Assembly: GCA_947449695.1 (NCBI GenBank)
Contig: CANFST010000001.1
Location: forward strand, 1-64,000
Origin: Chitinophagales bacterium
Lineage (GTDB): Bacteria; Bacteroidota; Bacteroidia; Chitinophagales; CAIODY01
Direction of reading: 5' to 3'
DNA: 64,000 nt
How positions within the stretch are numbered: position 1 is the first letter of the stretch; each line of letters begins with the position of its first letter. The position numbers and the translations under genes are program-made. Below the pieces are notes generated by a model, which did not search any database, was not told the DNA's origin, and saw only the letters and a program-made list of their open reading frames with translations. Below, piece by piece: positions 1 to 64,000 of this stretch.

Positions 1-8
1 AAACATTT

Positions 9-34
9 GATGCCGATGGCATCTTTTCTTTTAC
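9..34 (+). terminator. possible terminator of a gene left of the window
   Basis: A six-base-pair stem GATGCC/GGCATC closes a three-base loop at 9-23 and is followed by a T-rich run (TTTTCTTTT). Read rightwards this fits an intrinsic terminator for a gene ending before the window. The stem is short, so the call is tentative. Confidence 0.35.
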
Positions 35-50
35 CTACAATTTGAAACAA

Positions 51-88
51 AAAAAATCCACCGCTTCTTGCAAAACGATGGATTTTTT
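51..88 (-). terminator. bidirectional hairpin terminator below the 203-880 gene
   Basis: The arms AAAAAATCCA (51-60) and TGGATTTTTT (79-88) are perfect reverse complements around an 18-base loop. On the minus strand the stem ends in a T run, as expected for an intrinsic terminator of the leftward gene that ends at 203. The symmetry means it could also stop rightward transcription. Confidence 0.6.
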
Positions 89-98
89 CTCCTTTAAA

Positions 99-177
99 AG
101 TTCGTCGAACTTTTAGTAATTAGAAGTAACCAACTTCGAAAAATCAAGACCGCTGATTGGCACAAGTTCGACGAACT
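99..177 (+). repeat. palindromic 80-bp element, copy 1
   Basis: Outer arms AGTTCGTCGAACTT (99-112) and its exact reverse complement (164-177) enclose about 51 bases. Each arm is itself a near-palindrome. A related element lies at 1432-1511 in inverted orientation: the arms differ at one base, and the interior shares blocks such as TTAGTAATTA, GTAA and AATCA when one copy is reversed. The pair brackets the gene at 203-880. The function is unknown; a recombination site, REP-like element or MITE remnant are possible. Confidence 0.7.
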
Positions 178-202
178 AATACATCCTACTTTTATTCTCC
201 TA

Positions 203-880
203 CTAATTGATAGTGGTATCAAATGAGTCGCTCCACGGACCTTCTTGATTTTTACCATTCACCCAGCAGGCAAAGCCCCATATATGCTGCCCCTTCATGC
301 TTGGGTCAAAGGTAAATTGCAAAGGGTTTTTGCTACTGTAAGCACACAGGTTACATTGCTCCACCTTGGTTGGCGCAGTAGCACCTATCATGTACACATA
401 CTTACAATTTGCCACCCCACTAGGTTTGCCACGGCTGCTGCTGCCATCAGCCCTTGGCGGCTGTTTGTAAAACAACTCCACTACCCCATTGCCTGGTGCT
501 TTTATCATAATCACTGGTGCATCAGCAGGTGCAGGCACAGGCGTTTTGATGGCTTTGTGAGGGTTTACACCACATTGTTGCTTGTTGGCATCCGTCATGG
601 TGGTGTTTTGCTGAATCTGACTTTGAATAAACGGACGTAGCTTTGCCTCAAAAGCCTTACGGGCTGCATTTTTAGCGGTTCGCTGCGCTTGTGTGGAATT
701 CTTCCGCTCTTTACACACAATCAAAGCAGCAGTCCAGGCTGCCTGCAAAGGCGTTAGAGCGGTTAACAATACTAAGGTGATGCCCCATGCCACCTGATTG
801 GCTGTGCAGAGGCTGATTAAGTTTGACTGAAAAGTATCAAACTTCAAATCGTTTGACGGAATTACATCATGTTTTTTCAT
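203..880 (-). CDS. conserved Bacteroidota protein of unknown function with FN3-like C-terminus
   Basis: This 225-residue protein has no assigned function. Residues about 30-55 are hydrophobic (VAWGITLVLLTALTPLQAAW) and are followed by a basic, alanine-rich helical stretch (about 58-90). A proline-rich linker (PVPAPADAPV) then leads to a C-terminal domain of about 100 residues whose pattern (GVVELFYKQP, KPSGVANCKYVY, GQHIWGFACWVN, EGPWSD) fits a fibronectin type III-like beta sandwich. I recognise the overall architecture as an unannotated family that recurs in many copies in Bacteroidota genomes; this is from memory, without a search. The gene stands alone, ends at a hairpin terminator and sits between two copies of a palindromic element. 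Start chosen at the ATG giving MKKHDVIP. Confidence 0.75.
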   Translation of the reverse strand: MKKHDVIPSNDLKFDTFQSNLISLCTANQVAWGITLVLLTALTPLQAAWTAALIVCKERKNSTQAQRTAKNAARKAFEAKLRPFIQSQIQQNTTMTDANKQQCGVNPHKAIKTPVPAPADAPVIMIKAPGNGVVELFYKQPPRADGSSSRGKPSGVANCKYVYMIGATAPTKVEQCNLCAYSSKNPLQFTFDPSMKGQHIWGFACWVNGKNQEGPWSDSFDTTIN

Positions 881-934
881 GACTTTGAAAATTTAAATTG
901 TTTAATAAAATTATTGTAGCAGTTGTAGCATTAG

Positions 935-1238
935 TCAACTTGTTCTTTTAATAGTAAAGCCTACTTTGAAAAAGGGTAAATCGTTTTTATTTTCTATCCA
1001 ATCATTTTTATTTTCTATCCAATCAATTTGATTTTCTATCCTATCAATTTGATTTTCTATCCCATCAATTTTATTTTCTATCCCATCATTTTGATTTTCT
1101 ATCCCATCAATTTGATTTTCCTTCCTATCGTTTTGATTTTCTATCCTATCAATTTGATTTTCCTTCTTTTAAAATTGAAAAAACCTTTTTTAAAACTGCT
1201 TTATTATTTAAAAGAACTTTGCTAAACCATTTGCACAT
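935..1238 (-). pseudogene. possible frameshifted small coiled-coil protein
   Basis: On the minus strand an ATG at 1238 opens a frame (MCKWFSKVLLNNKAVLKK...) that stops at 1149, just inside the 21-bp repeat. Shifting one base gives a second frame, stop-free from 1168 to the TGA at 935-937 but with no start codon. It encodes about eight heptads of the form I-E-N-x-I-D-x, a pattern with isoleucines spaced 4 and 3 residues apart as in a parallel coiled coil. Joined by one frameshift these would make a protein of about 100 residues. It may instead be a chance frame through a non-coding repeat. Confidence 0.35.
984..1170. repeat. 21-bp tandem repeat, about 9 units
   Basis: The word TTTTCTATCC (or TTTTCCTTCC) recurs at 990, 1011, 1032, 1053, 1074, 1095, 1116, 1137 and 1158, exactly 21 bases apart, alternating with ATCAATTTGA-like spacers. 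Because 21 is seven codons, every frame is a heptad repeat; the minus-strand frame spells I-E-N-Q-I-D-R. Copy number may vary between strains. Confidence 0.9.
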
Positions 1239-1298
1239 TTGCTGATGTAAAATTGATAGCAGAAAAACCCCTTACTGAAAATACTTTCTGACCTGCAC

Positions 1299-1323
1299 TT
1301 TTTGCCCTCTGAGTTGCACTTTT
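1299..1323 (+). repeat. 25-bp direct repeat, copy 1
   Basis: A 25-base word built around GCCCTCTGAGTTGCAC and ending in TTTT is repeated without mismatch at 1518-1542, 219 bases away; both copies run into a G run. A partial third copy (GAGTTGCA followed by GGGGG) lies just downstream at about 1331-1347. The two full copies flank the palindromic element 1432-1511. Confidence 0.8.
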
Positions 1324-1431
1324 GGGGGTGTGAGTTGCAGTGGGGGAAAAAATACTTGCTTTGGTGAGTGTCCCCACTCTCCAAAATATTGCCTAAATCA
1401 TGATGTAAGTTTGTTAGCCGACAACCGATTA

Positions 1432-1511
1432 AGTTAGTCGAACTTACACCCATTAGAGGCATTGATTTATCAGTGATTGCTTACTGTTTAATTACTAAAG
1501 TTCGACTAACT
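1432..1511 (-). repeat. palindromic 80-bp element, copy 2 (inverted)
   Basis: Arms AGTTAGTCGAACTT (1432-1445) and its exact reverse complement (1498-1511) enclose 52 bases. The arm differs from that at 99-112 by one base. Reversed, the interior begins TTAGTAATTA and shares GTAA, AATCA and CT-ATKGG blocks with copy 1, so the two elements are homologous and inverted with respect to each other. Confidence 0.7.
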
Positions 1512-1517
1512 GAAAAT

Positions 1518-1542
1518 TTTTTGCCCTCTGAGTTGCACTTTT
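1518..1542 (+). repeat. 25-bp direct repeat, copy 2
   Basis: Second exact copy of the word at 1299-1323, here immediately right of palindromic element copy 2 and followed by GGGGGG. Confidence 0.8.
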
Positions 1543-1634
1543 AGGGGGGAACATGAAAGGGGAAAAATACCAACAAGTTTGTATTGACTTTTTGGTTGGG
1601 GAGAAGTTATCTTTACCGAAAATAATTGTTCTAA

Positions 1635-1883
1635 ATGTATAATACAATTCCTGACCAGTTAAGAAAATCAGCTATTGAAAGTGTATTCAGTACAAATACT
1701 TTTCAAACTTGTTGGAAGATTTGGAATCCTGAAATTAATCGGTTGTTGGGAAAAAACATTAGCGAAAATGATGTAATAAATTTAGGCGACCACTTATCGG
1801 ATATATTCAAATCTACTGGTGGGGGTGGAAGAGGACAAGGAGAATTATCAGCTGGTGGAACTGCTTGGGAATCTTTGGAATAG
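1635..1883 (+). pseudogene. N-terminal stump of a restriction endonuclease
   Basis: The frame encodes 82 residues and ends with GGGGRGQGELSAGGTAWESLE followed by TAG. A GRxQxxLSxGGxAWE segment is one I associate with the middle of large type II restriction endonucleases, where it is normally followed by more than 100 residues of nuclease domain (typically a VxWYLN stretch). Here the protein ends at that point, nine bases before the stop codon of the convergent Mrr gene. The most likely reading is a gene truncated when this region was assembled. An intact small protein is less likely. The family assignment rests on memory of the motif only. Confidence 0.55.
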
Positions 1884-1891
1884 TTTAGATG

Positions 1892-2710
1892 TTATTTATT
1901 GAGCTCAAAATTTTTAAACCATTCATCGTCAACCTTAATATACTCTTTCAATTCTACTTTTAATCCAAGATTTAATTCCTTAAGTTTTTCTGCTAACTTT
2001 TCTCCATCCATTAAATCTATTGCTGGTGCTCCATCTCTTGTTGCTTCTAAAATTGCATCTCTTGTAAATGATGCAGTAGTGATAAATAATCCTTTATCTG
2101 TTCTACCAACCATTGCTCCTCTAAAATCTCTAATTTCACTTGCTCCAACTTTTGATTTCGCCTTATATTTTTTGCATTGAAAAATAATATGAAAACTTAA
2201 AATTCCATTTATCTTAGCAATACCTCTTCCATCAATTCCACCATCACCAGTTCTTCCAGTTACTTCAACTTGAGTAAACCCTTTTTCTCTTAATACTCTT
2301 TGGATTAATCTTTCAAATGCAGCTGGGGATAAATTTTCGGTTATGACATTTATAACTTTTTCTTTCCAATTTTCTACTTCAATCAATTCTTCATTTACTT
2401 CATTTTCTAATTGTCTATCCCATTTAACTTTTATTGTTGTAAAATCTCCACTTGAACTAATTGCCCAAACACCTCTTTGAGAATTTTCTAAAAGTCCTTG
2501 ACTCTTTAGCATTGTTCTTACCCAAGCCATCTGATATTCAAATTCTGTTTGGTTAGTATCCTTATGCATTATGGTCAAAAGTTCATCAGACACTTTTAAA
2601 ATCTCAACAACTTTGTTGTTTATTTCTTCATTAGAACCAGAACCACCTAACTCTTGAAGTGCTTGTAAAACTGGTTTAAAAAAATATTCTCGTTTTGGAA
2701 ATTCGTTCAT
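1892..2710 (-). CDS. Mrr-type restriction endonuclease
   Basis: This is a 272-residue DNA endonuclease of the Mrr family. Residues 1-90 fit the Mrr N-terminal winged helix (PVLQALQELGG ... WAISSSG). The catalytic domain starts near 128 with SPAAFERLIQRVLREKGF (E133) and holds GDGGIDG (D160) and FQCKKY (Q178, K180), the D-x(n)-QxK active site of PD-(D/E)XK nucleases. Mrr proteins usually cut modified DNA (type IV), but Mrr-domain enzymes also act as type II partners of methyltransferases. It is read leftwards, divergent from the 64-residue gene at 2756, with a cytosine methyltransferase beyond. Whether it is the partner or an independent modification-dependent nuclease cannot be told from sequence. 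Confidence 0.85.
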   Translation of the reverse strand: MNEFPKREYFFKPVLQALQELGGSGSNEEINNKVVEILKVSDELLTIMHKDTNQTEFEYQMAWVRTMLKSQGLLENSQRGVWAISSSGDFTTIKVKWDRQLENEVNEELIEVENWKEKVINVITENLSPAAFERLIQRVLREKGFTQVEVTGRTGDGGIDGRGIAKINGILSFHIIFQCKKYKAKSKVGASEIRDFRGAMVGRTDKGLFITTASFTRDAILEATRDGAPAIDLMDGEKLAEKLKELNLGLKVELKEYIKVDDEWFKNFELNK

Positions 2711-2755
2711 GACTTTATTGAAAATAAATAATACTTTTGATGTAAATGAATAAAA

Positions 2756-2950
2756 ATGGACAACACAAAAGTATCAATTCTTTTCGGAGAAAATGAAGTT
2801 AAAGAGTATGAAGAGACAAAAAGTTTAGACAAAGTGAGGGACAATATTTCTTCTTATTCTTTTAACACAAAAGAAGAAAGGGAAGCATTTCAATTTGGAA
2901 TTCAAACTGCAATTGGTTGGCAGGATTTTATGATAATAGATAGTCAATGA
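2756..2950 (+). CDS. 64-residue protein between nuclease and methyltransferase
   Basis: A small acidic protein without signal peptide or membrane segment: it starts MDNTKVSILFGEN, has a helical middle (FNTKEEREAFQFGIQTA) and ends GWQDFMIIDSQ. I recognise no family with certainty, though the shape (strand, then NTKEExxAFxxG) recurs in short Bacteroidota proteins of unknown function. It is divergent from mrr with 45 bases between starts, where TACTTTTG (2732-2739) would serve as a -7 element. Its stop overlaps the methyltransferase stop by seven bases on the other strand. Its place suggests a role with the restriction-modification genes, for example as regulator or inhibitor, but this is inference. 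Confidence 0.65.
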   Translation: MDNTKVSILFGENEVKEYEETKSLDKVRDNISSYSFNTKEEREAFQFGIQTAIGWQDFMIIDSQ

Positions 2951-5172
2951 ATTGATTTCAAAATGCTTTTTGCTATGGCACTTGCAAAAAGAGGAGGCGT
3001 TGAATTAACAATAAGCTCTTTTTGTGAAAACATAGAATTCAACTTTTGAATTTTGTTCTGCTCTAATTCCCCTTGAAAAACAAAAGAATCATCAAAGGAT
3101 TGTAGTCTAGCCATTTCTCTTACGGTCAATGCTCGTGGACTTGAATAATGAATATAATCATCAGGTATTGTAAGTATAGTTGGGCTTTGAGAGTTTACCT
3201 TTAAGACATTATAATTTCTTTTGTCTGAATCTAATCCCATTTCAACTAATTCATCTTTAGCAAGTTCATAATTTCCAGTTTCCAAGATTATATCAAGTCG
3301 CTGTGTTACTTTTTCACTATGATTACTTGTTTTATGATTATGAAGAGGCGCAACAATGTGAGAGAATGTGTTTTCTAACTCCTCAAAATTTCTTACATAA
3401 AATGGATTTTTGGCATTCGCAAATCGACCATTCAGTCTTCCTTTTTTCGACCATTCGGCATAGGTTAATCCACCTTTCTCATCGGGCTTTCCATCTACAT
3501 TTCTTTTCTTTAACAAAGCTTTCATTTTCTCTGTTGAACCGTTGTATTTTGCTTTCAAATCAACTTGTTCGTAATTATATTTCTCATCGTCATTCCCTAC
3601 AAAATCCAAATCGTACAGAGCTTCAAATACGGTTACTTTTTCCTTGTCCGTAACAGTTGGAGGGACACCTTGAATAAGTTTTTGGTCTTTTCTACATCCA
3701 ATAAATAATACTCGTTCTCTGTTTTGAGGTACGCCATAATTAGAAGCTAATGCCACAAATGGTTTATCAATGTTGTATAACCGGATATGCGATAAAATTT
3801 CTTTAAACTCAACTTCTCGTTTATTCTTCTTCACAAAATCATTTAGCATACTCATACATTCATCAAATGAATATGAGTAGATTTCTAATGCTGAAATTAT
3901 TTCGTTGATTTCAATACTAAAAGATTGAGCAGGTTTTAAATTTTTGAATGCTTCGTTAATTCTATCGACAATATTTTCGGGTTCAATTGCAGTTAAAAAA
4001 TTATCAAAATCTCCTGCAAACAAATCGTTATCCAAGTCCGAAAAAGCTTTTTCGTGAATCACTTTTTTTCTTATGTAAGCTAATTCATTGCTACGTTTTA
4101 ATAGATTAAAACCATGGCGAATTGTGTTTATAGAAGAGTCAGTTTTACTAGTTTTATAATCAACAATTTTAGGAGTGAGAATTCTAAATTTGTTTTCTAC
4201 GGTTTGAATGTAACTATCTTTCAAAGTGTCAATTTGTTTTTCATTTGCTGATTCAAACTGCAATCGTTGATTGATGCAATCCAAAATAAATTGTTGTTGC
4301 TTCTCAACTTTTCGCAACTGTGCTACAAACTCTATTAGTTGGTGAAATTCTTTTAAGTCAACAATTGATTTGATTTCTTGCAAAATCATTTCCTTAATTT
4401 TACCTTCTTCTTTCGTCAAAATACCTTTCACATTTTCCATTACAAAATACTTTGGTCTTAACTGACGAATCACTTTTAGATAGTGTGCAAACAAATCATC
4501 CTTTTTGTCAAACTTCTTTCTCTTACCTGCTAAACTAAAGCTTTGGCATGGAGGACCTCCACAAACTACATCAACTTGTTTTCCGCTAAGTTTCTTTAAA
4601 AGATTATCTAAAAAATCTGGTTCTGTAATATCTTGTTTTATAAATGCTGCATCAAGCCCCAACTGATAGTTGTATCGGGCAAGGTGAGTAAGTTCACAAT
4701 TCTCATTAATATCGCTTCCGAGCAGAAATTCATAATAATGTTTGCCATGTTCCGCTTGTAAAAACCCTTCACTAAAGCCACCAGCTCCTGCAAATAAATC
4801 AATAAACGTTACTTTTTGTTTGCTTTCATATTTAACCTCATCTTCGCAAACAATATTTACGTCAGTATTTACTTTTCTGCTGCTAACTAAAGATTGGATT
4901 TTCTCTTTTATTTTCTTGTCGGTAAATTGAGAATGTGGTGCAGTATCAAAGTGTTTTTCAACTTCTTGTTTAAGAAAGTTCAAAAACTTATTAATAGAGA
5001 TATGGCTGTATTCACTACTCTTTACTTGTTGGTTTTTTGCGTCCCAATCTTTTCTTTTTATTTTTTCACCAGTAGCAACTTTAACTTGTACATCCTTTTT
5101 TCTTAGAACTAAATGAATTGGAAAGTTCTTGCTTTTATCTGCTTTATCGAGGTAAAATTTTACGTTTATCAT
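2944..5172 (-). CDS. C5-cytosine DNA methyltransferase with recombinase-like arm domain
   Basis: Methylates cytosine C5 in a DNA target. Numbered from the upstream ATG at 5262 (772 residues), the motifs are DLFAGAGGFSEG (I, about 155), GGPPCQSF (IV, catalytic C239), MENVKG (VI, about 275), QNRERVLFIG (VIII, about 513), RALTVREMARLQSF (IX) and the closing PPLFASAIAKSI (X). Between VI and VIII lies an insertion of about 190 residues, mostly helical and charged. Before motif I, residues 31-105 (MINVKFYLDKADKSK, ATGEKIKRKDWDAKNQ, INKFLNFLKQEVEK) look like the arm-type DNA-binding domain of Bacteroidota tyrosine recombinases. I chose the ATG at 5172 (742 residues) because that domain begins there and the stretch 5173-5215 is a cluster of ACGGACA repeats. 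Methyltransferase function is secure; the N-terminal domain is inference. Confidence 0.9.
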   Translation of the reverse strand: MINVKFYLDKADKSKNFPIHLVLRKKDVQVKVATGEKIKRKDWDAKNQQVKSSEYSHISINKFLNFLKQEVEKHFDTAPHSQFTDKKIKEKIQSLVSSRKVNTDVNIVCEDEVKYESKQKVTFIDLFAGAGGFSEGFLQAEHGKHYYEFLLGSDINENCELTHLARYNYQLGLDAAFIKQDITEPDFLDNLLKKLSGKQVDVVCGGPPCQSFSLAGKRKKFDKKDDLFAHYLKVIRQLRPKYFVMENVKGILTKEEGKIKEMILQEIKSIVDLKEFHQLIEFVAQLRKVEKQQQFILDCINQRLQFESANEKQIDTLKDSYIQTVENKFRILTPKIVDYKTSKTDSSINTIRHGFNLLKRSNELAYIRKKVIHEKAFSDLDNDLFAGDFDNFLTAIEPENIVDRINEAFKNLKPAQSFSIEINEIISALEIYSYSFDECMSMLNDFVKKNKREVEFKEILSHIRLYNIDKPFVALASNYGVPQNRERVLFIGCRKDQKLIQGVPPTVTDKEKVTVFEALYDLDFVGNDDEKYNYEQVDLKAKYNGSTEKMKALLKKRNVDGKPDEKGGLTYAEWSKKGRLNGRFANAKNPFYVRNFEELENTFSHIVAPLHNHKTSNHSEKVTQRLDIILETGNYELAKDELVEMGLDSDKRNYNVLKVNSQSPTILTIPDDYIHYSSPRALTVREMARLQSFDDSFVFQGELEQNKIQKLNSMFSQKELIVNSTPPLFASAIAKSILKSIH

Positions 5173-5175
5173 TTG

Positions 5176-5212
5176 ACGGACATTTTTACGGACACGGACA
5201 AATCTACGGACA
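5176..5212 (-). promoter_or_regulatory. four ACGGACA repeats at the methyltransferase start
   Basis: ACGGACA (TGTCCGT on the coding strand) occurs at 5176-5182, 5188-5194, 5194-5200 and 5206-5212, a 12-6-12 spacing that ends three bases before the chosen start codon. Such a cluster next to a gene with a likely DNA-binding N-terminus suggests an operator, possibly for autoregulation. If translation began at 5262 the repeats would encode VR-rich leader residues instead. Confidence 0.55.
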
Positions 5213-5311
5213 AAAATGAAATTGCAAAGTGTTCTGTAAAAAAAATCTTTAACATCCATCATTTTATTTAGTGAGTTCGCTAATTGAGGCGTTAAAGTTC
5301 ATATGCTCATT

Positions 5312-5460
5312 CCCAGTAAAAGCGAAGCTGATTTGTTGTTTCGAAGTTGCAGCAGAGCAATGCGTATAGCAACTTCGGAACTCCCTGATTCAAGATTTAT
5401 GAACCAAGCAATCACCAAGCTCAACGCTCATAAGCTATACTTCAGCTTGGCGATAACGGG
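5312..5460. repeat. structured repeat element C, copy 1
   Basis: A 150-bp imperfect palindrome. Outer arms run 5312-5331 and 5441-5460 (they share GCNAAGCTGA when one is reversed). Inside are two hairpins: 5339-5350 with 5369-5380 (11 of 12 pairs, stem around CGAAGTTGC) and 5415-5421 with 5444-5450 (CCAAGCT/AGCTTGG). The first 80 bases are about 75 percent identical to 5871-5954. The open frame 5303-5494 runs through this element and is not a gene. Bases 5263-5311 and 5461-5603 hold nothing else I can name apart from a TATTTTTG (5573-5580) that fits a -7 element. Confidence 0.65.
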
Positions 5461-5603
5461 GTCTTTGCGCCTTTGTGCGAAAAAAAATGATTAACAATGA
5501 TTAAAAAATCCATCTTCATCGTTTCGTTTTACAATTTAAAAACCACTGACGAACAATTGCTGATTAGTTCCTTATTTTTGCCTAACACTTATATAAACAG
5601 AAA

Positions 5604-5783
5604 ATGAAAAGAATAAAATTCTATTCCTCATTCGCCGAACAAAAAATTGAAGAAGCAAATGACTCACTAAAAATAAGTGATGCCGAACGCTTCAAGCAAA
5701 CCGTTGATTTAATCAAACGGGTATATGCCGATGAATTAAACAACTATATCCATTCAAACAGAATTAATTTTCAAAATAAATAA
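5604..5783 (+). CDS. 59-residue protein, partner of a truncated nucleotidyltransferase
   Basis: The frame from ATG 5604 to TAA 5781-5783 encodes 59 residues (MKRIKFYSSFAEQKIEE...), helical and charged with no signal peptide. A small protein starting with K-x-I-x-FY-xSF and carrying an E-rich helix and a DLIKRVY segment precedes nucleotidyltransferase genes in some Bacteroidota, which matches what follows here two bases after the stop. The pair looks like a two-gene module of the toxin-antitoxin or abortive-infection kind. The role of the small protein is not known to me. The upstream TATTTTTG at 5573-5580 could be its -7 promoter element. Confidence 0.65.
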   Translation: MKRIKFYSSFAEQKIEEANDSLKISDAERFKQTVDLIKRVYADELNNYIHSNRINFQNK

Positions 5784-5785
5784 GC

Positions 5786-5878
5786 ATGGATATTTTTTTA
5801 TACGAGCATACATTTATCTTACAACTACTACTTAAACATCAAGTAAAATTTATGTTGATTGGTGGTTATTCGCCGTAA
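5786..5878 (+). pseudogene. truncated nucleotidyltransferase
   Basis: Two bases after the 59-residue gene an ATG opens 30 codons encoding MDIFLYEHTFILQ... and ending KFMLIGGYSP. The segment VKFMLIGGYA is the start of the nucleotidyltransferase fold of AbiEii/MNT-type proteins, which normally continues with a DxD motif (GDMDLW or similar). Here it stops at the second glycine-tyrosine, exactly where repeat element C copy 2 begins (5871). The catalytic residues are therefore missing and the gene is dead. The truncation marks the junction of two DNA segments. Confidence 0.7.
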
Positions 5879-5954
5879 ACGCTAAGCTGTATTAGTTGTT
5901 GCGAAGCTGAAGCCGAGCATTTGAGTATAGCCGCTTCGTAACTGCTTGGTTCAA
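5871..5954. repeat. structured repeat element C, copy 2 (partial)
   Basis: Aligns with 5312-5393 at about 75 percent identity. It keeps the inner hairpin (GTTGCGAAGC 5898-5907 with GCTTCGTAAC 5933-5942, one mismatch) and the GAGCATTTGAGTATA-like loop. The right half of the element (the CCAAGCT hairpin and outer arm of copy 1) is absent. It begins inside the truncated nucleotidyltransferase and in the same orientation as copy 1. Confidence 0.65.
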
Positions 5955-6001
5955 AACAATTCAAATAATGTGGTTGATGGGCAGGTTTAAAGTTCGGTTG
6001 T

Positions 6002-6043
6002 TTTACAATACAGGAAACAAACATTTCATCAATTGCTGGTAAT
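6002..6043. repeat. 42-bp direct repeat, copy 1 (3' end of the LytTR gene)
   Basis: These 42 bases recur at 6578-6619 with two mismatches. In this copy they encode the last residues (YQQLMKCLFPVL and stop) of the leftward LytTR gene. Confidence 0.85.
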
Positions 6044-6383
6044 GCCTTGAAATATCGCATTCAAACCCATTTTGCATGCGAATAAAATGTTGCAGATGGC
6101 TTACTTTTTCAGCCCTCAATATATTAATTAATGCGGCCTTATTGGGGCGGAAGAAACCTAGTAAAATCAATCGCTCTTCATAGTGCGATAAGGGATGAAG
6201 CAATAGTTGCTCATAATATTTGCCCTCATATTGAAAACACAGATGGCTATAACTGCCATCAGCGGTTAAATAAACCAACTGATTAGCATTCACCATCAGT
6301 TCTGCATCGCCCAGTAATTTTTTATCAGGCGATTTAATTACAAATGGTTGGCTGAGTTGGGCTGTTAATAATTCGGCATACAT
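6003..6383 (-). CDS. stand-alone LytTR DNA-binding protein
   Basis: A 126-residue protein that is almost entirely a LytTR DNA-binding domain. The marks are NQLVYLTADGSYSHLCF (strand pair), LSHYEERLILLGFFRPNKAALINI (the gFxRxxKsxLINl core) and a final CDISRHYQQLM matching the dG..lpvSRxy close of the family. There is no receiver domain, so it would act as a one-component regulator or rely on an unlinked kinase. It is read leftwards and ends next to repeat element C copy 2. Its last 14 codons are duplicated at 6578-6619, a sign of rearrangement here. The usual LytTR gene is fused to a response-regulator receiver; this one may be a remnant, but the domain looks complete. Confidence 0.75.
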   Translation of the reverse strand: MYAELLTAQLSQPFVIKSPDKKLLGDAELMVNANQLVYLTADGSYSHLCFQYEGKYYEQLLLHPLSHYEERLILLGFFRPNKAALINILRAEKVSHLQHFIRMQNGFECDISRHYQQLMKCLFPVL

Positions 6384-6512
6384 AGTTTAATCTGTTGCTA
6401 AATAAATAGATGCTGTTCTATTACGAAAAGTTGCATTTCAGGTTTCGGAATTTTGTTAAAAAAACCAGGTTTCATTTCTATGCTTTACCAGCCGCAACGG
6501 ATGTGCTGAATC

Positions 6513-6553
6513 GGATTTATTCACGATAATTATTTTTGATGGTGAATAAATCC
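6513..6553. repeat. inverted repeat, 12-bp stem
   Basis: GGATTTATTCAC (6513-6524) and its exact reverse complement (6542-6553) flank 17 bases. The pairing extends imperfectly outwards (TGCTGAAT against ATTGCAGCA). It could be a hairpin of a small REP-like or MITE-like element. Confidence 0.6.
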
Positions 6554-6577
6554 ATTGCAGCAGCAAACCAATCAGCA

Positions 6578-6619
6578 TTTACAATACAGGAAACAAACAT
6601 TTCAATAATTGCTGGTAAT
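6578..6619 (-). pseudogene. duplicated 3' tail of a LytTR gene
   Basis: Read on the minus strand these bases translate as NYQQLLKCLFPVL followed by a stop, nearly the same as the end of the intact LytTR gene at 6003. Sequence further upstream (beyond 6620) shows no LytTR domain. It is a fragment left by duplication or deletion. Confidence 0.7.
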
Positions 6620-6683
6620 TCCCTGCTTTGGTGCAACCAATTTATTCTTAATTTCGTCTATCTTATCATAAACCAATTTTATC

Positions 6684-8366
6684 ATGAAAAAAAATCTACT
6701 CGTTTTAGTTTTTGGCTTGATGATATGTCAAACCAAAATTTTTGCTCAATGCAATCAAACCACAGCCAGCGATACGCTGGACATCAACAACATCAACGCT
6801 TTGATTATGAACGGCGGCGATATGTGGTGGAACAGAGCCAATGGCAACGCACATTATTATGTACCTAAAGCTGGTCATGTTAGTACTTTATTTGCAGGTG
6901 CCATTTGGATGGGCGGTTATGACCAAGCAGACAATTTGCACATGGCTGCACAAACGTATCGGCAAAATGGCAACGATTATTTCAGCGGACCCTTAGATAC
7001 CGCAGCTAATGTAAGTACCTCTACTTGCAACAAGTATAACAAGATTTGGAAAGTGTATGCCGCTGATATTGCCACCCATATTGCCAACACTACTCACACT
7101 ACTTCCAATACGCCTTCCAGCATTTTAGAATGGCCTTCTATCGGAAATCCTTATGCAAAAGATGCTTTTGGAATTTCATTAGTAGTCAATCAAACCTTAG
7201 CACCATTCGTTGATGTAAACAGCGATGGCATCTACAATCCTTTAGATGGCGACTATCCTGCTATTTGCGGTGATGAAGCATTGTGGTATGTAATTAATGA
7301 TAAAGGAAATGCACACACCGAATCGAATTGTACTGCTTTAGGAGTAGAGATTCAGTGCATGGCTTATGCTTTTGCTTCTAATGATGCCGATATTAGCAAC
7401 ACTACGTTTTATAAATATTACATCACCAATAAAAGCCATTACGAGTATGATAGCTTTCATTTTGGTATTTGGGTTGACCCCGATTTGGGTTGTTATACCA
7501 ACGATTATTTTGGTAGCGATAGTGCCAGACAAATGTTAATAGTGTATAACAGTACTGCTAACGACATTCCTTGTCCAACAGGCTATGGCACTACTATTCC
7601 TATTCAGGGCATCACATTATTAAACGCAAAAAATAATAGCACCAATGCTAATTATAAAATGCACGGCATTTATTATTACTTAAACTCAACTCCAAGCAGT
7701 ATGGCTGACCCAAGTAGTTGCTATGGTTATTACGGCGCATTAACAGGCAGTTGGAAAGATTCCACCCATCTTACTTTTGGTGGTAGTGGTCATGGAGGTA
7801 CTATCAAAACTGATTATGCTTTCCCAGATAATCCAAGCTTGTCAGGAACTAATCCGAACACAGGTTTACCTTATTGGAGTATGTGCAATCCAACTTTATC
7901 ACCAGGTGATATGCGTTCATTAATTTCAATAGGACCAATGAAAATTGTTCCCAATGATATAGTTGAATTAAATTTTGCAGCCATTACCCATTGGGGGGAT
8001 GTGTATCCATGTCCATCATTTACCGGAATTGAAGCCGCTCGTGACTCGGTTTTTGCTTTTTATAATACTTTGAATTGTGGTAAGTATGGTTCGCAAAGTA
8101 CAGGCGTGAATAATGTTTCAAACCATGAAAGTATTTTTTCTGTTTATCCGAATCCAACTGACAACAAAGTTTATATCAATAACCCAACTCATGAAAGTTT
8201 TACGATTCAAATTTTTGATGTAACAGGAAAACAATTGCAACAAAAAAATTGTTCGCAAAGCATCGATGAGATTGATTTAGCTAATTATAGCAGCGGAATT
8301 TATTTTTATTCAATTGAAAACAAATTGAGTGGAATTGCACAACGTGGAAAATTGGTAAAGCAGTAA
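6684..8366 (+). CDS. secreted protein with T9SS type A sorting domain
   Basis: A 560-residue exported protein. Residues 1-22 are a signal peptide ending FAQ. The body is rich in Asn, Thr, Gly and aromatic residues and contains calcium-binding-like stretches (DVNSDGIYNPLDGDYP), typical of Bacteroidota surface proteins of unknown role. The last 75 residues form a type A C-terminal sorting domain (FSVYPNPTDNKVYIN ... IQIFDVTGKQL ... YSSGIYFYSI ... KLVKQ). That domain directs passage through the type IX secretion system and attachment to the cell surface. The substrate or partner cannot be told. The gene stands alone; the region upstream is rearranged. Confidence 0.85.
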   Translation: MKKNLLVLVFGLMICQTKIFAQCNQTTASDTLDINNINALIMNGGDMWWNRANGNAHYYVPKAGHVSTLFAGAIWMGGYDQADNLHMAAQTYRQNGNDYFSGPLDTAANVSTSTCNKYNKIWKVYAADIATHIANTTHTTSNTPSSILEWPSIGNPYAKDAFGISLVVNQTLAPFVDVNSDGIYNPLDGDYPAICGDEALWYVINDKGNAHTESNCTALGVEIQCMAYAFASNDADISNTTFYKYYITNKSHYEYDSFHFGIWVDPDLGCYTNDYFGSDSARQMLIVYNSTANDIPCPTGYGTTIPIQGITLLNAKNNSTNANYKMHGIYYYLNSTPSSMADPSSCYGYYGALTGSWKDSTHLTFGGSGHGGTIKTDYAFPDNPSLSGTNPNTGLPYWSMCNPTLSPGDMRSLISIGPMKIVPNDIVELNFAAITHWGDVYPCPSFTGIEAARDSVFAFYNTLNCGKYGSQSTGVNNVSNHESIFSVYPNPTDNKVYINNPTHESFTIQIFDVTGKQLQQKNCSQSIDEIDLANYSSGIYFYSIENKLSGIAQRGKLVKQ

Positions 8367-8518
8367 GATATTTGCTTCTTCCCCAGCTCGTCCTCATTTG
8401 TAGAAGCGATATGAACGTAGGAAACTAGGATGCATGTGGTATTTCATTACTATGCTTTACCAAACATTCCGTATTTTTCAGATAAAATTGCTTACATTTG
8501 ATACATCAAGTAAACAAC

Positions 8519-8725
8519 ATGAACTCATTGCTTTTCAATCATTTAAAAAAAATAATTGGCTTCTTGCTTTTAGTCGGCTTGATAGCCTGTAGTAGTGGTA
8601 GTAATAATAAAGGCTATAATAGCGATAGCAGCAGCGTTGCCCTGAAAAAGCAAAAGCTTGATGATTCATTAGATAAGGAAGATTTGAAAGAACTGGCACC
8701 AATAGTGCATAGTGTAGCAAAATAA
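8519..8725 (+). CDS. small lipoprotein
   Basis: From the ATG at 8519 this encodes 68 residues. After a basic N-terminus and a hydrophobic segment (IIGFLLLVGLIAC) comes a lipobox with the cysteine followed by SSGSNN, the Ser/Asn-rich spacer common after the lipid anchor. The rest is charged and helical (KKQKLDDSLDKEDLKELAP). It is probably a small lipoprotein of unknown function. An upstream TTG at 8498 in the same frame would add seven residues, but the ATG gives the normal distance to the hydrophobic core. Confidence 0.65.
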   Translation: MNSLLFNHLKKIIGFLLLVGLIACSSGSNNKGYNSDSSSVALKKQKLDDSLDKEDLKELAPIVHSVAK

Positions 8726-8769
8726 TTTCACTGAAAAACTATGCTTTTTTGATGCGTTGATTTTGTGCT

Positions 8770-8797
8770 TAGCCAACAAGGCTATAAAAGGTTTTTT
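8770..8797 (+). terminator. weak hairpin after the small lipoprotein gene
   Basis: TAGCC (8770-8774) and GGCTA (8780-8784) form a five-pair stem followed by AAAAGGTTTTTT. It lies between the lipoprotein stop and the promoter of the next gene. The stem is short. Confidence 0.3.
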
Positions 8798-8826
8798 GTT
8801 TCCAACCAACTTTACAATTAGTTTTG
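8795..8826 (+). promoter_or_regulatory. Bacteroidota-type promoter of the formyltransferase gene
   Basis: TTTG (8795-8798), 20 bases, then TAGTTTTG (8819-8826) matches the -33/-7 consensus TTTG-N19/20-TAnnTTTG. Transcription would begin about seven bases downstream, giving a leader of about 40 bases before the ATG at 8874. Confidence 0.6.
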
Positions 8827-8873
8827 TAAATCATTCCTGAATAGTTTAATCAGAAATAATTGTAAGCTTCAAC

Positions 8874-9608
8874 ATGAAAAAAATTATTTTTTTAGGCGCT
8901 AAACCCATTGGCTATGCTTGTTTGCAATATTTAATTGCACAACAAAAAAAGTTGAATTTTGAAATTATTGGTGTGCTGACGAATGACAATACAAAATTCA
9001 ACCCAAGGCAAAGTGTAAAAGCATTAGCCGAAAAAAATAAAATCAAACTTATCCCTTCGTTGGCTAAAATGCCTGCCTGCGATGTTTTGTATTCTGTACA
9101 ATATCACGAAATACTGCAAGCGCAGCATATTCAAAAAGCCAGACAAATTGCTGTGAACTTACACATGGCTCCCCTACCCGATTACAGAGGATGCAATCAG
9201 TTTTCATTTGCCATTATTGATAAAGCAAAAGAATTTGGCACTACTATTCATCAGTTAGAAGCCGGTATTGATAATGGTGCAATTTTATTTGAAGACAGAT
9301 TTCATTTACCAAAAAAAACTTGGGTGAAAGATTTGTATGAGGAAACAGAAAGACGCTCAATTGAGTTGTTTCAAGATACTTTAAAAAGCATTGTGGATGG
9401 TGATTATAAACCGAAATCTCAGTCTGCTTTCAAAAAAAGAAAAAGCAGTTTTCATCTGCGAAAAGAAATAGACCAAATCAAACAAATTGATTTGAGCTGG
9501 AGTAAAGAAAAAATTGAACGTTATATCAGGGCTACTTATTTTCCACCATTTGAGCCGCCTTATTTTAAGGTTGGCGGAGAGAAGATATTGTTTTTGAAAA
9601 AACAATGA
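8874..9608 (+). CDS. short formyltransferase family protein
   Basis: A 244-residue protein of the formyltransferase fold, which transfers a formyl group from N10-formyltetrahydrofolate. The catalytic triad is present: N95 and H97 in NLHMAPLPDYRG and D133 in LEAGIDNGAI. The C-terminal tRNA-binding domain of methionyl-tRNA formyltransferase is missing, and a true fmt lies at 17983. The substrate is therefore more likely a sugar nucleotide amine, as in formylated surface sugars, or another small amine. The end (IERYIRATYFPPFEPPYF) is like the substrate-side helix of sugar N-formyltransferases. The gene has its own promoter and no sugar genes beside it, so the substrate stays open. Confidence 0.8.
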   Translation: MKKIIFLGAKPIGYACLQYLIAQQKKLNFEIIGVLTNDNTKFNPRQSVKALAEKNKIKLIPSLAKMPACDVLYSVQYHEILQAQHIQKARQIAVNLHMAPLPDYRGCNQFSFAIIDKAKEFGTTIHQLEAGIDNGAILFEDRFHLPKKTWVKDLYEETERRSIELFQDTLKSIVDGDYKPKSQSAFKKRKSSFHLRKEIDQIKQIDLSWSKEKIERYIRATYFPPFEPPYFKVGGEKILFLKKQ

Positions 9609-11723
9609 CTATCTCATTAATGTTACATTTCCTTTCAGTTCTACTTTTTCATAGTTACCCTCTATATTTCTTTTATCAGCAATAAGAAAATAAGTAAAAG
9701 TAGAAATCGGTTGTTCTACACCATTAAAAGTTCCATCCCAGGCACCATTTGGATTACTAAAAACCAATTGCCCCCATCGATTATAAATTTTAAATTCTTT
9801 AATAACCACATCACCATAGATATCAGGGAAAAACAAATCATTTCGGCCGTCATGGTTCGGAGAAAAAGCATTCGGCAATGTGACTGTAGCTCCGGGAACA
9901 AGCGTTACACAATGTGTTATAGAATCGTAACACCCTAATGCGTTATAGGCATATAACGTTACACAATGTTGACCTAAAGTTTTTAGAGTTAAAGAAACAG
10001 AATTAGAAGTAGAAATAATTTGCCCATCATATTTCCAAACAACATTTGTAGCATATTGCGACTGGTTAGTAAACAAAACTATGGGGCTATTAGATAAAAT
10101 CACATCTGCTGAACTGATAAACTCAGCAATCGGAGTTGGATTAAAAGTAATAGTAAATGAAACTGTTTCAGTATCTTTTCCTGCACAACCACCTGTTAAA
10201 GTCAAATAATAGGTTGTAGTTTGAAATGGATGAAAAATTAAATGAGTTGAATCAGACGAAAAATGAGCTGTGGCTGCAGGTGTTACTTTAATTACATGAA
10301 CACCCGAGATATTTACAGTTGTATCCTGATCATTACACCAGGTGATATTTTTAGGTAAATCAATAGTTGTATTTCCGAAAACAGAAAGTGAAACGTGAAT
10401 ACAGGAAGTATCAGGTTGATAACGCCAAATATCATTTCCAAAACCTATTGACATTGTACTATCATAAGAGTAGCCCCCAAATACCCAAACATTTGCATTG
10501 TTATCCATCCACATACACGGGCCAATTTTTGAGGGAATTACATTACTTGAATTCGGGGTACCCTGAATTCCAAAACTACCATATGACGTATAATTTTGTG
10601 TGCCAGAGGTTAATGACCATTTGTTGTGTACAGCATCATAAAACCATAATGGATTACCCCAGATACCATTAGATAAAAGTCCTCCGAATTCCCAAAAGAA
10701 ATTTCCACAACCGAAAGTCTGAACAGTTCTGTTTTCATAAACGGCTTTCGGGTAACTGCTGTTATTGCAAAAACCATTAACTAAACCTGAATCACCTACA
10801 TATGAATTACCTCCAATCCAAGTCCAGAGATTAGTTACCGGATTATATTGCCATGTATCATTAGTAATACCATCGCCTGAAAAAACATAAAAATTCCCAC
10901 TTTGGTCAACCCATTTGGTATAGCTATTTCTGCCTGAAGGAACATTTGTTGCTGAAGGAACATTTATTGTTCCATAACTAGCCAATGCACCAGCCGTACT
11001 GGAACCATTCATCCATGTCCATTGATTAGTAGAAATATTGTATCGCCACATTGCATTGTAATTACTACCTCCAAACATCCATAGATTACCAATTAAATCA
11101 ACATAACTAGATTTTGTTTCATCTAATCCTGGTGGCAAATTTGAGGCCGCAGGAACTCCTATTGTTCCAAAGTTTCCAACTGAAGCTACTGCCCCACTAC
11201 CACTCATCCATGTCCATTGATTAGTAGCAATATTGTATCGCCATAAATCATTCAAAGCCCCCACCGATCCTGTTGCATCATATCCATATCCGCCAAATAA
11301 CCATAAATCGCCATTATGATCAGTCCAGCAATTAGCTCCCCAACCAGTACCGCCTGGCCATGTTGTTGAACTTGGTACACCTTTAGTGCCATAAATACCA
11401 GTTGTACTTGTTAAATATTGCGGACCACCAACCCATGTCCACGTATTTGTAGATACATCATATTTCCAAAGATCATTTAATTGGTCGCTGTTATAAACCC
11501 CACCAAAAATCCAGAAGTTCCCTTGTAAATCAGTCCAATAAGCTGCTTGATAACGTCCAGGTGGATCATTAGTTGGAGATGGGACTCCGATAGTACCATA
11601 ATTACCAATAGCTAATGAAGTAGTATTGCTTCCATGCATCCAAGTCCAAATGCCACTTTGAGCAAACAATGAACTTGTGAAATATAAAAGCAGAATACAG
11701 AGAAGTGAAATTAGTTTTCGCAT
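9609..11723 (-). CDS. Kelch-repeat surface protein with T9SS type B sorting domain
   Basis: A 704-residue exported protein. A signal peptide (1-21, ending SLFAQ) is followed by about six repeats of 55-65 residues built on YGTxGVPSxxNxPPGR, GNFWIFGG, LNDLWKYD and NTWTWVGG. These are kelch-type beta-propeller blades, as in galactose oxidase-like proteins. Next comes a PKD-like segment (residues about 450-610) with TYYLTLTGGCAG and CVTLYAYNALGC. The last 85 residues (LPNAFSPNHDGRNDLF ... KIYNRWGQLVF ... GNVTLMR) form the gliding motility-associated type B sorting domain for type IX secretion. The role is probably adhesion or surface display. It ends two bases after the convergent formyltransferase stop. 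Confidence 0.9.
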   Translation of the reverse strand: MRKLISLLCILLLYFTSSLFAQSGIWTWMHGSNTTSLAIGNYGTIGVPSPTNDPPGRYQAAYWTDLQGNFWIFGGVYNSDQLNDLWKYDVSTNTWTWVGGPQYLTSTTGIYGTKGVPSSTTWPGGTGWGANCWTDHNGDLWLFGGYGYDATGSVGALNDLWRYNIATNQWTWMSGSGAVASVGNFGTIGVPAASNLPPGLDETKSSYVDLIGNLWMFGGSNYNAMWRYNISTNQWTWMNGSSTAGALASYGTINVPSATNVPSGRNSYTKWVDQSGNFYVFSGDGITNDTWQYNPVTNLWTWIGGNSYVGDSGLVNGFCNNSSYPKAVYENRTVQTFGCGNFFWEFGGLLSNGIWGNPLWFYDAVHNKWSLTSGTQNYTSYGSFGIQGTPNSSNVIPSKIGPCMWMDNNANVWVFGGYSYDSTMSIGFGNDIWRYQPDTSCIHVSLSVFGNTTIDLPKNITWCNDQDTTVNISGVHVIKVTPAATAHFSSDSTHLIFHPFQTTTYYLTLTGGCAGKDTETVSFTITFNPTPIAEFISSADVILSNSPIVLFTNQSQYATNVVWKYDGQIISTSNSVSLTLKTLGQHCVTLYAYNALGCYDSITHCVTLVPGATVTLPNAFSPNHDGRNDLFFPDIYGDVVIKEFKIYNRWGQLVFSNPNGAWDGTFNGVEQPISTFTYFLIADKRNIEGNYEKVELKGNVTLMR

Positions 11724-11837
11724 AATTTTTAATATCTTAAGGATAAAATATTTTCAAATTTAAGATTCATTGAACAAAAAACAAAATAAATTAAACTTGT
11801 TGTTTTGCTTCAATAATTTTCATTCCGATTTATCTAC

Positions 11838-11845
11838 TACCTTTG
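11838..11845 (+). promoter_or_regulatory. -7 element of the arginase gene
   Basis: TACCTTTG fits the Bacteroidota -7 consensus and lies 23 bases before the arginase ATG. No TTTG is found at the expected distance upstream, so only half the promoter is supported. Confidence 0.4.
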
Positions 11846-11868
11846 CATTTCTCCATTAAAAACAACTT

Positions 11869-12819
11869 ATGGTAAAGCCAGTAAAAATTATTGAAGTAAA
11901 AAGTGAAATTGGTGCAGGTACTCGTGGTGCAAGCTTGGGTGTAGATGCAATAAAAATAGCAGCATTAGATTTTCGGAGCAATTATTTCAAAAAATATAAT
12001 TCTGTTGAAATTCCTAATGAGAACAACTTATTATTTGAAAGTCAGGGAAGCCCTTATGCCAAAAGAATCAAAGGTGTTTTGTCAATAGCTGAAAAATTGA
12101 GTGATACAGTTTTCAAAACCTTGAAAAAGAATGAATTTCCGATTGTATTAGCTGGTGACCATAGCTCTGGAGCAGCCACTGTGGCTGGAATTAAAATGGC
12201 TTATCCTAAATCGCACATTGGTGTTATCTGGATTGATGCTCATGCTGATTTGCATTCGCCATTTACTTCACCATCAGGCAATATGCACGGGATGCCGCTT
12301 GCAATAGCTTTAGCAGAAGATAATTTAGAAAAACAGGTAAACAAGCCTGATGCAGAAACAATTGAATACTGGAATAAATTAAAAAACTTAGGTGGCATTA
12401 ATCCTAAAATTTCACCTCGTGATTTAGTGTTTGTCTGTCTTCGCGATTTTGAATCGCAAGAAGAGTATGTTATTAAAAGCAACAAAATAAAAGTAGTGCC
12501 TACCAACGAATTGCGCCGTATGGGAACAGAAAGAGTGGGCAGGGATATTTTAGCCTATTTAAAACATTGCGATTATATCTATATCAGTTTTGATGTGGAT
12601 AGTATGGATAGCAGCATCAGCAAAGGTACTGGTACACCTGTTAGAAATGGGATGAACGAACGTGAAGCAGGCGATTTGATTGTTAGATTACTGCAAAGCG
12701 AAAAAATTTGCTGCTTCGAAATCACTGAAGTAAATCCAACTTTAGATAAAGAAAATTTAATGGCTGAAAATGCCTTTGAAATTTTATTGAAAGCTACCAA
12801 TGAAATTTTGTCGGAGTAA
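11869..12819 (+). CDS. rocF: arginase
   Basis: Hydrolyses L-arginine to ornithine and urea, with two manganese ions, in the cytoplasm. The 316 residues show the ureohydrolase metal ligands: GDHS (H98), DAHADLH (D123, H125, D127) and SFDVDSMD (D242, D244). The N-terminal IGAGTRGASLG loop and the closing EITEVNPTLD are typical of arginases rather than agmatinases. The length is near the usual 300-310. The gene stands alone with a -7 element just upstream, and converges with the MurF-Alr gene two bases after its stop. Formiminoglutamase is the main alternative, but the loop sequences favour arginase. Confidence 0.9.
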   Translation: MVKPVKIIEVKSEIGAGTRGASLGVDAIKIAALDFRSNYFKKYNSVEIPNENNLLFESQGSPYAKRIKGVLSIAEKLSDTVFKTLKKNEFPIVLAGDHSSGAATVAGIKMAYPKSHIGVIWIDAHADLHSPFTSPSGNMHGMPLAIALAEDNLEKQVNKPDAETIEYWNKLKNLGGINPKISPRDLVFVCLRDFESQEEYVIKSNKIKVVPTNELRRMGTERVGRDILAYLKHCDYIYISFDVDSMDSSISKGTGTPVRNGMNEREAGDLIVRLLQSEKICCFEITEVNPTLDKENLMAENAFEILLKATNEILSE

Positions 12820-12821
12820 AA

Positions 12822-15344
12822 TTACTCTTCAAAATAAACTCTCTTTACACGTTTTGAAATGCCAGTAAGAATTTCATAAGGAATACTGCCTTCCCATTCT
12901 GAAAGCATTGCTAATGTTGGGTTTTCGCCAAAAACTGTCACACTATCACCAGCTTTTATAGTTGGAATTTCAGTTACATCCAACATACACATATCCATGC
13001 AAATATTACCAACAGTTGGTGCTAATTTTCCATTCACTTGCATAAAACTTTTTCCGTTGCCTAATGCACGGCGATAGCCATCAGCATAACCAATCCCAAC
13101 GGTTGCAATTTTGCCATCTCTTTTTAATTTTCCTTTCCGGCTGTAACCAATTGTTTCATCAGCCGAAATATTTTTCACTTGTAGCACGGTGGTTTTTAAA
13201 GAGCTTACTGTTTTTAATTGTTGTTGCACCTCAACGGCTGAATCATAGCCATATAAGCCAATTCCGAGCCTTACCATATCCATTTGGAATTTATTATGGC
13301 GTACAATTCCACCGCTATTTAAAATATGTTTGAGGACAGCATAACCAATTTTATTTTCTAATTGCTTGGTCATTTTTTCAAACAATGAAAATTGCTGCTG
13401 GCTGAAATCATCGTGTTCGGCAGATTCAGCTGCTGCCAAATGACTAAATACTGATTTAACTTTGATGAAATTTTTATTTTCGTTCAGCAAATCCATCAAT
13501 AGATTTAATTCTTTTTCTTCGAAACCTAATCGGCGCATACCAGTATCTAATTTGATGTGAACAGGTAACGGCAGCAAGTCGTAGCCTACATAATATTTCT
13601 TCAACACATCTAATAAATCATTCAAAATTTCGAGAGAATAGATTTCTGGTTCCAACCTGTTTTTGATGATGGTGTCAAAACTTCTTTGTTCAGGACACAT
13701 CACCATAATGGGCAGCAAGATGCCATTGTTCCTTAATTCTACGCCTTCATCGGCATAAGCAACGGCCAGATAATCAGCATTGTGAAATTGCAAAGTGTTT
13801 GCAATCTCAAAGCTACCACTGCCATAACTAAATGCTTTTACCATCACCATAATTTTGGTAGAAGGCTTGAGCATGGCTTGATACGTTTTGAAATTATGAA
13901 CCAATGCACTTAAGTTAATTTCCAAAACTGTTTCGTGTGCTTTCTTTTCAAGCAGTTGTGAAATTTTTTCAAACTCAAATATTCTAGCCCCTTTCAACAA
14001 AACAGATTCGTTGTTAAACAGTTGCATATCAAAATCCTGAATAAAATTTGTGGTATCAGGATAAAAAAATAATTCTATGTTTTCTAAAGCTTGAAATGTT
14101 TTTTGTTGTTTACATATGGCTTTTCCAATTGCCACTAATCGATGAACAGGTTTGGCTTTCAGCATTTGAACAACTTCCTGATACAATTCAAAATCGCTTT
14201 TTCCACTTTGCAAAATATCGCTCAAAATCAACGTGTGTTTTTCGTGTTGTTTTTGATGATGCAAAAAATCTAAAGCAATATTTAATGAATTTATATCGCT
14301 GTTGTAGCTGTCATTTATCAATGAGCAATTGTTGTTGGCTTCTTTCAATTCCAATCGCATTCCTACACTTTGTAAATTCAACATTCGTTGTTGAATTATT
14401 TTTTCCTCCACATAATTCAACAACAAATAAGCCCAGCAATGAATCGCATTTTCAACTGATGCTTTATCACTGAAAGGAATAGTGATGTGTATTTTACTGC
14501 CTTTAAAAGTGGCATGAATACTAGTTTTTACGCCTTCTTCAGTGAGTTCATCAATTTTTAAATCTGCTTCATTTTTAAAACTCCAACTGAAAAGGTTGAA
14601 ACGATTTTCATCGCCATCGTTGGCAATTTTTGATTTGAAATTGACCACCGAGTTATGTAATTCATCATAATCTTTGCAATAAATAAGATTTTCACAATGA
14701 GAAAATAATTGCAGTTTCTCATTTATTTTTTGGCGCACATTTAAAAAGCCCTGACTATGTGCTTCGCCAATATTGGTAAAAATCCCAACCGTAGGTTTTA
14801 TAATTTTTTCGAGCTTCTGCATCTCGTAAGGCTGTGAAATTCCAGCTTCAAAAATGGCTAATTGATGGGTATCATTAAGTTGCCAAACACTTAATGGAAC
14901 GCCGATTTGCGAATTGTAACTTTTAGGTGAACGACATATTTTAAAGTCTTCTTCCAGCAATTGATTCAACCATTCTTTCACCACCGTTTTGCCATTGCTT
15001 CCAGTAATTCCGATGACAGGAATTTTAAATTGCTGACGATGAAATGCAGTGATTTGTTGTAATGCGTCAATCGAACTTTTCACCTGAATAAAATTTGCCA
15101 GCAAATAATTTTCGATAGCAAAATCTTCTTCAACAATAAAATTTCTCACCCCTTTTTCGTATAACGCTTTAATGTATTCATGCCCGTTTTGACGGTTGCC
15201 TTTAATGGCAAAAAACAGTGTATTGTTAGGTTGTGTAATTTTTCGGCTATCAATCAACAAGTGTAAAATTGACTCATGATGAGCTACCCTAAGCAAAGTG
15301 CCTTTTGTGATTTTAAAAATTTGTTCGAATGTATAAGGGGTCAT
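12822..15344 (-). CDS. bifunctional MurF ligase / alanine racemase
   Basis: One 840-residue protein joins two peptidoglycan enzymes. Residues 1-455 are MurF, which adds D-Ala-D-Ala to the UDP-MurNAc-tripeptide with ATP. The ATP loop GITGSNGKTVVKEW (about 112-125), FEAGISQPYEM and NDSYNSDINSL are present. Residues 470-840 are the PLP-dependent alanine racemase that makes D-alanine: INLSALVHNF, K503 in MVKAFSYGSG as PLP lysine, KLDTGMRRLGF, and the catalytic tyrosine in IGYSRKG. This fusion is the normal form in many Bacteroidota. The D-Ala supply and its use are thus in one polypeptide; the Ddl ligase step must be elsewhere. Confidence 0.95.
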   Translation of the reverse strand: MTPYTFEQIFKITKGTLLRVAHHESILHLLIDSRKITQPNNTLFFAIKGNRQNGHEYIKALYEKGVRNFIVEEDFAIENYLLANFIQVKSSIDALQQITAFHRQQFKIPVIGITGSNGKTVVKEWLNQLLEEDFKICRSPKSYNSQIGVPLSVWQLNDTHQLAIFEAGISQPYEMQKLEKIIKPTVGIFTNIGEAHSQGFLNVRQKINEKLQLFSHCENLIYCKDYDELHNSVVNFKSKIANDGDENRFNLFSWSFKNEADLKIDELTEEGVKTSIHATFKGSKIHITIPFSDKASVENAIHCWAYLLLNYVEEKIIQQRMLNLQSVGMRLELKEANNNCSLINDSYNSDINSLNIALDFLHHQKQHEKHTLILSDILQSGKSDFELYQEVVQMLKAKPVHRLVAIGKAICKQQKTFQALENIELFFYPDTTNFIQDFDMQLFNNESVLLKGARIFEFEKISQLLEKKAHETVLEINLSALVHNFKTYQAMLKPSTKIMVMVKAFSYGSGSFEIANTLQFHNADYLAVAYADEGVELRNNGILLPIMVMCPEQRSFDTIIKNRLEPEIYSLEILNDLLDVLKKYYVGYDLLPLPVHIKLDTGMRRLGFEEKELNLLMDLLNENKNFIKVKSVFSHLAAAESAEHDDFSQQQFSLFEKMTKQLENKIGYAVLKHILNSGGIVRHNKFQMDMVRLGIGLYGYDSAVEVQQQLKTVSSLKTTVLQVKNISADETIGYSRKGKLKRDGKIATVGIGYADGYRRALGNGKSFMQVNGKLAPTVGNICMDMCMLDVTEIPTIKAGDSVTVFGENPTLAMLSEWEGSIPYEILTGISKRVKRVYFEE

Positions 15345-15390
15345 AATTTTTTTCAGCGCATGAAATTACTTTAATAAAATTGAATGCAAT

Positions 15391-15427
15391 AAAAAAGCCG
15401 TAAAACATTACTGCTACGGCTCTAAAA
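15391..15427 (-). terminator. terminator of the 15444-16040 barrel gene
   Basis: Stem AGCCGTA (15396-15402) with TACGGCT (15415-15421) and a 12-base loop. On the minus strand it is followed by TTTTTTATT, and it begins about 20 bases after the stop codon of the leftward gene ending at 15444. Confidence 0.75.
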
Positions 15428-15443
15428 AAATAGTCAACAATTT

Positions 15444-16040
15444 TTAAAATTTAACTGATGCGCCAACTTTCAAGTAACAAATGTCATAACCTAATTCACC
15501 AAACAATGCAACACGTTTTGTTAAATAATATCTGCCTCCAACTGCTAAACCCAATGCCAATCCACTTGCCAATGAATTAGAAGAATTATTAAGAGCAGTA
15601 TTAACATAGGGTCCTGATGCCGAACTACTATAACCATAATTTACATAGCCTAATTGCAATGCACCATATACATCATATTTATCAGCCACCAAAAAATCAG
15701 GATGCCAGGTTCCTCTTAACGCAATATAAGTTGTATGCCAAGTTTCTTTATAAGAATCTCCAAAGCCATCAGAAAAACTATATGAACTACCTTGATAGCT
15801 AATTATTCCGCCAATACCTAAAGTGCCAGGCCCTAATTTAGATACGCCATGCTCAAAACTGGCTGATAAAACAGGAGAAGAATTTGCACCACTAATATAA
15901 GAAACACTGTAACCAACCCCTAAACCTAAATTTAAAACATTAGTACCAATACCATAGATGGAGCCTGTTTGCGAAAAACTTTGCAGACTATAAAAAAGCG
16001 TTGCAATTAAAAAAGAAAACTTGAGAAGATTTTTTTTCAT
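15444..16040 (-). CDS. outer-membrane beta-barrel protein
   Basis: A 198-residue protein with a signal peptide (1-23, SLQSFSQ) and alternating Gly/aromatic strands (LGVGYSVSYISG, GIGGIISYQGSSY, GRYYLTKRVALFGELGYD). It ends in VGASVKF, where the final phenylalanine is the barrel-assembly signal. Predicted to be an eight-strand barrel in the outer membrane; cargo or role unknown. It is a likely paralogue of the next gene (both share GGRYYxTxxxxxxxELG near the end), and each has its own terminator, so they are separate transcription units. Confidence 0.8.
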   Translation of the reverse strand: MKKNLLKFSFLIATLFYSLQSFSQTGSIYGIGTNVLNLGLGVGYSVSYISGANSSPVLSASFEHGVSKLGPGTLGIGGIISYQGSSYSFSDGFGDSYKETWHTTYIALRGTWHPDFLVADKYDVYGALQLGYVNYGYSSSASGPYVNTALNNSSNSLASGLALGLAVGGRYYLTKRVALFGELGYDICYLKVGASVKF

Positions 16041-16124
16041 GAATAAAATGTTTGTTGTGATTAATTATTTCTGCAAAGATGCAATAGTAATTCAAATTGT
16101 GTATCACAGAAAAGAGTCATAAAT

Positions 16125-16166
16125 AAAAAAGCCGCAAATGAATTAACATTTGCGGCTTTTTTATTT
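16125..16166 (-). terminator. strong terminator of the 16168-16794 barrel gene
   Basis: A 16-pair perfect stem (AAAAAAGCCGCAAATG 16125-16140 with its complement 16147-16162) closes a six-base loop. The A/T ends make it active in both directions. It lies directly after the stop codon at 16168. Confidence 0.85.
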
Positions 16167-16167
16167 T

Positions 16168-16794
16168 TTAGAATTTAGCACACAACCCAATCTGGAAAGG
16201 CGATTTAGCCAATCCAATTTCGGCATACATACCAATATTTGGTGTAAAATAATATCTACCTCCTAAGGTGATTTCGAAGCCAATAGGAATTAAAGTTGGT
16301 GTAGTTTCATTAGTTGCTGAATAATTTGGATTAGTTGAAGTTGATTTAAAAGTCCATCCACCTGAACGATAGCCCATTCCTAATCCGCCATATAAATCAA
16401 TCTTTTCATTATCTGGTAAAAAATGAAAATTTACTCTTCCCAAAAAACTCATTGTTGTAAAAGAAACTGTATGCTTCTCAATATAACTTCCATCAGCAGC
16501 AGTATAATTAATATCTGCATTTGCATAAGCCCAGTTAAAACCTACGCCTACCCAGCTAGTAACACCATATTCTAATTTGAGATATGCTGGTCCAATAGAT
16601 TTTAAGGAATAGTCGGTATTAGATGAATACGAATTAAAAACGGTTGCACTTAACCAAGGCGCTCCATACCCACCTGAAACTACCACTTTACCTTCATCAA
16701 AAGAATTTTCAGATCCTTTACCACCTGCTTTTGCAGTATTTAAAAAAGTAATAGTTGTTAAAATTAAAATAACGAGTAAAGAAATTTTCTTCAT
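16168..16794 (-). CDS. outer-membrane beta-barrel protein
   Basis: A 208-residue protein with a signal peptide (1-23, NTAKAGG) followed by barrel strands (GPAYLKLEYGVTSWVGVGFNWAY, DLYGGLGMGYRSGG, IGFEITLGGRYYFTPNIGMYAEIGLA) and a C-terminal LCAKF. It resembles the neighbour at 15444 in its last two strands, suggesting an old duplication. It is probably an eight- to ten-strand outer-membrane protein of unknown function. Confidence 0.8.
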   Translation of the reverse strand: MKKISLLVILILTTITFLNTAKAGGKGSENSFDEGKVVVSGGYGAPWLSATVFNSYSSNTDYSLKSIGPAYLKLEYGVTSWVGVGFNWAYANADINYTAADGSYIEKHTVSFTTMSFLGRVNFHFLPDNEKIDLYGGLGMGYRSGGWTFKSTSTNPNYSATNETTPTLIPIGFEITLGGRYYFTPNIGMYAEIGLAKSPFQIGLCAKF

Positions 16795-16847
16795 AAAAAT
16801 AATTGATTTTAGGTTTAAAATATTGGTGCTAAGATATTTAAAGAAAC

Positions 16848-17723
16848 TTAATTCACTCCACTTACCACAGTTTCTTTGTGCACTTTTTGCACCAAACCTT
16901 GTAATACTTTTCCTGGTCCAACTTCAACATATTCCAAAATATTATTCGCAACCATATTCTGAACTGTTTGAGTCCAGCGAACAGGTGCAGTTAATTGTGC
17001 AATCAAGTTTTGTTTTATCTCTTCAACGCTTGTATGCGGCTTAGCATCAACATTTTGATAGATTGGGCAAATCGGCTGATTGAAATTTGTGTTTTCAATG
17101 GCTGCTTTTAATTCTACTCTTGCTGGCTCCATTAACGGTGAATGAAATGCACCGCCAACTGGCAAAACCAAAGCACGTTTTGCACCTGCAGCTTTCATTT
17201 TTTCACAAGCTTCATTAATGCCATTAATAGTTCCTGAAATAACTAATTGACCAGGGCAATTGTAATTGGCAGGCACTACAGTTTCAGAAATTTCACCACA
17301 GATTTTTTCAACCACATCATCGGCTAAATTCAATACAGCCGCCATTGTTGAAGGATTAATCTCACAAGCCTTTTGCATAGCATTAGCACGTGCTGCAACT
17401 AGCTTTAATCCATCTTCAAAACTTAAAGCTCCTGCGGCAACCAATGCCGAAAATTCGCCTAAGGAATGACCGGCAACTGCATCAGGTTTAAAATCACCCA
17501 TTGTTTTTGCAAGAATAACCGAATGTAGAAAAATTGCTGGTTGTGTAACATTAGTTTGTTTTAATTGCTCATCAGTTCCAGTAAACATGATATCAGTAAT
17601 TCTAAATCCTAAAATTGAATTAGCTCGTTCAAATAATTGTTTAGCGGTTTCATTGCTATCGTACAAAGCCTTACCCATGCCTATAAATTGCGAACCCTGA
17701 CCCGGAAAAATAAATGCTTTCAT
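16848..17723 (-). CDS. fabD: malonyl-CoA:ACP transacylase
   Basis: Moves malonyl from CoA to acyl carrier protein, the entry step of fatty-acid chain extension. The 291 residues show GQGSQ (8-12), the nucleophile elbow GHSLGE (S87) and H194 in GAFHSPLM, plus the VEVGPGKVL segment near the end. The length fits the family. It is a single gene here, without the usual fab cluster beside it, and is divergent from the tRNA-Leu gene. Confidence 0.95.
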   Translation of the reverse strand: MKAFIFPGQGSQFIGMGKALYDSNETAKQLFERANSILGFRITDIMFTGTDEQLKQTNVTQPAIFLHSVILAKTMGDFKPDAVAGHSLGEFSALVAAGALSFEDGLKLVAARANAMQKACEINPSTMAAVLNLADDVVEKICGEISETVVPANYNCPGQLVISGTINGINEACEKMKAAGAKRALVLPVGGAFHSPLMEPARVELKAAIENTNFNQPICPIYQNVDAKPHTSVEEIKQNLIAQLTAPVRWTQTVQNMVANNILEYVEVGPGKVLQGLVQKVHKETVVSGVN

Positions 17724-17742
17724 TTTTATTTATTATTTTTTG

Positions 17743-17774
17743 ATTGATGATTTGATGTTTGATTTCTACCTTTG
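17743..17774 (+). promoter_or_regulatory. likely promoter of tRNA-Leu and fmt
   Basis: ATTG (17743-17746), 20 bases and TACCTTTG (17767-17774) match the Bacteroidota promoter pattern, with one change in the -33 box. It points rightwards, 76 bases before the tRNA. Confidence 0.45.
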
Positions 17775-17849
17775 CGAAAGTAAAAAAATGTTTGAAGTTT
17801 TGTGCATTTACTAATCACTAAAAACTCATAACCAACAACTTTCTTTTAT

Positions 17850-17936
17850 GCCCAGGTGGCGAAATTGGCAGACGCACTACCTTGAGGTGGTAGCGCCCGA
17901 AAGGGTGTACGAGTTCAAATCTCGTCTTGGGCACCA
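17850..17936 (+). tRNA. tRNA-Leu (GAG), CCA encoded
   Basis: The acceptor stem GCCCAGG pairs with CTTGGGC (one G-U pair). The anticodon stem CTACC/GGTAG encloses TTGAGGT with anticodon GAG, which reads CUC and CUU leucine codons. A long variable arm (GCGCCCGAAAGGGTGT) marks a class II tRNA, and the T arm holds GTTCAAATC. The discriminator A is at 17933 and CCA (17934-17936) is in the DNA. Confidence 0.95.
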
Positions 17937-17939
17937 AAA

Positions 17940-17977
17940 CAATTTGCTAATTAGCAGATTAGCAAATTAGCAAATTG
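17940..17977. repeat. inverted repeat between tRNA-Leu and fmt
   Basis: CAATTTGCTAATT (17940-17952) and its exact reverse complement (17965-17977) flank 12 bases that themselves repeat AGCAGATTAGCA. The stem starts four bases after the tRNA CCA and ends six bases before the fmt start codon. It may be a processing or attenuation hairpin or a small repeat family; no T run follows. Confidence 0.55.
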
Positions 17978-17982
17978 TAATC

Positions 17983-18885
17983 ATGAAAATAGTTTTTTTC
18001 GGCACTCCAGATTTTGCAGTTCCTTCATTAAAAATTTTAGTGGATAATGGTTATGATGTAGCAGCCGTTGTAACTGTTGCTGATAAGCCATCGGGAAGAG
18101 GTTTGCAATTACATGAATCACCTGTGAAAAAATTTGCAGTGGCTAATAACATCAAAGTTTTACAGCCGATAAAATTGAAAGATGAAAATTTTATTGCTGA
18201 ATTAAAATCACTTCAGGCAGACTTGTTTATTGTAATTGCATTCAGAATGCTACCTGAAATTGTATGGACAATGCCACCCATCGGCACTTTCAACTTACAT
18301 GGAAGCTTACTCCCAAAATATCGAGGAGCTGCACCCATTAATTGGACAATTATTAATGGAGAAAAAGAAACTGGTGTGACTACTTTCTTTTTGAAACATG
18401 AAATTGACACTGGAGATATTTTAATGCAGGAGAAAATTGAAATTCAGGAAACAACAACAGCAGGCGAATTGCACGACAAAATGATGTTGATTGGAGCAAA
18501 TGTAGTTTTGAAAACTGTTCAATTAATTGAATCAAAAAATTATCAACTGCAATCGCAAACTGGTGAAATTATTCATGCACCCAAAATTTTTAAAGATGAT
18601 TGCAAAATCAACTGGAATCAGTCAGTTGAAAAAGTGAATGATTTTATTCGAGGCTTAAGCCCCTACCCTGCTGCATTTACTGACTTGAATGGGAAAGTTT
18701 TGAAAATATTTTCAGGCAAAAAAATTATTCAAACTATCGAACATGAAATTGGTTCATTTACAACTGATCACAAATCATTTCTTAAATTCACTTGTACTAA
18801 TGGTTACTTTGAAGTTGAAAATCTGCAATTAGAAGGCAAACAAAAAATGAATGTGCAAGATTTTTTAAGAGGCTGGCGCAATTAA
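17983..18885 (+). CDS. fmt: methionyl-tRNA formyltransferase
   Basis: Formylates initiator Met-tRNA with N10-formyltetrahydrofolate. In the 300 residues the catalytic domain shows FFGTPDFAVPSL at the start, N104 and H106 in NLHGSLLPKYRG with the signature SLLPKYRG, and D142 in HEIDTGDI. The C-terminal tRNA-binding domain follows (INWNQSVEKVNDFIRGLSPYPAAF). It lies 46 bases after the encoded CCA of tRNA-Leu, probably on the same transcript, and overlaps the end of the convergent glycosyltransferase gene by four bases. Confidence 0.95.
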   Translation: MKIVFFGTPDFAVPSLKILVDNGYDVAAVVTVADKPSGRGLQLHESPVKKFAVANNIKVLQPIKLKDENFIAELKSLQADLFIVIAFRMLPEIVWTMPPIGTFNLHGSLLPKYRGAAPINWTIINGEKETGVTTFFLKHEIDTGDILMQEKIEIQETTTAGELHDKMMLIGANVVLKTVQLIESKNYQLQSQTGEIIHAPKIFKDDCKINWNQSVEKVNDFIRGLSPYPAAFTDLNGKVLKIFSGKKIIQTIEHEIGSFTTDHKSFLKFTCTNGYFEVENLQLEGKQKMNVQDFLRGWRN

Positions 18886-20078
18886 ACTTTCCTTTCGGTT
18901 GATTGCCAAGCTGCACTGCGTATGCCTTTCAGGTATTTAAAGAAACCTACTAAAATAGCTACATTCATAAAATAAAAGTAAGTAAGCAAACGTAATGGCT
19001 TAATATGAATGTTGATTTGCACCAATAAAATATCGACAAAAAACAATCCCCAGAAAATAAATTTATACCAGAAAATGTACTCGTAAAATTCGTAATGCAA
19101 ATGCGAATTAGATAGTTTCCAAACTAAAATCAATCCTGCAATGGCCAAAAAAGGTGTGAACCAACGTAATATTTTATGCGAAATCAATGTAAATCCAACT
19201 GGTGAAAAAGGTTTAATCAGCCATTGTTTGAAGAAGAAAAGATTTTGAAAATTACCAGATGCAATTCGGCTTTTGCGTTTAAATTCTTCCATCATACTGC
19301 CAGGTACATCTTCAAAAGCTATCGCATTCATTTCAAAAATGCACTGTTTGTTTTGATTATGAACCTGCATGGTGATATAAAAATCTTCCATTAAAAAATT
19401 AGCAGGAATGGTTTTAAATAATTCGGCACGAATGGCATAACAAGCCCCAAAAGCGCCCATCAAAGCACCGTGAAATAAACCTTCTGCCTGTTTCATTTTA
19501 TTTTCACGACTAACATACATGGATTCTAATTCACCGACCATGTTGTCATTTTTTGTATTGACAATGTTTGCGCCAACCAACCCAATTTCCTGATTTTTAA
19601 AATGTTTTACCAATTGCAACACACAATCCTTTTGCAATAAAACATTAGCATCAGTTAAAACAAAAATAGTTTCTTGTGGTAATTGTTGTTTTGCCAATGC
19701 TGCTAAACTATTGATGACCAAACACTTTCCGCTTCGTTGTGACATATTAACCAATTGTAAAGAAGAAAACTGAGGTTGCATTTCGGTAACAATTTTTACT
19801 GTATTATCTGATGATAAATCGTTGCCAATAAAAATGTGCAGCAATTCTTTTGGATAATTTAATTGCAAAATTGACTGCAATTTTTGAGCGATTACTTTTT
19901 CTTCGTTGAAAGCTGCAATTAAAATAGCGACAGTTGGTAGTTGCTCATTTTCCTGATACAATAAATTATTTGGCAATTGTCTTTTTGCTAAAAACTGAAT
20001 CAGAATCGGGTAAATAAAATAGGTATATGTTACGCCCAAAATGCACAGCCAGAAAGCAATTTCAAGAATCAATAACAT
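18882..20078 (-). CDS. membrane glycosyltransferase, family 2
   Basis: A 398-residue protein with an N-terminal membrane helix (3-27), a cytosolic GT-A domain and three to four C-terminal helices. Motifs are PTVAILIAAFNEE, FIGNDLSSDNT, LTDANVLL (the DxD-like metal site) and GAFGACYAIRAELF, followed by an EFKRKSRIASGN segment in place of the QxxRW motif of processive enzymes. It transfers sugars for a surface polysaccharide or glycolipid; donor and acceptor are unknown. The next gene upstream is also a glycosyltransferase, separated by 62 bases, so the two may be one operon. Confidence 0.85.
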   Translation of the reverse strand: MLLILEIAFWLCILGVTYTYFIYPILIQFLAKRQLPNNLLYQENEQLPTVAILIAAFNEEKVIAQKLQSILQLNYPKELLHIFIGNDLSSDNTVKIVTEMQPQFSSLQLVNMSQRSGKCLVINSLAALAKQQLPQETIFVLTDANVLLQKDCVLQLVKHFKNQEIGLVGANIVNTKNDNMVGELESMYVSRENKMKQAEGLFHGALMGAFGACYAIRAELFKTIPANFLMEDFYITMQVHNQNKQCIFEMNAIAFEDVPGSMMEEFKRKSRIASGNFQNLFFFKQWLIKPFSPVGFTLISHKILRWFTPFLAIAGLILVWKLSNSHLHYEFYEYIFWYKFIFWGLFFVDILLVQINIHIKPLRLLTYFYFMNVAILVGFFKYLKGIRSAAWQSTERKV

Positions 20079-20140
20079 TTACAATTTTTTTTTCGAGTGC
20101 CAAATTTACGACAAAACACAAAGTAAAAAAATGAAAATAA

Positions 20141-21337
20141 TCATTGTTTGGAACTTTCAATTGTTTTCAAAAATTCTTGTGTCAATTTCATTTGGTCAAA
20201 ATTTTGCTGAATATGTTGTTGGGCATTCATCCCTAGCTCTTTTATTTTCTCGGTATTTTTCAATAATTCAATGATTGCTTGTTGCATTTCTTCTGCTGAG
20301 TCAGCAATAATAATATTTTTTCCGTTGGTATAATTTAATCCTTCAGCAGCTTGCGAAGTGGCTATAATAGCTTTACCCATTGCCATTGCTTCAATTATTT
20401 TTATTCGAACTCCTCCACCACTTAATAATGGAACAATCATCAATTGCTTATCGCTGATAAATTGTTTTGCATCATCCACTTCGCCAATCACACACAATCC
20501 ATCTTGCTTTTCATCAAAATATTTTTGAGGCATTTTTCTGCCTGCCAGGTAAAATTTGATTTGATTATTCTTTGCAAAAACATCCGGTAAAACATTTTTC
20601 AAAAACCAGTCAATCCCTTCTACATTCGGCATCCATTCCATACTTCCTAAATGAAACAGGCTGTTTTGTTCTTCAGTTTTCTTTTCTTTCAAAAAATCAT
20701 CTATAAAAATACCTGCCGGAAAAAGCAATGCGTTATTTTTTTGAGTAGAATCATTTATCAATTGCAATTCATCAGCGTTAATGGCTGCAACTACATCCAC
20801 TTTCTTCCATGTTGCTATTTCAAATTTTTCGAGTTGTGTTGTTAATATTTTAAGATAAATATCCTTTGGAAAAGAAGCGTTAGCAGCTAATTTTTTCCAG
20901 ATTTTATATTCTACATTATGAGCTCTTAATGAGATTTTTGCTTCAGAATATTTGCGTATAACATCTATATATACGCCCATGAATGCGCCTTCTAATTGGA
21001 TTAAATCAAATTGATTCTGCTGCAATAATTCAATCAGTTTCTGTTCAAATTTTTTGCTTTCAAAACGTGAAATATGGTATGATTTATTTTGAAGCAAACT
21101 CCAAAAAGCTGCAATTGGATTGAGATTAGTGTTTTTATACACTAAATGAAGCTGACAAAGTTTCTTAAAACTGGCATCTATTTTATTTGGTTCAACAAAG
21201 TGCTTTTGGGTATTAAAACTTAATAAGGTTACTTTATTTCCTGATTCGTGAAATGCTTTTGTGATATTATAAATACCAATGGCGCCGCCATCTTTAGGCG
21301 GAAAAGGCAAGCGATAACTGAGTTGCAGAATTTTCAC
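20141..21337 (-). CDS. glycosyltransferase, family 4
   Basis: A 398-residue cytosolic GT-B enzyme. The N-terminal half begins MKILQLSYRLPFPPKDGGAIG, with the glycine loop of GT4 proteins. The C-terminal half has LFHLGSMEWMPNVEGIDWFL, the nucleotide-side FYLAGRKMP, and SGGGVRIKIIEAMAMGKAIIAT, which carries the donor-binding E-x7-E signature. It retains stereochemistry and uses a nucleotide sugar. It probably builds a surface glycan together with the membrane glycosyltransferase transcribed after it; the product is not evident. Confidence 0.88.
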   Translation of the reverse strand: MKILQLSYRLPFPPKDGGAIGIYNITKAFHESGNKVTLLSFNTQKHFVEPNKIDASFKKLCQLHLVYKNTNLNPIAAFWSLLQNKSYHISRFESKKFEQKLIELLQQNQFDLIQLEGAFMGVYIDVIRKYSEAKISLRAHNVEYKIWKKLAANASFPKDIYLKILTTQLEKFEIATWKKVDVVAAINADELQLINDSTQKNNALLFPAGIFIDDFLKEKKTEEQNSLFHLGSMEWMPNVEGIDWFLKNVLPDVFAKNNQIKFYLAGRKMPQKYFDEKQDGLCVIGEVDDAKQFISDKQLMIVPLLSGGGVRIKIIEAMAMGKAIIATSQAAEGLNYTNGKNIIIADSAEEMQQAIIELLKNTEKIKELGMNAQQHIQQNFDQMKLTQEFLKTIESSKQ

Positions 21338-21429
21338 AGTGGGCGAAATTACAAATCAGAAACAGGATGTGTTATTTTATAGCTTATTTATTAATGTTCA
21401 AATCTTTGTGGAAAATTAACAAGATGATA

Positions 21430-21460
21430 TTTGTTTTTAAAATTCAAAAGTTTATGTTTG
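21430..21460 (+). promoter_or_regulatory. Bacteroidota-type promoter of the DUF2795 gene
   Basis: TTTG (21430-21433), 19 bases, then TATGTTTG (21453-21460) is a full match to the -33/-7 consensus. The ATG at 21486 is 25 bases further, giving a leader of under 20 bases. Confidence 0.65.
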
Positions 21461-21485
21461 CGGAAAATTACAAAAATCATAAACG

Positions 21486-21707
21486 ATGTATTGGACACTT
21501 GAATTGGCATCCTATTTAGAAGACGCACCTTGGCCTGCAACAAAAGACGAATTGATTGATTACGCTATTCGTTCGGGTGCACCTGTAGAGGTAATTGAAA
21601 ATTTACAAGAGTTAGAGGATGATGGCGAATTGCATGAAAGCATCGAAGACATCTGGCCTGATTATCCTACTAAAGATGACTTCCTTTTTAATGAGGACGA
21701 ATATTAA
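21486..21707 (+). CDS. DUF2795 family protein
   Basis: A 73-residue acidic cytosolic protein beginning MYWTLELASYLEDAPWPATKDELIDYAIR. It fits the DUF2795 family, small helical proteins widespread in Bacteroidota and actinobacteria whose function is unknown. The C-terminus is strongly acidic (ELEDDGELHESIEDIWPDYP). It has its own consensus promoter and a strong terminator, so it is a one-gene unit and probably well expressed. Confidence 0.85.
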   Translation: MYWTLELASYLEDAPWPATKDELIDYAIRSGAPVEVIENLQELEDDGELHESIEDIWPDYPTKDDFLFNEDEY

Positions 21708-21754
21708 AGATATTACTGGTTAGTTCATTAATTTTATCTAACAAATAGTGTCGT

Positions 21755-21791
21755 AAAAAAAGCGATTTTTAGCAGTAAAAATCGCTTTTTT
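21755..21791 (+). terminator. terminator of the DUF2795 gene
   Basis: A stem of about 15 pairs built on AAAAAAGCGATTTTT and its complement closes a six-base loop and ends in a T run, 48 bases after the stop codon. Confidence 0.85.
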
Positions 21792-22018
21792 GTTTTTCTG
21801 AATCCTTCTTATAAATTATTACAATCCTGCTTTATTTAATTGAATCTTATTAAGCTTTTATTTTAAGTTGGAATTAAAATCCGAATAATTTTCTTTTGAA
21901 TTACAATTCATTCAAGCTTACACCACTTTAAATCAAATAATATCTCCACCAAAAAAGCAGGTTTTAACTTAATGCAAGCTTGCCTAAAATCATTTTTTAT
22001 GAAAAAAATAAATTTATT

Positions 22019-22305
22019 ATAAGAAATAACTTATTTCTAATGAAAAAAATAAAAATATCATGAGAATGAACTTTGTTCTAATGAAAAATTTAAAATTATC
22101 ATGAGAACAAACTTTGTTCTGAAGAAAAATTCAGATTTATCATGAGAACGAACTTTGTTCTAATGAAAAATTCAGATTTATCATGAGAATGAACTTTGTT
22201 CTAATGAAAAATTCAGATTTATCATGAGAATGAACTTTGTTCTGATGAAAAAATAAAATTTCTAATAAGAAATGAGTTTTTTCAAATGATAAAGGCATTA
22301 AAGAC
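22019..22305 (+). repeat. 41-bp tandem array of hairpin units
   Basis: Seven units start at 22019, 22060, 22101, 22142, 22183, 22224 and 22265, exactly 41 bases apart; the inner five are nearly identical and the outer two diverged. Each unit has a hairpin core of AGAANNAA-C-TTNNTTCT form followed by an A-rich spacer. Changes in one arm are matched in the other: AGAACAAA faces TTTGTTCT, AGAAATAA faces TTATTTCT, and AGAATGAA or AGAACGAA still pair with TTTGTTCT through G-U. Because 41 is not a multiple of three, the array is not protein-coding. Confidence 0.9.
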
Positions 22306-22395
22306 AGAAGCTAATAAATTGATGTAAAAAAAATATTCAATGTAGTTTATATTCAAAAAAAATGTTCTACTTTCGAGAAATAAACAACTAATAAA

Positions 22396-22881
22396 ATGAA
22401 TAAAAACTCATTTGTAATAATTTTACTATTGGCGATAATCGTAATTTTATCGTATTTATATTTTGACTGCCACAAAAAATTAGTGGCTTGTACAGATTCC
22501 AAAAAAACTGACACCACTCATACAGGTCAATTAGCAGCAGAAGGTGGTATTTTTATTGAACCATCATCAGCTAAACCCTTGATTGATAGCTATATGAGTG
22601 AGTATAGCAATATTGACGACCCAACACAAGATCCAGACCCAATTATGCTGCACAAGGCAACCTATTTTTCGTATAAAGCAATTGATGAATTAAGGCTTCG
22701 CAACAAAAATACTTATGGGTTTGTATGTTATTCAGTTTTGCTAAATGACGGCAGTGCAAGTCACATCATTGTTGCTGACACCAGTGCTGAATCTGAAATT
22801 ACTATCCCTAATAATTTAAAAAAATTCACAGTAGTTCAAGGTCAAAAATATTGTCCGCCAGTTTGCGGCACTTTTTATTAA
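22396..22881 (+). CDS. membrane-anchored protein with CPxxCG end, paralogue 1
   Basis: A 161-residue protein of unknown function. Residues 6-24 form one membrane helix; the rest would lie outside the cytoplasm. It shares three blocks with the next gene: KATYFSYKAIDEL, YGFVCYSVLLNDGSASHIIVA and a C-terminal KYCPPVCG. Comparable small proteins with a conserved (F/Y)S--A(I/V)--L helix, a single internal cysteine and a CPxxC end occur in other Bacteroidota as far as I recall, but none has a known role. It follows the 41-bp array, 32 bases before its paralogue and in the same direction as a histidine kinase, so a sensory or redox role is conceivable. Confidence 0.75.
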   Translation: MNKNSFVIILLLAIIVILSYLYFDCHKKLVACTDSKKTDTTHTGQLAAEGGIFIEPSSAKPLIDSYMSEYSNIDDPTQDPDPIMLHKATYFSYKAIDELRLRNKNTYGFVCYSVLLNDGSASHIIVADTSAESEITIPNNLKKFTVVQGQKYCPPVCGTFY

Positions 22882-22912
22882 TTCTGAAACCATAAAACCA
22901 AATCAATACATC

Positions 22913-23389
22913 ATGAATTTTAAAAAAATCAGTATCGTAGCTTTAAGCGTATTAGCCATTGTAGTAGCTATTGAATCAATTGCCATCAACAGATTAATGG
23001 CTCGTCAACAATCACAAGATGCCACTTCAGGCGGAGGAACATTGGTTACAATTCAATCAGCAAACAGTTGGTTAGCAGCATTTCAAGCTGGCGAAAAAGT
23101 ACCTAACCAACGAAAAGCAGTTTTTTTCAGTAAAAATGCAGTAAAAGCTTTAATAGCCAGTCATCAACAAGATATTCAGGCAAATGGAATTGTATGCGCA
23201 CCTGTTCGTATGCCCGATGGTAGTTTAAATGTAGTTATTTCAGCAGCTTTCAGCAATAACTCAGCAATTCCAGCGGTTGATAATGAAATAGCGGCAGGCG
23301 GAAACAACTTTGCCAATAATGCATTAAGCATTAATGCTTTTGTTGGTGCATCTTTTTGCCCAACCAATTGCGGTTTAATCGGGCAATAG
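22913..23389 (+). CDS. membrane-anchored protein with CPxxCG end, paralogue 2
   Basis: A 158-residue protein homologous to the one before it. A membrane helix at 5-25 is followed by a Gln/Ser-rich linker. The shared blocks here read KAVFFSKNAVKAL, NGIVCAPVRMPDGSLNVVISA and SFCPTNCG. Both paralogues keep three cysteines: one before the central strand and two in the final CPxxCG. These could form a disulfide or bind a metal. It is 40 bases upstream of the TPR histidine kinase, so the three genes probably form an operon. Confidence 0.75.
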   Translation: MNFKKISIVALSVLAIVVAIESIAINRLMARQQSQDATSGGGTLVTIQSANSWLAAFQAGEKVPNQRKAVFFSKNAVKALIASHQQDIQANGIVCAPVRMPDGSLNVVISAAFSNNSAIPAVDNEIAAGGNNFANNALSINAFVGASFCPTNCGLIGQ

Positions 23390-23429
23390 TTTTATTTACT
23401 TTTGCTTTTTAAATTTTATTGAATCTGCA

Positions 23430-25376
23430 TTGAAAAGTACGCTGTTAAAATTTTCTTTTCTTATCTTATTATTCATTCGCAGCAATGAAATTGCTTTTGC
23501 ATTTGGCAATTCAATTGATACTGCCGAAATCAACTCGGAAAATAACAAAGCAAAAAACTTTGTGCTTTCGGGCAAGATAGATAGCGCCAATTATTATTGT
23601 CAGCAAGGGCTACAAAACAGTAAACTCATTCATTATTTTAAGGGAGAAGCCGATGCTAATTATTTATTAGCAAAAACAACTATTCAGTTGCACAATAATT
23701 TGTCAGCCATGCAACAATTTATTGATGCAAAAAAAATGTATGAGAAAATAAACGATAGCCTTGGAATAGCGAATTGTTTATTGCAGTTGGGCATAATTAA
23801 TTACTATGAGAAAAATTATGACAAAGCTTTAGTTTATTACAAGCAATCATTAAAAGATTTTATTGCTATCAATAATATTCAATTGGCTGCACAATGTCAA
23901 TATCTGAAAGGCTTGTGTTTAATAGAAACAAAAGATTACACAACTGCTGCTACGGATTTAATGCAAGCCAAAACCAAAATGAATAGTATTAAAAATTTTC
24001 AAGGCGAAAGCGAATGCAGCGCAGGCTTAGCTCAACTTTATTTCAGCACGAAAAACTATTCTTCATCTATAAGATACTATAGGGAAGCATTAAATTATTT
24101 TTTATCAACCAATAATGATGAAGGAATGGTTGTAGCTAAAAACGGAATTGGTAAAAATTTTCTGAAAAGAAATAAACTGGATAGCGCAACTTATTTTTTA
24201 ACTGATGCTAATCAACAAAGTAAAAAAATAAATTACTTCGATGGCATCTTAGAATCGAGCAAACAATTAAGTGAATTGTTTTCGGCTAAAAATGATTTCA
24301 AAAAAGCTTTTTTTTATCAAACAGAGTATTATAACATAAGAGATTCACTGTTTAACGAGCAGACTTCACGGAAGATTTCAACGTTACAAAATGAAATAGA
24401 TTTGTCGCACAAGCAAAATGAAATTGATGAATTAAGTTCTGAGAAGAAAGTGTATAAAATCTGGCTTTATTTATTTGCCTTAGGCTTGATTTTAGTAGCA
24501 GTAATTCTTTATTTAGAATGGAGAAGTGCAAGATTGAAACAACATCTGAATAAAAAACTTACGCAAACAAATTTAGATTTAAGCGGTGCTATTTCTGAAT
24601 TAAAATCTACACAAATGCAATTAGTACAATCAGAAAAACTGGCATCTCTTGGTCAATTAACTGCTGGCATTGCACATGAAATCAATAATCCTATCAATTT
24701 TATTACAAGCAGTGTGGGTTCGTTGAAACGTGATTTTGAAGATGTGATTTTGATATTAGATACTTACAAAACTAATCCTGCTAAGGCAGAGCAACTGAAG
24801 AAAGAACTCGATTTTGATTTTACAATTACTGAAATAGCCGAATTGATCAATGGAATAAATGAAGGTGCTTCACGAACCGCTGAAATAGTAAAAGGATTGC
24901 GTAATTTTTCAAGAACTGATGAAGGAGAATTAAAACTGTCTGATTTACAACAAGGCATAGACTCAACATTGCAATTGCTTCAACCTAAATTTTTAGAAAA
25001 ACAGATTGAAACCATAAAAAATTATCAATCAATCCCACAGGTTAAATGCTTTCCTGGCCAAATCAATCAGGTATTCATGAATATACTTAGCAATGCTGCC
25101 GATGCAATTGAAGTAGAAAAAGGAAGAATAGAAATTTCAACCAGCTGCAACGATAACTTGGTTTATATTAGCATAAAAGATAATGGAAAAGGTATGAGCG
25201 AAGCAACCATGCAAAAAATATTTGATCCGTTTTTTACAACTAAAGATGTTGGTAAAGGAACTGGCTTAGGAATGAGTATAGCCTATGGGATAATTGAAAA
25301 ACATAGTGGAAAAATCGAAATCAAAAGTTCATTGGGCAGTGGTACAGAATTTATTATCAGTTTGCCAAAAAGTTAA
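23430..25376 (+). CDS. TPR-containing sensor histidine kinase
   Basis: A 648-residue membrane kinase. A signal-like helix (5-24) leads to a periplasmic array of about seven TPR units (residues 35-310, such as ANCLLQLGIINYYEKNYDKAL). A short coiled coil and a membrane helix (about 345-365) follow, then the kinase core. The phospho-acceptor is H416 in AGIAHEINNPINFI; the ATP site shows NAADAIE (N box), DNGKGMS (G1) and GKGTGLGMSI (G2). The start is a TTG at 23430, chosen because the signal peptide begins there. There is no receiver domain and no regulator gene beside it, so its target is unlinked. The two CPxxCG proteins upstream are candidates for its sensory partners. Confidence 0.88.
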   Translation: MKSTLLKFSFLILLFIRSNEIAFAFGNSIDTAEINSENNKAKNFVLSGKIDSANYYCQQGLQNSKLIHYFKGEADANYLLAKTTIQLHNNLSAMQQFIDAKKMYEKINDSLGIANCLLQLGIINYYEKNYDKALVYYKQSLKDFIAINNIQLAAQCQYLKGLCLIETKDYTTAATDLMQAKTKMNSIKNFQGESECSAGLAQLYFSTKNYSSSIRYYREALNYFLSTNNDEGMVVAKNGIGKNFLKRNKLDSATYFLTDANQQSKKINYFDGILESSKQLSELFSAKNDFKKAFFYQTEYYNIRDSLFNEQTSRKISTLQNEIDLSHKQNEIDELSSEKKVYKIWLYLFALGLILVAVILYLEWRSARLKQHLNKKLTQTNLDLSGAISELKSTQMQLVQSEKLASLGQLTAGIAHEINNPINFITSSVGSLKRDFEDVILILDTYKTNPAKAEQLKKELDFDFTITEIAELINGINEGASRTAEIVKGLRNFSRTDEGELKLSDLQQGIDSTLQLLQPKFLEKQIETIKNYQSIPQVKCFPGQINQVFMNILSNAADAIEVEKGRIEISTSCNDNLVYISIKDNGKGMSEATMQKIFDPFFTTKDVGKGTGLGMSIAYGIIEKHSGKIEIKSSLGSGTEFIISLPKS

Positions 25377-25411
25377 ATAGGTAAACCCGAATAATTACAT
25401 GCAACCTTAGT

Positions 25412-28400
25412 CTATCTTATCAAAGTAACATTACCTGCAATTGGAAATAAAGTTCCATCAGCACATTCAATCTGCAGTTGATACATATACACATCGCTCA
25501 TCATAGGTTTTCCTTTAAACATACCATTCCAGCCTACTTCAGGTTTATTTACAGGCACATGCTCTGCGTTATATAATTCATTTCCCCATCTGTCATAAAC
25601 TCTTAAGAAAACAAGCTCTTTAATCCCCCTACCCTGAACGTAAAAAAATTGATTTTCAAATTTAGAAGTTGGTTTTGGTTCAAAAGCATTCGGAATATAA
25701 ACTGATTTGTCTTTATCACATAATACAATTATTGTAACTTGAGTACTATCCACACAACCATATTCATCGGTAAAGGTGACATGATAAACTGTATTTACAT
25801 CAGGTGCAACTACAGGATTTAAACAATTCAAACAATTGATGTTATAATTAGGTGTCCATTGCAAAGTGCCATTGTTCACAGTATCAGGCTTTATTGTGTA
25901 AGGCTGACCAGCAAAAATATTTACTGATGATGGAGAAACAGTTATTTTAGGCGGTGGAAATACCTGAAGAAATATATCAACACTATCTCCATTGCAATTC
26001 CCTGCAATTACCACTCTGTATGTTTCGTTAGCGGTAGCTTTTACAGTTAAATGCGATTGAGTAGAAATGATTTGATGTGTACTCATTTGAATCCATTGAT
26101 AAGTTAAACCACCATTTGCAAATAAATGAATACTATCTCCTACACAAACAATGGTATCGTGACCAGCGTTTGGAATTACTAAATTACGGACACTTAAAAC
26201 CACTTTTCCTGTATCTCTGCAACCCCATTGATTATCTACAGCTAGATAAAAACTATCTTTCAGATATAAAGTAACATTAGGTTCAGCGATAAATCTGCTT
26301 GGATGAAATGTATTGCTTAATGAAGGATAATACCAATTGTAATTAACGCCAGCAACAGGCGGACAACCAAGCTTGAAAGGCACACCTGGACAAACAGAAT
26401 CATTGCTACCAGTGCAAGCAAATGGAGTTGGATATACTACAAAAGTATCTTGAACAGATGATAAACAATTATAATGATTAGATATAGAATAAGTTGCAAT
26501 GAACTTTGCTAAAGAAGTGTGGCTGCTATTAAAATATGTCTTTGCAAATGGGTTGGGTGATATATTAGATTGGTAATTGGGCGTACCATCACCAAAGTTT
26601 ATTTGATAATTTACTATTCCAACATTCGCATTATTATCAGTAAAAACTGTTGAGAGCGGATTACAGCCTTGAGCTGAAGAAATAGAAATATTAACCGGAG
26701 GTAGTTTAGAAATACAAACTTGTTTTGAAATACTATCAAAACAACCAGCTGTATTTTTTGCATAAAGCCATGTATTGTAACATGTATCTATTTTACCATT
26801 TGGTAAATTATAAGCATGAGTTGAGTTGGCATTAGTGGTTGAAAATGTAGTTGAATTACCATCCCCAAAATTCCATTTATATAATAATCCTGCTGATGGC
26901 AGTGATGTACTTTGAAAATAAACTGTTCCATTATTTCCGCAGATGGTATCATTTATAATATGATAACCCATACTCAAATTGGTTAATACCACAACCACTT
27001 TTACACTGCTGGTATCAACGCAACTATTAATTGAGCTATCAATCAATAAAATATGATAAGTACCAGCTGATGAATAACAATATTGAGGGTTTCGGGCAGT
27101 ATCAAATGGAGTTAAATTATTCCAGTTAAAATACCAATGATAGCTTTTCACAGGGTCAGGATTTACAGATAAATTGGTAAAATGAACACAACCATTGGTA
27201 CATAAAGTATCAGGAATTGAACTAAATTTTGCTACAGGATAAGGATGTACTCTTATAAATGGTTTAATAATAGTATCATAACAACCATGCGTTGATTTAA
27301 TAATTAATTGCATAGTATAAGAGCCAACTGTACCAATAACAACATGAGGGGTATGATGATAAAAAGAAGCAAATAAATTATGATTAGCATCGTAAATATA
27401 CCATTGATAATGGGCAGTATCTAATGAGTACAATCCCATAATAGATGAGTCAATCATGGTAACATCTGCCTTTCCGCAGAAATCTTTTATAAATGGTGTC
27501 CAACTGAAATTAGCAATCGGTCCGTCAATATGAACAGTATCAGCAACTGGATAACTACAACCTATTCCATCATCAATAAACGCCTGCACCAATTGGTGCC
27601 CGATGATGAAATATTTATGACAAAAATTATAAACACCTGTATTATTATGTTGTAGCACATCAAATGAACCATCTGGATATTTAATAATAGGATTTTGAGT
27701 AGAGTTAGTTACCAGAGTGCAACAAATAGAATCTCCAACACAACCATACACGTTACTGCATTGCAAATGACCTATCGGACCAGACACATGTAACGGTTTG
27801 CAAACAGAATCGCTACATCCAAAGATACTTGAAACTTTCCAGCAAATAATATAATCACCAGGAAACCCAACAGGAATGCCTACTTTAGCTGGTATGCCAT
27901 TCGGCAAATTACGATTGTAAGTAAATGTAACATAAAAATTTAATGGTGCTGAAGACATTGAAACTGTAAGCTGGTCGTAAGCACCAGTTGTAATATTAAT
28001 TAATGAATCAAAAGACCCAGGGCAAGAAATAGAATCAGGCCCTAAAAAACCTGCAACTGGATTTGAAACATGAATTTTTAAACAAGTATCAGCAGAGCAA
28101 CCATAATTATTGGTTAAATGCAAATTGATAAATTGATACCCAGCTGTATTAAAAGTTTGAGAAAACTGATTATTACTAGAAGCACAAATACCGCTTGGAT
28201 TGCAGCCTGTATTACTCAATGTCCAGCAACGAGTTGTAATTACTCCAGTTGAACAATCGGATAAATTAACCGTTGCTCCAACACATATTGAAGTGTCGGA
28301 AAAAACTGCTATGCATGGTGTAATTCCATTAATTGAATTGACAGAAATATTTCCTGATTTACTGCAGCCATAACTATCTTTTATAAAATAATTACAAGAA

Positions 28401-31348
28401 GATGTTATAGGTGAATTATAACAAAAGGTATCTTTTGTCCAATTCCCGTATAAAGTATCCGACATACCATTGCCAAAATTCAGAACAGTATAATCTCCGT
28501 TGCTCATACAATAATTTGTAGCATTGTTAAATACCACACAATTACCACAATTTACAGTTAATGGTGAAGCAGTTATTTTTGGGTAGATATCATGAATAAT
28601 TATTGTTTGATAAGCCGTATCAGAACAAGTACCACCACTTATAATTAATTTCACATGATGGATTCCGCAATGCAAGTAAGTGTGGCAAGGGCGAATAAGT
28701 GTTGTGTCATTGTTAGCATTACCGCTTAGAAAAGTACTATCGCCAAAATCCCATTTAATATTATAAAGAAAAGGTCTGCCGGGGGTTGAATATTCAGCAG
28801 TGAAACACCAATTGTATTTTGAGCATTGTTCTGAATCAGTCACAATTGGATTAAAATTTAGTTGAGCTAAATAATTAGTGACCGAAATAGTTTTTGTAAC
28901 GGTATCAGGTGGGCAACCCAATGAGTCATTTTTAAAAATCATTATCACCTGATAATTACCTGCCTTACAAAAACAATGTGTTAAAGAAGGCACATGCAAA
29001 TGGTCTTTTGCTTTTAAATGATAAATTGTTTGGGATGGGACGCATGAAGGTGTATTAACAATAACAATGATGGATGTTGAGTCTAATGCTTCGATATTTG
29101 TTGGGAAAATGGTGTACGATGGAGAAAATTTCACACAAAAATTATTAGCCGTGCCTGACTGATTGCAGAGTGTTGAATCTTTAAAAGTGCCTAGTATACC
29201 TTTAACAATCACAGCATTCGAGATTCTGGTAGTATCCGGACAACCATTGTTTATGGTAGAAAAATTTGCATTGAATACTCCTAAATCGCTTATGCAAACA
29301 AATGCAGTATCACAACTAAATAAATCACCATCGGGTTTAGTGGTATTAGGGGCTGTGAAAAACCAATGACAACCTTTACCACATTTACTATTACTATTGA
29401 TGGAAGGAAGATGTGGCGTAGTTGGGATTAATTTAAAACAAGCTGAGCCATTTACCAAACATTGTTGTGGAGGTGTTACAACAAACTGTGCATTTATTTT
29501 ATGACCAACTGTTACCGCTTTTTTTAAAGTCAATGTATCAGCGCAATAAACGCCACCCATTGAATGTGTAATATGAACAACTTTAATAGTGAAGCATGTA
29601 TCAACAGTACTATGATAACAATGATGCATTATAGGTGAGGGGCTTGAAATATTAGGTGTGCCATCACCGAATATATATATATAAGCCGAATCGGAACGAT
29701 GATAAAACGCATCAACCAATGTTGAATCCACGTGAATAGTTACACAATTTGAATCGCAACTAACTGCTGCTTGTGATACTGTAAAATTTCCACTTTGATG
29801 AATCTGTGAAACCACAAATGAATCAATAGCGCAGCATCCACCATTGGCAGCAGATTGACATACTTTTAAATAAACTTTAAATCTGCCATAACCTGAAAAT
29901 GAAGCACAAAAAGCAGTGCCTGTGCCAATTGGTGCGCCATTCATATTCCCTTTCCACCATTGGAATATTGCACCATTATTGCTGTTGTTTTGTTGTGCCT
30001 TAAAACAAAATGGATGATTGGTTGAACAACGCACCGTGTCAACTACTGATTGATAAATTTTTGCTAATGGAGATGCATAAATGGTGATTGGAATACAGCC
30101 TGAATAATTCGCCACACAAGTATTGCAAGAATTGCCAACCTGACCATTCTGAAAACAAATGTTATAAACTGTTGTAGCTGAAATACTGCAAGGAAAAGAA
30201 TAATAATTAGTAGCTGCATTACTCACACCACCAAGTGGAATACTTGTTCCACCGCCTTGTGGCGTAGCAATCAATGTTCCCCCAATATTGCAATTCTGAC
30301 CAGCAAACGAAGGACTCATGTGTGCTGCTAAAGTGATTTGAACAGGCGAGCCGCAACAAACTGAATGCAAACTAGCATGCAAACTATCCACTACAACATT
30401 TTGAATACAAATAGCTTGATTAACTGAATCAATCGCTTTGCAACCTGTCAGTGAATCTTTTAATTCAACAATTACCTTTTTACAACCATAAGCATTAAAA
30501 GTATAATTAGTTGATGGATTGGAACTCGGACCAATACTTGGTGCAGCTGGTGGCGATGAAACTGGAGGGAACCAAAAACTATATAAACCAGTGCTTGTAA
30601 GCGAACTTCCAGTGGCTTGCACACTAACTGTTGAAGGTACTGTGCAACTATTACCACCTGTAACATTTAATGCAACACTTGGTGGACATGCAACCTTTAT
30701 ATAACAAGGTTTGGTAATAACTTTTGAGCATCCATGTGCATCAGTTACTGATAAACTAACAGTATAACAAGGCGGAATTGAATTTTTACAATTATAGGTA
30801 TGTGTTACCGGTGATGCTGAAACAGTAGTTGTGGTTGTATTATCGCCCCAATACCAAGTCAATGGACCATAAGGTGCAGAGCCTTGTGAAATGTTGGGTG
30901 TAAAAGTAGTAGTGAGTGTACCGCAATTAAAAGTATCTGTAGCTGAAAAATCAGGGTTAGGGAATGGATAAACAATAGCTACACATTGACAAAATGAATC
31001 TACCTGATGAGTGTTACGATTATAAATATACAAACATATTTTATACGAGCCATCAACCGTTAATGAATAGCTATTATTGCTGGTGGCTAAGCTACCTGCT
31101 TTAGCAGATAAAAAAGTTAAACCCCATGGACCATTGCAATTATGATTTGAACTAATTTGTTCTTTCCATACTGCTGAATCATAAATTCCAGTTGAACAAT
31201 TAACAAGAGGTAAAAAAAAAGGACCGCATTGGGTTACTGGAAATGCACCGCCATTTACTGTATTAAAACAAGCATGAAGGTTTTGCGCCTTTGAATTCGG
31301 CAAACACACAACAAACCAGATTAATAATAAAGTAAAGATTTTTCTCAT
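25412..31348 (-). CDS. giant cysteine-rich PKD protein with T9SS type B sorting domain
   Basis: A 1978-residue exported protein. The signal peptide (1-21, PNSKAQ) is followed by some 15-20 PKD-like or Ig-like beta domains, recognisable by WxFGDG variants (WDFGDSTF, WNFGDGNST, INFGDGTP, YIFGDGTP) and HxY or CxxY strands. Cysteines are frequent throughout (SC.DT, CHTY, CFTIK), which is unusual for PKD arrays and suggests many disulfides. The final 90 residues (IPNAFEPKPTSKFENQF ... LRVYDRWGNELY ... GNVTLIR) form the type B sorting domain for type IX secretion. It is probably a long adhesin or surface filament. It stands alone, convergent with the kinase gene. Confidence 0.88.
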   Translation of the reverse strand: MRKIFTLLLIWFVVCLPNSKAQNLHACFNTVNGGAFPVTQCGPFFLPLVNCSTGIYDSAVWKEQISSNHNCNGPWGLTFLSAKAGSLATSNNSYSLTVDGSYKICLYIYNRNTHQVDSFCQCVAIVYPFPNPDFSATDTFNCGTLTTTFTPNISQGSAPYGPLTWYWGDNTTTTTVSASPVTHTYNCKNSIPPCYTVSLSVTDAHGCSKVITKPCYIKVACPPSVALNVTGGNSCTVPSTVSVQATGSSLTSTGLYSFWFPPVSSPPAAPSIGPSSNPSTNYTFNAYGCKKVIVELKDSLTGCKAIDSVNQAICIQNVVVDSLHASLHSVCCGSPVQITLAAHMSPSFAGQNCNIGGTLIATPQGGGTSIPLGGVSNAATNYYSFPCSISATTVYNICFQNGQVGNSCNTCVANYSGCIPITIYASPLAKIYQSVVDTVRCSTNHPFCFKAQQNNSNNGAIFQWWKGNMNGAPIGTGTAFCASFSGYGRFKVYLKVCQSAANGGCCAIDSFVVSQIHQSGNFTVSQAAVSCDSNCVTIHVDSTLVDAFYHRSDSAYIYIFGDGTPNISSPSPIMHHCYHSTVDTCFTIKVVHITHSMGGVYCADTLTLKKAVTVGHKINAQFVVTPPQQCLVNGSACFKLIPTTPHLPSINSNSKCGKGCHWFFTAPNTTKPDGDLFSCDTAFVCISDLGVFNANFSTINNGCPDTTRISNAVIVKGILGTFKDSTLCNQSGTANNFCVKFSPSYTIFPTNIEALDSTSIIVIVNTPSCVPSQTIYHLKAKDHLHVPSLTHCFCKAGNYQVIMIFKNDSLGCPPDTVTKTISVTNYLAQLNFNPIVTDSEQCSKYNWCFTAEYSTPGRPFLYNIKWDFGDSTFLSGNANNDTTLIRPCHTYLHCGIHHVKLIISGGTCSDTAYQTIIIHDIYPKITASPLTVNCGNCVVFNNATNYCMSNGDYTVLNFGNGMSDTLYGNWTKDTFCYNSPITSSCNYFIKDSYGCSKSGNISVNSINGITPCIAVFSDTSICVGATVNLSDCSTGVITTRCWTLSNTGCNPSGICASSNNQFSQTFNTAGYQFINLHLTNNYGCSADTCLKIHVSNPVAGFLGPDSISCPGSFDSLINITTGAYDQLTVSMSSAPLNFYVTFTYNRNLPNGIPAKVGIPVGFPGDYIICWKVSSIFGCSDSVCKPLHVSGPIGHLQCSNVYGCVGDSICCTLVTNSTQNPIIKYPDGSFDVLQHNNTGVYNFCHKYFIIGHQLVQAFIDDGIGCSYPVADTVHIDGPIANFSWTPFIKDFCGKADVTMIDSSIMGLYSLDTAHYQWYIYDANHNLFASFYHHTPHVVIGTVGSYTMQLIIKSTHGCYDTIIKPFIRVHPYPVAKFSSIPDTLCTNGCVHFTNLSVNPDPVKSYHWYFNWNNLTPFDTARNPQYCYSSAGTYHILLIDSSINSCVDTSSVKVVVVLTNLSMGYHIINDTICGNNGTVYFQSTSLPSAGLLYKWNFGDGNSTTFSTTNANSTHAYNLPNGKIDTCYNTWLYAKNTAGCFDSISKQVCISKLPPVNISISSAQGCNPLSTVFTDNNANVGIVNYQINFGDGTPNYQSNISPNPFAKTYFNSSHTSLAKFIATYSISNHYNCLSSVQDTFVVYPTPFACTGSNDSVCPGVPFKLGCPPVAGVNYNWYYPSLSNTFHPSRFIAEPNVTLYLKDSFYLAVDNQWGCRDTGKVVLSVRNLVIPNAGHDTIVCVGDSIHLFANGGLTYQWIQMSTHQIISTQSHLTVKATANETYRVVIAGNCNGDSVDIFLQVFPPPKITVSPSSVNIFAGQPYTIKPDTVNNGTLQWTPNYNINCLNCLNPVVAPDVNTVYHVTFTDEYGCVDSTQVTIIVLCDKDKSVYIPNAFEPKPTSKFENQFFYVQGRGIKELVFLRVYDRWGNELYNAEHVPVNKPEVGWNGMFKGKPMMSDVYMYQLQIECADGTLFPIAGNVTLIR

Positions 31349-31510
31349 TCTGTTTGGGAGTACAATGTAGTGATTTCAATTAATTGTTAATAATAAGACT
31401 ACACCCAATCTAAAAATGTTGCTTTACGGCCATAAAGTTTTTGCCACAAGTATCCTTTCCGAATTGCAAAGAATTTAGTTTTTAAAAATAGATGATTATT
31501 ATATTAATAA

Positions 31511-32011
31511 TTATTTCCCCTCCCTCAACATTTCGGCATAATTCATTTTTCGGGATAAAGCACTTACTGCTTTGGCTATACGCTTAGCTTTGGTTTCATG
31601 GGTTTTGGCAGATTCAATCCATTTGCTGAAATAATTCTGATGCGATTTGGGTTGTGCGTAAAAATATTTTTTTGCATTGAAGTCATCTTCTAAGCATTCA
31701 ACAAAATCAGCATCTAATTGGTATTCGGCTTTATCATGTTCTATCTCAACCTGAAGCGGAGCTCCATGAATTTTCTTAAGTTTTTTTCTGACATCAGCTT
31801 TCAAAGCCATAATAAAATCACCCTCACCCATTGGAATTAAAGCAATACCCGAAATTTCAAGTGCATCTAATCTTCCTTTGACACGAAAAGATTTTTTATT
31901 GTCAGGATAAATTTTGTTGGCTAATTCAGCAGGAATTTCAATGTAAGTCCAGCCAGTTTTTTCACCCATCTGGCCAAATTTTTTCATTATTGTTTGAAAT
32001 TTAATTTTCAT
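31511..32011 (-). CDS. YdeI/OmpD-associated family protein with DUF1905
   Basis: A 166-residue cytosolic protein. Residues 1-95 fit DUF1905, a small beta domain (GWTYIEIPAELANKIY, FRVKGRLDALEISGIALIPMGEGDFIMAL). The C-terminal part (DFNAKKYFYAQPKSHQNYFSKWIESAKTHETKAKRIAKAVSAL) is the YdeI/OmpD-associated helical tail. No enzyme activity is established for the family. Its start codon directly abuts the stop codon of the fibronectin-type gene (32011/32012), so the two are likely translationally coupled and it is the last gene of the four-gene operon. Confidence 0.85.
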   Translation of the reverse strand: MKIKFQTIMKKFGQMGEKTGWTYIEIPAELANKIYPDNKKSFRVKGRLDALEISGIALIPMGEGDFIMALKADVRKKLKKIHGAPLQVEIEHDKAEYQLDADFVECLEDDFNAKKYFYAQPKSHQNYFSKWIESAKTHETKAKRIAKAVSALSRKMNYAEMLREGK

Positions 32012-34156
32012 TTATCGCACTACAATTTTTTGTACTGCACTCAACTTACTTTGCTCACCGTTTGGATAATCTAAGCGCACAGCATATTCATAATTTCCTT
32101 TGCCGACTAATTCAGCATCATTGAACTGATTGAGTGTTGCATCAACATATTTATAAGCCACTAAATGATTGTCGTTGTACTTTCTGAAAATCACTACAAA
32201 ATAATTTTTTCCTTTCACATTCGCATTCCAAGCTAATTTGGTTATTCGTTTTAATGAATCATATTTCGCAGAAAAATTTTGTACGTTTTCTTTTACTGAA
32301 GCGTCAAATGGTCTTCCAGTAATAGGTTTCGAGAGTTCTGATTTATTTCCTGCTTTGTCAATAGCTTGTAATTGATAAGTGTAGAATTTTTTTGCAACCA
32401 CTTTTTCATCAGTGTAAGAATTGTCAGTTGGTTTCAAATGAGCATACACTTCCATTTTACCTTTTTCATTTGTTTTGTATAACAATTGTTCTTTCACATC
32501 CGTGTTAGTGCTTGGAATCCAATGTAAAATCACAGATTTATCAGTTACTTTAATATCGTCAAACACAGGTACAACGGGTGCTACAAGGTCAGGTCGTGCA
32601 ACTTTAATAATTGTAGAAAATGGTGAGTGATTGAAATTATTATCCAAAGCTGTTACTTTGTAATAAACAATTTTGTTCAAAGTTCGGGCATTCAAACTAT
32701 CTACAAACACTGTGTCGTACACCACATCTTTTGTAATCAATGAATATTCATCAGTCGGGTGGTCGGCCATATAAACTCTGTAGCCTTTCAAATCAGGTTC
32801 GGGATTCATTTTCCATTTCAAAACAATTCTTCCTGTGGTATCCATTCTTCCACTAATAATTGTTGGCGCTAAAGGCGGCGTAGAATCATGTATGTATAAA
32901 TATCTTGGGTATGACAAACTATTATTGCCTGCAGTATCTTCAGCCATCACCACATAGTAACTTGTTCCATATATATCCTTCACTTCGCTTGTTTGTGAAT
33001 TTTTTTCAGGTGAAATCATTTCTCCAATTTTTCTGAAAGGACCAGTTGCAACCGTACAATAGCCTACATAAAAGCCTTTCAAGTCATTTTCATTTTTTTC
33101 TTTCTTCCAACCGATTTGTACTTTTTTATTTTTATCTACATAAATAGAAGTAATCTGTGGTGGAACTGGTGGTGTTTTATCTCGTCCAAAACCCAGTACT
33201 GATGGGCTTGGAGCAGATTTTTCGGCAAATGGTGTGATACCAACAATACGATATAAATGTTTTACATAATTTTCTTTCACTTCATCTACATATGCTCCAC
33301 GTTGCGCCAAACCACTTATACTATCGGCTGTAACACTTATAGGTTCACGGCTAACGTTGAACCATTTTTTTCCATTGTCATCACTTCGTTGAATGATGTA
33401 AGCAGTAAATGCGGAATGAAACGCAATCACGGGCCATTCTAATTTCACACCATGTTCGGTGCTTTGTGTTGCCAATGGCGGTGGCGCAGGTAAAGTATCA
33501 ATCACATCAGTAATCAATAAAGTGAATGCAGAATCAAGGCGATGAGCTTTATCAAAATACAAACTTCGTAAGCGATAAATGTATGCTTTTCCTTTGGGCA
33601 GATTTTTTTCTACATAACGTAAACCCAATCTTGAAGCGGTTTTTGCGTCATTGTCAGCAGCGAATAAAGCGAAACCCATTCTGTTACTTTGTTCATTGTA
33701 TTTGTTCAAAATGTTTTGTTTTTCGCCTTCGGTTTTCGCCATTTGTTTTTGATAAACTGATGCTGCTGCGATTACTTCATAATGATTTGAAGTATCAATT
33801 ATTTTTTGCCAAACAGATTCTTTCAACGGACGAAATGTGTCTGCAACAGGCTTAAATACAGCATTTTTTGCAGAAGACAAATCTGTGATTTCTGCTTTTT
33901 CTAAAATGTAACCTTTTTTATTCGATTCACTCCAAGCTGTATTTTCTGTAACTACCCAGCGAAAAACTGTAGAGTCTTTGTAATTTTTTTTCACCAATAA
34001 CAAATGTGGTCTGCCATCCAAATTCATGGTTTCTGTTTTTGGTACATTTTTTTTCTTTGCAGCACCAGTCTTTGAAACTATTGCTGTGCCTTTATTTTGA
34101 GCATTTGCAAAAAAAGCAAATAAAGAAAATGATAAAATGAAAAATATTTTTTTCAT
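32012..34156 (-). CDS. exported protein with fibronectin type III domains
   Basis: A 714-residue protein with a signal peptide (1-19, FFANAQ). After a helical region (about 110-210) come four to five fibronectin type III domains (about 215-640) marked by VKLEWPVIAFHSAFTAYIIQRS, VQIGWKKEKNENDLKGFYVGY, IVLKWKMNPEPDLKGYRVYM and VILHWIPSTNTDVKEQLLY. The end (KLSAVQKIVVR) shows no clear type IX sorting domain. It lies 18 bases after the giant protein gene and probably works with it at the cell surface. Partner and ligand are unknown. Confidence 0.8.
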   Translation of the reverse strand: MKKIFFILSFSLFAFFANAQNKGTAIVSKTGAAKKKNVPKTETMNLDGRPHLLLVKKNYKDSTVFRWVVTENTAWSESNKKGYILEKAEITDLSSAKNAVFKPVADTFRPLKESVWQKIIDTSNHYEVIAAASVYQKQMAKTEGEKQNILNKYNEQSNRMGFALFAADNDAKTASRLGLRYVEKNLPKGKAYIYRLRSLYFDKAHRLDSAFTLLITDVIDTLPAPPPLATQSTEHGVKLEWPVIAFHSAFTAYIIQRSDDNGKKWFNVSREPISVTADSISGLAQRGAYVDEVKENYVKHLYRIVGITPFAEKSAPSPSVLGFGRDKTPPVPPQITSIYVDKNKKVQIGWKKEKNENDLKGFYVGYCTVATGPFRKIGEMISPEKNSQTSEVKDIYGTSYYVVMAEDTAGNNSLSYPRYLYIHDSTPPLAPTIISGRMDTTGRIVLKWKMNPEPDLKGYRVYMADHPTDEYSLITKDVVYDTVFVDSLNARTLNKIVYYKVTALDNNFNHSPFSTIIKVARPDLVAPVVPVFDDIKVTDKSVILHWIPSTNTDVKEQLLYKTNEKGKMEVYAHLKPTDNSYTDEKVVAKKFYTYQLQAIDKAGNKSELSKPITGRPFDASVKENVQNFSAKYDSLKRITKLAWNANVKGKNYFVVIFRKYNDNHLVAYKYVDATLNQFNDAELVGKGNYEYAVRLDYPNGEQSKLSAVQKIVVR

Positions 34157-34174
34157 GATGAACGCTGATTTTTT

Positions 34175-37100
34175 TTAATGACGAATAACTGGTAATGTGC
34201 TATGAATTGTTGTGTTTAAAACCGGAGGAAAATTGCAACTTCCTCTTGTGTAACCATACTCTTTGAAATGTGGGTACAAGAATTCTACATCGCTGCTTGG
34301 ATCAATTTGATTACAACTGCTGTAAAATGGCGGACGATAAAAAATTCTAAACTTCACACAATCATCTGTAGGGTTGCGATAAGATTGCGGTGATGGCACA
34401 CCTATGTTTTGATGAATCAACCATGTGTTGATGTCAATTGAATTTAAATGGAAGAATGCAGCCGTTGTCAGTATTGGGTTTGAAGGGTTTGTTGAAAGCG
34501 CTATTAATCTTCCAAAATCAATTCCAACATAATTATTCAGACAAGTGTTGAATGAATTTTGTACCGCTAAATAATTATTCAAACAAGTGTGATATAAAGT
34601 ATTGTTCAACAAATAATGATTCGGCAAGCCCAATGCACTTGCAGGATTCACAAATGATGAACTTACACCACTAAATCCTGCGCTGCTAAATGATGTACTG
34701 AAGCTGCTTCCGCCACCAACACTAAATGAAGAGGAAGAAGAATAACTTCCAAAGCCAGTGCTGAACATGCTACTTCCAACACTTGTTGCAAAATGAAACA
34801 TGGATGAACCGCCAACTGAAGTACCTAACAATGCACCACCTATAAATGAAAGACCATAAATACTATTCGTTGGGCGCACTTCATAATCTTGCAAAGGCTG
34901 GTCTAAATCACTTGGTTGATTCATAAATGGAATTGCTTGATTGAAACTAATCCACTGATAACCTGGATAATGAAAGTAGTAAGGATAAGTTCGTAATGAA
35001 TTTGAATTGCTTTCAATCAAACTGCCGTAATCAGTGTACCACTTGCTGCTGGCTATTTTCGAACCTAACAATGGGTCACGAGTTTGTGTAAATGAACCAC
35101 GAGATGAATTGTCAGCAATTAAATCATAATAGTCTAAAGGTTCATCGGTATCAAATCCAACTTCATCAATTCTATCGGTAGAATTTGTTCCAACATTTCT
35201 GAAATAAGCAGAATTGGAATTGGTGAATTTTTCAGCGAAAGTATTGTATTTGCTAGTTTTGAAGAAGAACATGTACAACAAATGTTCGTTCGCATTTACC
35301 TGATGTGCAGGGTCTAAATTTTTGTGAATTGTTTTCACACCACTCTGAACAGATGATGCATAGCGGCTTGTATCAGTTGTTGCATGAGACATAAAGCGAA
35401 TTGATGACAACATGAACGTGTAACAACCAGTATGCGGAATACTACTATCTCTCATCACAATTTGGCAAGCATAAATTTTTTGATTGTTTAATTGCGGCAC
35501 TCTGAAAGTAACCAAATGCGTATAGGTATTGTAAGATGCAGTGCCAGTCAAGGTTGCAGAGCCATCCATAGGAACAAATTTTGCAATCAGTTTTTGTGTT
35601 TTACATACATTTGGTGCAGGTGCTAACAATGGATCCATACTTTGCCACATAAACACTTGCCCTTCATGACATTCATTTTGCAAATAATAACGCTGACGGA
35701 GCATTGGGTAAGTATATACCACATTGCTTTCAGGAATATGGTCAGGATATGCGCCAGTTGTGAAATTCACGGTTTTTGTTTCACGAACAGGAGTGCCATC
35801 TAATTTCAAACTTTGTGTCCAAGTGCCTGTGCTGTTCATTTCGTAAGCCACCAATGAACAAGTTAAAGTATATGGCGTTCTTGGCAACAACATATTATCA
35901 GGTAACATGGTGATTTGGTCTCGGTTGCTGTTGTAACTAATCGCCGCAGATGTAGTAGCTGTACCATTTTTCAGCTCAAATTTTTCCAACACAAATTTAA
36001 AAGTTCGAGTTCTATCCGTCCCATTATCTAATGTTTCGGTGATAGAAAAACTTCTATCCAGCGATTGATTAAATGCGGCTTGCATAATTTCATCAACGCC
36101 TGCATTACTTTCCGGTTTTACATCCGCAATGATATTCATCCCAGCCAAAGGGTTCTCCAATGGCGGTGTGCAACGATTTCCTTGCTGCACTTCAAAATTA
36201 CAATTACCATGCACCAAGCCACCAAGAATATTATAGTAGGCGGCAAAATTTCCTTTGAACCAATTTGGATTTGGGAAACCGCCTTGCAACAAACCAGCCA
36301 TTCCTAAATCAATAATTGTATATCTGCCATGAATAAACCACAAATCAACACTAATTCCGATTTCACCTGCGGCATAAGCGTAGAGCCTACCTTGAGCATA
36401 CCAACCATTTGCACCAACGCTACCAACAACACCATCGCAAACAGTGCCAGCCGGAACTTTTACTAATGACAAATCAAAGCCAAAACCTAATCTTAATCGT
36501 GCATAGAAAATCAAGAATTGTAAATCACCAGTATCGAAATCTAAACCTGCACCCATTGCAAAACCATCACCCGAAGTTATTCCGCCTGCCCGTGTTGAGC
36601 CACTGATGCCAGTTGTACAATGGTCTCGAATAAACTGTGGCAAGTCGGCATCAGTCGGTAATGGTAAATTCATGCCCACCATAAAGTACATCCAAATTTG
36701 TGCATTGAGTGGACCCAACACAATATCTAATCCTAATTTTTCAGAAGGCGTTCCAATTTTTATGTACCACAATCCTGTGCCGTCAGCATGAATCCATGCA
36801 GTGCCGACAACATTTCCTGGTTGTGTATGCCCATGAATGATTCCACCTGCAATATTGGCTGATACATTTAATACGCCATCAAAAATATTGTGTGAAAAAC
36901 TGTAACCGATTCCAACATGGCAACCCACTTGAGGTTCATTCACATCGGTTACACCTTGTGTCATAAATCTTCCATTCCCATTCAAGTACATACTATCCAC
37001 TCCACCATCACGAGTGAAGAAAGCACCAAATTCTATATCGCCATTAAACGCATTGCCACCGCCACTTGTACCAAAAATCACTTTCACTTTGAACCCAAAA

Positions 37101-40100
37101 CCCATATGGTCATCAGGAATATAATTCACTCCACTATTACTCGATGACGGGCTTGAAGCATCAGCAGTAGAGGCATTTCGCATGATGTTGTTGGCACCGG
37201 TTGGTAAATTTTGCATCCGCATTCCATATGATGCCCCACCACCTAAACCATACAATGCGAATTGTCCGAATGAAATTCCTGTACTAAATAAAACTTGTGC
37301 ATCCACCGCCCAATAACGATTGCTGCGAACAGTTCCTGATTGCACCATCGCTGTAATATCAATGCTCATACCTGCATGAATACCAACATGAATATTGCCT
37401 TTGAAGCCATTGCCATAAGTAGCATCATCATTGTAAATTCGTAAGTGTCCATCAATTGAAACCACACCGACTGTTCCTGAAATATCAATTCCATCTAATT
37501 GAATATGGTCGAAACCCCAGATTTGAATAGGGTTTGAAACATTTTGTAAATTTAATTTTCCAAGAATTGACATCGAAGCTGCTGCACCAAAAGTGTTTCT
37601 TTCGCCAGTAATATTTACAGCAATTGTGAATTGAATGCCCATCAACGGACTACCATCGCTTGCTGTGCCTGATGCAATTCCAATATCTCGTATTTCAATC
37701 GGGAAACCTTGCGCTCTTCTATTTGAACCACTACCAGAGCCACCTCCACCACTTGGCGCATCCATCAATTCATTTTCATATAAAGATTGATGCATTAAAT
37801 ATTCATCATCCTGTTCAGTGTTAGGTCCTCTTTCATTGTAAGCATAATTCTCAAAATCATGAAAATCAAAATTGCCACCATGACCACCACTTCCGCTACC
37901 AGAACCACCCCCCAAACTGCTAAATGGTGAGCCATCATCATTTCCAAAATGAACAGCACTCGGATTAATGTAAGGCGCAGTAGTTTGAATCACCAAATTT
38001 TGGAAGGTTAATAGATCTAAATTCACATTTCGTGCTGGCCCAACATTATCAAAGTGAACACTGATGCCACCAGTTAAAGTCGCAGCAGCATTAAATCTTC
38101 CACTTCCACCATTGTAGGTTAAATCAATATGTGATGAACGATCCAAATGAATTGTTGCTTGCCACAAATTTGCATTGATGTCAGCTCGTGGATGAATATT
38201 GAATGTGAAATTTAATCTTCTCACACCGCTCGTTCTGCCGCCACTAGCTGTATCACTCATTGCCAAAGTTGCACCATAATACAAGGCGCTATCACTGATT
38301 GGAATTTTTATTCCACCGCTTAAGTGCCCACTAACAAAGGAATTGGCGGTAATGGTCAAACGGAAAGTATCCAGCGAAAATGCCCAGTGGTCAACATTTC
38401 CATTTCCAAAACTGATAATGTTATGAGCAAACAAACTTCCACTCACTCCTCTTCTGTCAATCAACAAATCCTCAATACCTGCTGTAAATCTTCCTGTGCC
38501 AGTGTTGTGTTGAAATTCAGGCGGAAGGCTTACTGACAATCGCTTCATGTAAAAACCCTTCCAAGTTGCATCCGTCGTTCCATTGTAAGGTGCGGCTGCA
38601 TAACCATCAGGGAAATGCATATCAGTGCCATTTCGTGAAGCACTTAAATCCAATACTAAATTTTCAGCATTGAAGCCCCAGCCTGGCGCTCCAACAATTT
38701 GAAAATGCGGCATATTAGCTTCAATAATAAAATCATTTGGTTTGCGAATGGTGGTAGAAATTGTTAATTCAACTTGCCCTGCACCCACTGTCCCATCTGT
38801 ATTATCAGGTACAATCACATTTCGACTAAAGCGAACAAAACCTTTTATTCGCAGCTCTTCAAAGCCTTGACAATTCCATTTTACATAAGTGCCGCTATCC
38901 CCAGATGAAATTCCATTCCAGCCTTTTAAGCCGATAAAAGTGCTATCACCAAACATTGCCTGAATATCACCTGGCAAAAACAACATACCTTTTCCACCAC
39001 ACAATCCGCCTGGATGAATTTCAATTCCACCTGCGCCTAATCCCAAAGTGCTATGTAAATCGGGTATTTCAAAGGAAGTAACCGCATTTACTGAAGCACT
39101 ACGTTTTCCGAAACTCATACCTACAATTCCGACAGTGAATGCAACACCATCGATTGTGTTTTGGACACCCAAAGGCATCCCAATTGGTTCGCCTCTACCT
39201 GCGCCAATCAATCGAGCAACGCCACTTGCAGCATGGTTGATAGAAGTAATTGTATTTTGCGAAAGCCCTGGAATTACTCTTCTAATCATCGTATCATTCG
39301 CAATGGTAGGATTGATAAGGCTTGTAGAATCAACCGTTGCTTTTACAGTTCCTTCAAAAAATCTGAACAAATTATTTCCTAGGCGATGTGCCTTTAAATT
39401 ATTAAAAGCCACTTTCACTTTGCAATGTAAAAACGGAACGTAGATAGTTCCTGTTCCAGCTCCATGTCCGTTAGATGAATTGTTAGTTACTGTTGCAATT
39501 TTCATTGAGAATAAACCAACACGTATTGAATCATTGACTGCTAAATGATTTGAATCAGCAGCAGTTTCGGTGATACCTGGTGTGTAAGTACAATTCGCAT
39601 TACAATCAGGCGAAACGGCTGGCGATTCTTCATCATGCGGCGTTGAGCCACCACCGCCTGTTCTGTGATTGCCAATGAAAAACCTTTTTTGAACTGTGTT
39701 ATAAATTCCTGCATTCAAATTATTTCTATCAACTGCCCAACCGACTCTTACATACCACCAACCTGTATCTTGTGCATGACTAAAATCTAAATTTTTTGTG
39801 AGGTCAGTATAAATTCTATCATCTGCAATGGTAGGCGTAGAGCGAATTTCAGCCCAGTTGGCAAAAACAGTTCCTGTAACTGTATCACGAATATTTGAAT
39901 TGTGAATATCTGCTCCATTGCCTCCAAAGTCGCTCTGACGTGAGGTTTGCAGTACCCAACGTTGATTAATCACACCTTGTGTGTAATATAAATTTGTATT
40001 TCCTGTAGTATTGTCATTTCTTACTAAATCCATTTCGGGCTGTAACAATGCTGGTTTGTCAGCAGTTTTGAAATTAATTCCAACTGATGATGAAGTTGCA

Positions 40101-41440
40101 ATCGTATCATTATCGTTCGGTGAATGAATAGTTGGCGAACTCATTCCTGCTTTGAAAATCGAATTGACACTAGCGTTGTAAGTATTGTTACTATTGTCTT
40201 TCATAATACAAGTGCCATCCACATTATAGGTTGAATTATTAACCAACCAAGCTGGTGCACTTGTATGACTTTGATTAACGATAATCTGCGAAGCCCTGTG
40301 TTTATCAATGTCTGCCAACAATGTAACATCTTGTTGTGTGTTCAATGGACCTTGAGGCCAATCAATTTGCCGAGCTTCATGTTCTGAATTATTTGGTGCA
40401 GGAACATCAGAAGTTGAAATATTGAAATCAGTATTGAATCTTCGATAATCATTTGAATAAGGATCGTATTGTACAATCACAGGAAAGGTTGTCCAAGGGT
40501 TCCACATATTGATTTGAGGGAAATATATTTGGGTTGTAAATGCAGAGCTAGTGCCGTTTACATGAGCATTACCATAATCAAAATAACAAACGGTGGAAAA
40601 GCCATTTTCCTTAAAATAATTTACTGCATTGTTATCCTTTACTTGCACTTGATAAGCGTAACGCTTTCCTGATTCTAATGCCAAATCAGTAGAAGTGATA
40701 TTGTACAATAAATTTTTTGTGTACTGGTCAATGATGATATTGGTGCTGTTGGTCATGGCATCGTTTGGTGTCATTCCATCAGGCACTTCCACCACTTTCA
40801 AATGATACTCAATGTCTGCTCCAACCATATTTATTCCAGCAGGCATCGTCCAACTCAATACGACATTTTGAGGCGTAATAGCATTCACTCTTGAACTACA
40901 CAATGGCTGTGCAAGTTGCGGTGGTTCAATCATTCTCAACATAAACATCGCACAAGATGCACCTGCATCAGGTGGTGATGAAAGCAACGTTACAGTCGAA
41001 GCACTCCAGTCATAAGCTGTTACACAATAAGAATAGTTGCCATCAGGAATTACGCCAGCAGCAATCATTTCATTGCTGATTCCAGTATAACTTAAATTGG
41101 ATGGATTGTATAAAGGTTGCAAATCATTACGATTCAATGTTAGATTTTGTAATGGTAAAATCTCGATGTATTGTGATGGTCTGTTTGATGGCAACAGCGT
41201 TGCAGCTATGCTTCCATCAGAGTTTCGCAATCTTCCACCAAAATAAATTTTGTAAGAATTAGTAGCTGAAGTGTTTTGCACATTCAATGTCACCTTACTC
41301 ATGTCTGTTACGTAATCACGAATGTAACTGCTGTAAGGCGGTTGAATTTGCACATGCACCTGCAACGGATAAACTTGTGCTGATGCAACTTTTAACAACA
41401 AACTTAAAATCAAAACGAGTGAAAATATTTTTTGCTTCAT
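34175..41440 (-). CDS. giant exported protein with TANFOR-like N-terminus
   Basis: A 2421-residue exported protein. Signal peptide 1-21 (ASAQ). Residues about 25-180 (VHVQIQPPYSSYIRDYV ... KIYFGGRLRNSDG) look like the TANFOR domain, found at the start of large Bacteroidota proteins. Fibronectin-like parts follow. From about 620 to 1650 run long alternating beta strands rich in Gly and His (HLSGGIKIPISDSALYYG, GISVHFDNVG, FKGNIHVGIHAGMSIDI), with two Gly/Ser linkers (near 1160 and 1240). A Ser/Gly-rich low-complexity part lies near 2230-2290. No type IX sorting domain is visible at the end (HSTLPVIRH). It follows an outer-membrane barrel gene by 17 bases. The function is unknown; a surface fibre or an envelope-spanning beta structure are possible. 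Confidence 0.8.
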   Translation of the reverse strand: MKQKIFSLVLILSLLLKVASAQVYPLQVHVQIQPPYSSYIRDYVTDMSKVTLNVQNTSATNSYKIYFGGRLRNSDGSIAATLLPSNRPSQYIEILPLQNLTLNRNDLQPLYNPSNLSYTGISNEMIAAGVIPDGNYSYCVTAYDWSASTVTLLSSPPDAGASCAMFMLRMIEPPQLAQPLCSSRVNAITPQNVVLSWTMPAGINMVGADIEYHLKVVEVPDGMTPNDAMTNSTNIIIDQYTKNLLYNITSTDLALESGKRYAYQVQVKDNNAVNYFKENGFSTVCYFDYGNAHVNGTSSAFTTQIYFPQINMWNPWTTFPVIVQYDPYSNDYRRFNTDFNISTSDVPAPNNSEHEARQIDWPQGPLNTQQDVTLLADIDKHRASQIIVNQSHTSAPAWLVNNSTYNVDGTCIMKDNSNNTYNASVNSIFKAGMSSPTIHSPNDNDTIATSSSVGINFKTADKPALLQPEMDLVRNDNTTGNTNLYYTQGVINQRWVLQTSRQSDFGGNGADIHNSNIRDTVTGTVFANWAEIRSTPTIADDRIYTDLTKNLDFSHAQDTGWWYVRVGWAVDRNNLNAGIYNTVQKRFFIGNHRTGGGGSTPHDEESPAVSPDCNANCTYTPGITETAADSNHLAVNDSIRVGLFSMKIATVTNNSSNGHGAGTGTIYVPFLHCKVKVAFNNLKAHRLGNNLFRFFEGTVKATVDSTSLINPTIANDTMIRRVIPGLSQNTITSINHAASGVARLIGAGRGEPIGMPLGVQNTIDGVAFTVGIVGMSFGKRSASVNAVTSFEIPDLHSTLGLGAGGIEIHPGGLCGGKGMLFLPGDIQAMFGDSTFIGLKGWNGISSGDSGTYVKWNCQGFEELRIKGFVRFSRNVIVPDNTDGTVGAGQVELTISTTIRKPNDFIIEANMPHFQIVGAPGWGFNAENLVLDLSASRNGTDMHFPDGYAAAPYNGTTDATWKGFYMKRLSVSLPPEFQHNTGTGRFTAGIEDLLIDRRGVSGSLFAHNIISFGNGNVDHWAFSLDTFRLTITANSFVSGHLSGGIKIPISDSALYYGATLAMSDTASGGRTSGVRRLNFTFNIHPRADINANLWQATIHLDRSSHIDLTYNGGSGRFNAAATLTGGISVHFDNVGPARNVNLDLLTFQNLVIQTTAPYINPSAVHFGNDDGSPFSSLGGGSGSGSGGHGGNFDFHDFENYAYNERGPNTEQDDEYLMHQSLYENELMDAPSGGGGSGSGSNRRAQGFPIEIRDIGIASGTASDGSPLMGIQFTIAVNITGERNTFGAAASMSILGKLNLQNVSNPIQIWGFDHIQLDGIDISGTVGVVSIDGHLRIYNDDATYGNGFKGNIHVGIHAGMSIDITAMVQSGTVRSNRYWAVDAQVLFSTGISFGQFALYGLGGGASYGMRMQNLPTGANNIMRNASTADASSPSSSNSGVNYIPDDHMGFGFKVKVIFGTSGGGNAFNGDIEFGAFFTRDGGVDSMYLNGNGRFMTQGVTDVNEPQVGCHVGIGYSFSHNIFDGVLNVSANIAGGIIHGHTQPGNVVGTAWIHADGTGLWYIKIGTPSEKLGLDIVLGPLNAQIWMYFMVGMNLPLPTDADLPQFIRDHCTTGISGSTRAGGITSGDGFAMGAGLDFDTGDLQFLIFYARLRLGFGFDLSLVKVPAGTVCDGVVGSVGANGWYAQGRLYAYAAGEIGISVDLWFIHGRYTIIDLGMAGLLQGGFPNPNWFKGNFAAYYNILGGLVHGNCNFEVQQGNRCTPPLENPLAGMNIIADVKPESNAGVDEIMQAAFNQSLDRSFSITETLDNGTDRTRTFKFVLEKFELKNGTATTSAAISYNSNRDQITMLPDNMLLPRTPYTLTCSLVAYEMNSTGTWTQSLKLDGTPVRETKTVNFTTGAYPDHIPESNVVYTYPMLRQRYYLQNECHEGQVFMWQSMDPLLAPAPNVCKTQKLIAKFVPMDGSATLTGTASYNTYTHLVTFRVPQLNNQKIYACQIVMRDSSIPHTGCYTFMLSSIRFMSHATTDTSRYASSVQSGVKTIHKNLDPAHQVNANEHLLYMFFFKTSKYNTFAEKFTNSNSAYFRNVGTNSTDRIDEVGFDTDEPLDYYDLIADNSSRGSFTQTRDPLLGSKIASSKWYTDYGSLIESNSNSLRTYPYYFHYPGYQWISFNQAIPFMNQPSDLDQPLQDYEVRPTNSIYGLSFIGGALLGTSVGGSSMFHFATSVGSSMFSTGFGSYSSSSSFSVGGGSSFSTSFSSAGFSGVSSSFVNPASALGLPNHYLLNNTLYHTCLNNYLAVQNSFNTCLNNYVGIDFGRLIALSTNPSNPILTTAAFFHLNSIDINTWLIHQNIGVPSPQSYRNPTDDCVKFRIFYRPPFYSSCNQIDPSSDVEFLYPHFKEYGYTRGSCNFPPVLNTTIHSTLPVIRH

Positions 41441-41457
41441 AATGAAGAAATTATTTT

Positions 41458-43134
41458 TTAGAATGAATAAGTATAACTCAAATTTGCTCTACCTTCTGTA
41501 AATGCTTTACTCACAACGCCAGTGTTTCTTAAAATGCTCAAACCACCACGTAAACTGTGATGCTTGTCAATTCTATATCCTGCGGTAAATCCACCACTCA
41601 CCACCGAACCATTGTTGCTACCATTATTGAAACTTAATTGATAATTTGCATTGATGCCTAATGGGATATTTTTCTTAATAGTTTTATTAAATCCAACGCC
41701 TGGTCCAATCAATAAATACTCGTATAGTTTGCTTACGTTTTGAGTGAAATTTGCATTTACTGAATAACCCATATTTCTTGCAAACCATTGATGTCCGTAG
41801 TTTACAGACACCATTTTTACGTTGCTGTTGTTATAACCTAATTGATTGGTGTATTGATTAAAATCCTGTGTTTGCTGATAAATTAAATTGATGTTGAAAT
41901 TATTTGCACACACTTTATTGCTGAAATTCAAACTGTGATACATGGTGAAATTCATGTTCGCAATCGCTAAACGAAAACTATCTGTAACTGGCAACAATCC
42001 AGCTTTTTGGGTAATGCCATAATTTGAAAAGTTTATTCCTGCTGTATAATGATTGGAAAAAATGACATTCACATTTGCGCTGTAAATTTTTGATTCAGTA
42101 GTTGCGGCTTTTGTTTTTAGCACATTGTCATATTGCAAACCAAAGCTGCCATTGAATTGTAACTTTTGTTTGAATGCATTGAAATTAGGCGCAATAGTGT
42201 ACGATTGAATATCTTGTTGAAAGTAATAAGCACCAAGTGTTGAGAAGGTCGGGTCAATTCTTTTATAATTTAAACTTACACCCCAGACGGTGAAATTCAA
42301 ACCCACGGCTGCATCACCAGCTGTATTGATGTGTGATGAAGCATTTACAACTTGATACTGTTTTAGTTTATTCAAATATTGATTGCTCCCATCAATCTTC
42401 AAAGTGCTGTCATTTCTAGTATTTTCAGTCATCAAACTGGCTGCAGCATTCGAAGCCAAATAAAAGTGTTTGAAAAATGTGAATCGAAAACTATAACCTA
42501 AGGTTTTATTTTGCTTGGGTGAGTATTGATTAAAGTCAGCAGTTGGAACTACAATTGAACTTTCTTTATCAGCAATGGATGTGAAAATCAAATCGAAAAA
42601 ATTCTGCGGCTTACCAATCCCGACTTTTGCAGCCCAACCCCAACGTTCGAATGTGGGCGTTCCTTTGGTATTCAATGAATCAAATGCAATGGCTTTTTTG
42701 AATCTTCCATACATTGCACCAAAGCGAAAAATTTTCGGATTTAATTCTACACCTCCACCTAAAAACCTTGAACCGCCTAAAGTGTAAGGATTAAACGTCA
42801 TGCTACTATAACCCAAATAAAATCGCATCCATTTGTAAGTAGGGCGAACTCCATATTGATTGAAAGGCTGATTGTAGCTGCGTTGTTGTTCACTTACTGT
42901 TGCGCTGATGGGGAAAGCCATTCCATAAATTACTGGTGTTAAGTTTCCATTCAGCATCCAAGTGAAAGGCGCATATCGTGGGTCAATGCCTTGAACGCCA
43001 TATCCCAAAACAGTTCCAGTTATGCTACCCGAAATGCGAAAAGGTTTTTCTTTTGAAATTGTACTTAATTCTTGTGCATTCGCTGAAATAATGCACAGCA
43101 GAACGAACATGCAGAGTGTTAGGTTTTTCTTCAT
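41458..43134 (-). CDS. outer-membrane beta-barrel protein of the giant-protein operon
   Basis: From the ATG at 43134 this is a 558-residue protein with a signal peptide (KKNLTLCMFVLLCIISANAQ). It has many amphipathic strands (WMRFYLGYSSMTFNPYTLGG, GYSFRFTFFKHFYLASNAAASL, HSLRGGLSILRN) and a final ANLSYTYSF with the phenylalanine typical of barrel assembly. The size suggests about 20-24 strands. An upstream ATG at 43176 in the same frame would put 14 residues before the signal peptide and is less likely. It is the first gene of the leftward operon that contains the giant protein. It may anchor or export the giant, by analogy with other Bacteroidota adhesin-barrel pairs; it does not look like PorP/SprF. 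Confidence 0.75.
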   Translation of the reverse strand: MKKNLTLCMFVLLCIISANAQELSTISKEKPFRISGSITGTVLGYGVQGIDPRYAPFTWMLNGNLTPVIYGMAFPISATVSEQQRSYNQPFNQYGVRPTYKWMRFYLGYSSMTFNPYTLGGSRFLGGGVELNPKIFRFGAMYGRFKKAIAFDSLNTKGTPTFERWGWAAKVGIGKPQNFFDLIFTSIADKESSIVVPTADFNQYSPKQNKTLGYSFRFTFFKHFYLASNAAASLMTENTRNDSTLKIDGSNQYLNKLKQYQVVNASSHINTAGDAAVGLNFTVWGVSLNYKRIDPTFSTLGAYYFQQDIQSYTIAPNFNAFKQKLQFNGSFGLQYDNVLKTKAATTESKIYSANVNVIFSNHYTAGINFSNYGITQKAGLLPVTDSFRLAIANMNFTMYHSLNFSNKVCANNFNINLIYQQTQDFNQYTNQLGYNNSNVKMVSVNYGHQWFARNMGYSVNANFTQNVSKLYEYLLIGPGVGFNKTIKKNIPLGINANYQLSFNNGSNNGSVVSGGFTAGYRIDKHHSLRGGLSILRNTGVVSKAFTEGRANLSYTYSF

Positions 43135-43245
43135 GCGGTTGAGGTTAGGAAAATCAAAAGTAATATCCAGATTCAAGAATAAATGTTTGATTTATGCACC
43201 AAAAATCAACATTTCGGAAATACTAAAAAATGAGGGATGTCAGAA

Positions 43246-43782
43246 TTATTTCTCTCTGATTCTTTTATAGACCTTTATTGAGAGCATGATGATAACAATA
43301 AAAAGTAACAAGCCAATTGCTCCATAAACCAAACTCATACCTTGTTGTACTTCTACCAACATCACAATAGCTAATAAAAAAATCGTGGCAACTTCATTCC
43401 AAATTCTGAGTTGTGATGATGAGTATTTGAAAACTCCTTTTTGCTGTTCTTTATAAATTTTGTGCAACGAAAAATGATAAGCGTATAAACCAATGACAAA
43501 AAGTATTTTTAGTAAAAACCATGTTGGTTGATAATCTAAATAACCAAATAGTTTCATCATCCAAACTCCGAAAACTAAAGTCAATACTGCACTTGGCATG
43601 GTGATGCCGAGCCACAATCTTTTTATCATCAAATTAAATTGATTGCTTAAAATTGTTTTTTCAGGTTCATTTTTGTCTTGCGCTTCGCGATTGTAAATAA
43701 ACAATCGAACGATGTAAAACATGCCACTGAACCATGTTACAACGAAAATGATGTGTAGCGCTCTGATGTATTGAGGATTCAT
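43246..43782 (-). CDS. hemJ: HemJ-like protoporphyrinogen oxidase (CopD family)
   Basis: A 178-residue membrane protein with four helices plus a C-terminal one (about 145-170). It carries H10 in IRALHIIFVVTWFSGMFYIVRLF, the conserved histidine and signature of HemJ, and WFLLKILFVIGLYAYHF in the third helix. HemJ oxidises protoporphyrinogen IX to protoporphyrin IX in organisms lacking HemG or HemY. Its start overlaps the ferrochelatase stop in an ATGA, so the last two steps of haem synthesis are translationally coupled. The broader CopD family label would also fit, but the context makes HemJ likely. Confidence 0.8.
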   Translation of the reverse strand: MNPQYIRALHIIFVVTWFSGMFYIVRLFIYNREAQDKNEPEKTILSNQFNLMIKRLWLGITMPSAVLTLVFGVWMMKLFGYLDYQPTWFLLKILFVIGLYAYHFSLHKIYKEQQKGVFKYSSSQLRIWNEVATIFLLAIVMLVEVQQGMSLVYGAIGLLLFIVIIMLSIKVYKRIREK

Positions 43783-44798
43783 TTCTCGAGAGCATTTTCA
43801 GTCAATTCACAAACTGCTTTTACCCAAAGTGGCTGTATATTCATACAAGGAATGGCAGTATAACTTTCACCGCCATGATGCAAAAATATTTCTTTTGCTT
43901 CCACTTCAATCTCTTCCAAAGTTTCTAAACAATCACTCACAAATGCTGGCGAAACGACCACCATTTTTTTGATACCTTGTTTTGGGAAATCTTCCAATAC
44001 TTTATCAGTAAAAGGTTTCAGCCATTTTTCATTTAACCTTGATTGAAAGGAAATGCTGAATTTATCCTTTGATAAGCCTAATTTTTCGGTAATTAATTTT
44101 GTGGTTGTATACACTTGATGGCGATAACAATTGGCATGTGCTTTCGATTCAATTTCACAACAATTTTGACAACTCAAACAATGCGATTGAGTTGTATCAG
44201 ATTTACGAATATGCCTTTCGGGAATACCGTGATAACTAAATAACAAATGGTCAAAATCCTTTTGCAGAAAAGGTTTGATGCTTTCGGTTAGAGCGTTGAT
44301 GTAATTTTCATTTTTATAAAATGGCTCAACAACTTTGATTTGAAAAGAAAATTTATTTTTGTTGTACGCAGCCAACACGTGTTCCACAGCCGTTTCGTAG
44401 CTACTCATAGCATAATGTGGATACAAAGGCAACAAAACAATTTCTTTCAAATCAGGTAAATCTTGTTGCATTTTTTGCAAAACAGAATCGGGAGAAAAAC
44501 TACCATAACGCATACACATATAGGTTGGCAAACTGCTTTCTTTCTCAACTGCTGTACGAAGTTCTTTGGTGATTTGAATTAATGGGGAACCTTTTTCTGT
44601 CCAAATAGTTTTGTATTTGGCAGCACTTTTTGCTGCTCGAAAAGGCACAATAATCCCTTTAACCAAAAGTGTTCGCCAAGGATTTTTGATGTCGATTACT
44701 CTTTCGTCCATCAAAAATTCGTTCAAATATTTTTTCACATCGCTTACTTCACACGAATCGGGTGAGCCAAGATTTATCAGTAAAATAGCCTTGTTCAA
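43779..44798 (-). CDS. hemH: ferrochelatase
   Basis: Inserts ferrous iron into protoporphyrin IX, the final step of haem synthesis. The 339 residues show LINLGSPDS at the start, PLYPHYAMSSYET and the catalytic H190 in FSYHGIPERH. Just after it lies a cysteine cluster (C207, C210, C213, C214 in CLSCQNCC, and C224). Comparable cysteines in some bacterial ferrochelatases bind a 2Fe-2S cluster; whether these do is inference. Four-base overlap with hemJ downstream. Confidence 0.93.
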   Translation of the reverse strand: MNKAILLINLGSPDSCEVSDVKKYLNEFLMDERVIDIKNPWRTLLVKGIIVPFRAAKSAAKYKTIWTEKGSPLIQITKELRTAVEKESSLPTYMCMRYGSFSPDSVLQKMQQDLPDLKEIVLLPLYPHYAMSSYETAVEHVLAAYNKNKFSFQIKVVEPFYKNENYINALTESIKPFLQKDFDHLLFSYHGIPERHIRKSDTTQSHCLSCQNCCEIESKAHANCYRHQVYTTTKLITEKLGLSKDKFSISFQSRLNEKWLKPFTDKVLEDFPKQGIKKMVVVSPAFVSDCLETLEEIEVEAKEIFLHHGGESYTAIPCMNIQPLWVKAVCELTENALEK

Positions 44799-44893
44799 GA
44801 AGGAAAGTTATTTGTTAATGGTTATTTGTTAATTGAAAATACGACGACAGTTCTTTCTTAACTTTAAGAACTTGAAAAACTTTACAAACTGAA

Positions 44894-45610
44894 TTATTGT
44901 TCCCAAGCAATCTTCACAAAATCTTTCAGCATTTCAGTTTTTGTTTTCTTTGCTTTGTTGAAATCCATGCTGTAAAAAGTGAGGTACAAACTTTTTGGCG
45001 CTTCTGCAATTTTAATTTTTGCATTTTCTTCATCGTTATAAAAAGCTTTAACAGTTCGTGTGCAAGTAATTACTCCACCTTTCTTTTCAACTTTATCAAA
45101 GCTATTATCATTATCATTTTTGTAGTACCAATTGTAACACAATTCAGGATTGATGCGAATTAATTTATCTTCATTATCAGGTTTTTCAACAAAAGTTTTT
45201 TCCGCTTTCCCTTTTTTCTTATCTGCTTTTGGGGTTTCTTCTTCATCCTGATTTTCATCCGAATTTTTAGCTTTTACTTTCGGTGCTGGCTTACCTTTTA
45301 CTACAGGTTTAGGAAAACTATTTTGGTACACTTCGATGGAATCAATGGCATCTTCATTTTTAAATTGCTTGTAAACAGTGCTTTTAAATGCAGCATTAGT
45401 CCATATTTCAGCTGATGTTGCATTGCTGATTTCAAACACAATTTCAAATGGTGCTTTTTTCAAAGAGCATTTGTGGTCTTCAATAGCCACTTCTTTTCCT
45501 TTTTGAAAAATTTTAAACGTAACTGATTTTACTTTTGGTGCTGGTGCAAAAGCACACAATGCAGCAATAAAAACTGAAGCAAGAATTGTTTTAGAAAAAT
45601 GTTGAGTCAT
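44894..45610 (-). CDS. exported protein of unknown function
   Basis: A 238-residue protein with a signal peptide (ILASVFIAALCAFAPAP). An N-terminal domain of about 85 residues (VKSVTFKIFQKGKEVAI ... FEIVFEISNATSAEIWTN) may be a beta sandwich. A Lys/Glu/Asp-rich linker (about 105-150: AKNSDENQDEEETPKADKKKG) then leads to a C-terminal part ending MLKDFVKIAWEQ. I recognise no family. It lies 12 bases after pyrG in the same direction and is probably cotranscribed with it, although a functional link is not obvious. Confidence 0.7.
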   Translation of the reverse strand: MTQHFSKTILASVFIAALCAFAPAPKVKSVTFKIFQKGKEVAIEDHKCSLKKAPFEIVFEISNATSAEIWTNAAFKSTVYKQFKNEDAIDSIEVYQNSFPKPVVKGKPAPKVKAKNSDENQDEEETPKADKKKGKAEKTFVEKPDNEDKLIRINPELCYNWYYKNDNDNSFDKVEKKGGVITCTRTVKAFYNDEENAKIKIAEAPKSLYLTFYSMDFNKAKKTKTEMLKDFVKIAWEQ

Positions 45611-45622
45611 AAAATTATTTTG

Positions 45623-47269
45623 TTAAAGAGAAAAATTTTCGTGTTGCAATTGGGTACTTTTCTTATGCTCTTTGTGCTTCAAAGCAGCAGCAATGAATGA
45701 AACAAAGAGTGGATGCGGATTTTCAACAGTTGATTTTAATTCAGGATGAAATTGCACACCGATAAAATATGGATGATTTTTTAGTTCAACAATTTCAACC
45801 AAATTTCTTTTTGTGTTCACACCAGTTGCAATCAACCCTGCATCTTCCAATTGATTTCTGTACTCATTATTAAATTCATAACGATGACGATGACGCTCTT
45901 GAATGTGTTTGTGTTTGTATGATTTCAATGCAATTGAATCATCGCTCAAATCGCAATCATAAGCCCCCAAACGCATGGTGCCGCCCTTTGCGCTGATGTT
46001 GCGTTGGTCTTCCATCATGTGAATCACAGGATTTTTTGTATCGTTACTCACTTCAGTTGTATGTGCATCTTTCAATCCTAAAACATTTCTTGCAAATTCA
46101 ATCACAGCGCATTGCATGCCAAAACAAATACCAAAGAATGGAATTTTACTTTCACGAATATATTTGATAGAAGCAATTTTACCTTCAATGCCTCTGCCAC
46201 CAAAACCAGGCGCAACAAGCACTCCATCCAAATGCCCCAATTTTTCATGAAAATTTTCTTCAGTTAAATATTCGCTATGAATAGTTTCCACTCTCACTTT
46301 GCATTCGTTGCTTACACCTGCATGAATAAACGCTTCGTGAATAGATTTGTAAGCATCTTGCAGTTCAACATATTTCCCTACCAACCCAATCGTTACTTCT
46401 TCTTTTGGGTTTTTTAATTTATTCAAAAAGCCTGTCCATTTTTTTAAATCAGGCTCTACTTCGCTTGATAATCCTAATTTATCCAACACAGTTTTATCCA
46501 ATTGCTCTCTCAACATTTCCATCGGCACTGAATAAATAGAATCAGCATCACGGGCTTCAATTACACTGTTTACGGTAACATTGCAGAACAATGCCAACTT
46601 GCGACGAATGTCCATATTCAATGGATGTTCAGTTCTACAAACTAAAATGTCTGGTTGAATTCCAACTTCCAACAAATCTTTTACAGAATGTTGTGTAGGT
46701 TTTGTTTTTAATTCTTTTGCTGCACTTAAATAAGGAATCAAAGTAAGATGAATCACTAAAGCATTTTGATTTCCTTTCTCCCATTTTAATTGACGGATAG
46801 ATTCAATGAATGGTAAAGATTCAATATCGCCAACTGTGCCACCGATTTCAGTGATGATAATATCGTATTCGCCAGTAACACTTAATGCAGTGATTCGGCG
46901 TTTAATTTCATTAGTAATGTGAGGAATTACTTGCACAGTTTTTCCTAAGAAAACACCTTCACGTTCATGATTAATAACGGTTTGGTAAATTTTCCCAGTG
47001 GTTACATTGTTAGCCTGCGATGTAGGAATATTTAAAAAACGTTCATAATGACCTAAGTCCAAATCAGTCTCAGCACCATCATCGGTTACATAACATTCGC
47101 CATGCTCGTAAGGATTTAACGTGCCTGGGTCAACATTAATGTAAGGGTCGAATTTTTGGATAGTAACTCGATAACCTCGAGCCTGTAAGAGTTTTGCAAG
47201 AGATGCCGCAACAATCCCTTTTCCTAATGATGATGAAACACCGCCTGTAACAAAAATATACTTCGTCAT
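45623..47269 (-). CDS. pyrG: CTP synthase
   Basis: Makes CTP from UTP with ATP and glutamine. The 548 residues start with TKYIFVTGGVSSSLGKGI, the synthetase P-loop, and contain DPYINVDPGTLNPYEHGE and the EIGGTVGDIESLPF segment. The C-terminal glutaminase domain has GICFGMQCAV (nucleophile cysteine near 380) and GVQFHPEL (catalytic His and Glu). The length and all motifs are normal for the family. Confidence 0.97.
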   Translation of the reverse strand: MTKYIFVTGGVSSSLGKGIVAASLAKLLQARGYRVTIQKFDPYINVDPGTLNPYEHGECYVTDDGAETDLDLGHYERFLNIPTSQANNVTTGKIYQTVINHEREGVFLGKTVQVIPHITNEIKRRITALSVTGEYDIIITEIGGTVGDIESLPFIESIRQLKWEKGNQNALVIHLTLIPYLSAAKELKTKPTQHSVKDLLEVGIQPDILVCRTEHPLNMDIRRKLALFCNVTVNSVIEARDADSIYSVPMEMLREQLDKTVLDKLGLSSEVEPDLKKWTGFLNKLKNPKEEVTIGLVGKYVELQDAYKSIHEAFIHAGVSNECKVRVETIHSEYLTEENFHEKLGHLDGVLVAPGFGGRGIEGKIASIKYIRESKIPFFGICFGMQCAVIEFARNVLGLKDAHTTEVSNDTKNPVIHMMEDQRNISAKGGTMRLGAYDCDLSDDSIALKSYKHKHIQERHRHRYEFNNEYRNQLEDAGLIATGVNTKRNLVEIVELKNHPYFIGVQFHPELKSTVENPHPLFVSFIAAALKHKEHKKSTQLQHENFSL

Positions 47270-47384
47270 AACGGGATGTAAAATTAAAAGGTTTTAATGA
47301 GCTTTTCTTTTTTAATAAGAAATTGTTTGAAAATAATTTTGCACGTTGTGTTAAGAACTATTTCAAAGCTTCTTAATTAAAATT

Positions 47385-47420
47385 CATCATACAAAACTTA
47401 TTCATTTACTTCGTATGATG
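47385..47420 (-). terminator. weak hairpin at the end of the efflux operon
   Basis: CATCATAC (47385-47392) and GTATGATG (47413-47420) are exact reverse complements with a 20-base loop. One arm lies in the last codons of the efflux pump gene, and the minus-strand sequence after the stem is AATTTTAATT. It may end the leftward operon; the long loop makes this uncertain. Confidence 0.3.
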
Positions 47421-50400
47421 CCCATGCAAATGATGTGCTGTTACCAACTTACGATGAATAAAGCTTTGCACTAAGCTATAAATCACTGGCAAAATCAACA
47501 AAGTTAAAATGGTGGAAGTAACCAATCCGCCGATGACAACAATAGCTAATGGTTTTTGAGTTTCGCTACCAATACCGGTGCTAACAGCAGCTGGCAACAA
47601 ACCAATCATCGCCATCAAAGCAGTCATCACCACTGGTCTAACACGACTTGCCACTCCATGACGAATGGCTTCGTGCAGCGTCATTTTTGCTTCTAAATTT
47701 TTCTTAAATACTGAAACAATGATTACTCCATTTTGAATACAAACACCAAACAAAGCAATGAAGCCTATTCCAGCAGAAATGCTAAAATTCATTTTAGTAA
47801 TGTGCAACGCCAAAATACCACCAATCAAAGCAAATGGCACATTCAAAATAACCAATGTGGCATCTTTCGCATTGCCAAATGTGATGAACAAAATCAAGAA
47901 AATTACCAGCAAACAAATTGGAACAACTTTAGCCAAAGTGTTTGTTGCACGAATTTGATTTTCAAATTCACCATTCCATGTAACGCTGTAACCCGTGCCA
48001 ATATTCACTTTCGCAGCTACTTTTTCTTGCGCTTCTTTAATTGTGCTTCCTAAATCTCTATCACGAACAGAAAATTTTACAGCGATGTAGCGTTGATTAT
48101 TATCGCGATAAATAAATGCAGGACCAGTGATAGTTTTGATTTCAGCAATTTCTTTAATTGGAATTTTTGAACCATTGTTTGCAGGAATCATCAAGTTCAT
48201 AATTTTGTCGTAGCTATCTCTAAAATCTTTTTGATAACGAATCCGAATATCAAAATGTTTTTCTTCCTGATACAGTTCTGTAGCGGCTTTACCACCAATT
48301 GCCATTTCAATTACGGCTTGTGCATCGGCAGTGGTTACACCATACAATGCCATTTTTTGTTGGTCTAATTCAATGCGAAATTCAGGCTGACCAAGGTTTC
48401 TAAGAATTCCTAAATCAGTTGCGCCTCTTACAGTTTTCAAAATATCCATTATCGAATCGGCTTTTTTATCTAACACCTGAAAATTTGGTCCGAAAATTTT
48501 CACCGCCATCGAAGCTGGAACGCCTGCTACTGCTTCTTCTACGTTATCTCTAATGGGTTGTGAATAGTTGAGAATGCAACCTGGAATTTTGCTCAATTGC
48601 GAATCTAATGAGGTAATCAATCCATCAGTTGTAACGCCTTTAGGCCAATCTTTCTTTTGCTTTAAATCCACTGCAATTTCAACATTGTAAAAACCTTTGG
48701 GGTCAGTACCATCATTGGTTCTGCCTACTTGCGCCATGGTGTGATTCACTTCTGGAAATTTGCGAATGATGTTCGTCATTTTCTCCGAATATTTTAATGA
48801 TTGGCTCAACGAAGTACTCATCGGATATTGTGATTTCACCCATAATGCGCCTTCATCTAATTGTGGCAAAAATTCAGAACCTAACCATTTGGATGAAATA
48901 AATGTGAGCACCATAAATGCGATAGCAATTCCTAAACTCAATTTTTTGAAACGATAAGTTTTATCAAACATTTTCATGGTTGAATTGGTGATAAATTCAA
49001 CAAAGAAATTGTGTTTCTCTTTTACATTTTTGCGCAACAAAATCGAACTCAAAGCAGGCACTAAAGTAAGCGTATAAACCAATGCCCCTAACAAGGCAAA
49101 ACCCAATGTGTAAGCCAGTGGAGCAAACATTTTTCCTTCCACTTTTTGAAATGCAAAAATCGGAATTAAACAAGTGATGATGATTAATTTTGAAAAGAAA
49201 ATCGATTTACCCATTTCAGCTCCGATACTTTTAAACAAACCTAATTTTGCCAAGTTGTTAAATTTTTCCATGCCCACTTCCTTGGCCTTATGGTCGAGCA
49301 CCACAAAAATGCCCTCGACCATTACGACGGCTCCATCAATAATAATCCCAAAGTCTATAGCGCCCATGGATAGCAGGTTTGCGGTCATTCCTTTTAATCG
49401 CATCAACATAAATGCAAACAACAACGCCAGCGGAATCACAATGGAAACTACAATTGTTGTGCGCCAATCTGCCATGAAAATCAACACAATAAATGTTACC
49501 AGCAAAATGCCTTCAATCAAGTTGTGAATAACTGTTTCGGTACAAAAATCCATCAAGTTTGTTCGGTCGTAAAACGTTTCAATTTTTACACCTTGGGGCA
49601 AAATTCTTTCATTCAAATCTTTCACTTTCGCTCTGATTTTTTCTAACACTTCAGTTGGATTTTCGCCTTTTCGCATCACAATAATTCCTTCCACCACATC
49701 ATGTAAAGTGTCTTTGGAAGCCTGTCCCAGCCTTGGCAAACCACTTTCTTTCACCTCTGCCACATTACTCACTTTTATTGGCACATCTTTGATGTTGGTT
49801 ACAATTACATTTTCGATGTCAGAAATATTATTCAACAAACCGATGCCACGAACTACATATGCTTGTCCATTTTTTTCAATCACATCACCACCTACGTTGA
49901 TGTTGCTTTTTGAAACAGCATTATACACATCCAACGATGTAAGATTGTATTTAGCAAGCATTTGCGGATTCACCGCTATCTCGTAAGATTTTTCTTCGCC
50001 ACCAAAACTGTTCACATCTGCCACACCTTGAATGCGTTTGAATTCTTTATCCAAAGTCCATTCTTGAATCGTTGTCAAATCATGAATGGAAGCTGTTTTG
50101 CTTTTTAAAGTGTAACGAAAAACTTCACCTGTAGGTCCGTAAGGTGGCTCTACTTCTGGTCTTACGCCATCTGGCAAATCAGCATTTACAATTCGACTCA
50201 TCACTTGTTGTCGAGCAAATGCATCTTCCGTAACATCGTCGTCAAAAATTATTCGGATGTAGGAAAGTCCGAAAGAGCTTGTTGTACGAAGGTTTGCCTT
50301 TTTCTGCACCGTATTCAAAACTGTTTCTAAAGGAATGGTTACAAACTTTTCCATCTCCTCGGCGCTGCGACCAGGCCATTGAGTGATGATGATAATTTGC

Positions 50401-50543
50401 GTATTCGTTACATCTGGAAATGTTTCAATTGGCGTATTCAAATAGCTCACAACGCCAATGACTGCAAGGATTCCAGTCATAAAGAAAACAAAATAGCGAT
50501 GGCGTAATGAGAAATGAATGATAGCTTTTATAAACTTATTCAT
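47406..50543 (-). CDS. czcA: heavy-metal efflux RND pump, CzcA type
   Basis: The inner-membrane proton-driven pump of a metal efflux complex, 1045 residues with twelve predicted helices and two large periplasmic loops. Helix 4 carries GAIDFGIIIDGAVVMVE (D397, D403, E410), the pattern of pumps for divalent Co, Zn or Ni; CusA-type pumps for Cu/Ag differ here. RLGQASKD and GVCIQNGVIIVSVF are family segments. The tail ends in a histidine-rich HHLHGHHTK that could bind metal. It is the last gene of an operon with an adaptor 51 bases upstream and a TolC-type channel before that. The metal cannot be fixed from sequence. Confidence 0.9.
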   Translation of the reverse strand: MNKFIKAIIHFSLRHRYFVFFMTGILAVIGVVSYLNTPIETFPDVTNTQIIIITQWPGRSAEEMEKFVTIPLETVLNTVQKKANLRTTSSFGLSYIRIIFDDDVTEDAFARQQVMSRIVNADLPDGVRPEVEPPYGPTGEVFRYTLKSKTASIHDLTTIQEWTLDKEFKRIQGVADVNSFGGEEKSYEIAVNPQMLAKYNLTSLDVYNAVSKSNINVGGDVIEKNGQAYVVRGIGLLNNISDIENVIVTNIKDVPIKVSNVAEVKESGLPRLGQASKDTLHDVVEGIIVMRKGENPTEVLEKIRAKVKDLNERILPQGVKIETFYDRTNLMDFCTETVIHNLIEGILLVTFIVLIFMADWRTTIVVSIVIPLALLFAFMLMRLKGMTANLLSMGAIDFGIIIDGAVVMVEGIFVVLDHKAKEVGMEKFNNLAKLGLFKSIGAEMGKSIFFSKLIIITCLIPIFAFQKVEGKMFAPLAYTLGFALLGALVYTLTLVPALSSILLRKNVKEKHNFFVEFITNSTMKMFDKTYRFKKLSLGIAIAFMVLTFISSKWLGSEFLPQLDEGALWVKSQYPMSTSLSQSLKYSEKMTNIIRKFPEVNHTMAQVGRTNDGTDPKGFYNVEIAVDLKQKKDWPKGVTTDGLITSLDSQLSKIPGCILNYSQPIRDNVEEAVAGVPASMAVKIFGPNFQVLDKKADSIMDILKTVRGATDLGILRNLGQPEFRIELDQQKMALYGVTTADAQAVIEMAIGGKAATELYQEEKHFDIRIRYQKDFRDSYDKIMNLMIPANNGSKIPIKEIAEIKTITGPAFIYRDNNQRYIAVKFSVRDRDLGSTIKEAQEKVAAKVNIGTGYSVTWNGEFENQIRATNTLAKVVPICLLVIFLILFITFGNAKDATLVILNVPFALIGGILALHITKMNFSISAGIGFIALFGVCIQNGVIIVSVFKKNLEAKMTLHEAIRHGVASRVRPVVMTALMAMIGLLPAAVSTGIGSETQKPLAIVVIGGLVTSTILTLLILPVIYSLVQSFIHRKLVTAHHLHGHHTK

Positions 50544-50594
50544 AAGTTGTTGTTCGTTAATTTAATTTTGAAAATGTCATTTTAGATGACCATT

Positions 50595-51695
50595 CTAATT
50601 TTGTGTTAGTTGATTGTAAACCAACAATTGACCAGCCGACAATAATTTTTCTCCCTTCTGAATGCCGCTACGGACATAGGTTTTGCCTTCCACATCTTTG
50701 ATGATGTCAATTTTTGAAACATCCAAATCGCAATTGCCATTATATTTCACAATAAAGTATTTACCAAATTCAAAAATCACTGCAGCACTCGGAATTACAG
50801 TTGCTTCTAACTTTTCTTTGTTTGTTACAATCACTTGCGCAAACATATCTGGCTTCAACAACAATCCATCATTCGGTATGCGAACACGAACTTTCATCAC
50901 TTTATTATCCGGATCCAACACTTCACTCACCTTTTCTATTTTGCCTTTAAACACTTTGTCTTTATAAGCCAAAGTAGTGATGCTGGCTTCATAACCTTCT
51001 TTTACTTTTTCAATATCGCTTTCAAAAACATTTGCCATCACCCACACATCTTTCAAATCAGAAATGGTGAATAAATTATCGCCAGCATCAGTTCTTAAAG
51101 TCATGCCTGTTGTGATTTTTTTCTCTACCACATAACCATTGATGGGTGCTTTAATTACGTAATCGCTGCCTGTTCCATTGCTGCCATAAATCGAACCCAC
51201 ACTTTGATTTTTGGTGTAAGCTGATACTGCTTTTTCATAATTTTGTTTAGCTTCTAAATATTCTTTTTCGCTGTTGATACCGCTTTTGTAAAGCTGTTCA
51301 GCTTGTTCCATTGTTTTTTTTGAAATCTCCACATCAGCTTTTGAAGAAGCTAAATCGCTGTTTGTTCCAGCAATTTCAGCACTCTTCATCACTGCCAAAA
51401 TTTGACCAGCATGCACATAATCGCCCAAGCCCACTTTCACATCTAACACTTGTCCGCTGGCGTATGGAAAAATTTTAACTACTTTATCTTGGTTGTAAGT
51501 GATTTGCCCAGTGAGCGTTAGTTCATCCTTAATATTTTCCGAAGTGGCTTCGCTGATTTGCACTAAATGCTGCATGCTATCACTCAAACAATATTTGCTA
51601 TTATCGCTGTTTGCTGTTTCTGTTTTTTTAGATTGGCAAGCTTGCAAAGCCAATGCTGTGGCTGTAATTGCAACGATCTGTTTTAAATATTTCAT
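50595..51695 (-). CDS. czcB: RND efflux periplasmic adaptor, CzcB type
   Basis: A 366-residue membrane-fusion protein linking pump and outer-membrane channel. It has a lipoprotein-type signal (TATALALQAC), so it is probably lipid-anchored. The barrel-sandwich lipoyl half (VKIFPYASGQVLDVKVGLGDYVHAGQILAVM) is followed by a helical hairpin (about 120-165), the second lipoyl half (YVIKAPINGYVVEKKITTGM) and beta-barrel domains (VWVMANVFESDIEKVKEGYE). It is cotranscribed with the TolC-type gene before it and the pump after it. Confidence 0.9.
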   Translation of the reverse strand: MKYLKQIVAITATALALQACQSKKTETANSDNSKYCLSDSMQHLVQISEATSENIKDELTLTGQITYNQDKVVKIFPYASGQVLDVKVGLGDYVHAGQILAVMKSAEIAGTNSDLASSKADVEISKKTMEQAEQLYKSGINSEKEYLEAKQNYEKAVSAYTKNQSVGSIYGSNGTGSDYVIKAPINGYVVEKKITTGMTLRTDAGDNLFTISDLKDVWVMANVFESDIEKVKEGYEASITTLAYKDKVFKGKIEKVSEVLDPDNKVMKVRVRIPNDGLLLKPDMFAQVIVTNKEKLEATVIPSAAVIFEFGKYFIVKYNGNCDLDVSKIDIIKDVEGKTYVRSGIQKGEKLLSAGQLLVYNQLTQN

Positions 51696-51723
51696 CTTTT
51701 GTTTTGTTTTTAATTTTTAAAAA

Positions 51724-51796
51724 GTCATTGGTCATTTGACATTAGTCATTAGTAAAACCAAATCAACCCAATGACAAATGACTAGTGACTAATGAC
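51724..51796. repeat. inverted GTCATT-rich repeat inside the efflux operon
   Basis: Arms 51724-51751 and 51770-51796 are built from GTCATT words and are imperfect reverse complements of each other across an 18-base A/C-rich loop. The right arm includes the last codons and stop of the TolC-type gene, so its C-terminus (NVISH) is encoded by the repeat. A hairpin here could affect readthrough to the adaptor gene, or it could be a dispersed repeat. Confidence 0.6.
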
Positions 51797-53062
51797 GTTC
51801 TTCCCCACCGAAAAATTCACTTCTTCTATGGCATTATGTGTATCGTTTATCAACTGCAAAGCCTTTAGCTTAGTGTCTTTGTAAGTATCGAAGAAATCCA
51901 TCAACTCTAATAAACTCAAATTTCGTTGACGATAATTCAACAACATATTGTTCAACATTTCGTCATACTTTTTACCTAAATTTTCACTTACATTCTGATT
52001 CAGAGTTGCCGAACTTTTTAATTTCTGAACCGCCGATGTAACATCAGTTGCAACATTCTTTTCCAACTGCATTTGTTGCTCTTGCGATTGTGATAAAAAA
52101 CTTTTTGCGGCCTTTACATTTTTTCGGTTGGTGTTCAAAATCGGCAATGGCATTGAGATGGCCAGCCCCCAATAATCGGTGATATAATTACTGTTGTGGT
52201 CAAATTCAGGCCCTAAAGTTAAATCGGGCACTTCGCCAGCACGTTGCAAATCAACATTGTGTTGCTGTTGTAGTGTTTGCATTTGTTGAATTTTAAAATC
52301 GCTTCTATTGTCTTTTGCGATTAAAAACAAATTGCCAGCATCTAATTTTTCAACTGCTGCTGATGAAATTGAATCGCTCACCATCGGCATCACATAATTG
52401 TTTTCAGGCAATAGTAATAACTGACGCAATTCAGCTTCCACATCAATCAATTGTTTTTGATTTTGCAAACGATCATTTTTAGTGCTGAATAAATCAGCTT
52501 GCACTCTCAACAAATCTTTTGTTGCTGCATTTCCCACTTTTACTTGTTCGCTAATTGCATTGGTTAATTTTTCCAATTCCGTTATTTCATCAGCAAATAA
52601 TTTATCTGCTTCAATAAAATTTTTAGCGTTGAATAAATCTGAATGCAGCGTCAATCGTAGGTTTCGCAACAAATCATCCAATTGCAATTTGGCAATTTCA
52701 TAATTGTCTTTTGCAATGGCAACTGCTGCTTTGCGTTTTCCGCCTAATTTAATTAATTGTTGCACTTGCACATAAGTTTGCCCAGTGCTGGTGTTGTCGA
52801 AATATTTTTTAGTGTATTGATTGTAAATATTTTCATCAATATTCAACGTAGGATTATCCCATTTTTTTGCTTGGCTCACCAACGCCGAATAGGCATCAAT
52901 ATTATATTTCGCAGCCAAAATGGATAAATTTTTATCCATAAATATTTTTTCTGCTTGCTGAATATTTAATTTCAGTGTATCAGTATTATTAGTTTGTGCT
53001 GTAGCAAAATTTGCAATGAGCGCCAAACACATGAACAACATAAAATTGATGTACTTGAACAT
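51782..53062 (-). CDS. czcC: TolC-family outer-membrane efflux channel, CzcC type
   Basis: A 426-residue outer-membrane channel with a signal peptide (1-22, NFATAQ). Long amphipathic helices form the periplasmic barrel (LNIQQAEKIFMDKNLSILAAKYNID, LSLLELMDFFDTYKDTKLKALQL). The internal repeat of the family is visible as two similar halves, each with a LxxAxxxN start. It is the second gene of the leftward metal efflux operon. The last few codons overlap an inverted GTCATT repeat. Confidence 0.9.
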   Translation of the reverse strand: MFKYINFMLFMCLALIANFATAQTNNTDTLKLNIQQAEKIFMDKNLSILAAKYNIDAYSALVSQAKKWDNPTLNIDENIYNQYTKKYFDNTSTGQTYVQVQQLIKLGGKRKAAVAIAKDNYEIAKLQLDDLLRNLRLTLHSDLFNAKNFIEADKLFADEITELEKLTNAISEQVKVGNAATKDLLRVQADLFSTKNDRLQNQKQLIDVEAELRQLLLLPENNYVMPMVSDSISSAAVEKLDAGNLFLIAKDNRSDFKIQQMQTLQQQHNVDLQRAGEVPDLTLGPEFDHNSNYITDYWGLAISMPLPILNTNRKNVKAAKSFLSQSQEQQMQLEKNVATDVTSAVQKLKSSATLNQNVSENLGKKYDEMLNNMLLNYRQRNLSLLELMDFFDTYKDTKLKALQLINDTHNAIEEVNFSVGKNVISH

Positions 53063-53119
53063 TTTTAGAAATAAATTTTAGTAAATTATTTTGATTTGAG
53101 TTGCGTTGCCGAAAACAAA

Positions 53120-53524
53120 TCATATCAAAAACACGCCCAAAGTTGAGCATGAATGTAAGAAAGGCAAAACATTACATACGAAAATATTCGTCAATGAAAT
53201 GTTAGCTGTTGTATTTTCTTTGAAAGAAAAATTGAATTTATTGAAATAATTGGTTGTATGATTTTCTTGATTGCTTTCCGAAACATCATCATCGTCATCG
53301 CACAAACAAGAATATTCAGTTAAAATTACCACAGTTTTATGTGCGGAAGAAAATTTTGCAGAATGACTATGAGTAAGCTGTTGAGCCGATTTAGCAAATA
53401 AATTATTCCCCAAAAAGGAAAGCACCAATCCAATCAAAATGATGGATGAAATTTTCAGGATAATATTTATGCAGTTCGTTTTCAAGTGAAATATTGAATG
53501 CAAAAATATTAATAGTTTAATCAC
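53120..53524 (-). CDS. small protein leading the metal efflux operon
   Basis: A 134-residue protein with a hydrophobic segment (ISSIILIGLVLSFLGNNLFA) that would act as signal peptide or anchor. The following stretch is histidine-rich (QQLTHSHSAKFSSAHK), and a CLCDDDDD motif gives two cysteines and five aspartates. Such ligands suit a metal-binding periplasmic protein, comparable in position to small czc accessory proteins, but I do not recognise the family. It lies 57 bases before the channel gene in the same direction. The start is uncertain; a shorter form starting nearer the hydrophobic segment is possible. Confidence 0.55.
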   Translation of the reverse strand: MIKLLIFLHSIFHLKTNCINIILKISSIILIGLVLSFLGNNLFAKSAQQLTHSHSAKFSSAHKTVVILTEYSCLCDDDDDVSESNQENHTTNYFNKFNFSFKENTTANISLTNIFVCNVLPFLHSCSTLGVFLI

Positions 53525-53570
53525 TTAAATCAGCCAATCAAATCCTTAACTTGCTTTTAACATTCAAAAA

Positions 53571-53918
53571 TCACAAAGCATCTCTTAAATATCTTCCGCT
53601 CAAAGCGCTGATTCCGCCTACAATTGCGCCGATAAATGAATTGACGATCACCAATAACCAAACCCATTCGTGTTTAAAAAATAATTGGCTGATTCGTTTT
53701 GCCAAAATGAAATTATTCTGAAAACTAATCATTGAAATTATGATTGCCCACAAAAAAAATACTGCAAAAAATCCAACCAAAAATGCAGCGAATGGTTTTC
53801 GTTTTGCGCCTAAAAAACCGATTGCAAAAGTTGGAATCGCTAAAGTGTACCAAGGCAAGAAATATTGAAAAGCTGCTACCAATAAGGCTGTGATGAGAAT
53901 AAGGAAAATGTTTTTCAT
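53571..53918 (-). CDS. small membrane protein of unknown function
   Basis: A 115-residue protein with four predicted membrane helices (4-20, 23-40, 45-70, 85-108) and a basic loop (GAKRKP). It starts six bases after the penicillin acylase-family gene in the same direction, so the two are probably one transcript. I recognise no family. Confidence 0.7.
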   Translation of the reverse strand: MKNIFLILITALLVAAFQYFLPWYTLAIPTFAIGFLGAKRKPFAAFLVGFFAVFFLWAIIISMISFQNNFILAKRISQLFFKHEWVWLLVIVNSFIGAIVGGISALSGRYLRDAL

Positions 53919-53924
53919 GTTGAA

Positions 53925-56444
53925 TTAATTTTTGGGTGAAAAAATAATTTTGTGTTTAGCTGTTGCATTGGCATTCAACACTTCAATTTTATTGTAATCG
54001 CCTTTTTCCCAAAGTTTGGTAAAGTTGTCGTAATAAATGCTTCCAGGGTTTCCACTTTGACCGCCAGGGTAAATTCCATAAGCTTCGGTTTGCGGCGTTA
54101 ACGAAACTACCATACGCCATGATGGACCATGGTCAGTTCCAACTGCATTTACTGAATTTCTTTCGCCATCACCAAAAGTGTAATTGTTGAACGCAGGAAT
54201 TTTTGCTAAATGCTCAATGAACGTTGCTCGATAATCTGCCCAGTTCGATTTGCCTTGTTTTTTTAGTTCATTGAATTGCTTGTAAGCCGTATCAAAAGAA
54301 GCTACCAGCAAATCTTTCAACGTTTCTTTTTTATTTTTTGTGTTGATATTATCCCAGAAAATAAAATTGGAATCGTTCTTCATAATGTCAATAAACACAT
54401 CACGATTTGGTTTTTCTAAATGATAAGGATATTGCTGAAACTCATCGTTGAAAGTAGCATCAGTCAAGGCATCGTACCATAAATTGAAAAAGGTGGTGGA
54501 TTCGTTTTTGGCGATATTATTTCTATCAAAAGATAATAGTTGCTTTGCAAATTTTGAATCGGTAAAATCTTTTGTAAACTCAATTTGAGGTTCATAACAT
54601 ACTATTCCTTTAGTTGCATACAACTTCCCATCCCCAAATGGTCGATACATTAATTCATATTGAGAGCTTTGAATTTCAGGTAGATAATTCAAATAAATAG
54701 CTTTAATAAAATCTTCAATCCAAAGGCTGTAATTGTCGTTTTGTAAACTCTTCATGTCTTTTGTTGTTATTCCGCCATCATACTGCCTTTCCAGCACTTC
54801 ATTAATTCTCAAACTTCTGTATTCATAATAATCTCCGTAATAATTGTAAGGATAAGTTTTGTCGGTGGGTTGTTGATTGGCACTGCTTACAAAGCCACGT
54901 TCGGGATTTAAAATGTGTGGGTTTTGTTCGTGTGGAATGAATTGATGTTGCGCCAATTTTGAATTGTTGCCTTCTAAAATAAATTTGCCTTCATCGGGCT
55001 GCAACACAGCAAATCTACCTTGTTCCCAAATAGCAATGTCTTTATTTTTACAAGCAAACACAAAATTTTGCCCTGGCGATTGAAAATAACTTATCGCTTT
55101 ATCATACTCCGAAAAATTATTGGCTCGGTTCAATAAATAAATCGTCATCAACTCATTGCTCGGATAATGTCCTATCCAATTCACCGCCAAATTTTCAATT
55201 TTATTATTCAGCTTCATTCCTTTGTCATATTGCACAGGTCCGAAAACCGTGTAGAATACAGTATCCAGCACCATTCCTTTTCCACGAACCTGAATGTTTT
55301 CAATTTTCATTTCGGTTTTTACCCAATGATTATCCAACCAATATTCTTGTTGCAAAGCATCTTTAAATTTGATGTGGTAAAAGTTTTTTACATCGCGTTC
55401 GGCATTAGTCATGCTCCATGCACACGAATCGTTGAAGCCAATAATCACACCTGGCGCACCGGGCATCGAAGCACCATTCACCGATTTTCCATTGCAAGTT
55501 AATTGCACCTGATACCAAATGGAAGGAAGCGTTAAATGCAAATGTGGGTCGCCACACAATATCGGAAATCCGCTCTGTGTCTTGCTTCCGCCAACTGCCC
55601 AATTGTTGCTGCCGACTTGATAATTTGGTTTTGGCGCAATGCCAGCGAAACCATTTTTGTTGTCGTACAATTCTAATTTTGTGGTATCGGGTTGGATGAC
55701 ATTTTCGAAATTATATTCCGTTCCTTTTGGAATAATAGGCGAAATGTAGTTTTGAAAATCAGGATAAAGTTCATCAAAAACTGATTTTTCAAAAACTCTG
55801 TTGGCATTGGTATAAGCAAAATCATTGCAATAGCCACTTAAATCATCAGCCATCAACTTTAGTAGCAGAGCGATTTTCAGCGTTGTCCAATGTTCGGGTT
55901 TGTAATCCAACAATTTATATTCGAGTGGTAAATGTTTCGCATCCAATTCATCTACAAAAGCGTTTACACCATTACAATATGCTTCAGCTGTCAATTTGGT
56001 TTTATCATCTTTCAGCATTTCGTTCAATGATTTTTCAGCAGCCCACACCATACCTTTTCGGCGTTGTGTTTTGTCATACTCCAATCCTTTGCTGCCAATG
56101 ATTTCACTCACCCTTCCTGCGGCTGCATGCGTTTGCAATTCCATTTGCCATAAGCGGTCTTTTGCTGTCAGGTAACCTTGAATAAAATACAAATCGTGTT
56201 CGTTATCAGCAATGATGTGTGGAATATGATTGTCGTCAAATAGCACTATTGATGAACCTTTTAAGCCAATGAGTGCAATATTTTCATTCGCATTTTTTTG
56301 TTGAATGGCATCTGCATTTTGCCAACAACCCATAAAGGGATTGAGAAATTTTGCAATCGGTGGCAACACACCAAAGCGATGATTCAACGAAAAACAAAGT
56401 GCTATAGTCAGGAAAAAAGTAAGTATAAATTTAAACCAACGCAT
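53925..56444 (-). CDS. penicillin acylase family protein
   Basis: An 839-residue exported Ntn-hydrolase that would cleave amide bonds, for example of penicillins or acyl-homoserine lactones. The N-terminal helix (3-22) serves as signal. The A chain contains IPHIIADNEHDLYFIQGYLTAKDRLWQME. The B chain begins at the nucleophile S279 in QVGSNNWAVGG, where self-cleavage frees the catalytic serine. Downstream segments GDPHLHLTLPSIWY and the late GPSWRMVVSL fit the family. The length matches other Bacteroidota members. The physiological substrate is unknown. Confidence 0.9.
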   Translation of the reverse strand: MRWFKFILTFFLTIALCFSLNHRFGVLPPIAKFLNPFMGCWQNADAIQQKNANENIALIGLKGSSIVLFDDNHIPHIIADNEHDLYFIQGYLTAKDRLWQMELQTHAAAGRVSEIIGSKGLEYDKTQRRKGMVWAAEKSLNEMLKDDKTKLTAEAYCNGVNAFVDELDAKHLPLEYKLLDYKPEHWTTLKIALLLKLMADDLSGYCNDFAYTNANRVFEKSVFDELYPDFQNYISPIIPKGTEYNFENVIQPDTTKLELYDNKNGFAGIAPKPNYQVGSNNWAVGGSKTQSGFPILCGDPHLHLTLPSIWYQVQLTCNGKSVNGASMPGAPGVIIGFNDSCAWSMTNAERDVKNFYHIKFKDALQQEYWLDNHWVKTEMKIENIQVRGKGMVLDTVFYTVFGPVQYDKGMKLNNKIENLAVNWIGHYPSNELMTIYLLNRANNFSEYDKAISYFQSPGQNFVFACKNKDIAIWEQGRFAVLQPDEGKFILEGNNSKLAQHQFIPHEQNPHILNPERGFVSSANQQPTDKTYPYNYYGDYYEYRSLRINEVLERQYDGGITTKDMKSLQNDNYSLWIEDFIKAIYLNYLPEIQSSQYELMYRPFGDGKLYATKGIVCYEPQIEFTKDFTDSKFAKQLLSFDRNNIAKNESTTFFNLWYDALTDATFNDEFQQYPYHLEKPNRDVFIDIMKNDSNFIFWDNINTKNKKETLKDLLVASFDTAYKQFNELKKQGKSNWADYRATFIEHLAKIPAFNNYTFGDGERNSVNAVGTDHGPSWRMVVSLTPQTEAYGIYPGGQSGNPGSIYYDNFTKLWEKGDYNKIEVLNANATAKHKIIFSPKN

Positions 56445-56542
56445 GAAGAATGTTATGAGTTATGAATGATGAGTTTTGAGTTCAGCATTCAAAGATAAAT
56501 TATTGAAGAGAGAAAAATTTGGAAGTTTGAAACAAGCGAATG

Positions 56543-57226
56543 TTAATGGTAGAGTTTGTTTTTCTTTACCTTGAAAGCTAATCCAATGCGGAAACCGAAT
56601 TGAATAGTTAGGTGACCACTGTTTAATGTAGCTTGCTTTGGCGGATTGTAATATGTAAATGAACTTGGTGAATCTATGTAGTTCTCTGACGATACTGCTA
56701 AATTTCTCAACTTCAAACGCAATCCTGGTCCTCCATAGATTTCGAAAGTAAAGTACTTCAATACAATGAATTCTTTCCCGAAAATATATTCAAACCCAAA
56801 AACCATTTTCTTCTCATCAGCCACCATCCTTTTATCATGGTCTCCAACATACATTAAATCAGAAGTCTCATTAATTCCACTCGGCGCTTCATTAGAATGA
56901 TTCCATGCAAAGTAACGATTCTGAAATTTTTGATGGCGAAAGAATAACAATGGGCTTTGATAAAAACCTTTCGAAGTATAATTTCTAAAATCAATTTTCA
57001 AGGTAAATCCTTTGCCATCATTGCCATAAAAATATGAACTAATAAAGCCACCTCCAATTTCCAGACTTTTGTTTCGGCAATATTTGTATTCAATCATTCC
57101 ACCAAATTCTACATTATCATTTATTAATGCAGGTAAGCTTGCCTTTATCATCAGCCTTGGTATTGTATCCCAGCCTTTTGCAAAAACCGAAATCGGCAAC
57201 AGCAACAAAAAAAATATTTTTTTCAT
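56543..57226 (-). CDS. outer-membrane barrel-like protein of unknown function
   Basis: A 227-residue protein with a signal peptide (1-16, LPISVFAKG) and alternating strands (EFGGMIEYKYCRNKSLEIGGGFISSYFYG, YFTFEIYGGPGLRLKLRN, LTIQFGFRIGLAFKVKK). It is probably an outer-membrane beta barrel, but it ends NKLYH rather than with an aromatic residue. On the minus strand TATCTTTG (complement of 57241-57248) is a good -7 element just upstream of the start, so it has its own promoter. Confidence 0.65.
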   Translation of the reverse strand: MKKIFFLLLLPISVFAKGWDTIPRLMIKASLPALINDNVEFGGMIEYKYCRNKSLEIGGGFISSYFYGNDGKGFTLKIDFRNYTSKGFYQSPLLFFRHQKFQNRYFAWNHSNEAPSGINETSDLMYVGDHDKRMVADEKKMVFGFEYIFGKEFIVLKYFTFEIYGGPGLRLKLRNLAVSSENYIDSPSSFTYYNPPKQATLNSGHLTIQFGFRIGLAFKVKKNKLYH

Positions 57227-57274
57227 AGCATCAATTTTATCAAAGATAAAGATTTGTTTGCTTTATAAATAATC

Positions 57275-58045
57275 TTATCCCTCAATCCATTCCACACCAG
57301 TTAAATCTAAAAACACATCTTCTAATGTAGCAGCTTTAACTTGTTTCTTGCGCTGAAAACCTTTTGCAATCAAGCTGTCAATTAAATTGTCAGGAGAATC
57401 TAGTGCAATTAAATTTCCTTTTTCCATGATGCCACAGCGGTCGCAAAGTTGTTCGGCTTCATCCATGTAATGCGTAGTAATCACCACTGTTGCACCTTTT
57501 GCTCTCACTTGTTTTATCAATTCCCACAAATTTCTTCGAGCCTGTGGGTCAAGACCAGTTGTAGGTTCGTCTAAGAAAATAATTTTTGGTGTATTAATTA
57601 GTGTAGTAGCAATGCTGAATCGCTGCTTTTGTCCGCCGCTTAATTCTTTGAATTTTGCTTTCGCTTTGTCAGTTAAATTTACCGATTCCAACACTTGCAT
57701 CGCATCCACTTTCACATTGTACAAACCCGAAAACAAATCAATCAACTGCAACAAATTAATGTTCGGATAGAATCCAGCCGCCTGCAATTGTACGCCAATT
57801 ATGCGTTTGATGTCGGCAGCGTTTTTGTCTACACTCTTTCCATTGATTAAAACTTCGCCGCTTGTTTTATCACGAAGTGTTTCCATGATTTCTAAAGTGG
57901 TGGTTTTGCCTGCGCCATTCGGACCCAGCAAACCAAAAATTTCACCTTCCATCACATCAAACGAAATGCCTTTTACGGCTTCAAAATCATCATATTTTTT
58001 GGTGAGATTTTTTACCTCAATTATTTTATTGGTTGTCATTTTCAA
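57275..58045 (-). CDS. ABC transporter ATP-binding protein
   Basis: A 256-residue ATPase with Walker A GPNGAGKTT (about 39-47), Q-loop GVQLQAAGF, signature LSGGQKQR, Walker B KIIFLDEPTTGLD and the switch histidine in VVITTHYMDEAE. The sequence is of the drug/ABC-2 exporter type (CcmA-like), which works with a separate membrane protein. No permease gene is adjacent, so it is an orphan here. The end (KAATLEDVFLDLTGVEWIEG) is the usual C-terminal tail of this class. Confidence 0.9.
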   Translation of the reverse strand: MKMTTNKIIEVKNLTKKYDDFEAVKGISFDVMEGEIFGLLGPNGAGKTTTLEIMETLRDKTSGEVLINGKSVDKNAADIKRIIGVQLQAAGFYPNINLLQLIDLFSGLYNVKVDAMQVLESVNLTDKAKAKFKELSGGQKQRFSIATTLINTPKIIFLDEPTTGLDPQARRNLWELIKQVRAKGATVVITTHYMDEAEQLCDRCGIMEKGNLIALDSPDNLIDSLIAKGFQRKKQVKAATLEDVFLDLTGVEWIEG

Positions 58046-58082
58046 ACTTTGTTTTGATTTAACAAAGATGCAAATTCAAAAG

Positions 58083-58114
58083 TTTCGAGCATTAATTTTT
58101 TTGCTGTAACTTTG
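58083..58114 (+). promoter_or_regulatory. promoter of the toxin-antitoxin pair
   Basis: TTTC (58083-58086), 20 bases, then TAACTTTG (58107-58114) fits the Bacteroidota pattern with one change in the -33 box. The -7 box covers the TTG at 58112, which rules that codon out as start and supports the ATG at 58133. Confidence 0.45.
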
Positions 58115-58132
58115 AAAAGAAAATATTTCATT

Positions 58133-58375
58133 ATGCTCACCATTTCAGATGATGTTTTAAAAAGTTCGGGACTTTCCGAAATTGAATTGCAACAAGAAAT
58201 TGCTGTAATGCTTTATGCCAAAGGAAAATTATCAATTGGCAAGGCCAAAAATATGTTGAACATGACCATTTTAGAATTTCAAAAATTGCTTTGCGAAAAA
58301 AATATTCCGCAAAATTATAGTGTGCAAGATTTTGAACATGATTTAAAAACCATCGAGCAATTGCATTTGATATGA
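58133..58375 (+). CDS. UPF0175-type antitoxin
   Basis: From the ATG at 58133 this encodes 80 residues: MLTISDDVLKSSGLSEIELQQEIAVMLYAKGKLSIGKAKNMLNM in its first half, with the SxxELxxExAxxLYxxGxLSxGxAAxL pattern of the UPF0175 family. These small proteins bind DNA and act as antitoxins to PIN-like DUF3368 proteins. Its stop overlaps the start of the toxin gene in an ATGA. A promoter-like sequence lies just upstream, and antitoxins of such pairs usually repress their own promoter. Confidence 0.85.
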   Translation: MLTISDDVLKSSGLSEIELQQEIAVMLYAKGKLSIGKAKNMLNMTILEFQKLLCEKNIPQNYSVQDFEHDLKTIEQLHLI

Positions 58376-58860
58376 TTGTAGTAAGCGACACTTCACCGTT
58401 AAGTTCGTTGTTACAGATAAACTCCATTTATCTTTTAAAAAGTATTTACGGGAAAATTATTTTGCCTAATGCTGTGATGGATGAATTGAATCGGTTAGAA
58501 TCAAAAGGCATTGATTTGTCTGCAATTAAAAATGCAGATTGGATTGAAGTGAAATCAGTTCATGATTTTAATGCGGTTGAAAATTTGATGTTGGAATTAG
58601 ATAGAGGTGAATCGGAAGCGATTGTTTTGGCGAAAGAAATTCATTCTGATTTATTGTTGATGGATGAAGCAAAAGGCAGGCATATAGCCGATTTGGAAGG
58701 ATTGAAAACAATCGGAGTATTGGGTATTTTGGTAATCGCCAAAAACAAAAAATTAATAAACTCGGTGAAAGAAAAAATTGATGAAATGAAATTGAAAGCA
58801 AATTTTTGGATAAAAGAAGATTTGTATAAACGGGTTTTAGAATCGGTAAATGAAATTTAA
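58372..58860 (+). CDS. DUF3368 PIN-like toxin
   Basis: A 162-residue PIN-like nuclease, expected to cut RNA. Acidic metal ligands are D6 in VVSDTSPL, E80/E82 in LDRGESEAI and D98 in LLLMDEAKGR. A GVLGILVIAKNKKLI segment follows, typical of the DUF3368 family. The pairing with a UPF0175 gene is the standard arrangement. All key acidic residues are present, so the toxin is probably active. The following DUF4175 gene starts nine bases after the stop in the same direction. Confidence 0.88.
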   Translation: MIVVSDTSPLSSLLQINSIYLLKSIYGKIILPNAVMDELNRLESKGIDLSAIKNADWIEVKSVHDFNAVENLMLELDRGESEAIVLAKEIHSDLLLMDEAKGRHIADLEGLKTIGVLGILVIAKNKKLINSVKEKIDEMKLKANFWIKEDLYKRVLESVNEI

Positions 58861-58869
58861 AAAACAGAA

Positions 58870-61800
58870 ATGACCAACTACCAACTCCTTATACAAAAGC
58901 TCGACGAATTTATTCGCAAGTACTATTTCAATCAGCTACTTCGTGGATTGATATATGCTGTGGCTATTGTTGTAGCTGCATTTTTGAGCATCAGCTTGCT
59001 TGAAAATTATTTCTATTTCAGTTCCGTTATCAGAAATGTGATGTTGTTTGGGTTTTTGATTTTGTTGCTTTTTTCATTGGTGAAATATATTTTCATTCCA
59101 CTTACCAAATATTATCGTTTGGGAAAAGTGATTTCACACCAAAAAGCTGCAAATATTATCGGAACTCATTTTCAGAATGTTCAGGATAAATTGTTGAATG
59201 TGCTTCAGCTGCAACACAGCGTTGAAGAAGGAAGTTTGCAACATGCTGTTTCAAAAGATTTGATTGTGGCAAGTATCAATCAGAAATCTTCAGAGTTGAA
59301 ACCAATTCCATTTCAATCGGCGATTAATTTGAATGAAAATAGAAAATACTTGAAATATGCCATAGTGCCAGCTTTGGCGTTAGTGGGCATTTTATTGATT
59401 GCGCCAAATTTGATTACGAAGCCAACAAAAAGATTATTGAATCCGAATACTCAATTTGAAAAAGAAGCCCCATTTAATTTCGAATTGCAGAACACACAAT
59501 TATCAGTTTTGCAGCAAAATGATTTCACAGTTCAATTAAAAATTTCAGGAAAAGTTTTGCCCGATGAAGTAGAATTGAATTGGCAAAATAATAATTACAA
59601 AATGCAGAAAACGGCTGCAAACACCTTTGAATACAAGCTTTCTAATTTACAAAAAACATCTCCGTTTTATTTTGAAGCAGCTGGATTTCATTCGAAACAA
59701 TATGATTTGAAAGTGATTTCACGACCGATGATTGTTGGTTTTGATTTGGCGTTGAATTATCCAGGTTATCTCAACAAGAAAAATGAACTGATGCAAAACA
59801 TTGGCGATGTGGAAGTGCCCGAAGGAACATATTTGCATTGGCAATTTAACACACAAAATACACAAAATATTAGTACCCATTTTTCGGATAGCTCGGCTTC
59901 GGAAGCCAATAACAGCAATGATTTCAGCTTGCAAAAAAGATTGTTGAAACCAATGAGTTACACTTTGTTTGTGAGCAACAATGAAATTAAAAATGCGGAC
60001 AGCATCACTTACCACATCAATGTCATCCCCGATTTATTTCCGACAATTTCTGCAACAGAAATGCACGATTCCATCAACAAAAAATTGGTGTATTTCGTTG
60101 GGCAAGCCGAAGATGATTATGGTTTGAAAAGCATTTCATTTCATTACCAAATAATTTCTTCGGATAAAAATAAATCTTCTGAAAATCGCTCTACGCCTAT
60201 TTCACAGCCGAATGGAAAATTTGCCAACTTCAATCATTTTGTTGATTTAAACACGTTGGGAATTTCGCCTGGCGATAAAGTTTCTTACTATTTTGAATGC
60301 TTTGATAATGATGGTGTGCATGGTTCAAAATCAGCACGAACTGGTGTGATGACTTATGAAATGCCATCTGAAAAACAATTAGAAAATCAAGTGGCGATGA
60401 ACAGCAAATCTATTTTAGCTGATTTGGAGAAAGCATTGAAAGAAGCAAAAGATTTGAAAAACAAAATCAAAGAATTGCAAGAGAAATTGTTGCAAAAAAA
60501 GCAATTGAGTTTTGAAGAAAAAAAGGAATTGGAAAATTTGCAAAAGCAGGAAAAACAGCTACAGCAAAAGGTTGATGACATGGCACAGCATTTTGAAGAA
60601 AACAAAAATGCGTTGGCAGAGTTGCAACAATTATCGCCCGAAATGAAAGACAAAATGGATGCTTTGAAAGAAATGATGAATGAAATGAAGAAAGATGAAC
60701 AGGAAAATAAGATGAAAGATTTGGCGGAAAATATGGAGAAAATGAACAAGGAAGAATTGATGCAACAGTTAAAAGAACAACAACAAAATCAGGAACAAAA
60801 GCAAAAAGAATTGGATAGAATGATGAGTCTTTTTAAGCAAATGCAATTGGACCAAAAAGTGCAAGAAGCAATAAAAGATTTGAATGATTTAGCAAAAAAA
60901 CAAGATGATTTAGAAAAGAAAACAGAAGAAAATAAATTGGCAGATGCAGCTACAAACAAGGATTTGAAGCAGCAGCAGGATGATTTGAAAAAAGATTTTG
61001 CCGATGTAAAAAAGCAATTGGATGAAATTGCAAAATTGGATAAGGAAGGAAAAGATGCGTTGAAAATGGACGATACCAAACAAGACCAAAAAGAAACGGA
61101 GCAAGACATGCAAGATGCTTCGGAAAGTTTGGATAAACAACAAAATGGCAAAGCTGGAAAGAGTCAAAAAAGTGCTTCATCAAAAATGAAAAAGATGGCG
61201 CAACACATGCAGCAAAAACAAGAATCGGAAGAGGCGCAACAATTGGAAATGGATTTAAGAGCGATTCGTCAGTTGCTGGAAAACTTGGTAAAAATGAGTT
61301 ATGACCAAGAGGATTTGATGAATGATGTACGAACTGCCAACATCAACAATCCTCAATATCTGGCAATGATGCAACGTCAGCAAAAGTTGAAAGAAGATTC
61401 AAAAATGATTGAGGACAGTTTGTATTCCTTAGGAAAAACTGTGATGCAGATTAAAAAAATTGTGACAGAACAAATGAACGACATCAATAAATATCAGATT
61501 CGTTCTATTGCCAGCCTCGAAGCCCGAAACACTTATCAGGCAAGTGGTGAACAACAATATATTATGACTGGAGCAAATAATCTGGCATTGATGCTGACCG
61601 AAATAATGCAGAATATGCAAATGCAACAGCAATCGCAAAGCAGTAAACCCGGAAGTGGTAAATGCAATAAGCCAGGTGGAATGGGACAAGGAAAATCGGG
61701 TAAAAAAAGTGGAAAGGGAATGAAAGACATTTCGCAGATGAGTAAAGAAATGCAGGAGCAAATTGCAAAAATGCTTGGTCAGAAACCAGGAGAAAAACCT

Positions 61801-62355
61801 GGCAACAAGCCGGGTAACAAACCAGGTGAAAAGCCCGGAGAAAAACCTGGTGGAAGTGCAATGGGTGGCAGCGGACAAGGTCAGCAAGAAAGTAAAAATG
61901 GTAAACCAAGCAATAAAGAAGGCTCATTAAGTAGTCAACAATTTGCTGAAATGGCAGCCAAGCAAGCCGCTATTCGTAAGGCTTTGCAACAATATGACCA
62001 GGAGAACAATAAAGATGGCAAGAACAAATACGGCAACCTGCAACAGTTAATGAAAGATATGGAACGCAATGAAGCTGATTTGGTCAATAAAAGATTGACT
62101 GAAGAAATGTTACGCCGTCAGCAAGATATCGTAACAAGACTATTAGAAGCCGAGGAAGCCGAACGCAAGCAGGATGAAGACCAGAAACGTGAAAGCAAAA
62201 CGGCTGATGACAAACAACAACCAATGCCGCCATCGTTGAAAGAATATTTATTAAAACGCCAAGCCGAATTGGAATTGTATAAAACTGTGCCGCCAAACCT
62301 GCGCCCATACTACAAAGGCAGAGTGGAAGAGTATTTTAAGAATATAAAATTGTGA
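58870..62355 (+). CDS. DUF4175 family membrane protein
   Basis: A 1161-residue protein. Helices at about 23-45, 52-75 and 160-180 anchor it in the inner membrane; residues 190-500 are beta-rich domains outside. From about 500 to 870 runs a long coiled coil rich in K, E and Q (KELQEKLLQKKQLSFEEKK and similar). Near 970-1000 lies a low-complexity (N/E)KPG repeat, and the end is helical again. DUF4175 proteins are common in Bacteroidota, often near MoxR/VWA genes, and are of unknown function. The long coiled coil produces several false open frames on the other strand (60387-61183). Possibly cotranscribed with the toxin-antitoxin pair. Confidence 0.85.
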   Translation: MTNYQLLIQKLDEFIRKYYFNQLLRGLIYAVAIVVAAFLSISLLENYFYFSSVIRNVMLFGFLILLLFSLVKYIFIPLTKYYRLGKVISHQKAANIIGTHFQNVQDKLLNVLQLQHSVEEGSLQHAVSKDLIVASINQKSSELKPIPFQSAINLNENRKYLKYAIVPALALVGILLIAPNLITKPTKRLLNPNTQFEKEAPFNFELQNTQLSVLQQNDFTVQLKISGKVLPDEVELNWQNNNYKMQKTAANTFEYKLSNLQKTSPFYFEAAGFHSKQYDLKVISRPMIVGFDLALNYPGYLNKKNELMQNIGDVEVPEGTYLHWQFNTQNTQNISTHFSDSSASEANNSNDFSLQKRLLKPMSYTLFVSNNEIKNADSITYHINVIPDLFPTISATEMHDSINKKLVYFVGQAEDDYGLKSISFHYQIISSDKNKSSENRSTPISQPNGKFANFNHFVDLNTLGISPGDKVSYYFECFDNDGVHGSKSARTGVMTYEMPSEKQLENQVAMNSKSILADLEKALKEAKDLKNKIKELQEKLLQKKQLSFEEKKELENLQKQEKQLQQKVDDMAQHFEENKNALAELQQLSPEMKDKMDALKEMMNEMKKDEQENKMKDLAENMEKMNKEELMQQLKEQQQNQEQKQKELDRMMSLFKQMQLDQKVQEAIKDLNDLAKKQDDLEKKTEENKLADAATNKDLKQQQDDLKKDFADVKKQLDEIAKLDKEGKDALKMDDTKQDQKETEQDMQDASESLDKQQNGKAGKSQKSASSKMKKMAQHMQQKQESEEAQQLEMDLRAIRQLLENLVKMSYDQEDLMNDVRTANINNPQYLAMMQRQQKLKEDSKMIEDSLYSLGKTVMQIKKIVTEQMNDINKYQIRSIASLEARNTYQASGEQQYIMTGANNLALMLTEIMQNMQMQQQSQSSKPGSGKCNKPGGMGQGKSGKKSGKGMKDISQMSKEMQEQIAKMLGQKPGEKPGNKPGNKPGEKPGEKPGGSAMGGSGQGQQESKNGKPSNKEGSLSSQQFAEMAAKQAAIRKALQQYDQENNKDGKNKYGNLQQLMKDMERNEADLVNKRLTEEMLRRQQDIVTRLLEAEEAERKQDEDQKRESKTADDKQQPMPPSLKEYLLKRQAELELYKTVPPNLRPYYKGRVEEYFKNIKL

Positions 62356-62361
62356 GGAAAA

Positions 62362-62937
62362 TTAAGCAGAACCGTTCACTGAAAAATCGTAAACTTTTCG
62401 TTTTGATAAATTTATTTTGAGTTGGAAAAAACATTTTCCGCCATCATTAACGTCTAAAATTTGATGTTTATAAATTTCATTTTCACCCCAACTCCAACAG
62501 AAACAATTTACCCAAACCTCCTTTTCACTATTTGAATTAATTATTGCAACATACTGACGATTATAATTTTTCAAATCAATTATCCAATTAGATAAATCAC
62601 TTTTGAATTTTGGGTCACTTTCTTTCAAAGTCAAAAATTCTTTTTCTTGTTGAATATTGAAGGAGTTAATTTGAATTTTCAAGAGTGAATCAATCAATTT
62701 AAAATCGTTTGCTTTCAAGGTTATTGATACCCCAAAACCAAAAACGTCTTTCATTGTGCTGTCATAAGGAATGATTACATAGCAAGATTCATCGGAATGA
62801 GGTTGGTTTCTTTTTAATTCAGTTGGTGGTGGTGGTTTTAAGGAATCTAAAGAATTATTATTGCTCATATCCACTTTCTGCTTTTCAGAATAATGACATG
62901 AACAGAAAAATATCGCAAAAAATAAAACTCTTTTCAT
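62362..62937 (-). CDS. small exported protein, possible lipoprotein
   Basis: A 191-residue protein with a short hydrophobic start (RVLFFAIFFCSC) in which C12 or C14 could be a lipid anchor, although the residues before them do not fit the lipobox well. A proline run (LKPPPPTEL) follows. The rest is a mixed domain with VIIPYDSTMKDVFGFGVSITLK, VWVNCFCWSWGENEIYKHQ and DGGKCFFQLKI. I recognise no family. It converges with DUF4175, whose stop lies six bases away. Confidence 0.65.
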   Translation of the reverse strand: MKRVLFFAIFFCSCHYSEKQKVDMSNNNSLDSLKPPPPTELKRNQPHSDESCYVIIPYDSTMKDVFGFGVSITLKANDFKLIDSLLKIQINSFNIQQEKEFLTLKESDPKFKSDLSNWIIDLKNYNRQYVAIINSNSEKEVWVNCFCWSWGENEIYKHQILDVNDGGKCFFQLKINLSKRKVYDFSVNGSA

Positions 62938-62956
62938 AAAAGAAATTTAGTGAAAA

Positions 62957-64000
62957 TTAACTCTTCATCAACCCTTGTCCAATCAAGCATTCTAAGCAAT
63001 TTCTTTTTTCGCAAAATTCATTTCGTAATTCAATCAAAGCTTGCGATTGAAAGGCACTATTAGGTTTAATGTTGTAATTTTTCCAAGCCGAAATAATGTT
63101 GTTTTTTTCTGCAGATAAATCATTCAACCATTCCAAAGCTTTGTCTTGAAAAATTTCTTCGTGTTGGATTTTACCATAAGCAAACACAATCGGCACAATA
63201 GTGTTAATGATAAAATTTTCAATTGTTGAATCGCCAATTTGTTTTTTTGATTTAACTGAATCAGTATCTAATTTAAAATGCTGTTGCCAATAATCAGAAG
63301 GCTGAACTTGAAACAATTGCTTTAAGTCATTAATAGCGCTACACTCCAACACTTTTGACAAAAGATGCGATGATTGAAAAACCAGCGCAGCTAATTGTGC
63401 AATGCGAAGCGGCGGAAAATTTTGTGGCCGCATCCGAGCCATTTTCCAATAATTTGCAGGAATGGGTTGTAATGAAAACTTGTGTTGCAAAAATTGATAT
63501 TCCTTTTGCAATTGCACTGCATAAGCATCATTGAAAATTTCATTCAACAAGCCAGATTGACCAAGCAGTAAGGCTTCCAGCTGCAACAAAGAATATTTTT
63601 GTTTGGCTAAAATTTTTACGGGTGTTGCTTTTGCTAATTCAAAAAATGCTTCCGCATTCACTTTCATCCCAAAATTTTTCGCCAATAACTGATAAAAAGT
63701 TTCTTCCCAATTCTGATTGTTTTGTTTTAAAGTCGTTTCAACAAATTCAACTTTTCTTTCCAAACGATTTAAAGCCATTCGGCTGAAAACCTGCTCCCAA
63801 GTTAAGGTTGAAACATTTTCAATCGAACCTGCACAAGCAATTTCATTTTTGCTTTTTAACAAATTTTCATAATTGCGAATGATGTGCAACGGAATTTTTC
63901 CTTTCAATTCAAGCGTTGGAATTTGCTGCAAAATATCTTTGTCGTGCTTATACACAACATGCAAAATCACATTTTTATAAGCGGCATCATTTTGATGTTG
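62957..64000 (-). CDS. DUF2851 family protein (5' end beyond the window)
   Basis: The frame stays open through the right edge: upstream of the internal ATG at 63970 it continues as QHQNDAAYKNVILHVVYKHD, matching the HxHDxAYxNVILHVVY block of DUF2851 proteins. The visible part is about 347 residues and ends with NEFCEKRNCLECLIGQGLMKS, where the closing cysteines (EKRNCLECLIG) fit the family's C-terminal pattern. The first 60-80 residues are therefore missing from the window. The function of DUF2851 is unknown; it is common in Bacteroidota. Confidence 0.88.
   Translation of the reverse strand, partial: QHQNDAAYKNVILHVVYKHDKDILQQIPTLELKGKIPLHIIRNYENLLKSKNEIACAGSIENVSTLTWEQVFSRMALNRLERKVEFVETTLKQNNQNWEETFYQLLAKNFGMKVNAEAFFELAKATPVKILAKQKYSLLQLEALLLGQSGLLNEIFNDAYAVQLQKEYQFLQHKFSLQPIPANYWKMARMRPQNFPPLRIAQLAALVFQSSHLLSKVLECSAINDLKQLFQVQPSDYWQQHFKLDTDSVKSKKQIGDSTIENFIINTIVPIVFAYGKIQHEEIFQDKALEWLNDLSAEKNNIISAWKNYNIKPNSAFQSQALIELRNEFCEKRNCLECLIGQGLMKS

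What the first reader, a model, noticed from the sequence alone, without database searches (positions are those of the whole stretch)
31511..43134. Operon of outer-membrane barrel, 2421-residue TANFOR-like giant and FN3 protein
Four genes with gaps of 17, 18 and 0 bases form one unit. The giant has a TANFOR-like start, about 1000 residues of alternating Gly/His-rich strands and no visible T9SS sorting domain. The first gene is a large barrel that does not look like PorP/SprF. A barrel with a giant beta protein and an FN3 partner suggests an undescribed surface or envelope-spanning machine whose export route is open.
Basis: partly seen in the sequence, partly recalled or inferred. Interest (0 to 1): 0.65.

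Follow-up and report, generated by a model that had tools for sequence, protein, structure and literature searches.

The report
Outer-membrane barrel and giant-protein cassette
Three neighbouring genes (a large outer-membrane pore-like protein, a 2421-residue surface-type giant, and a smaller companion) form an accessory cassette found across the Bacteroidota, and the pore-like protein looks like the missing outer-membrane partner of a giant-protein family that includes bacterial toxins, whose export route has been an open question.

Summary
The unit is three genes, not four: in two same-genus relatives the OmdA gene directly follows the hemJ-like gene (empty site). The giant begins with a TANFOR domain, known from Bacteroidota polymorphic toxins (Jana 2020), but carries no toxin, immunity gene or T9SS sorting domain, and close class relatives are conserved end to end. 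The first gene is an undescribed barrel of about 24 strands (AlphaFold pLDDT 90), not PorP/SprF. Of 80 named barrel loci, 74 have a TANFOR gene directly downstream; in 297 sampled genomes, 67 of 81 barrels have one within 12 kb (chance about 1%). In seven genomes TANFOR and barrel are fused in one polypeptide. Barrel and TANFOR-domain distances correlate (r 0.66), whereas the FN3 gene follows the giant's body class perfectly (3 changes, the minimum, against 17). Toxin-type TANFOR loci carry the barrel too. I read it as a cargo-specific outer-membrane docking and display system: TANFOR binds the barrel; body plus FN3 form an exchangeable passenger. Whether the passenger crosses through the barrel or through T9SS is open; every TANFOR genome sampled has SprA.

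The parts
32012..43245 (-). three-gene accessory cassette; absent between the same flanking genes in two same-genus relatives
   Evidence: in L187 and L188 the hemJ-like gene is followed after 4 bp by OmdA
41458..43134 (-). outer-membrane beta-barrel, 558 aa, signal peptide, about 24 strands, no POTRA; no Pfam or NCBIfam family
34175..41440 (-). TANFOR giant, 2421 aa, signal peptide, no sorting domain, no toxin domain
40571..41377 (-). TANFOR N-domain of the giant (residues 22-290), the part shared by nearly all barrel-linked giants
35123..39613 (-). class A body of the giant (residues 610-2106), shared with about 25 giants; antiparallel all-beta, Gly-rich
34178..35122 (-). C-terminal tail of the giant (residues 2107-2421), no homologue found at this distance
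32012..34156 (-). FN3-domain companion, 714 aa, signal peptide, no sorting domain; its tree follows the giant's body class
31511..32011 (-). OmdA/DUF1905 gene: flank, not part of the module
43246..43782 (-). hemJ-like gene: other flank of the cassette

Best explanation
The cassette encodes a cargo-specific outer-membrane docking and display system. All three proteins enter the periplasm by the Sec pathway (signal-peptide-like starts seen). The barrel inserts in the outer membrane and binds the N-terminal TANFOR domain of the giant. The giant's beta-rich body, with its class-matched FN3 companion, is the exchangeable passenger, which ends on the cell surface, held there through the TANFOR-barrel contact. 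In some lineages the passenger carries a toxin tail; in this genome it is a conserved, probably structural or adhesive, non-toxin body. Shown by sequence: linkage, fusion, co-variation, modular exchange, absence of a sorting domain. Inferred: physical binding, surface location, and the crossing step. For that step I slightly favour help from the T9SS translocon SprA, with the barrel acting like a SprF-type shuttle or anchor, over passage through the barrel itself.
For: Directly downstream TANFOR gene in 74/80 barrel loci chosen only by barrel similarity, FN3 in 62/68 assessable. Phylum sample: 67/81 barrels have TANFOR within 12 kb. TANFOR and barrel fused in one polypeptide in 7 genomes, with profile matches E 1.5e-37 and 5.7e-41. 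Barrel-TANFOR distance correlation 0.66, partial 0.65, against barrel-FN3 0.13, partial 0.00. Four body classes need 3 changes on the FN3 tree and 17 on the barrel and TANFOR trees. Confident barrel model. Toxin-type loci carry the same barrel. Every barrel and TANFOR genome sampled has SprA. The three genes are present or absent as a block. SprF/PorP precedent: PMC9143113, PMC12618676.
Against: No binding, localisation or secretion data. SprA co-occurrence is confounded by phylogeny: the SprA-negative genomes listed are mostly one family. 37 of 108 TANFOR hits had no barrel within 20 kb, including one in the window's own genome (L040). Barrel and TANFOR-N are adjacent, so co-variation may partly reflect linkage; the same holds for body and FN3. 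In the fusions TANFOR precedes a barrel, which places it at the periplasmic side, so the giant might stay periplasmic.
Confidence: 0.5

Rival explanations
1. The barrel is itself the translocon: a two-partner pathway in which TANFOR plays the part of a TPS or usher-recognition domain and the passenger threads through the roughly 24-strand pore, without SprA.
For: TANFOR lies N-terminal to the barrel in fusions, where POTRA or usher N-domains sit; nearest solved folds include 24-strand ushers and MtrB; passengers have no sorting domain; some loci carry polymorphic toxin-type tails that must leave the cell.
Against: No POTRA or energy source seen; no genome with the barrel lacks SprA; Foldseek TM-scores are only 0.47-0.52.
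Confidence: 0.27
2. A periplasm-confined or membrane-spanning structural complex: the giant stays below the outer membrane as a scaffold or bridge held by the barrel.
For: In the fusions TANFOR must be periplasmic or in the lumen; the body is a long antiparallel beta meander whose weak 3Di neighbours include LptD and ApoB.
Against: Polymorphic toxin-type tails in sister loci and T9SS-type neighbours (PMC7073777) point outward; the body match is not credible (TM 0.1-0.16).
Confidence: 0.13
3. An ordinary TANFOR polymorphic toxin exported by T9SS, with the barrel an unrelated neighbour.
For: TANFOR domain present; the named family is a toxin class (PMC7073777).
Against: No toxin domain among 84 C-termini apart from one CHAT protease, no immunity gene, and close class A pairs conserved to the end; barrel linkage far above chance and fusions.
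Confidence: 0.06

Closest known systems
TANFOR-domain polymorphic toxins of Bacteroidetes (TIGR02542; Jana, Salomon, Bosis 2020, PMC7073777)
   Same: N-terminal TANFOR domain, signal peptide, Fn3 gene nearby, T9SS-bearing host
   Different: No toxin tail, no immunity gene, end-to-end conserved body class; the barrel is not mentioned in that paper
PorP/SprF-like shuttles with type B CTD substrates (PMC9143113, PMC12618676)
   Same: Outer-membrane barrel encoded next to its giant cargo; SprA in the genome
   Different: About 24 strands instead of 14, no PorP_SprF match, cargo has no CTD, the shared domain is N-terminal
Two-partner secretion (TpsB/TpsA, CdiB/CdiA)
   Same: Barrel plus a very large partner with a constant N-domain and an exchangeable 3' part (general knowledge of that system)
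   Different: No POTRA, no TPS domain, larger barrel, extra FN3 companion
Chaperone-usher pili (FimD, PapC)
   Same: Barrel of similar size; Foldseek hits with TMq up to 0.47
   Different: No sequence similarity, no usher Pfam match, no chaperone or pilin genes seen

Membership tests
TANFOR polymorphic toxin class | N-terminal domain homologous to TIGR02542 | tested here: met
   E 3e-7 (30 bits), 1.4e-8 on the domain alone; below the curated cut-off of 67 bits
TANFOR polymorphic toxin class | C-terminal toxin domain | tested here: not met
   No Pfam or NCBIfam match in the last 350 aa
TANFOR polymorphic toxin class | C-terminus polymorphic among close relatives | tested here: not met
   Close class A pairs are conserved end to end; Flavobacterium-type loci do show it. 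The window's own tail had no close relative to compare with
TANFOR polymorphic toxin class | Immunity gene downstream | tested here: not met
   FN3 follows directly; OmdA belongs to the native flank
T9SS substrate | Type A or B C-terminal sorting domain | tested here: not met
   No TIGR04183, TIGR04131, Por_Secre_tail or CHU_C in the giant, nor among the relatives' C-termini
T9SS substrate | SprA translocon in the genome | tested here: met
   G000:C5:30600-37715, 2498 bits
T9SS substrate | Secretion depends on T9SS | not testable with these tools
   Needs mutants
PorP/SprF family | PorP_SprF profile match, 14-strand FadL-type barrel | tested here: not met
   No match in 17 members; about 24 strands
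Two-partner secretion (T5bSS) | POTRA domains plus 16-strand TpsB barrel, and a TPS domain in the partner | tested here: not met
   No POTRA or TPS Pfam match; strand count
Chaperone-usher | Usher family match with chaperone and pilin genes | tested here: not met
   No usher Pfam match; neighbouring genes were not systematically annotated for chaperone or pilin

The most novel reading that the evidence does not exclude
A previously unrecognised Bacteroidota outer-membrane secretion and display pathway: a roughly 24-strand barrel that recognises the N-terminal TANFOR domain and exports giant passengers without a sorting domain, serving both toxins and structural proteins, with exchangeable body-plus-FN3 cassettes.
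Probability: 0.27. Interest if true: 0.9.

Novelty: new variant of a known kind. Interest (0 to 1): 0.66.

Why it matters
The 2020 paper that defined TANFOR toxins left their export route as a hypothesis and reported no outer-membrane partner, probably because the barrel matches no domain family. Naming that barrel makes the question directly testable with one gene deletion. It also shows that TANFOR is a general docking module that carries non-toxin bodies as well, and that passengers are swapped together with a matched FN3 companion.

Tried and rejected
PorP/SprF, usher, TpsB or any Pfam family for the barrel: no match. Toxin tail and sorting domain in the giant: none. OmdA ('bacteriocin-protection') as an immunity gene: rejected, native flank and not recurrent. 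My first reading that the unaligned tail (2107-2421) meant a polymorphic toxin was dropped after close class A pairs proved conserved to the end. Body as beta-helix or known fold: AlphaFold low confidence, no real match. Barrel against viral structures: uninformative. My first impression that Flavobacterium-type toxin loci lack the barrel was wrong; it lies just beyond the stretch first fetched.

Full report
Observation. The four ORFs, strand and gaps are as described. Pfam gives OmdA plus DUF1905 for the last gene, FN3 for the third, and nothing for the barrel or the giant. NCBIfam gives TANFOR (TIGR02542) at residues 28-145 of the giant, E 3e-7, below the curated cut-off. Residues 800-1800 are Gly-rich (13-17%) but not His-rich. 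Hydropathy alternates in residues 1248-1755 (lag 2 autocorrelation 0.16, shuffle sd 0.04). Barrel, giant and FN3 protein all start with signal-peptide-like sequences ending in AQ; OmdA has none (sequence).

Boundary of the unit. In two same-genus genomes the hemJ-like gene (88-92% identical) is followed after 4 bp by the OmdA gene (73-85% identical), with no barrel, giant or FN3 between them (junction sequences). The unit is therefore the three genes in 32012-43245, gained or lost as a block, and the fourth gene is native. OmdA had no relative in about 140 other locus stretches. Cassette GC is 0.379 against 0.352 for the window.

Synteny. The first order-level search found related proteins in 14 of 61 genomes, and their neighbourhoods showed barrel, TANFOR giant and FN3 together, in the order barrel-giant-FN3 or giant-FN3-barrel. 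A search of named genomes with the barrel alone gave 467 relatives, with the best 80 kept. In 74 of the 80 a TANFOR gene is directly downstream (72 of 75 gaps under 50 bases), and FN3 follows in 62 of 68 assessable loci. Because loci were chosen by barrel similarity, this linkage is independent of the selection. In 297 genomes sampled across the phylum there were 81 barrel hits of at least 120 bits in 58 genomes; 67 have a TANFOR domain within 12 kb, where about 1% would be expected by chance. In the other direction, 71 of 108 listed TANFOR hits have such a barrel within 20 kb.

Fusion. In seven genomes a single reading frame holds a TANFOR domain followed by the barrel: L174, L175, L176, L177, L178, L179 and L180. 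Profile comparisons confirm both halves: TANFOR E 1.5e-37 over 255 columns (six of the seven) and barrel E 5.7e-41 over 508 columns. Since the N-terminus of an outer-membrane barrel faces the periplasm (established knowledge), TANFOR probably acts at the periplasmic side or inside the lumen.

Two evolutionary units. Across 70 loci, tree distances of barrel and TANFOR domain correlate (rank r 0.66; 0.65 after removing FN3), while barrel and FN3 do not (0.13; 0.00). Giants fall into four main body classes. Mapped on the FN3 tree these need 3 changes, the minimum; on the barrel and TANFOR trees they need 17 each (shuffles about 27). For class A alone, the class of the window's giant, the counts are 1, 11 and 12. 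So barrel plus TANFOR-N and body plus FN3 behave as two cassettes that have been recombined. Gene order alone could keep neighbours together, so this is evidence of modularity, and only suggestive of binding.

What the giant is. Its TANFOR domain (1-290) is shared with nearly all relatives, residues 610-2106 with about 25 (class A), and 2107-2421 with none at this distance. Among 84 C-termini of TANFOR giants, nearly all barrel-linked, there was no T9SS sorting domain and no toxin domain apart from one CHAT protease. Close class A pairs stay conserved up to the C-terminus. The barrel-linked Flavobacterium-type giants (L161-L164) differ: they are roughly 50-99% identical over the first 500-1000 residues and then mostly below 25%; one of those tails resembles the TNT toxin weakly. 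Thus the same barrel serves toxin-type and non-toxin passengers, and this window has the non-toxin kind.

Structure. The barrel model is confident (pLDDT 90, pTM 0.80). I count 23-24 long strands and no POTRA. The closest solved folds are MtrB (TMq 0.52) and FimD/PapC ushers (up to 0.47), which shows size class only. There is no PDB sequence relative. The body model (residues 600-1790) is all-beta antiparallel in two halves joined by a disordered stretch, pLDDT 66.5, and the Foldseek matches have TM near 0.1-0.16, so no fold is assigned.

T9SS. The genome has SprA (G000:C5:30600-37715). All 58 barrel genomes and all 81 TANFOR genomes in the sample have SprA, and none of the 67 SprA-negative ones has either (Fisher 8.7e-8). 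The SprA-negative genomes listed are mostly one family, so this is weaker than the number suggests.

Literature. In the library available only PMC7073777 treats TANFOR. It reports Fn3, SprB, PKD and CTD neighbours and proposes T9SS export as a hypothesis; the words barrel and porin do not occur in it. Barrels paired with T9SS cargo are known as PorP/SprF (PMC9143113, PMC12618676), but those are 14-strand FadL-type proteins and their cargo has a type B CTD. Most subscription papers and preprints were not searchable, so novelty is judged against this library only.

Judgement. Partnership of barrel and TANFOR domain is well supported by sequence evidence; the function of the class A body and the crossing step are not. 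I rate it a new variant of a known kind: the family is known, while the barrel partner, the fusions, the non-toxin classes and the matching of FN3 to body class appear new.

Noticed in passing
25412-31348 and L040:14290-20000: The PKD giant next to this locus (weak type B sorting domain) has a paralogue, 45% identical over about 1880 residues, beside the third TANFOR locus of the same genome.
   Followed up: partly
L040:2109-10913: A TANFOR giant plus FN3 in the window's own genome (C35) without an adjacent barrel; it may use a barrel in trans.
   Followed up: no
L111:4587-7373: Barrel-linked TANFOR protein ending in a full CHAT protease domain (E 9e-56).
   Followed up: partly
L156:12453-14909, L161:3895-6351, L162:13547-15994, L163:3444-5891: In Flavobacterium-type toxin loci the barrel gene encodes about 815 aa, with roughly 250 extra residues; no Pfam match.
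   Followed up: partly
L062:18019-19074, L064:17973-19052, L073:17458-18471, L074:17536-18540, L112:17219-17746, L116:18050-18589: Several class A loci carry an extra gene with a signal-peptide-like start between giant and FN3, a possible fourth component.
   Followed up: no
L181, L182, L183: Barrel-TANFOR pairs lie beside very large unannotated genes whose products start like 'QWTVVPYD'; no informative Pfam match.
   Followed up: partly
L035:5905-6834, L063:11643-12578, L099:5603-6454: TANFOR domain alone as a separate protein of about 280-310 aa directly after the barrel.
   Followed up: no
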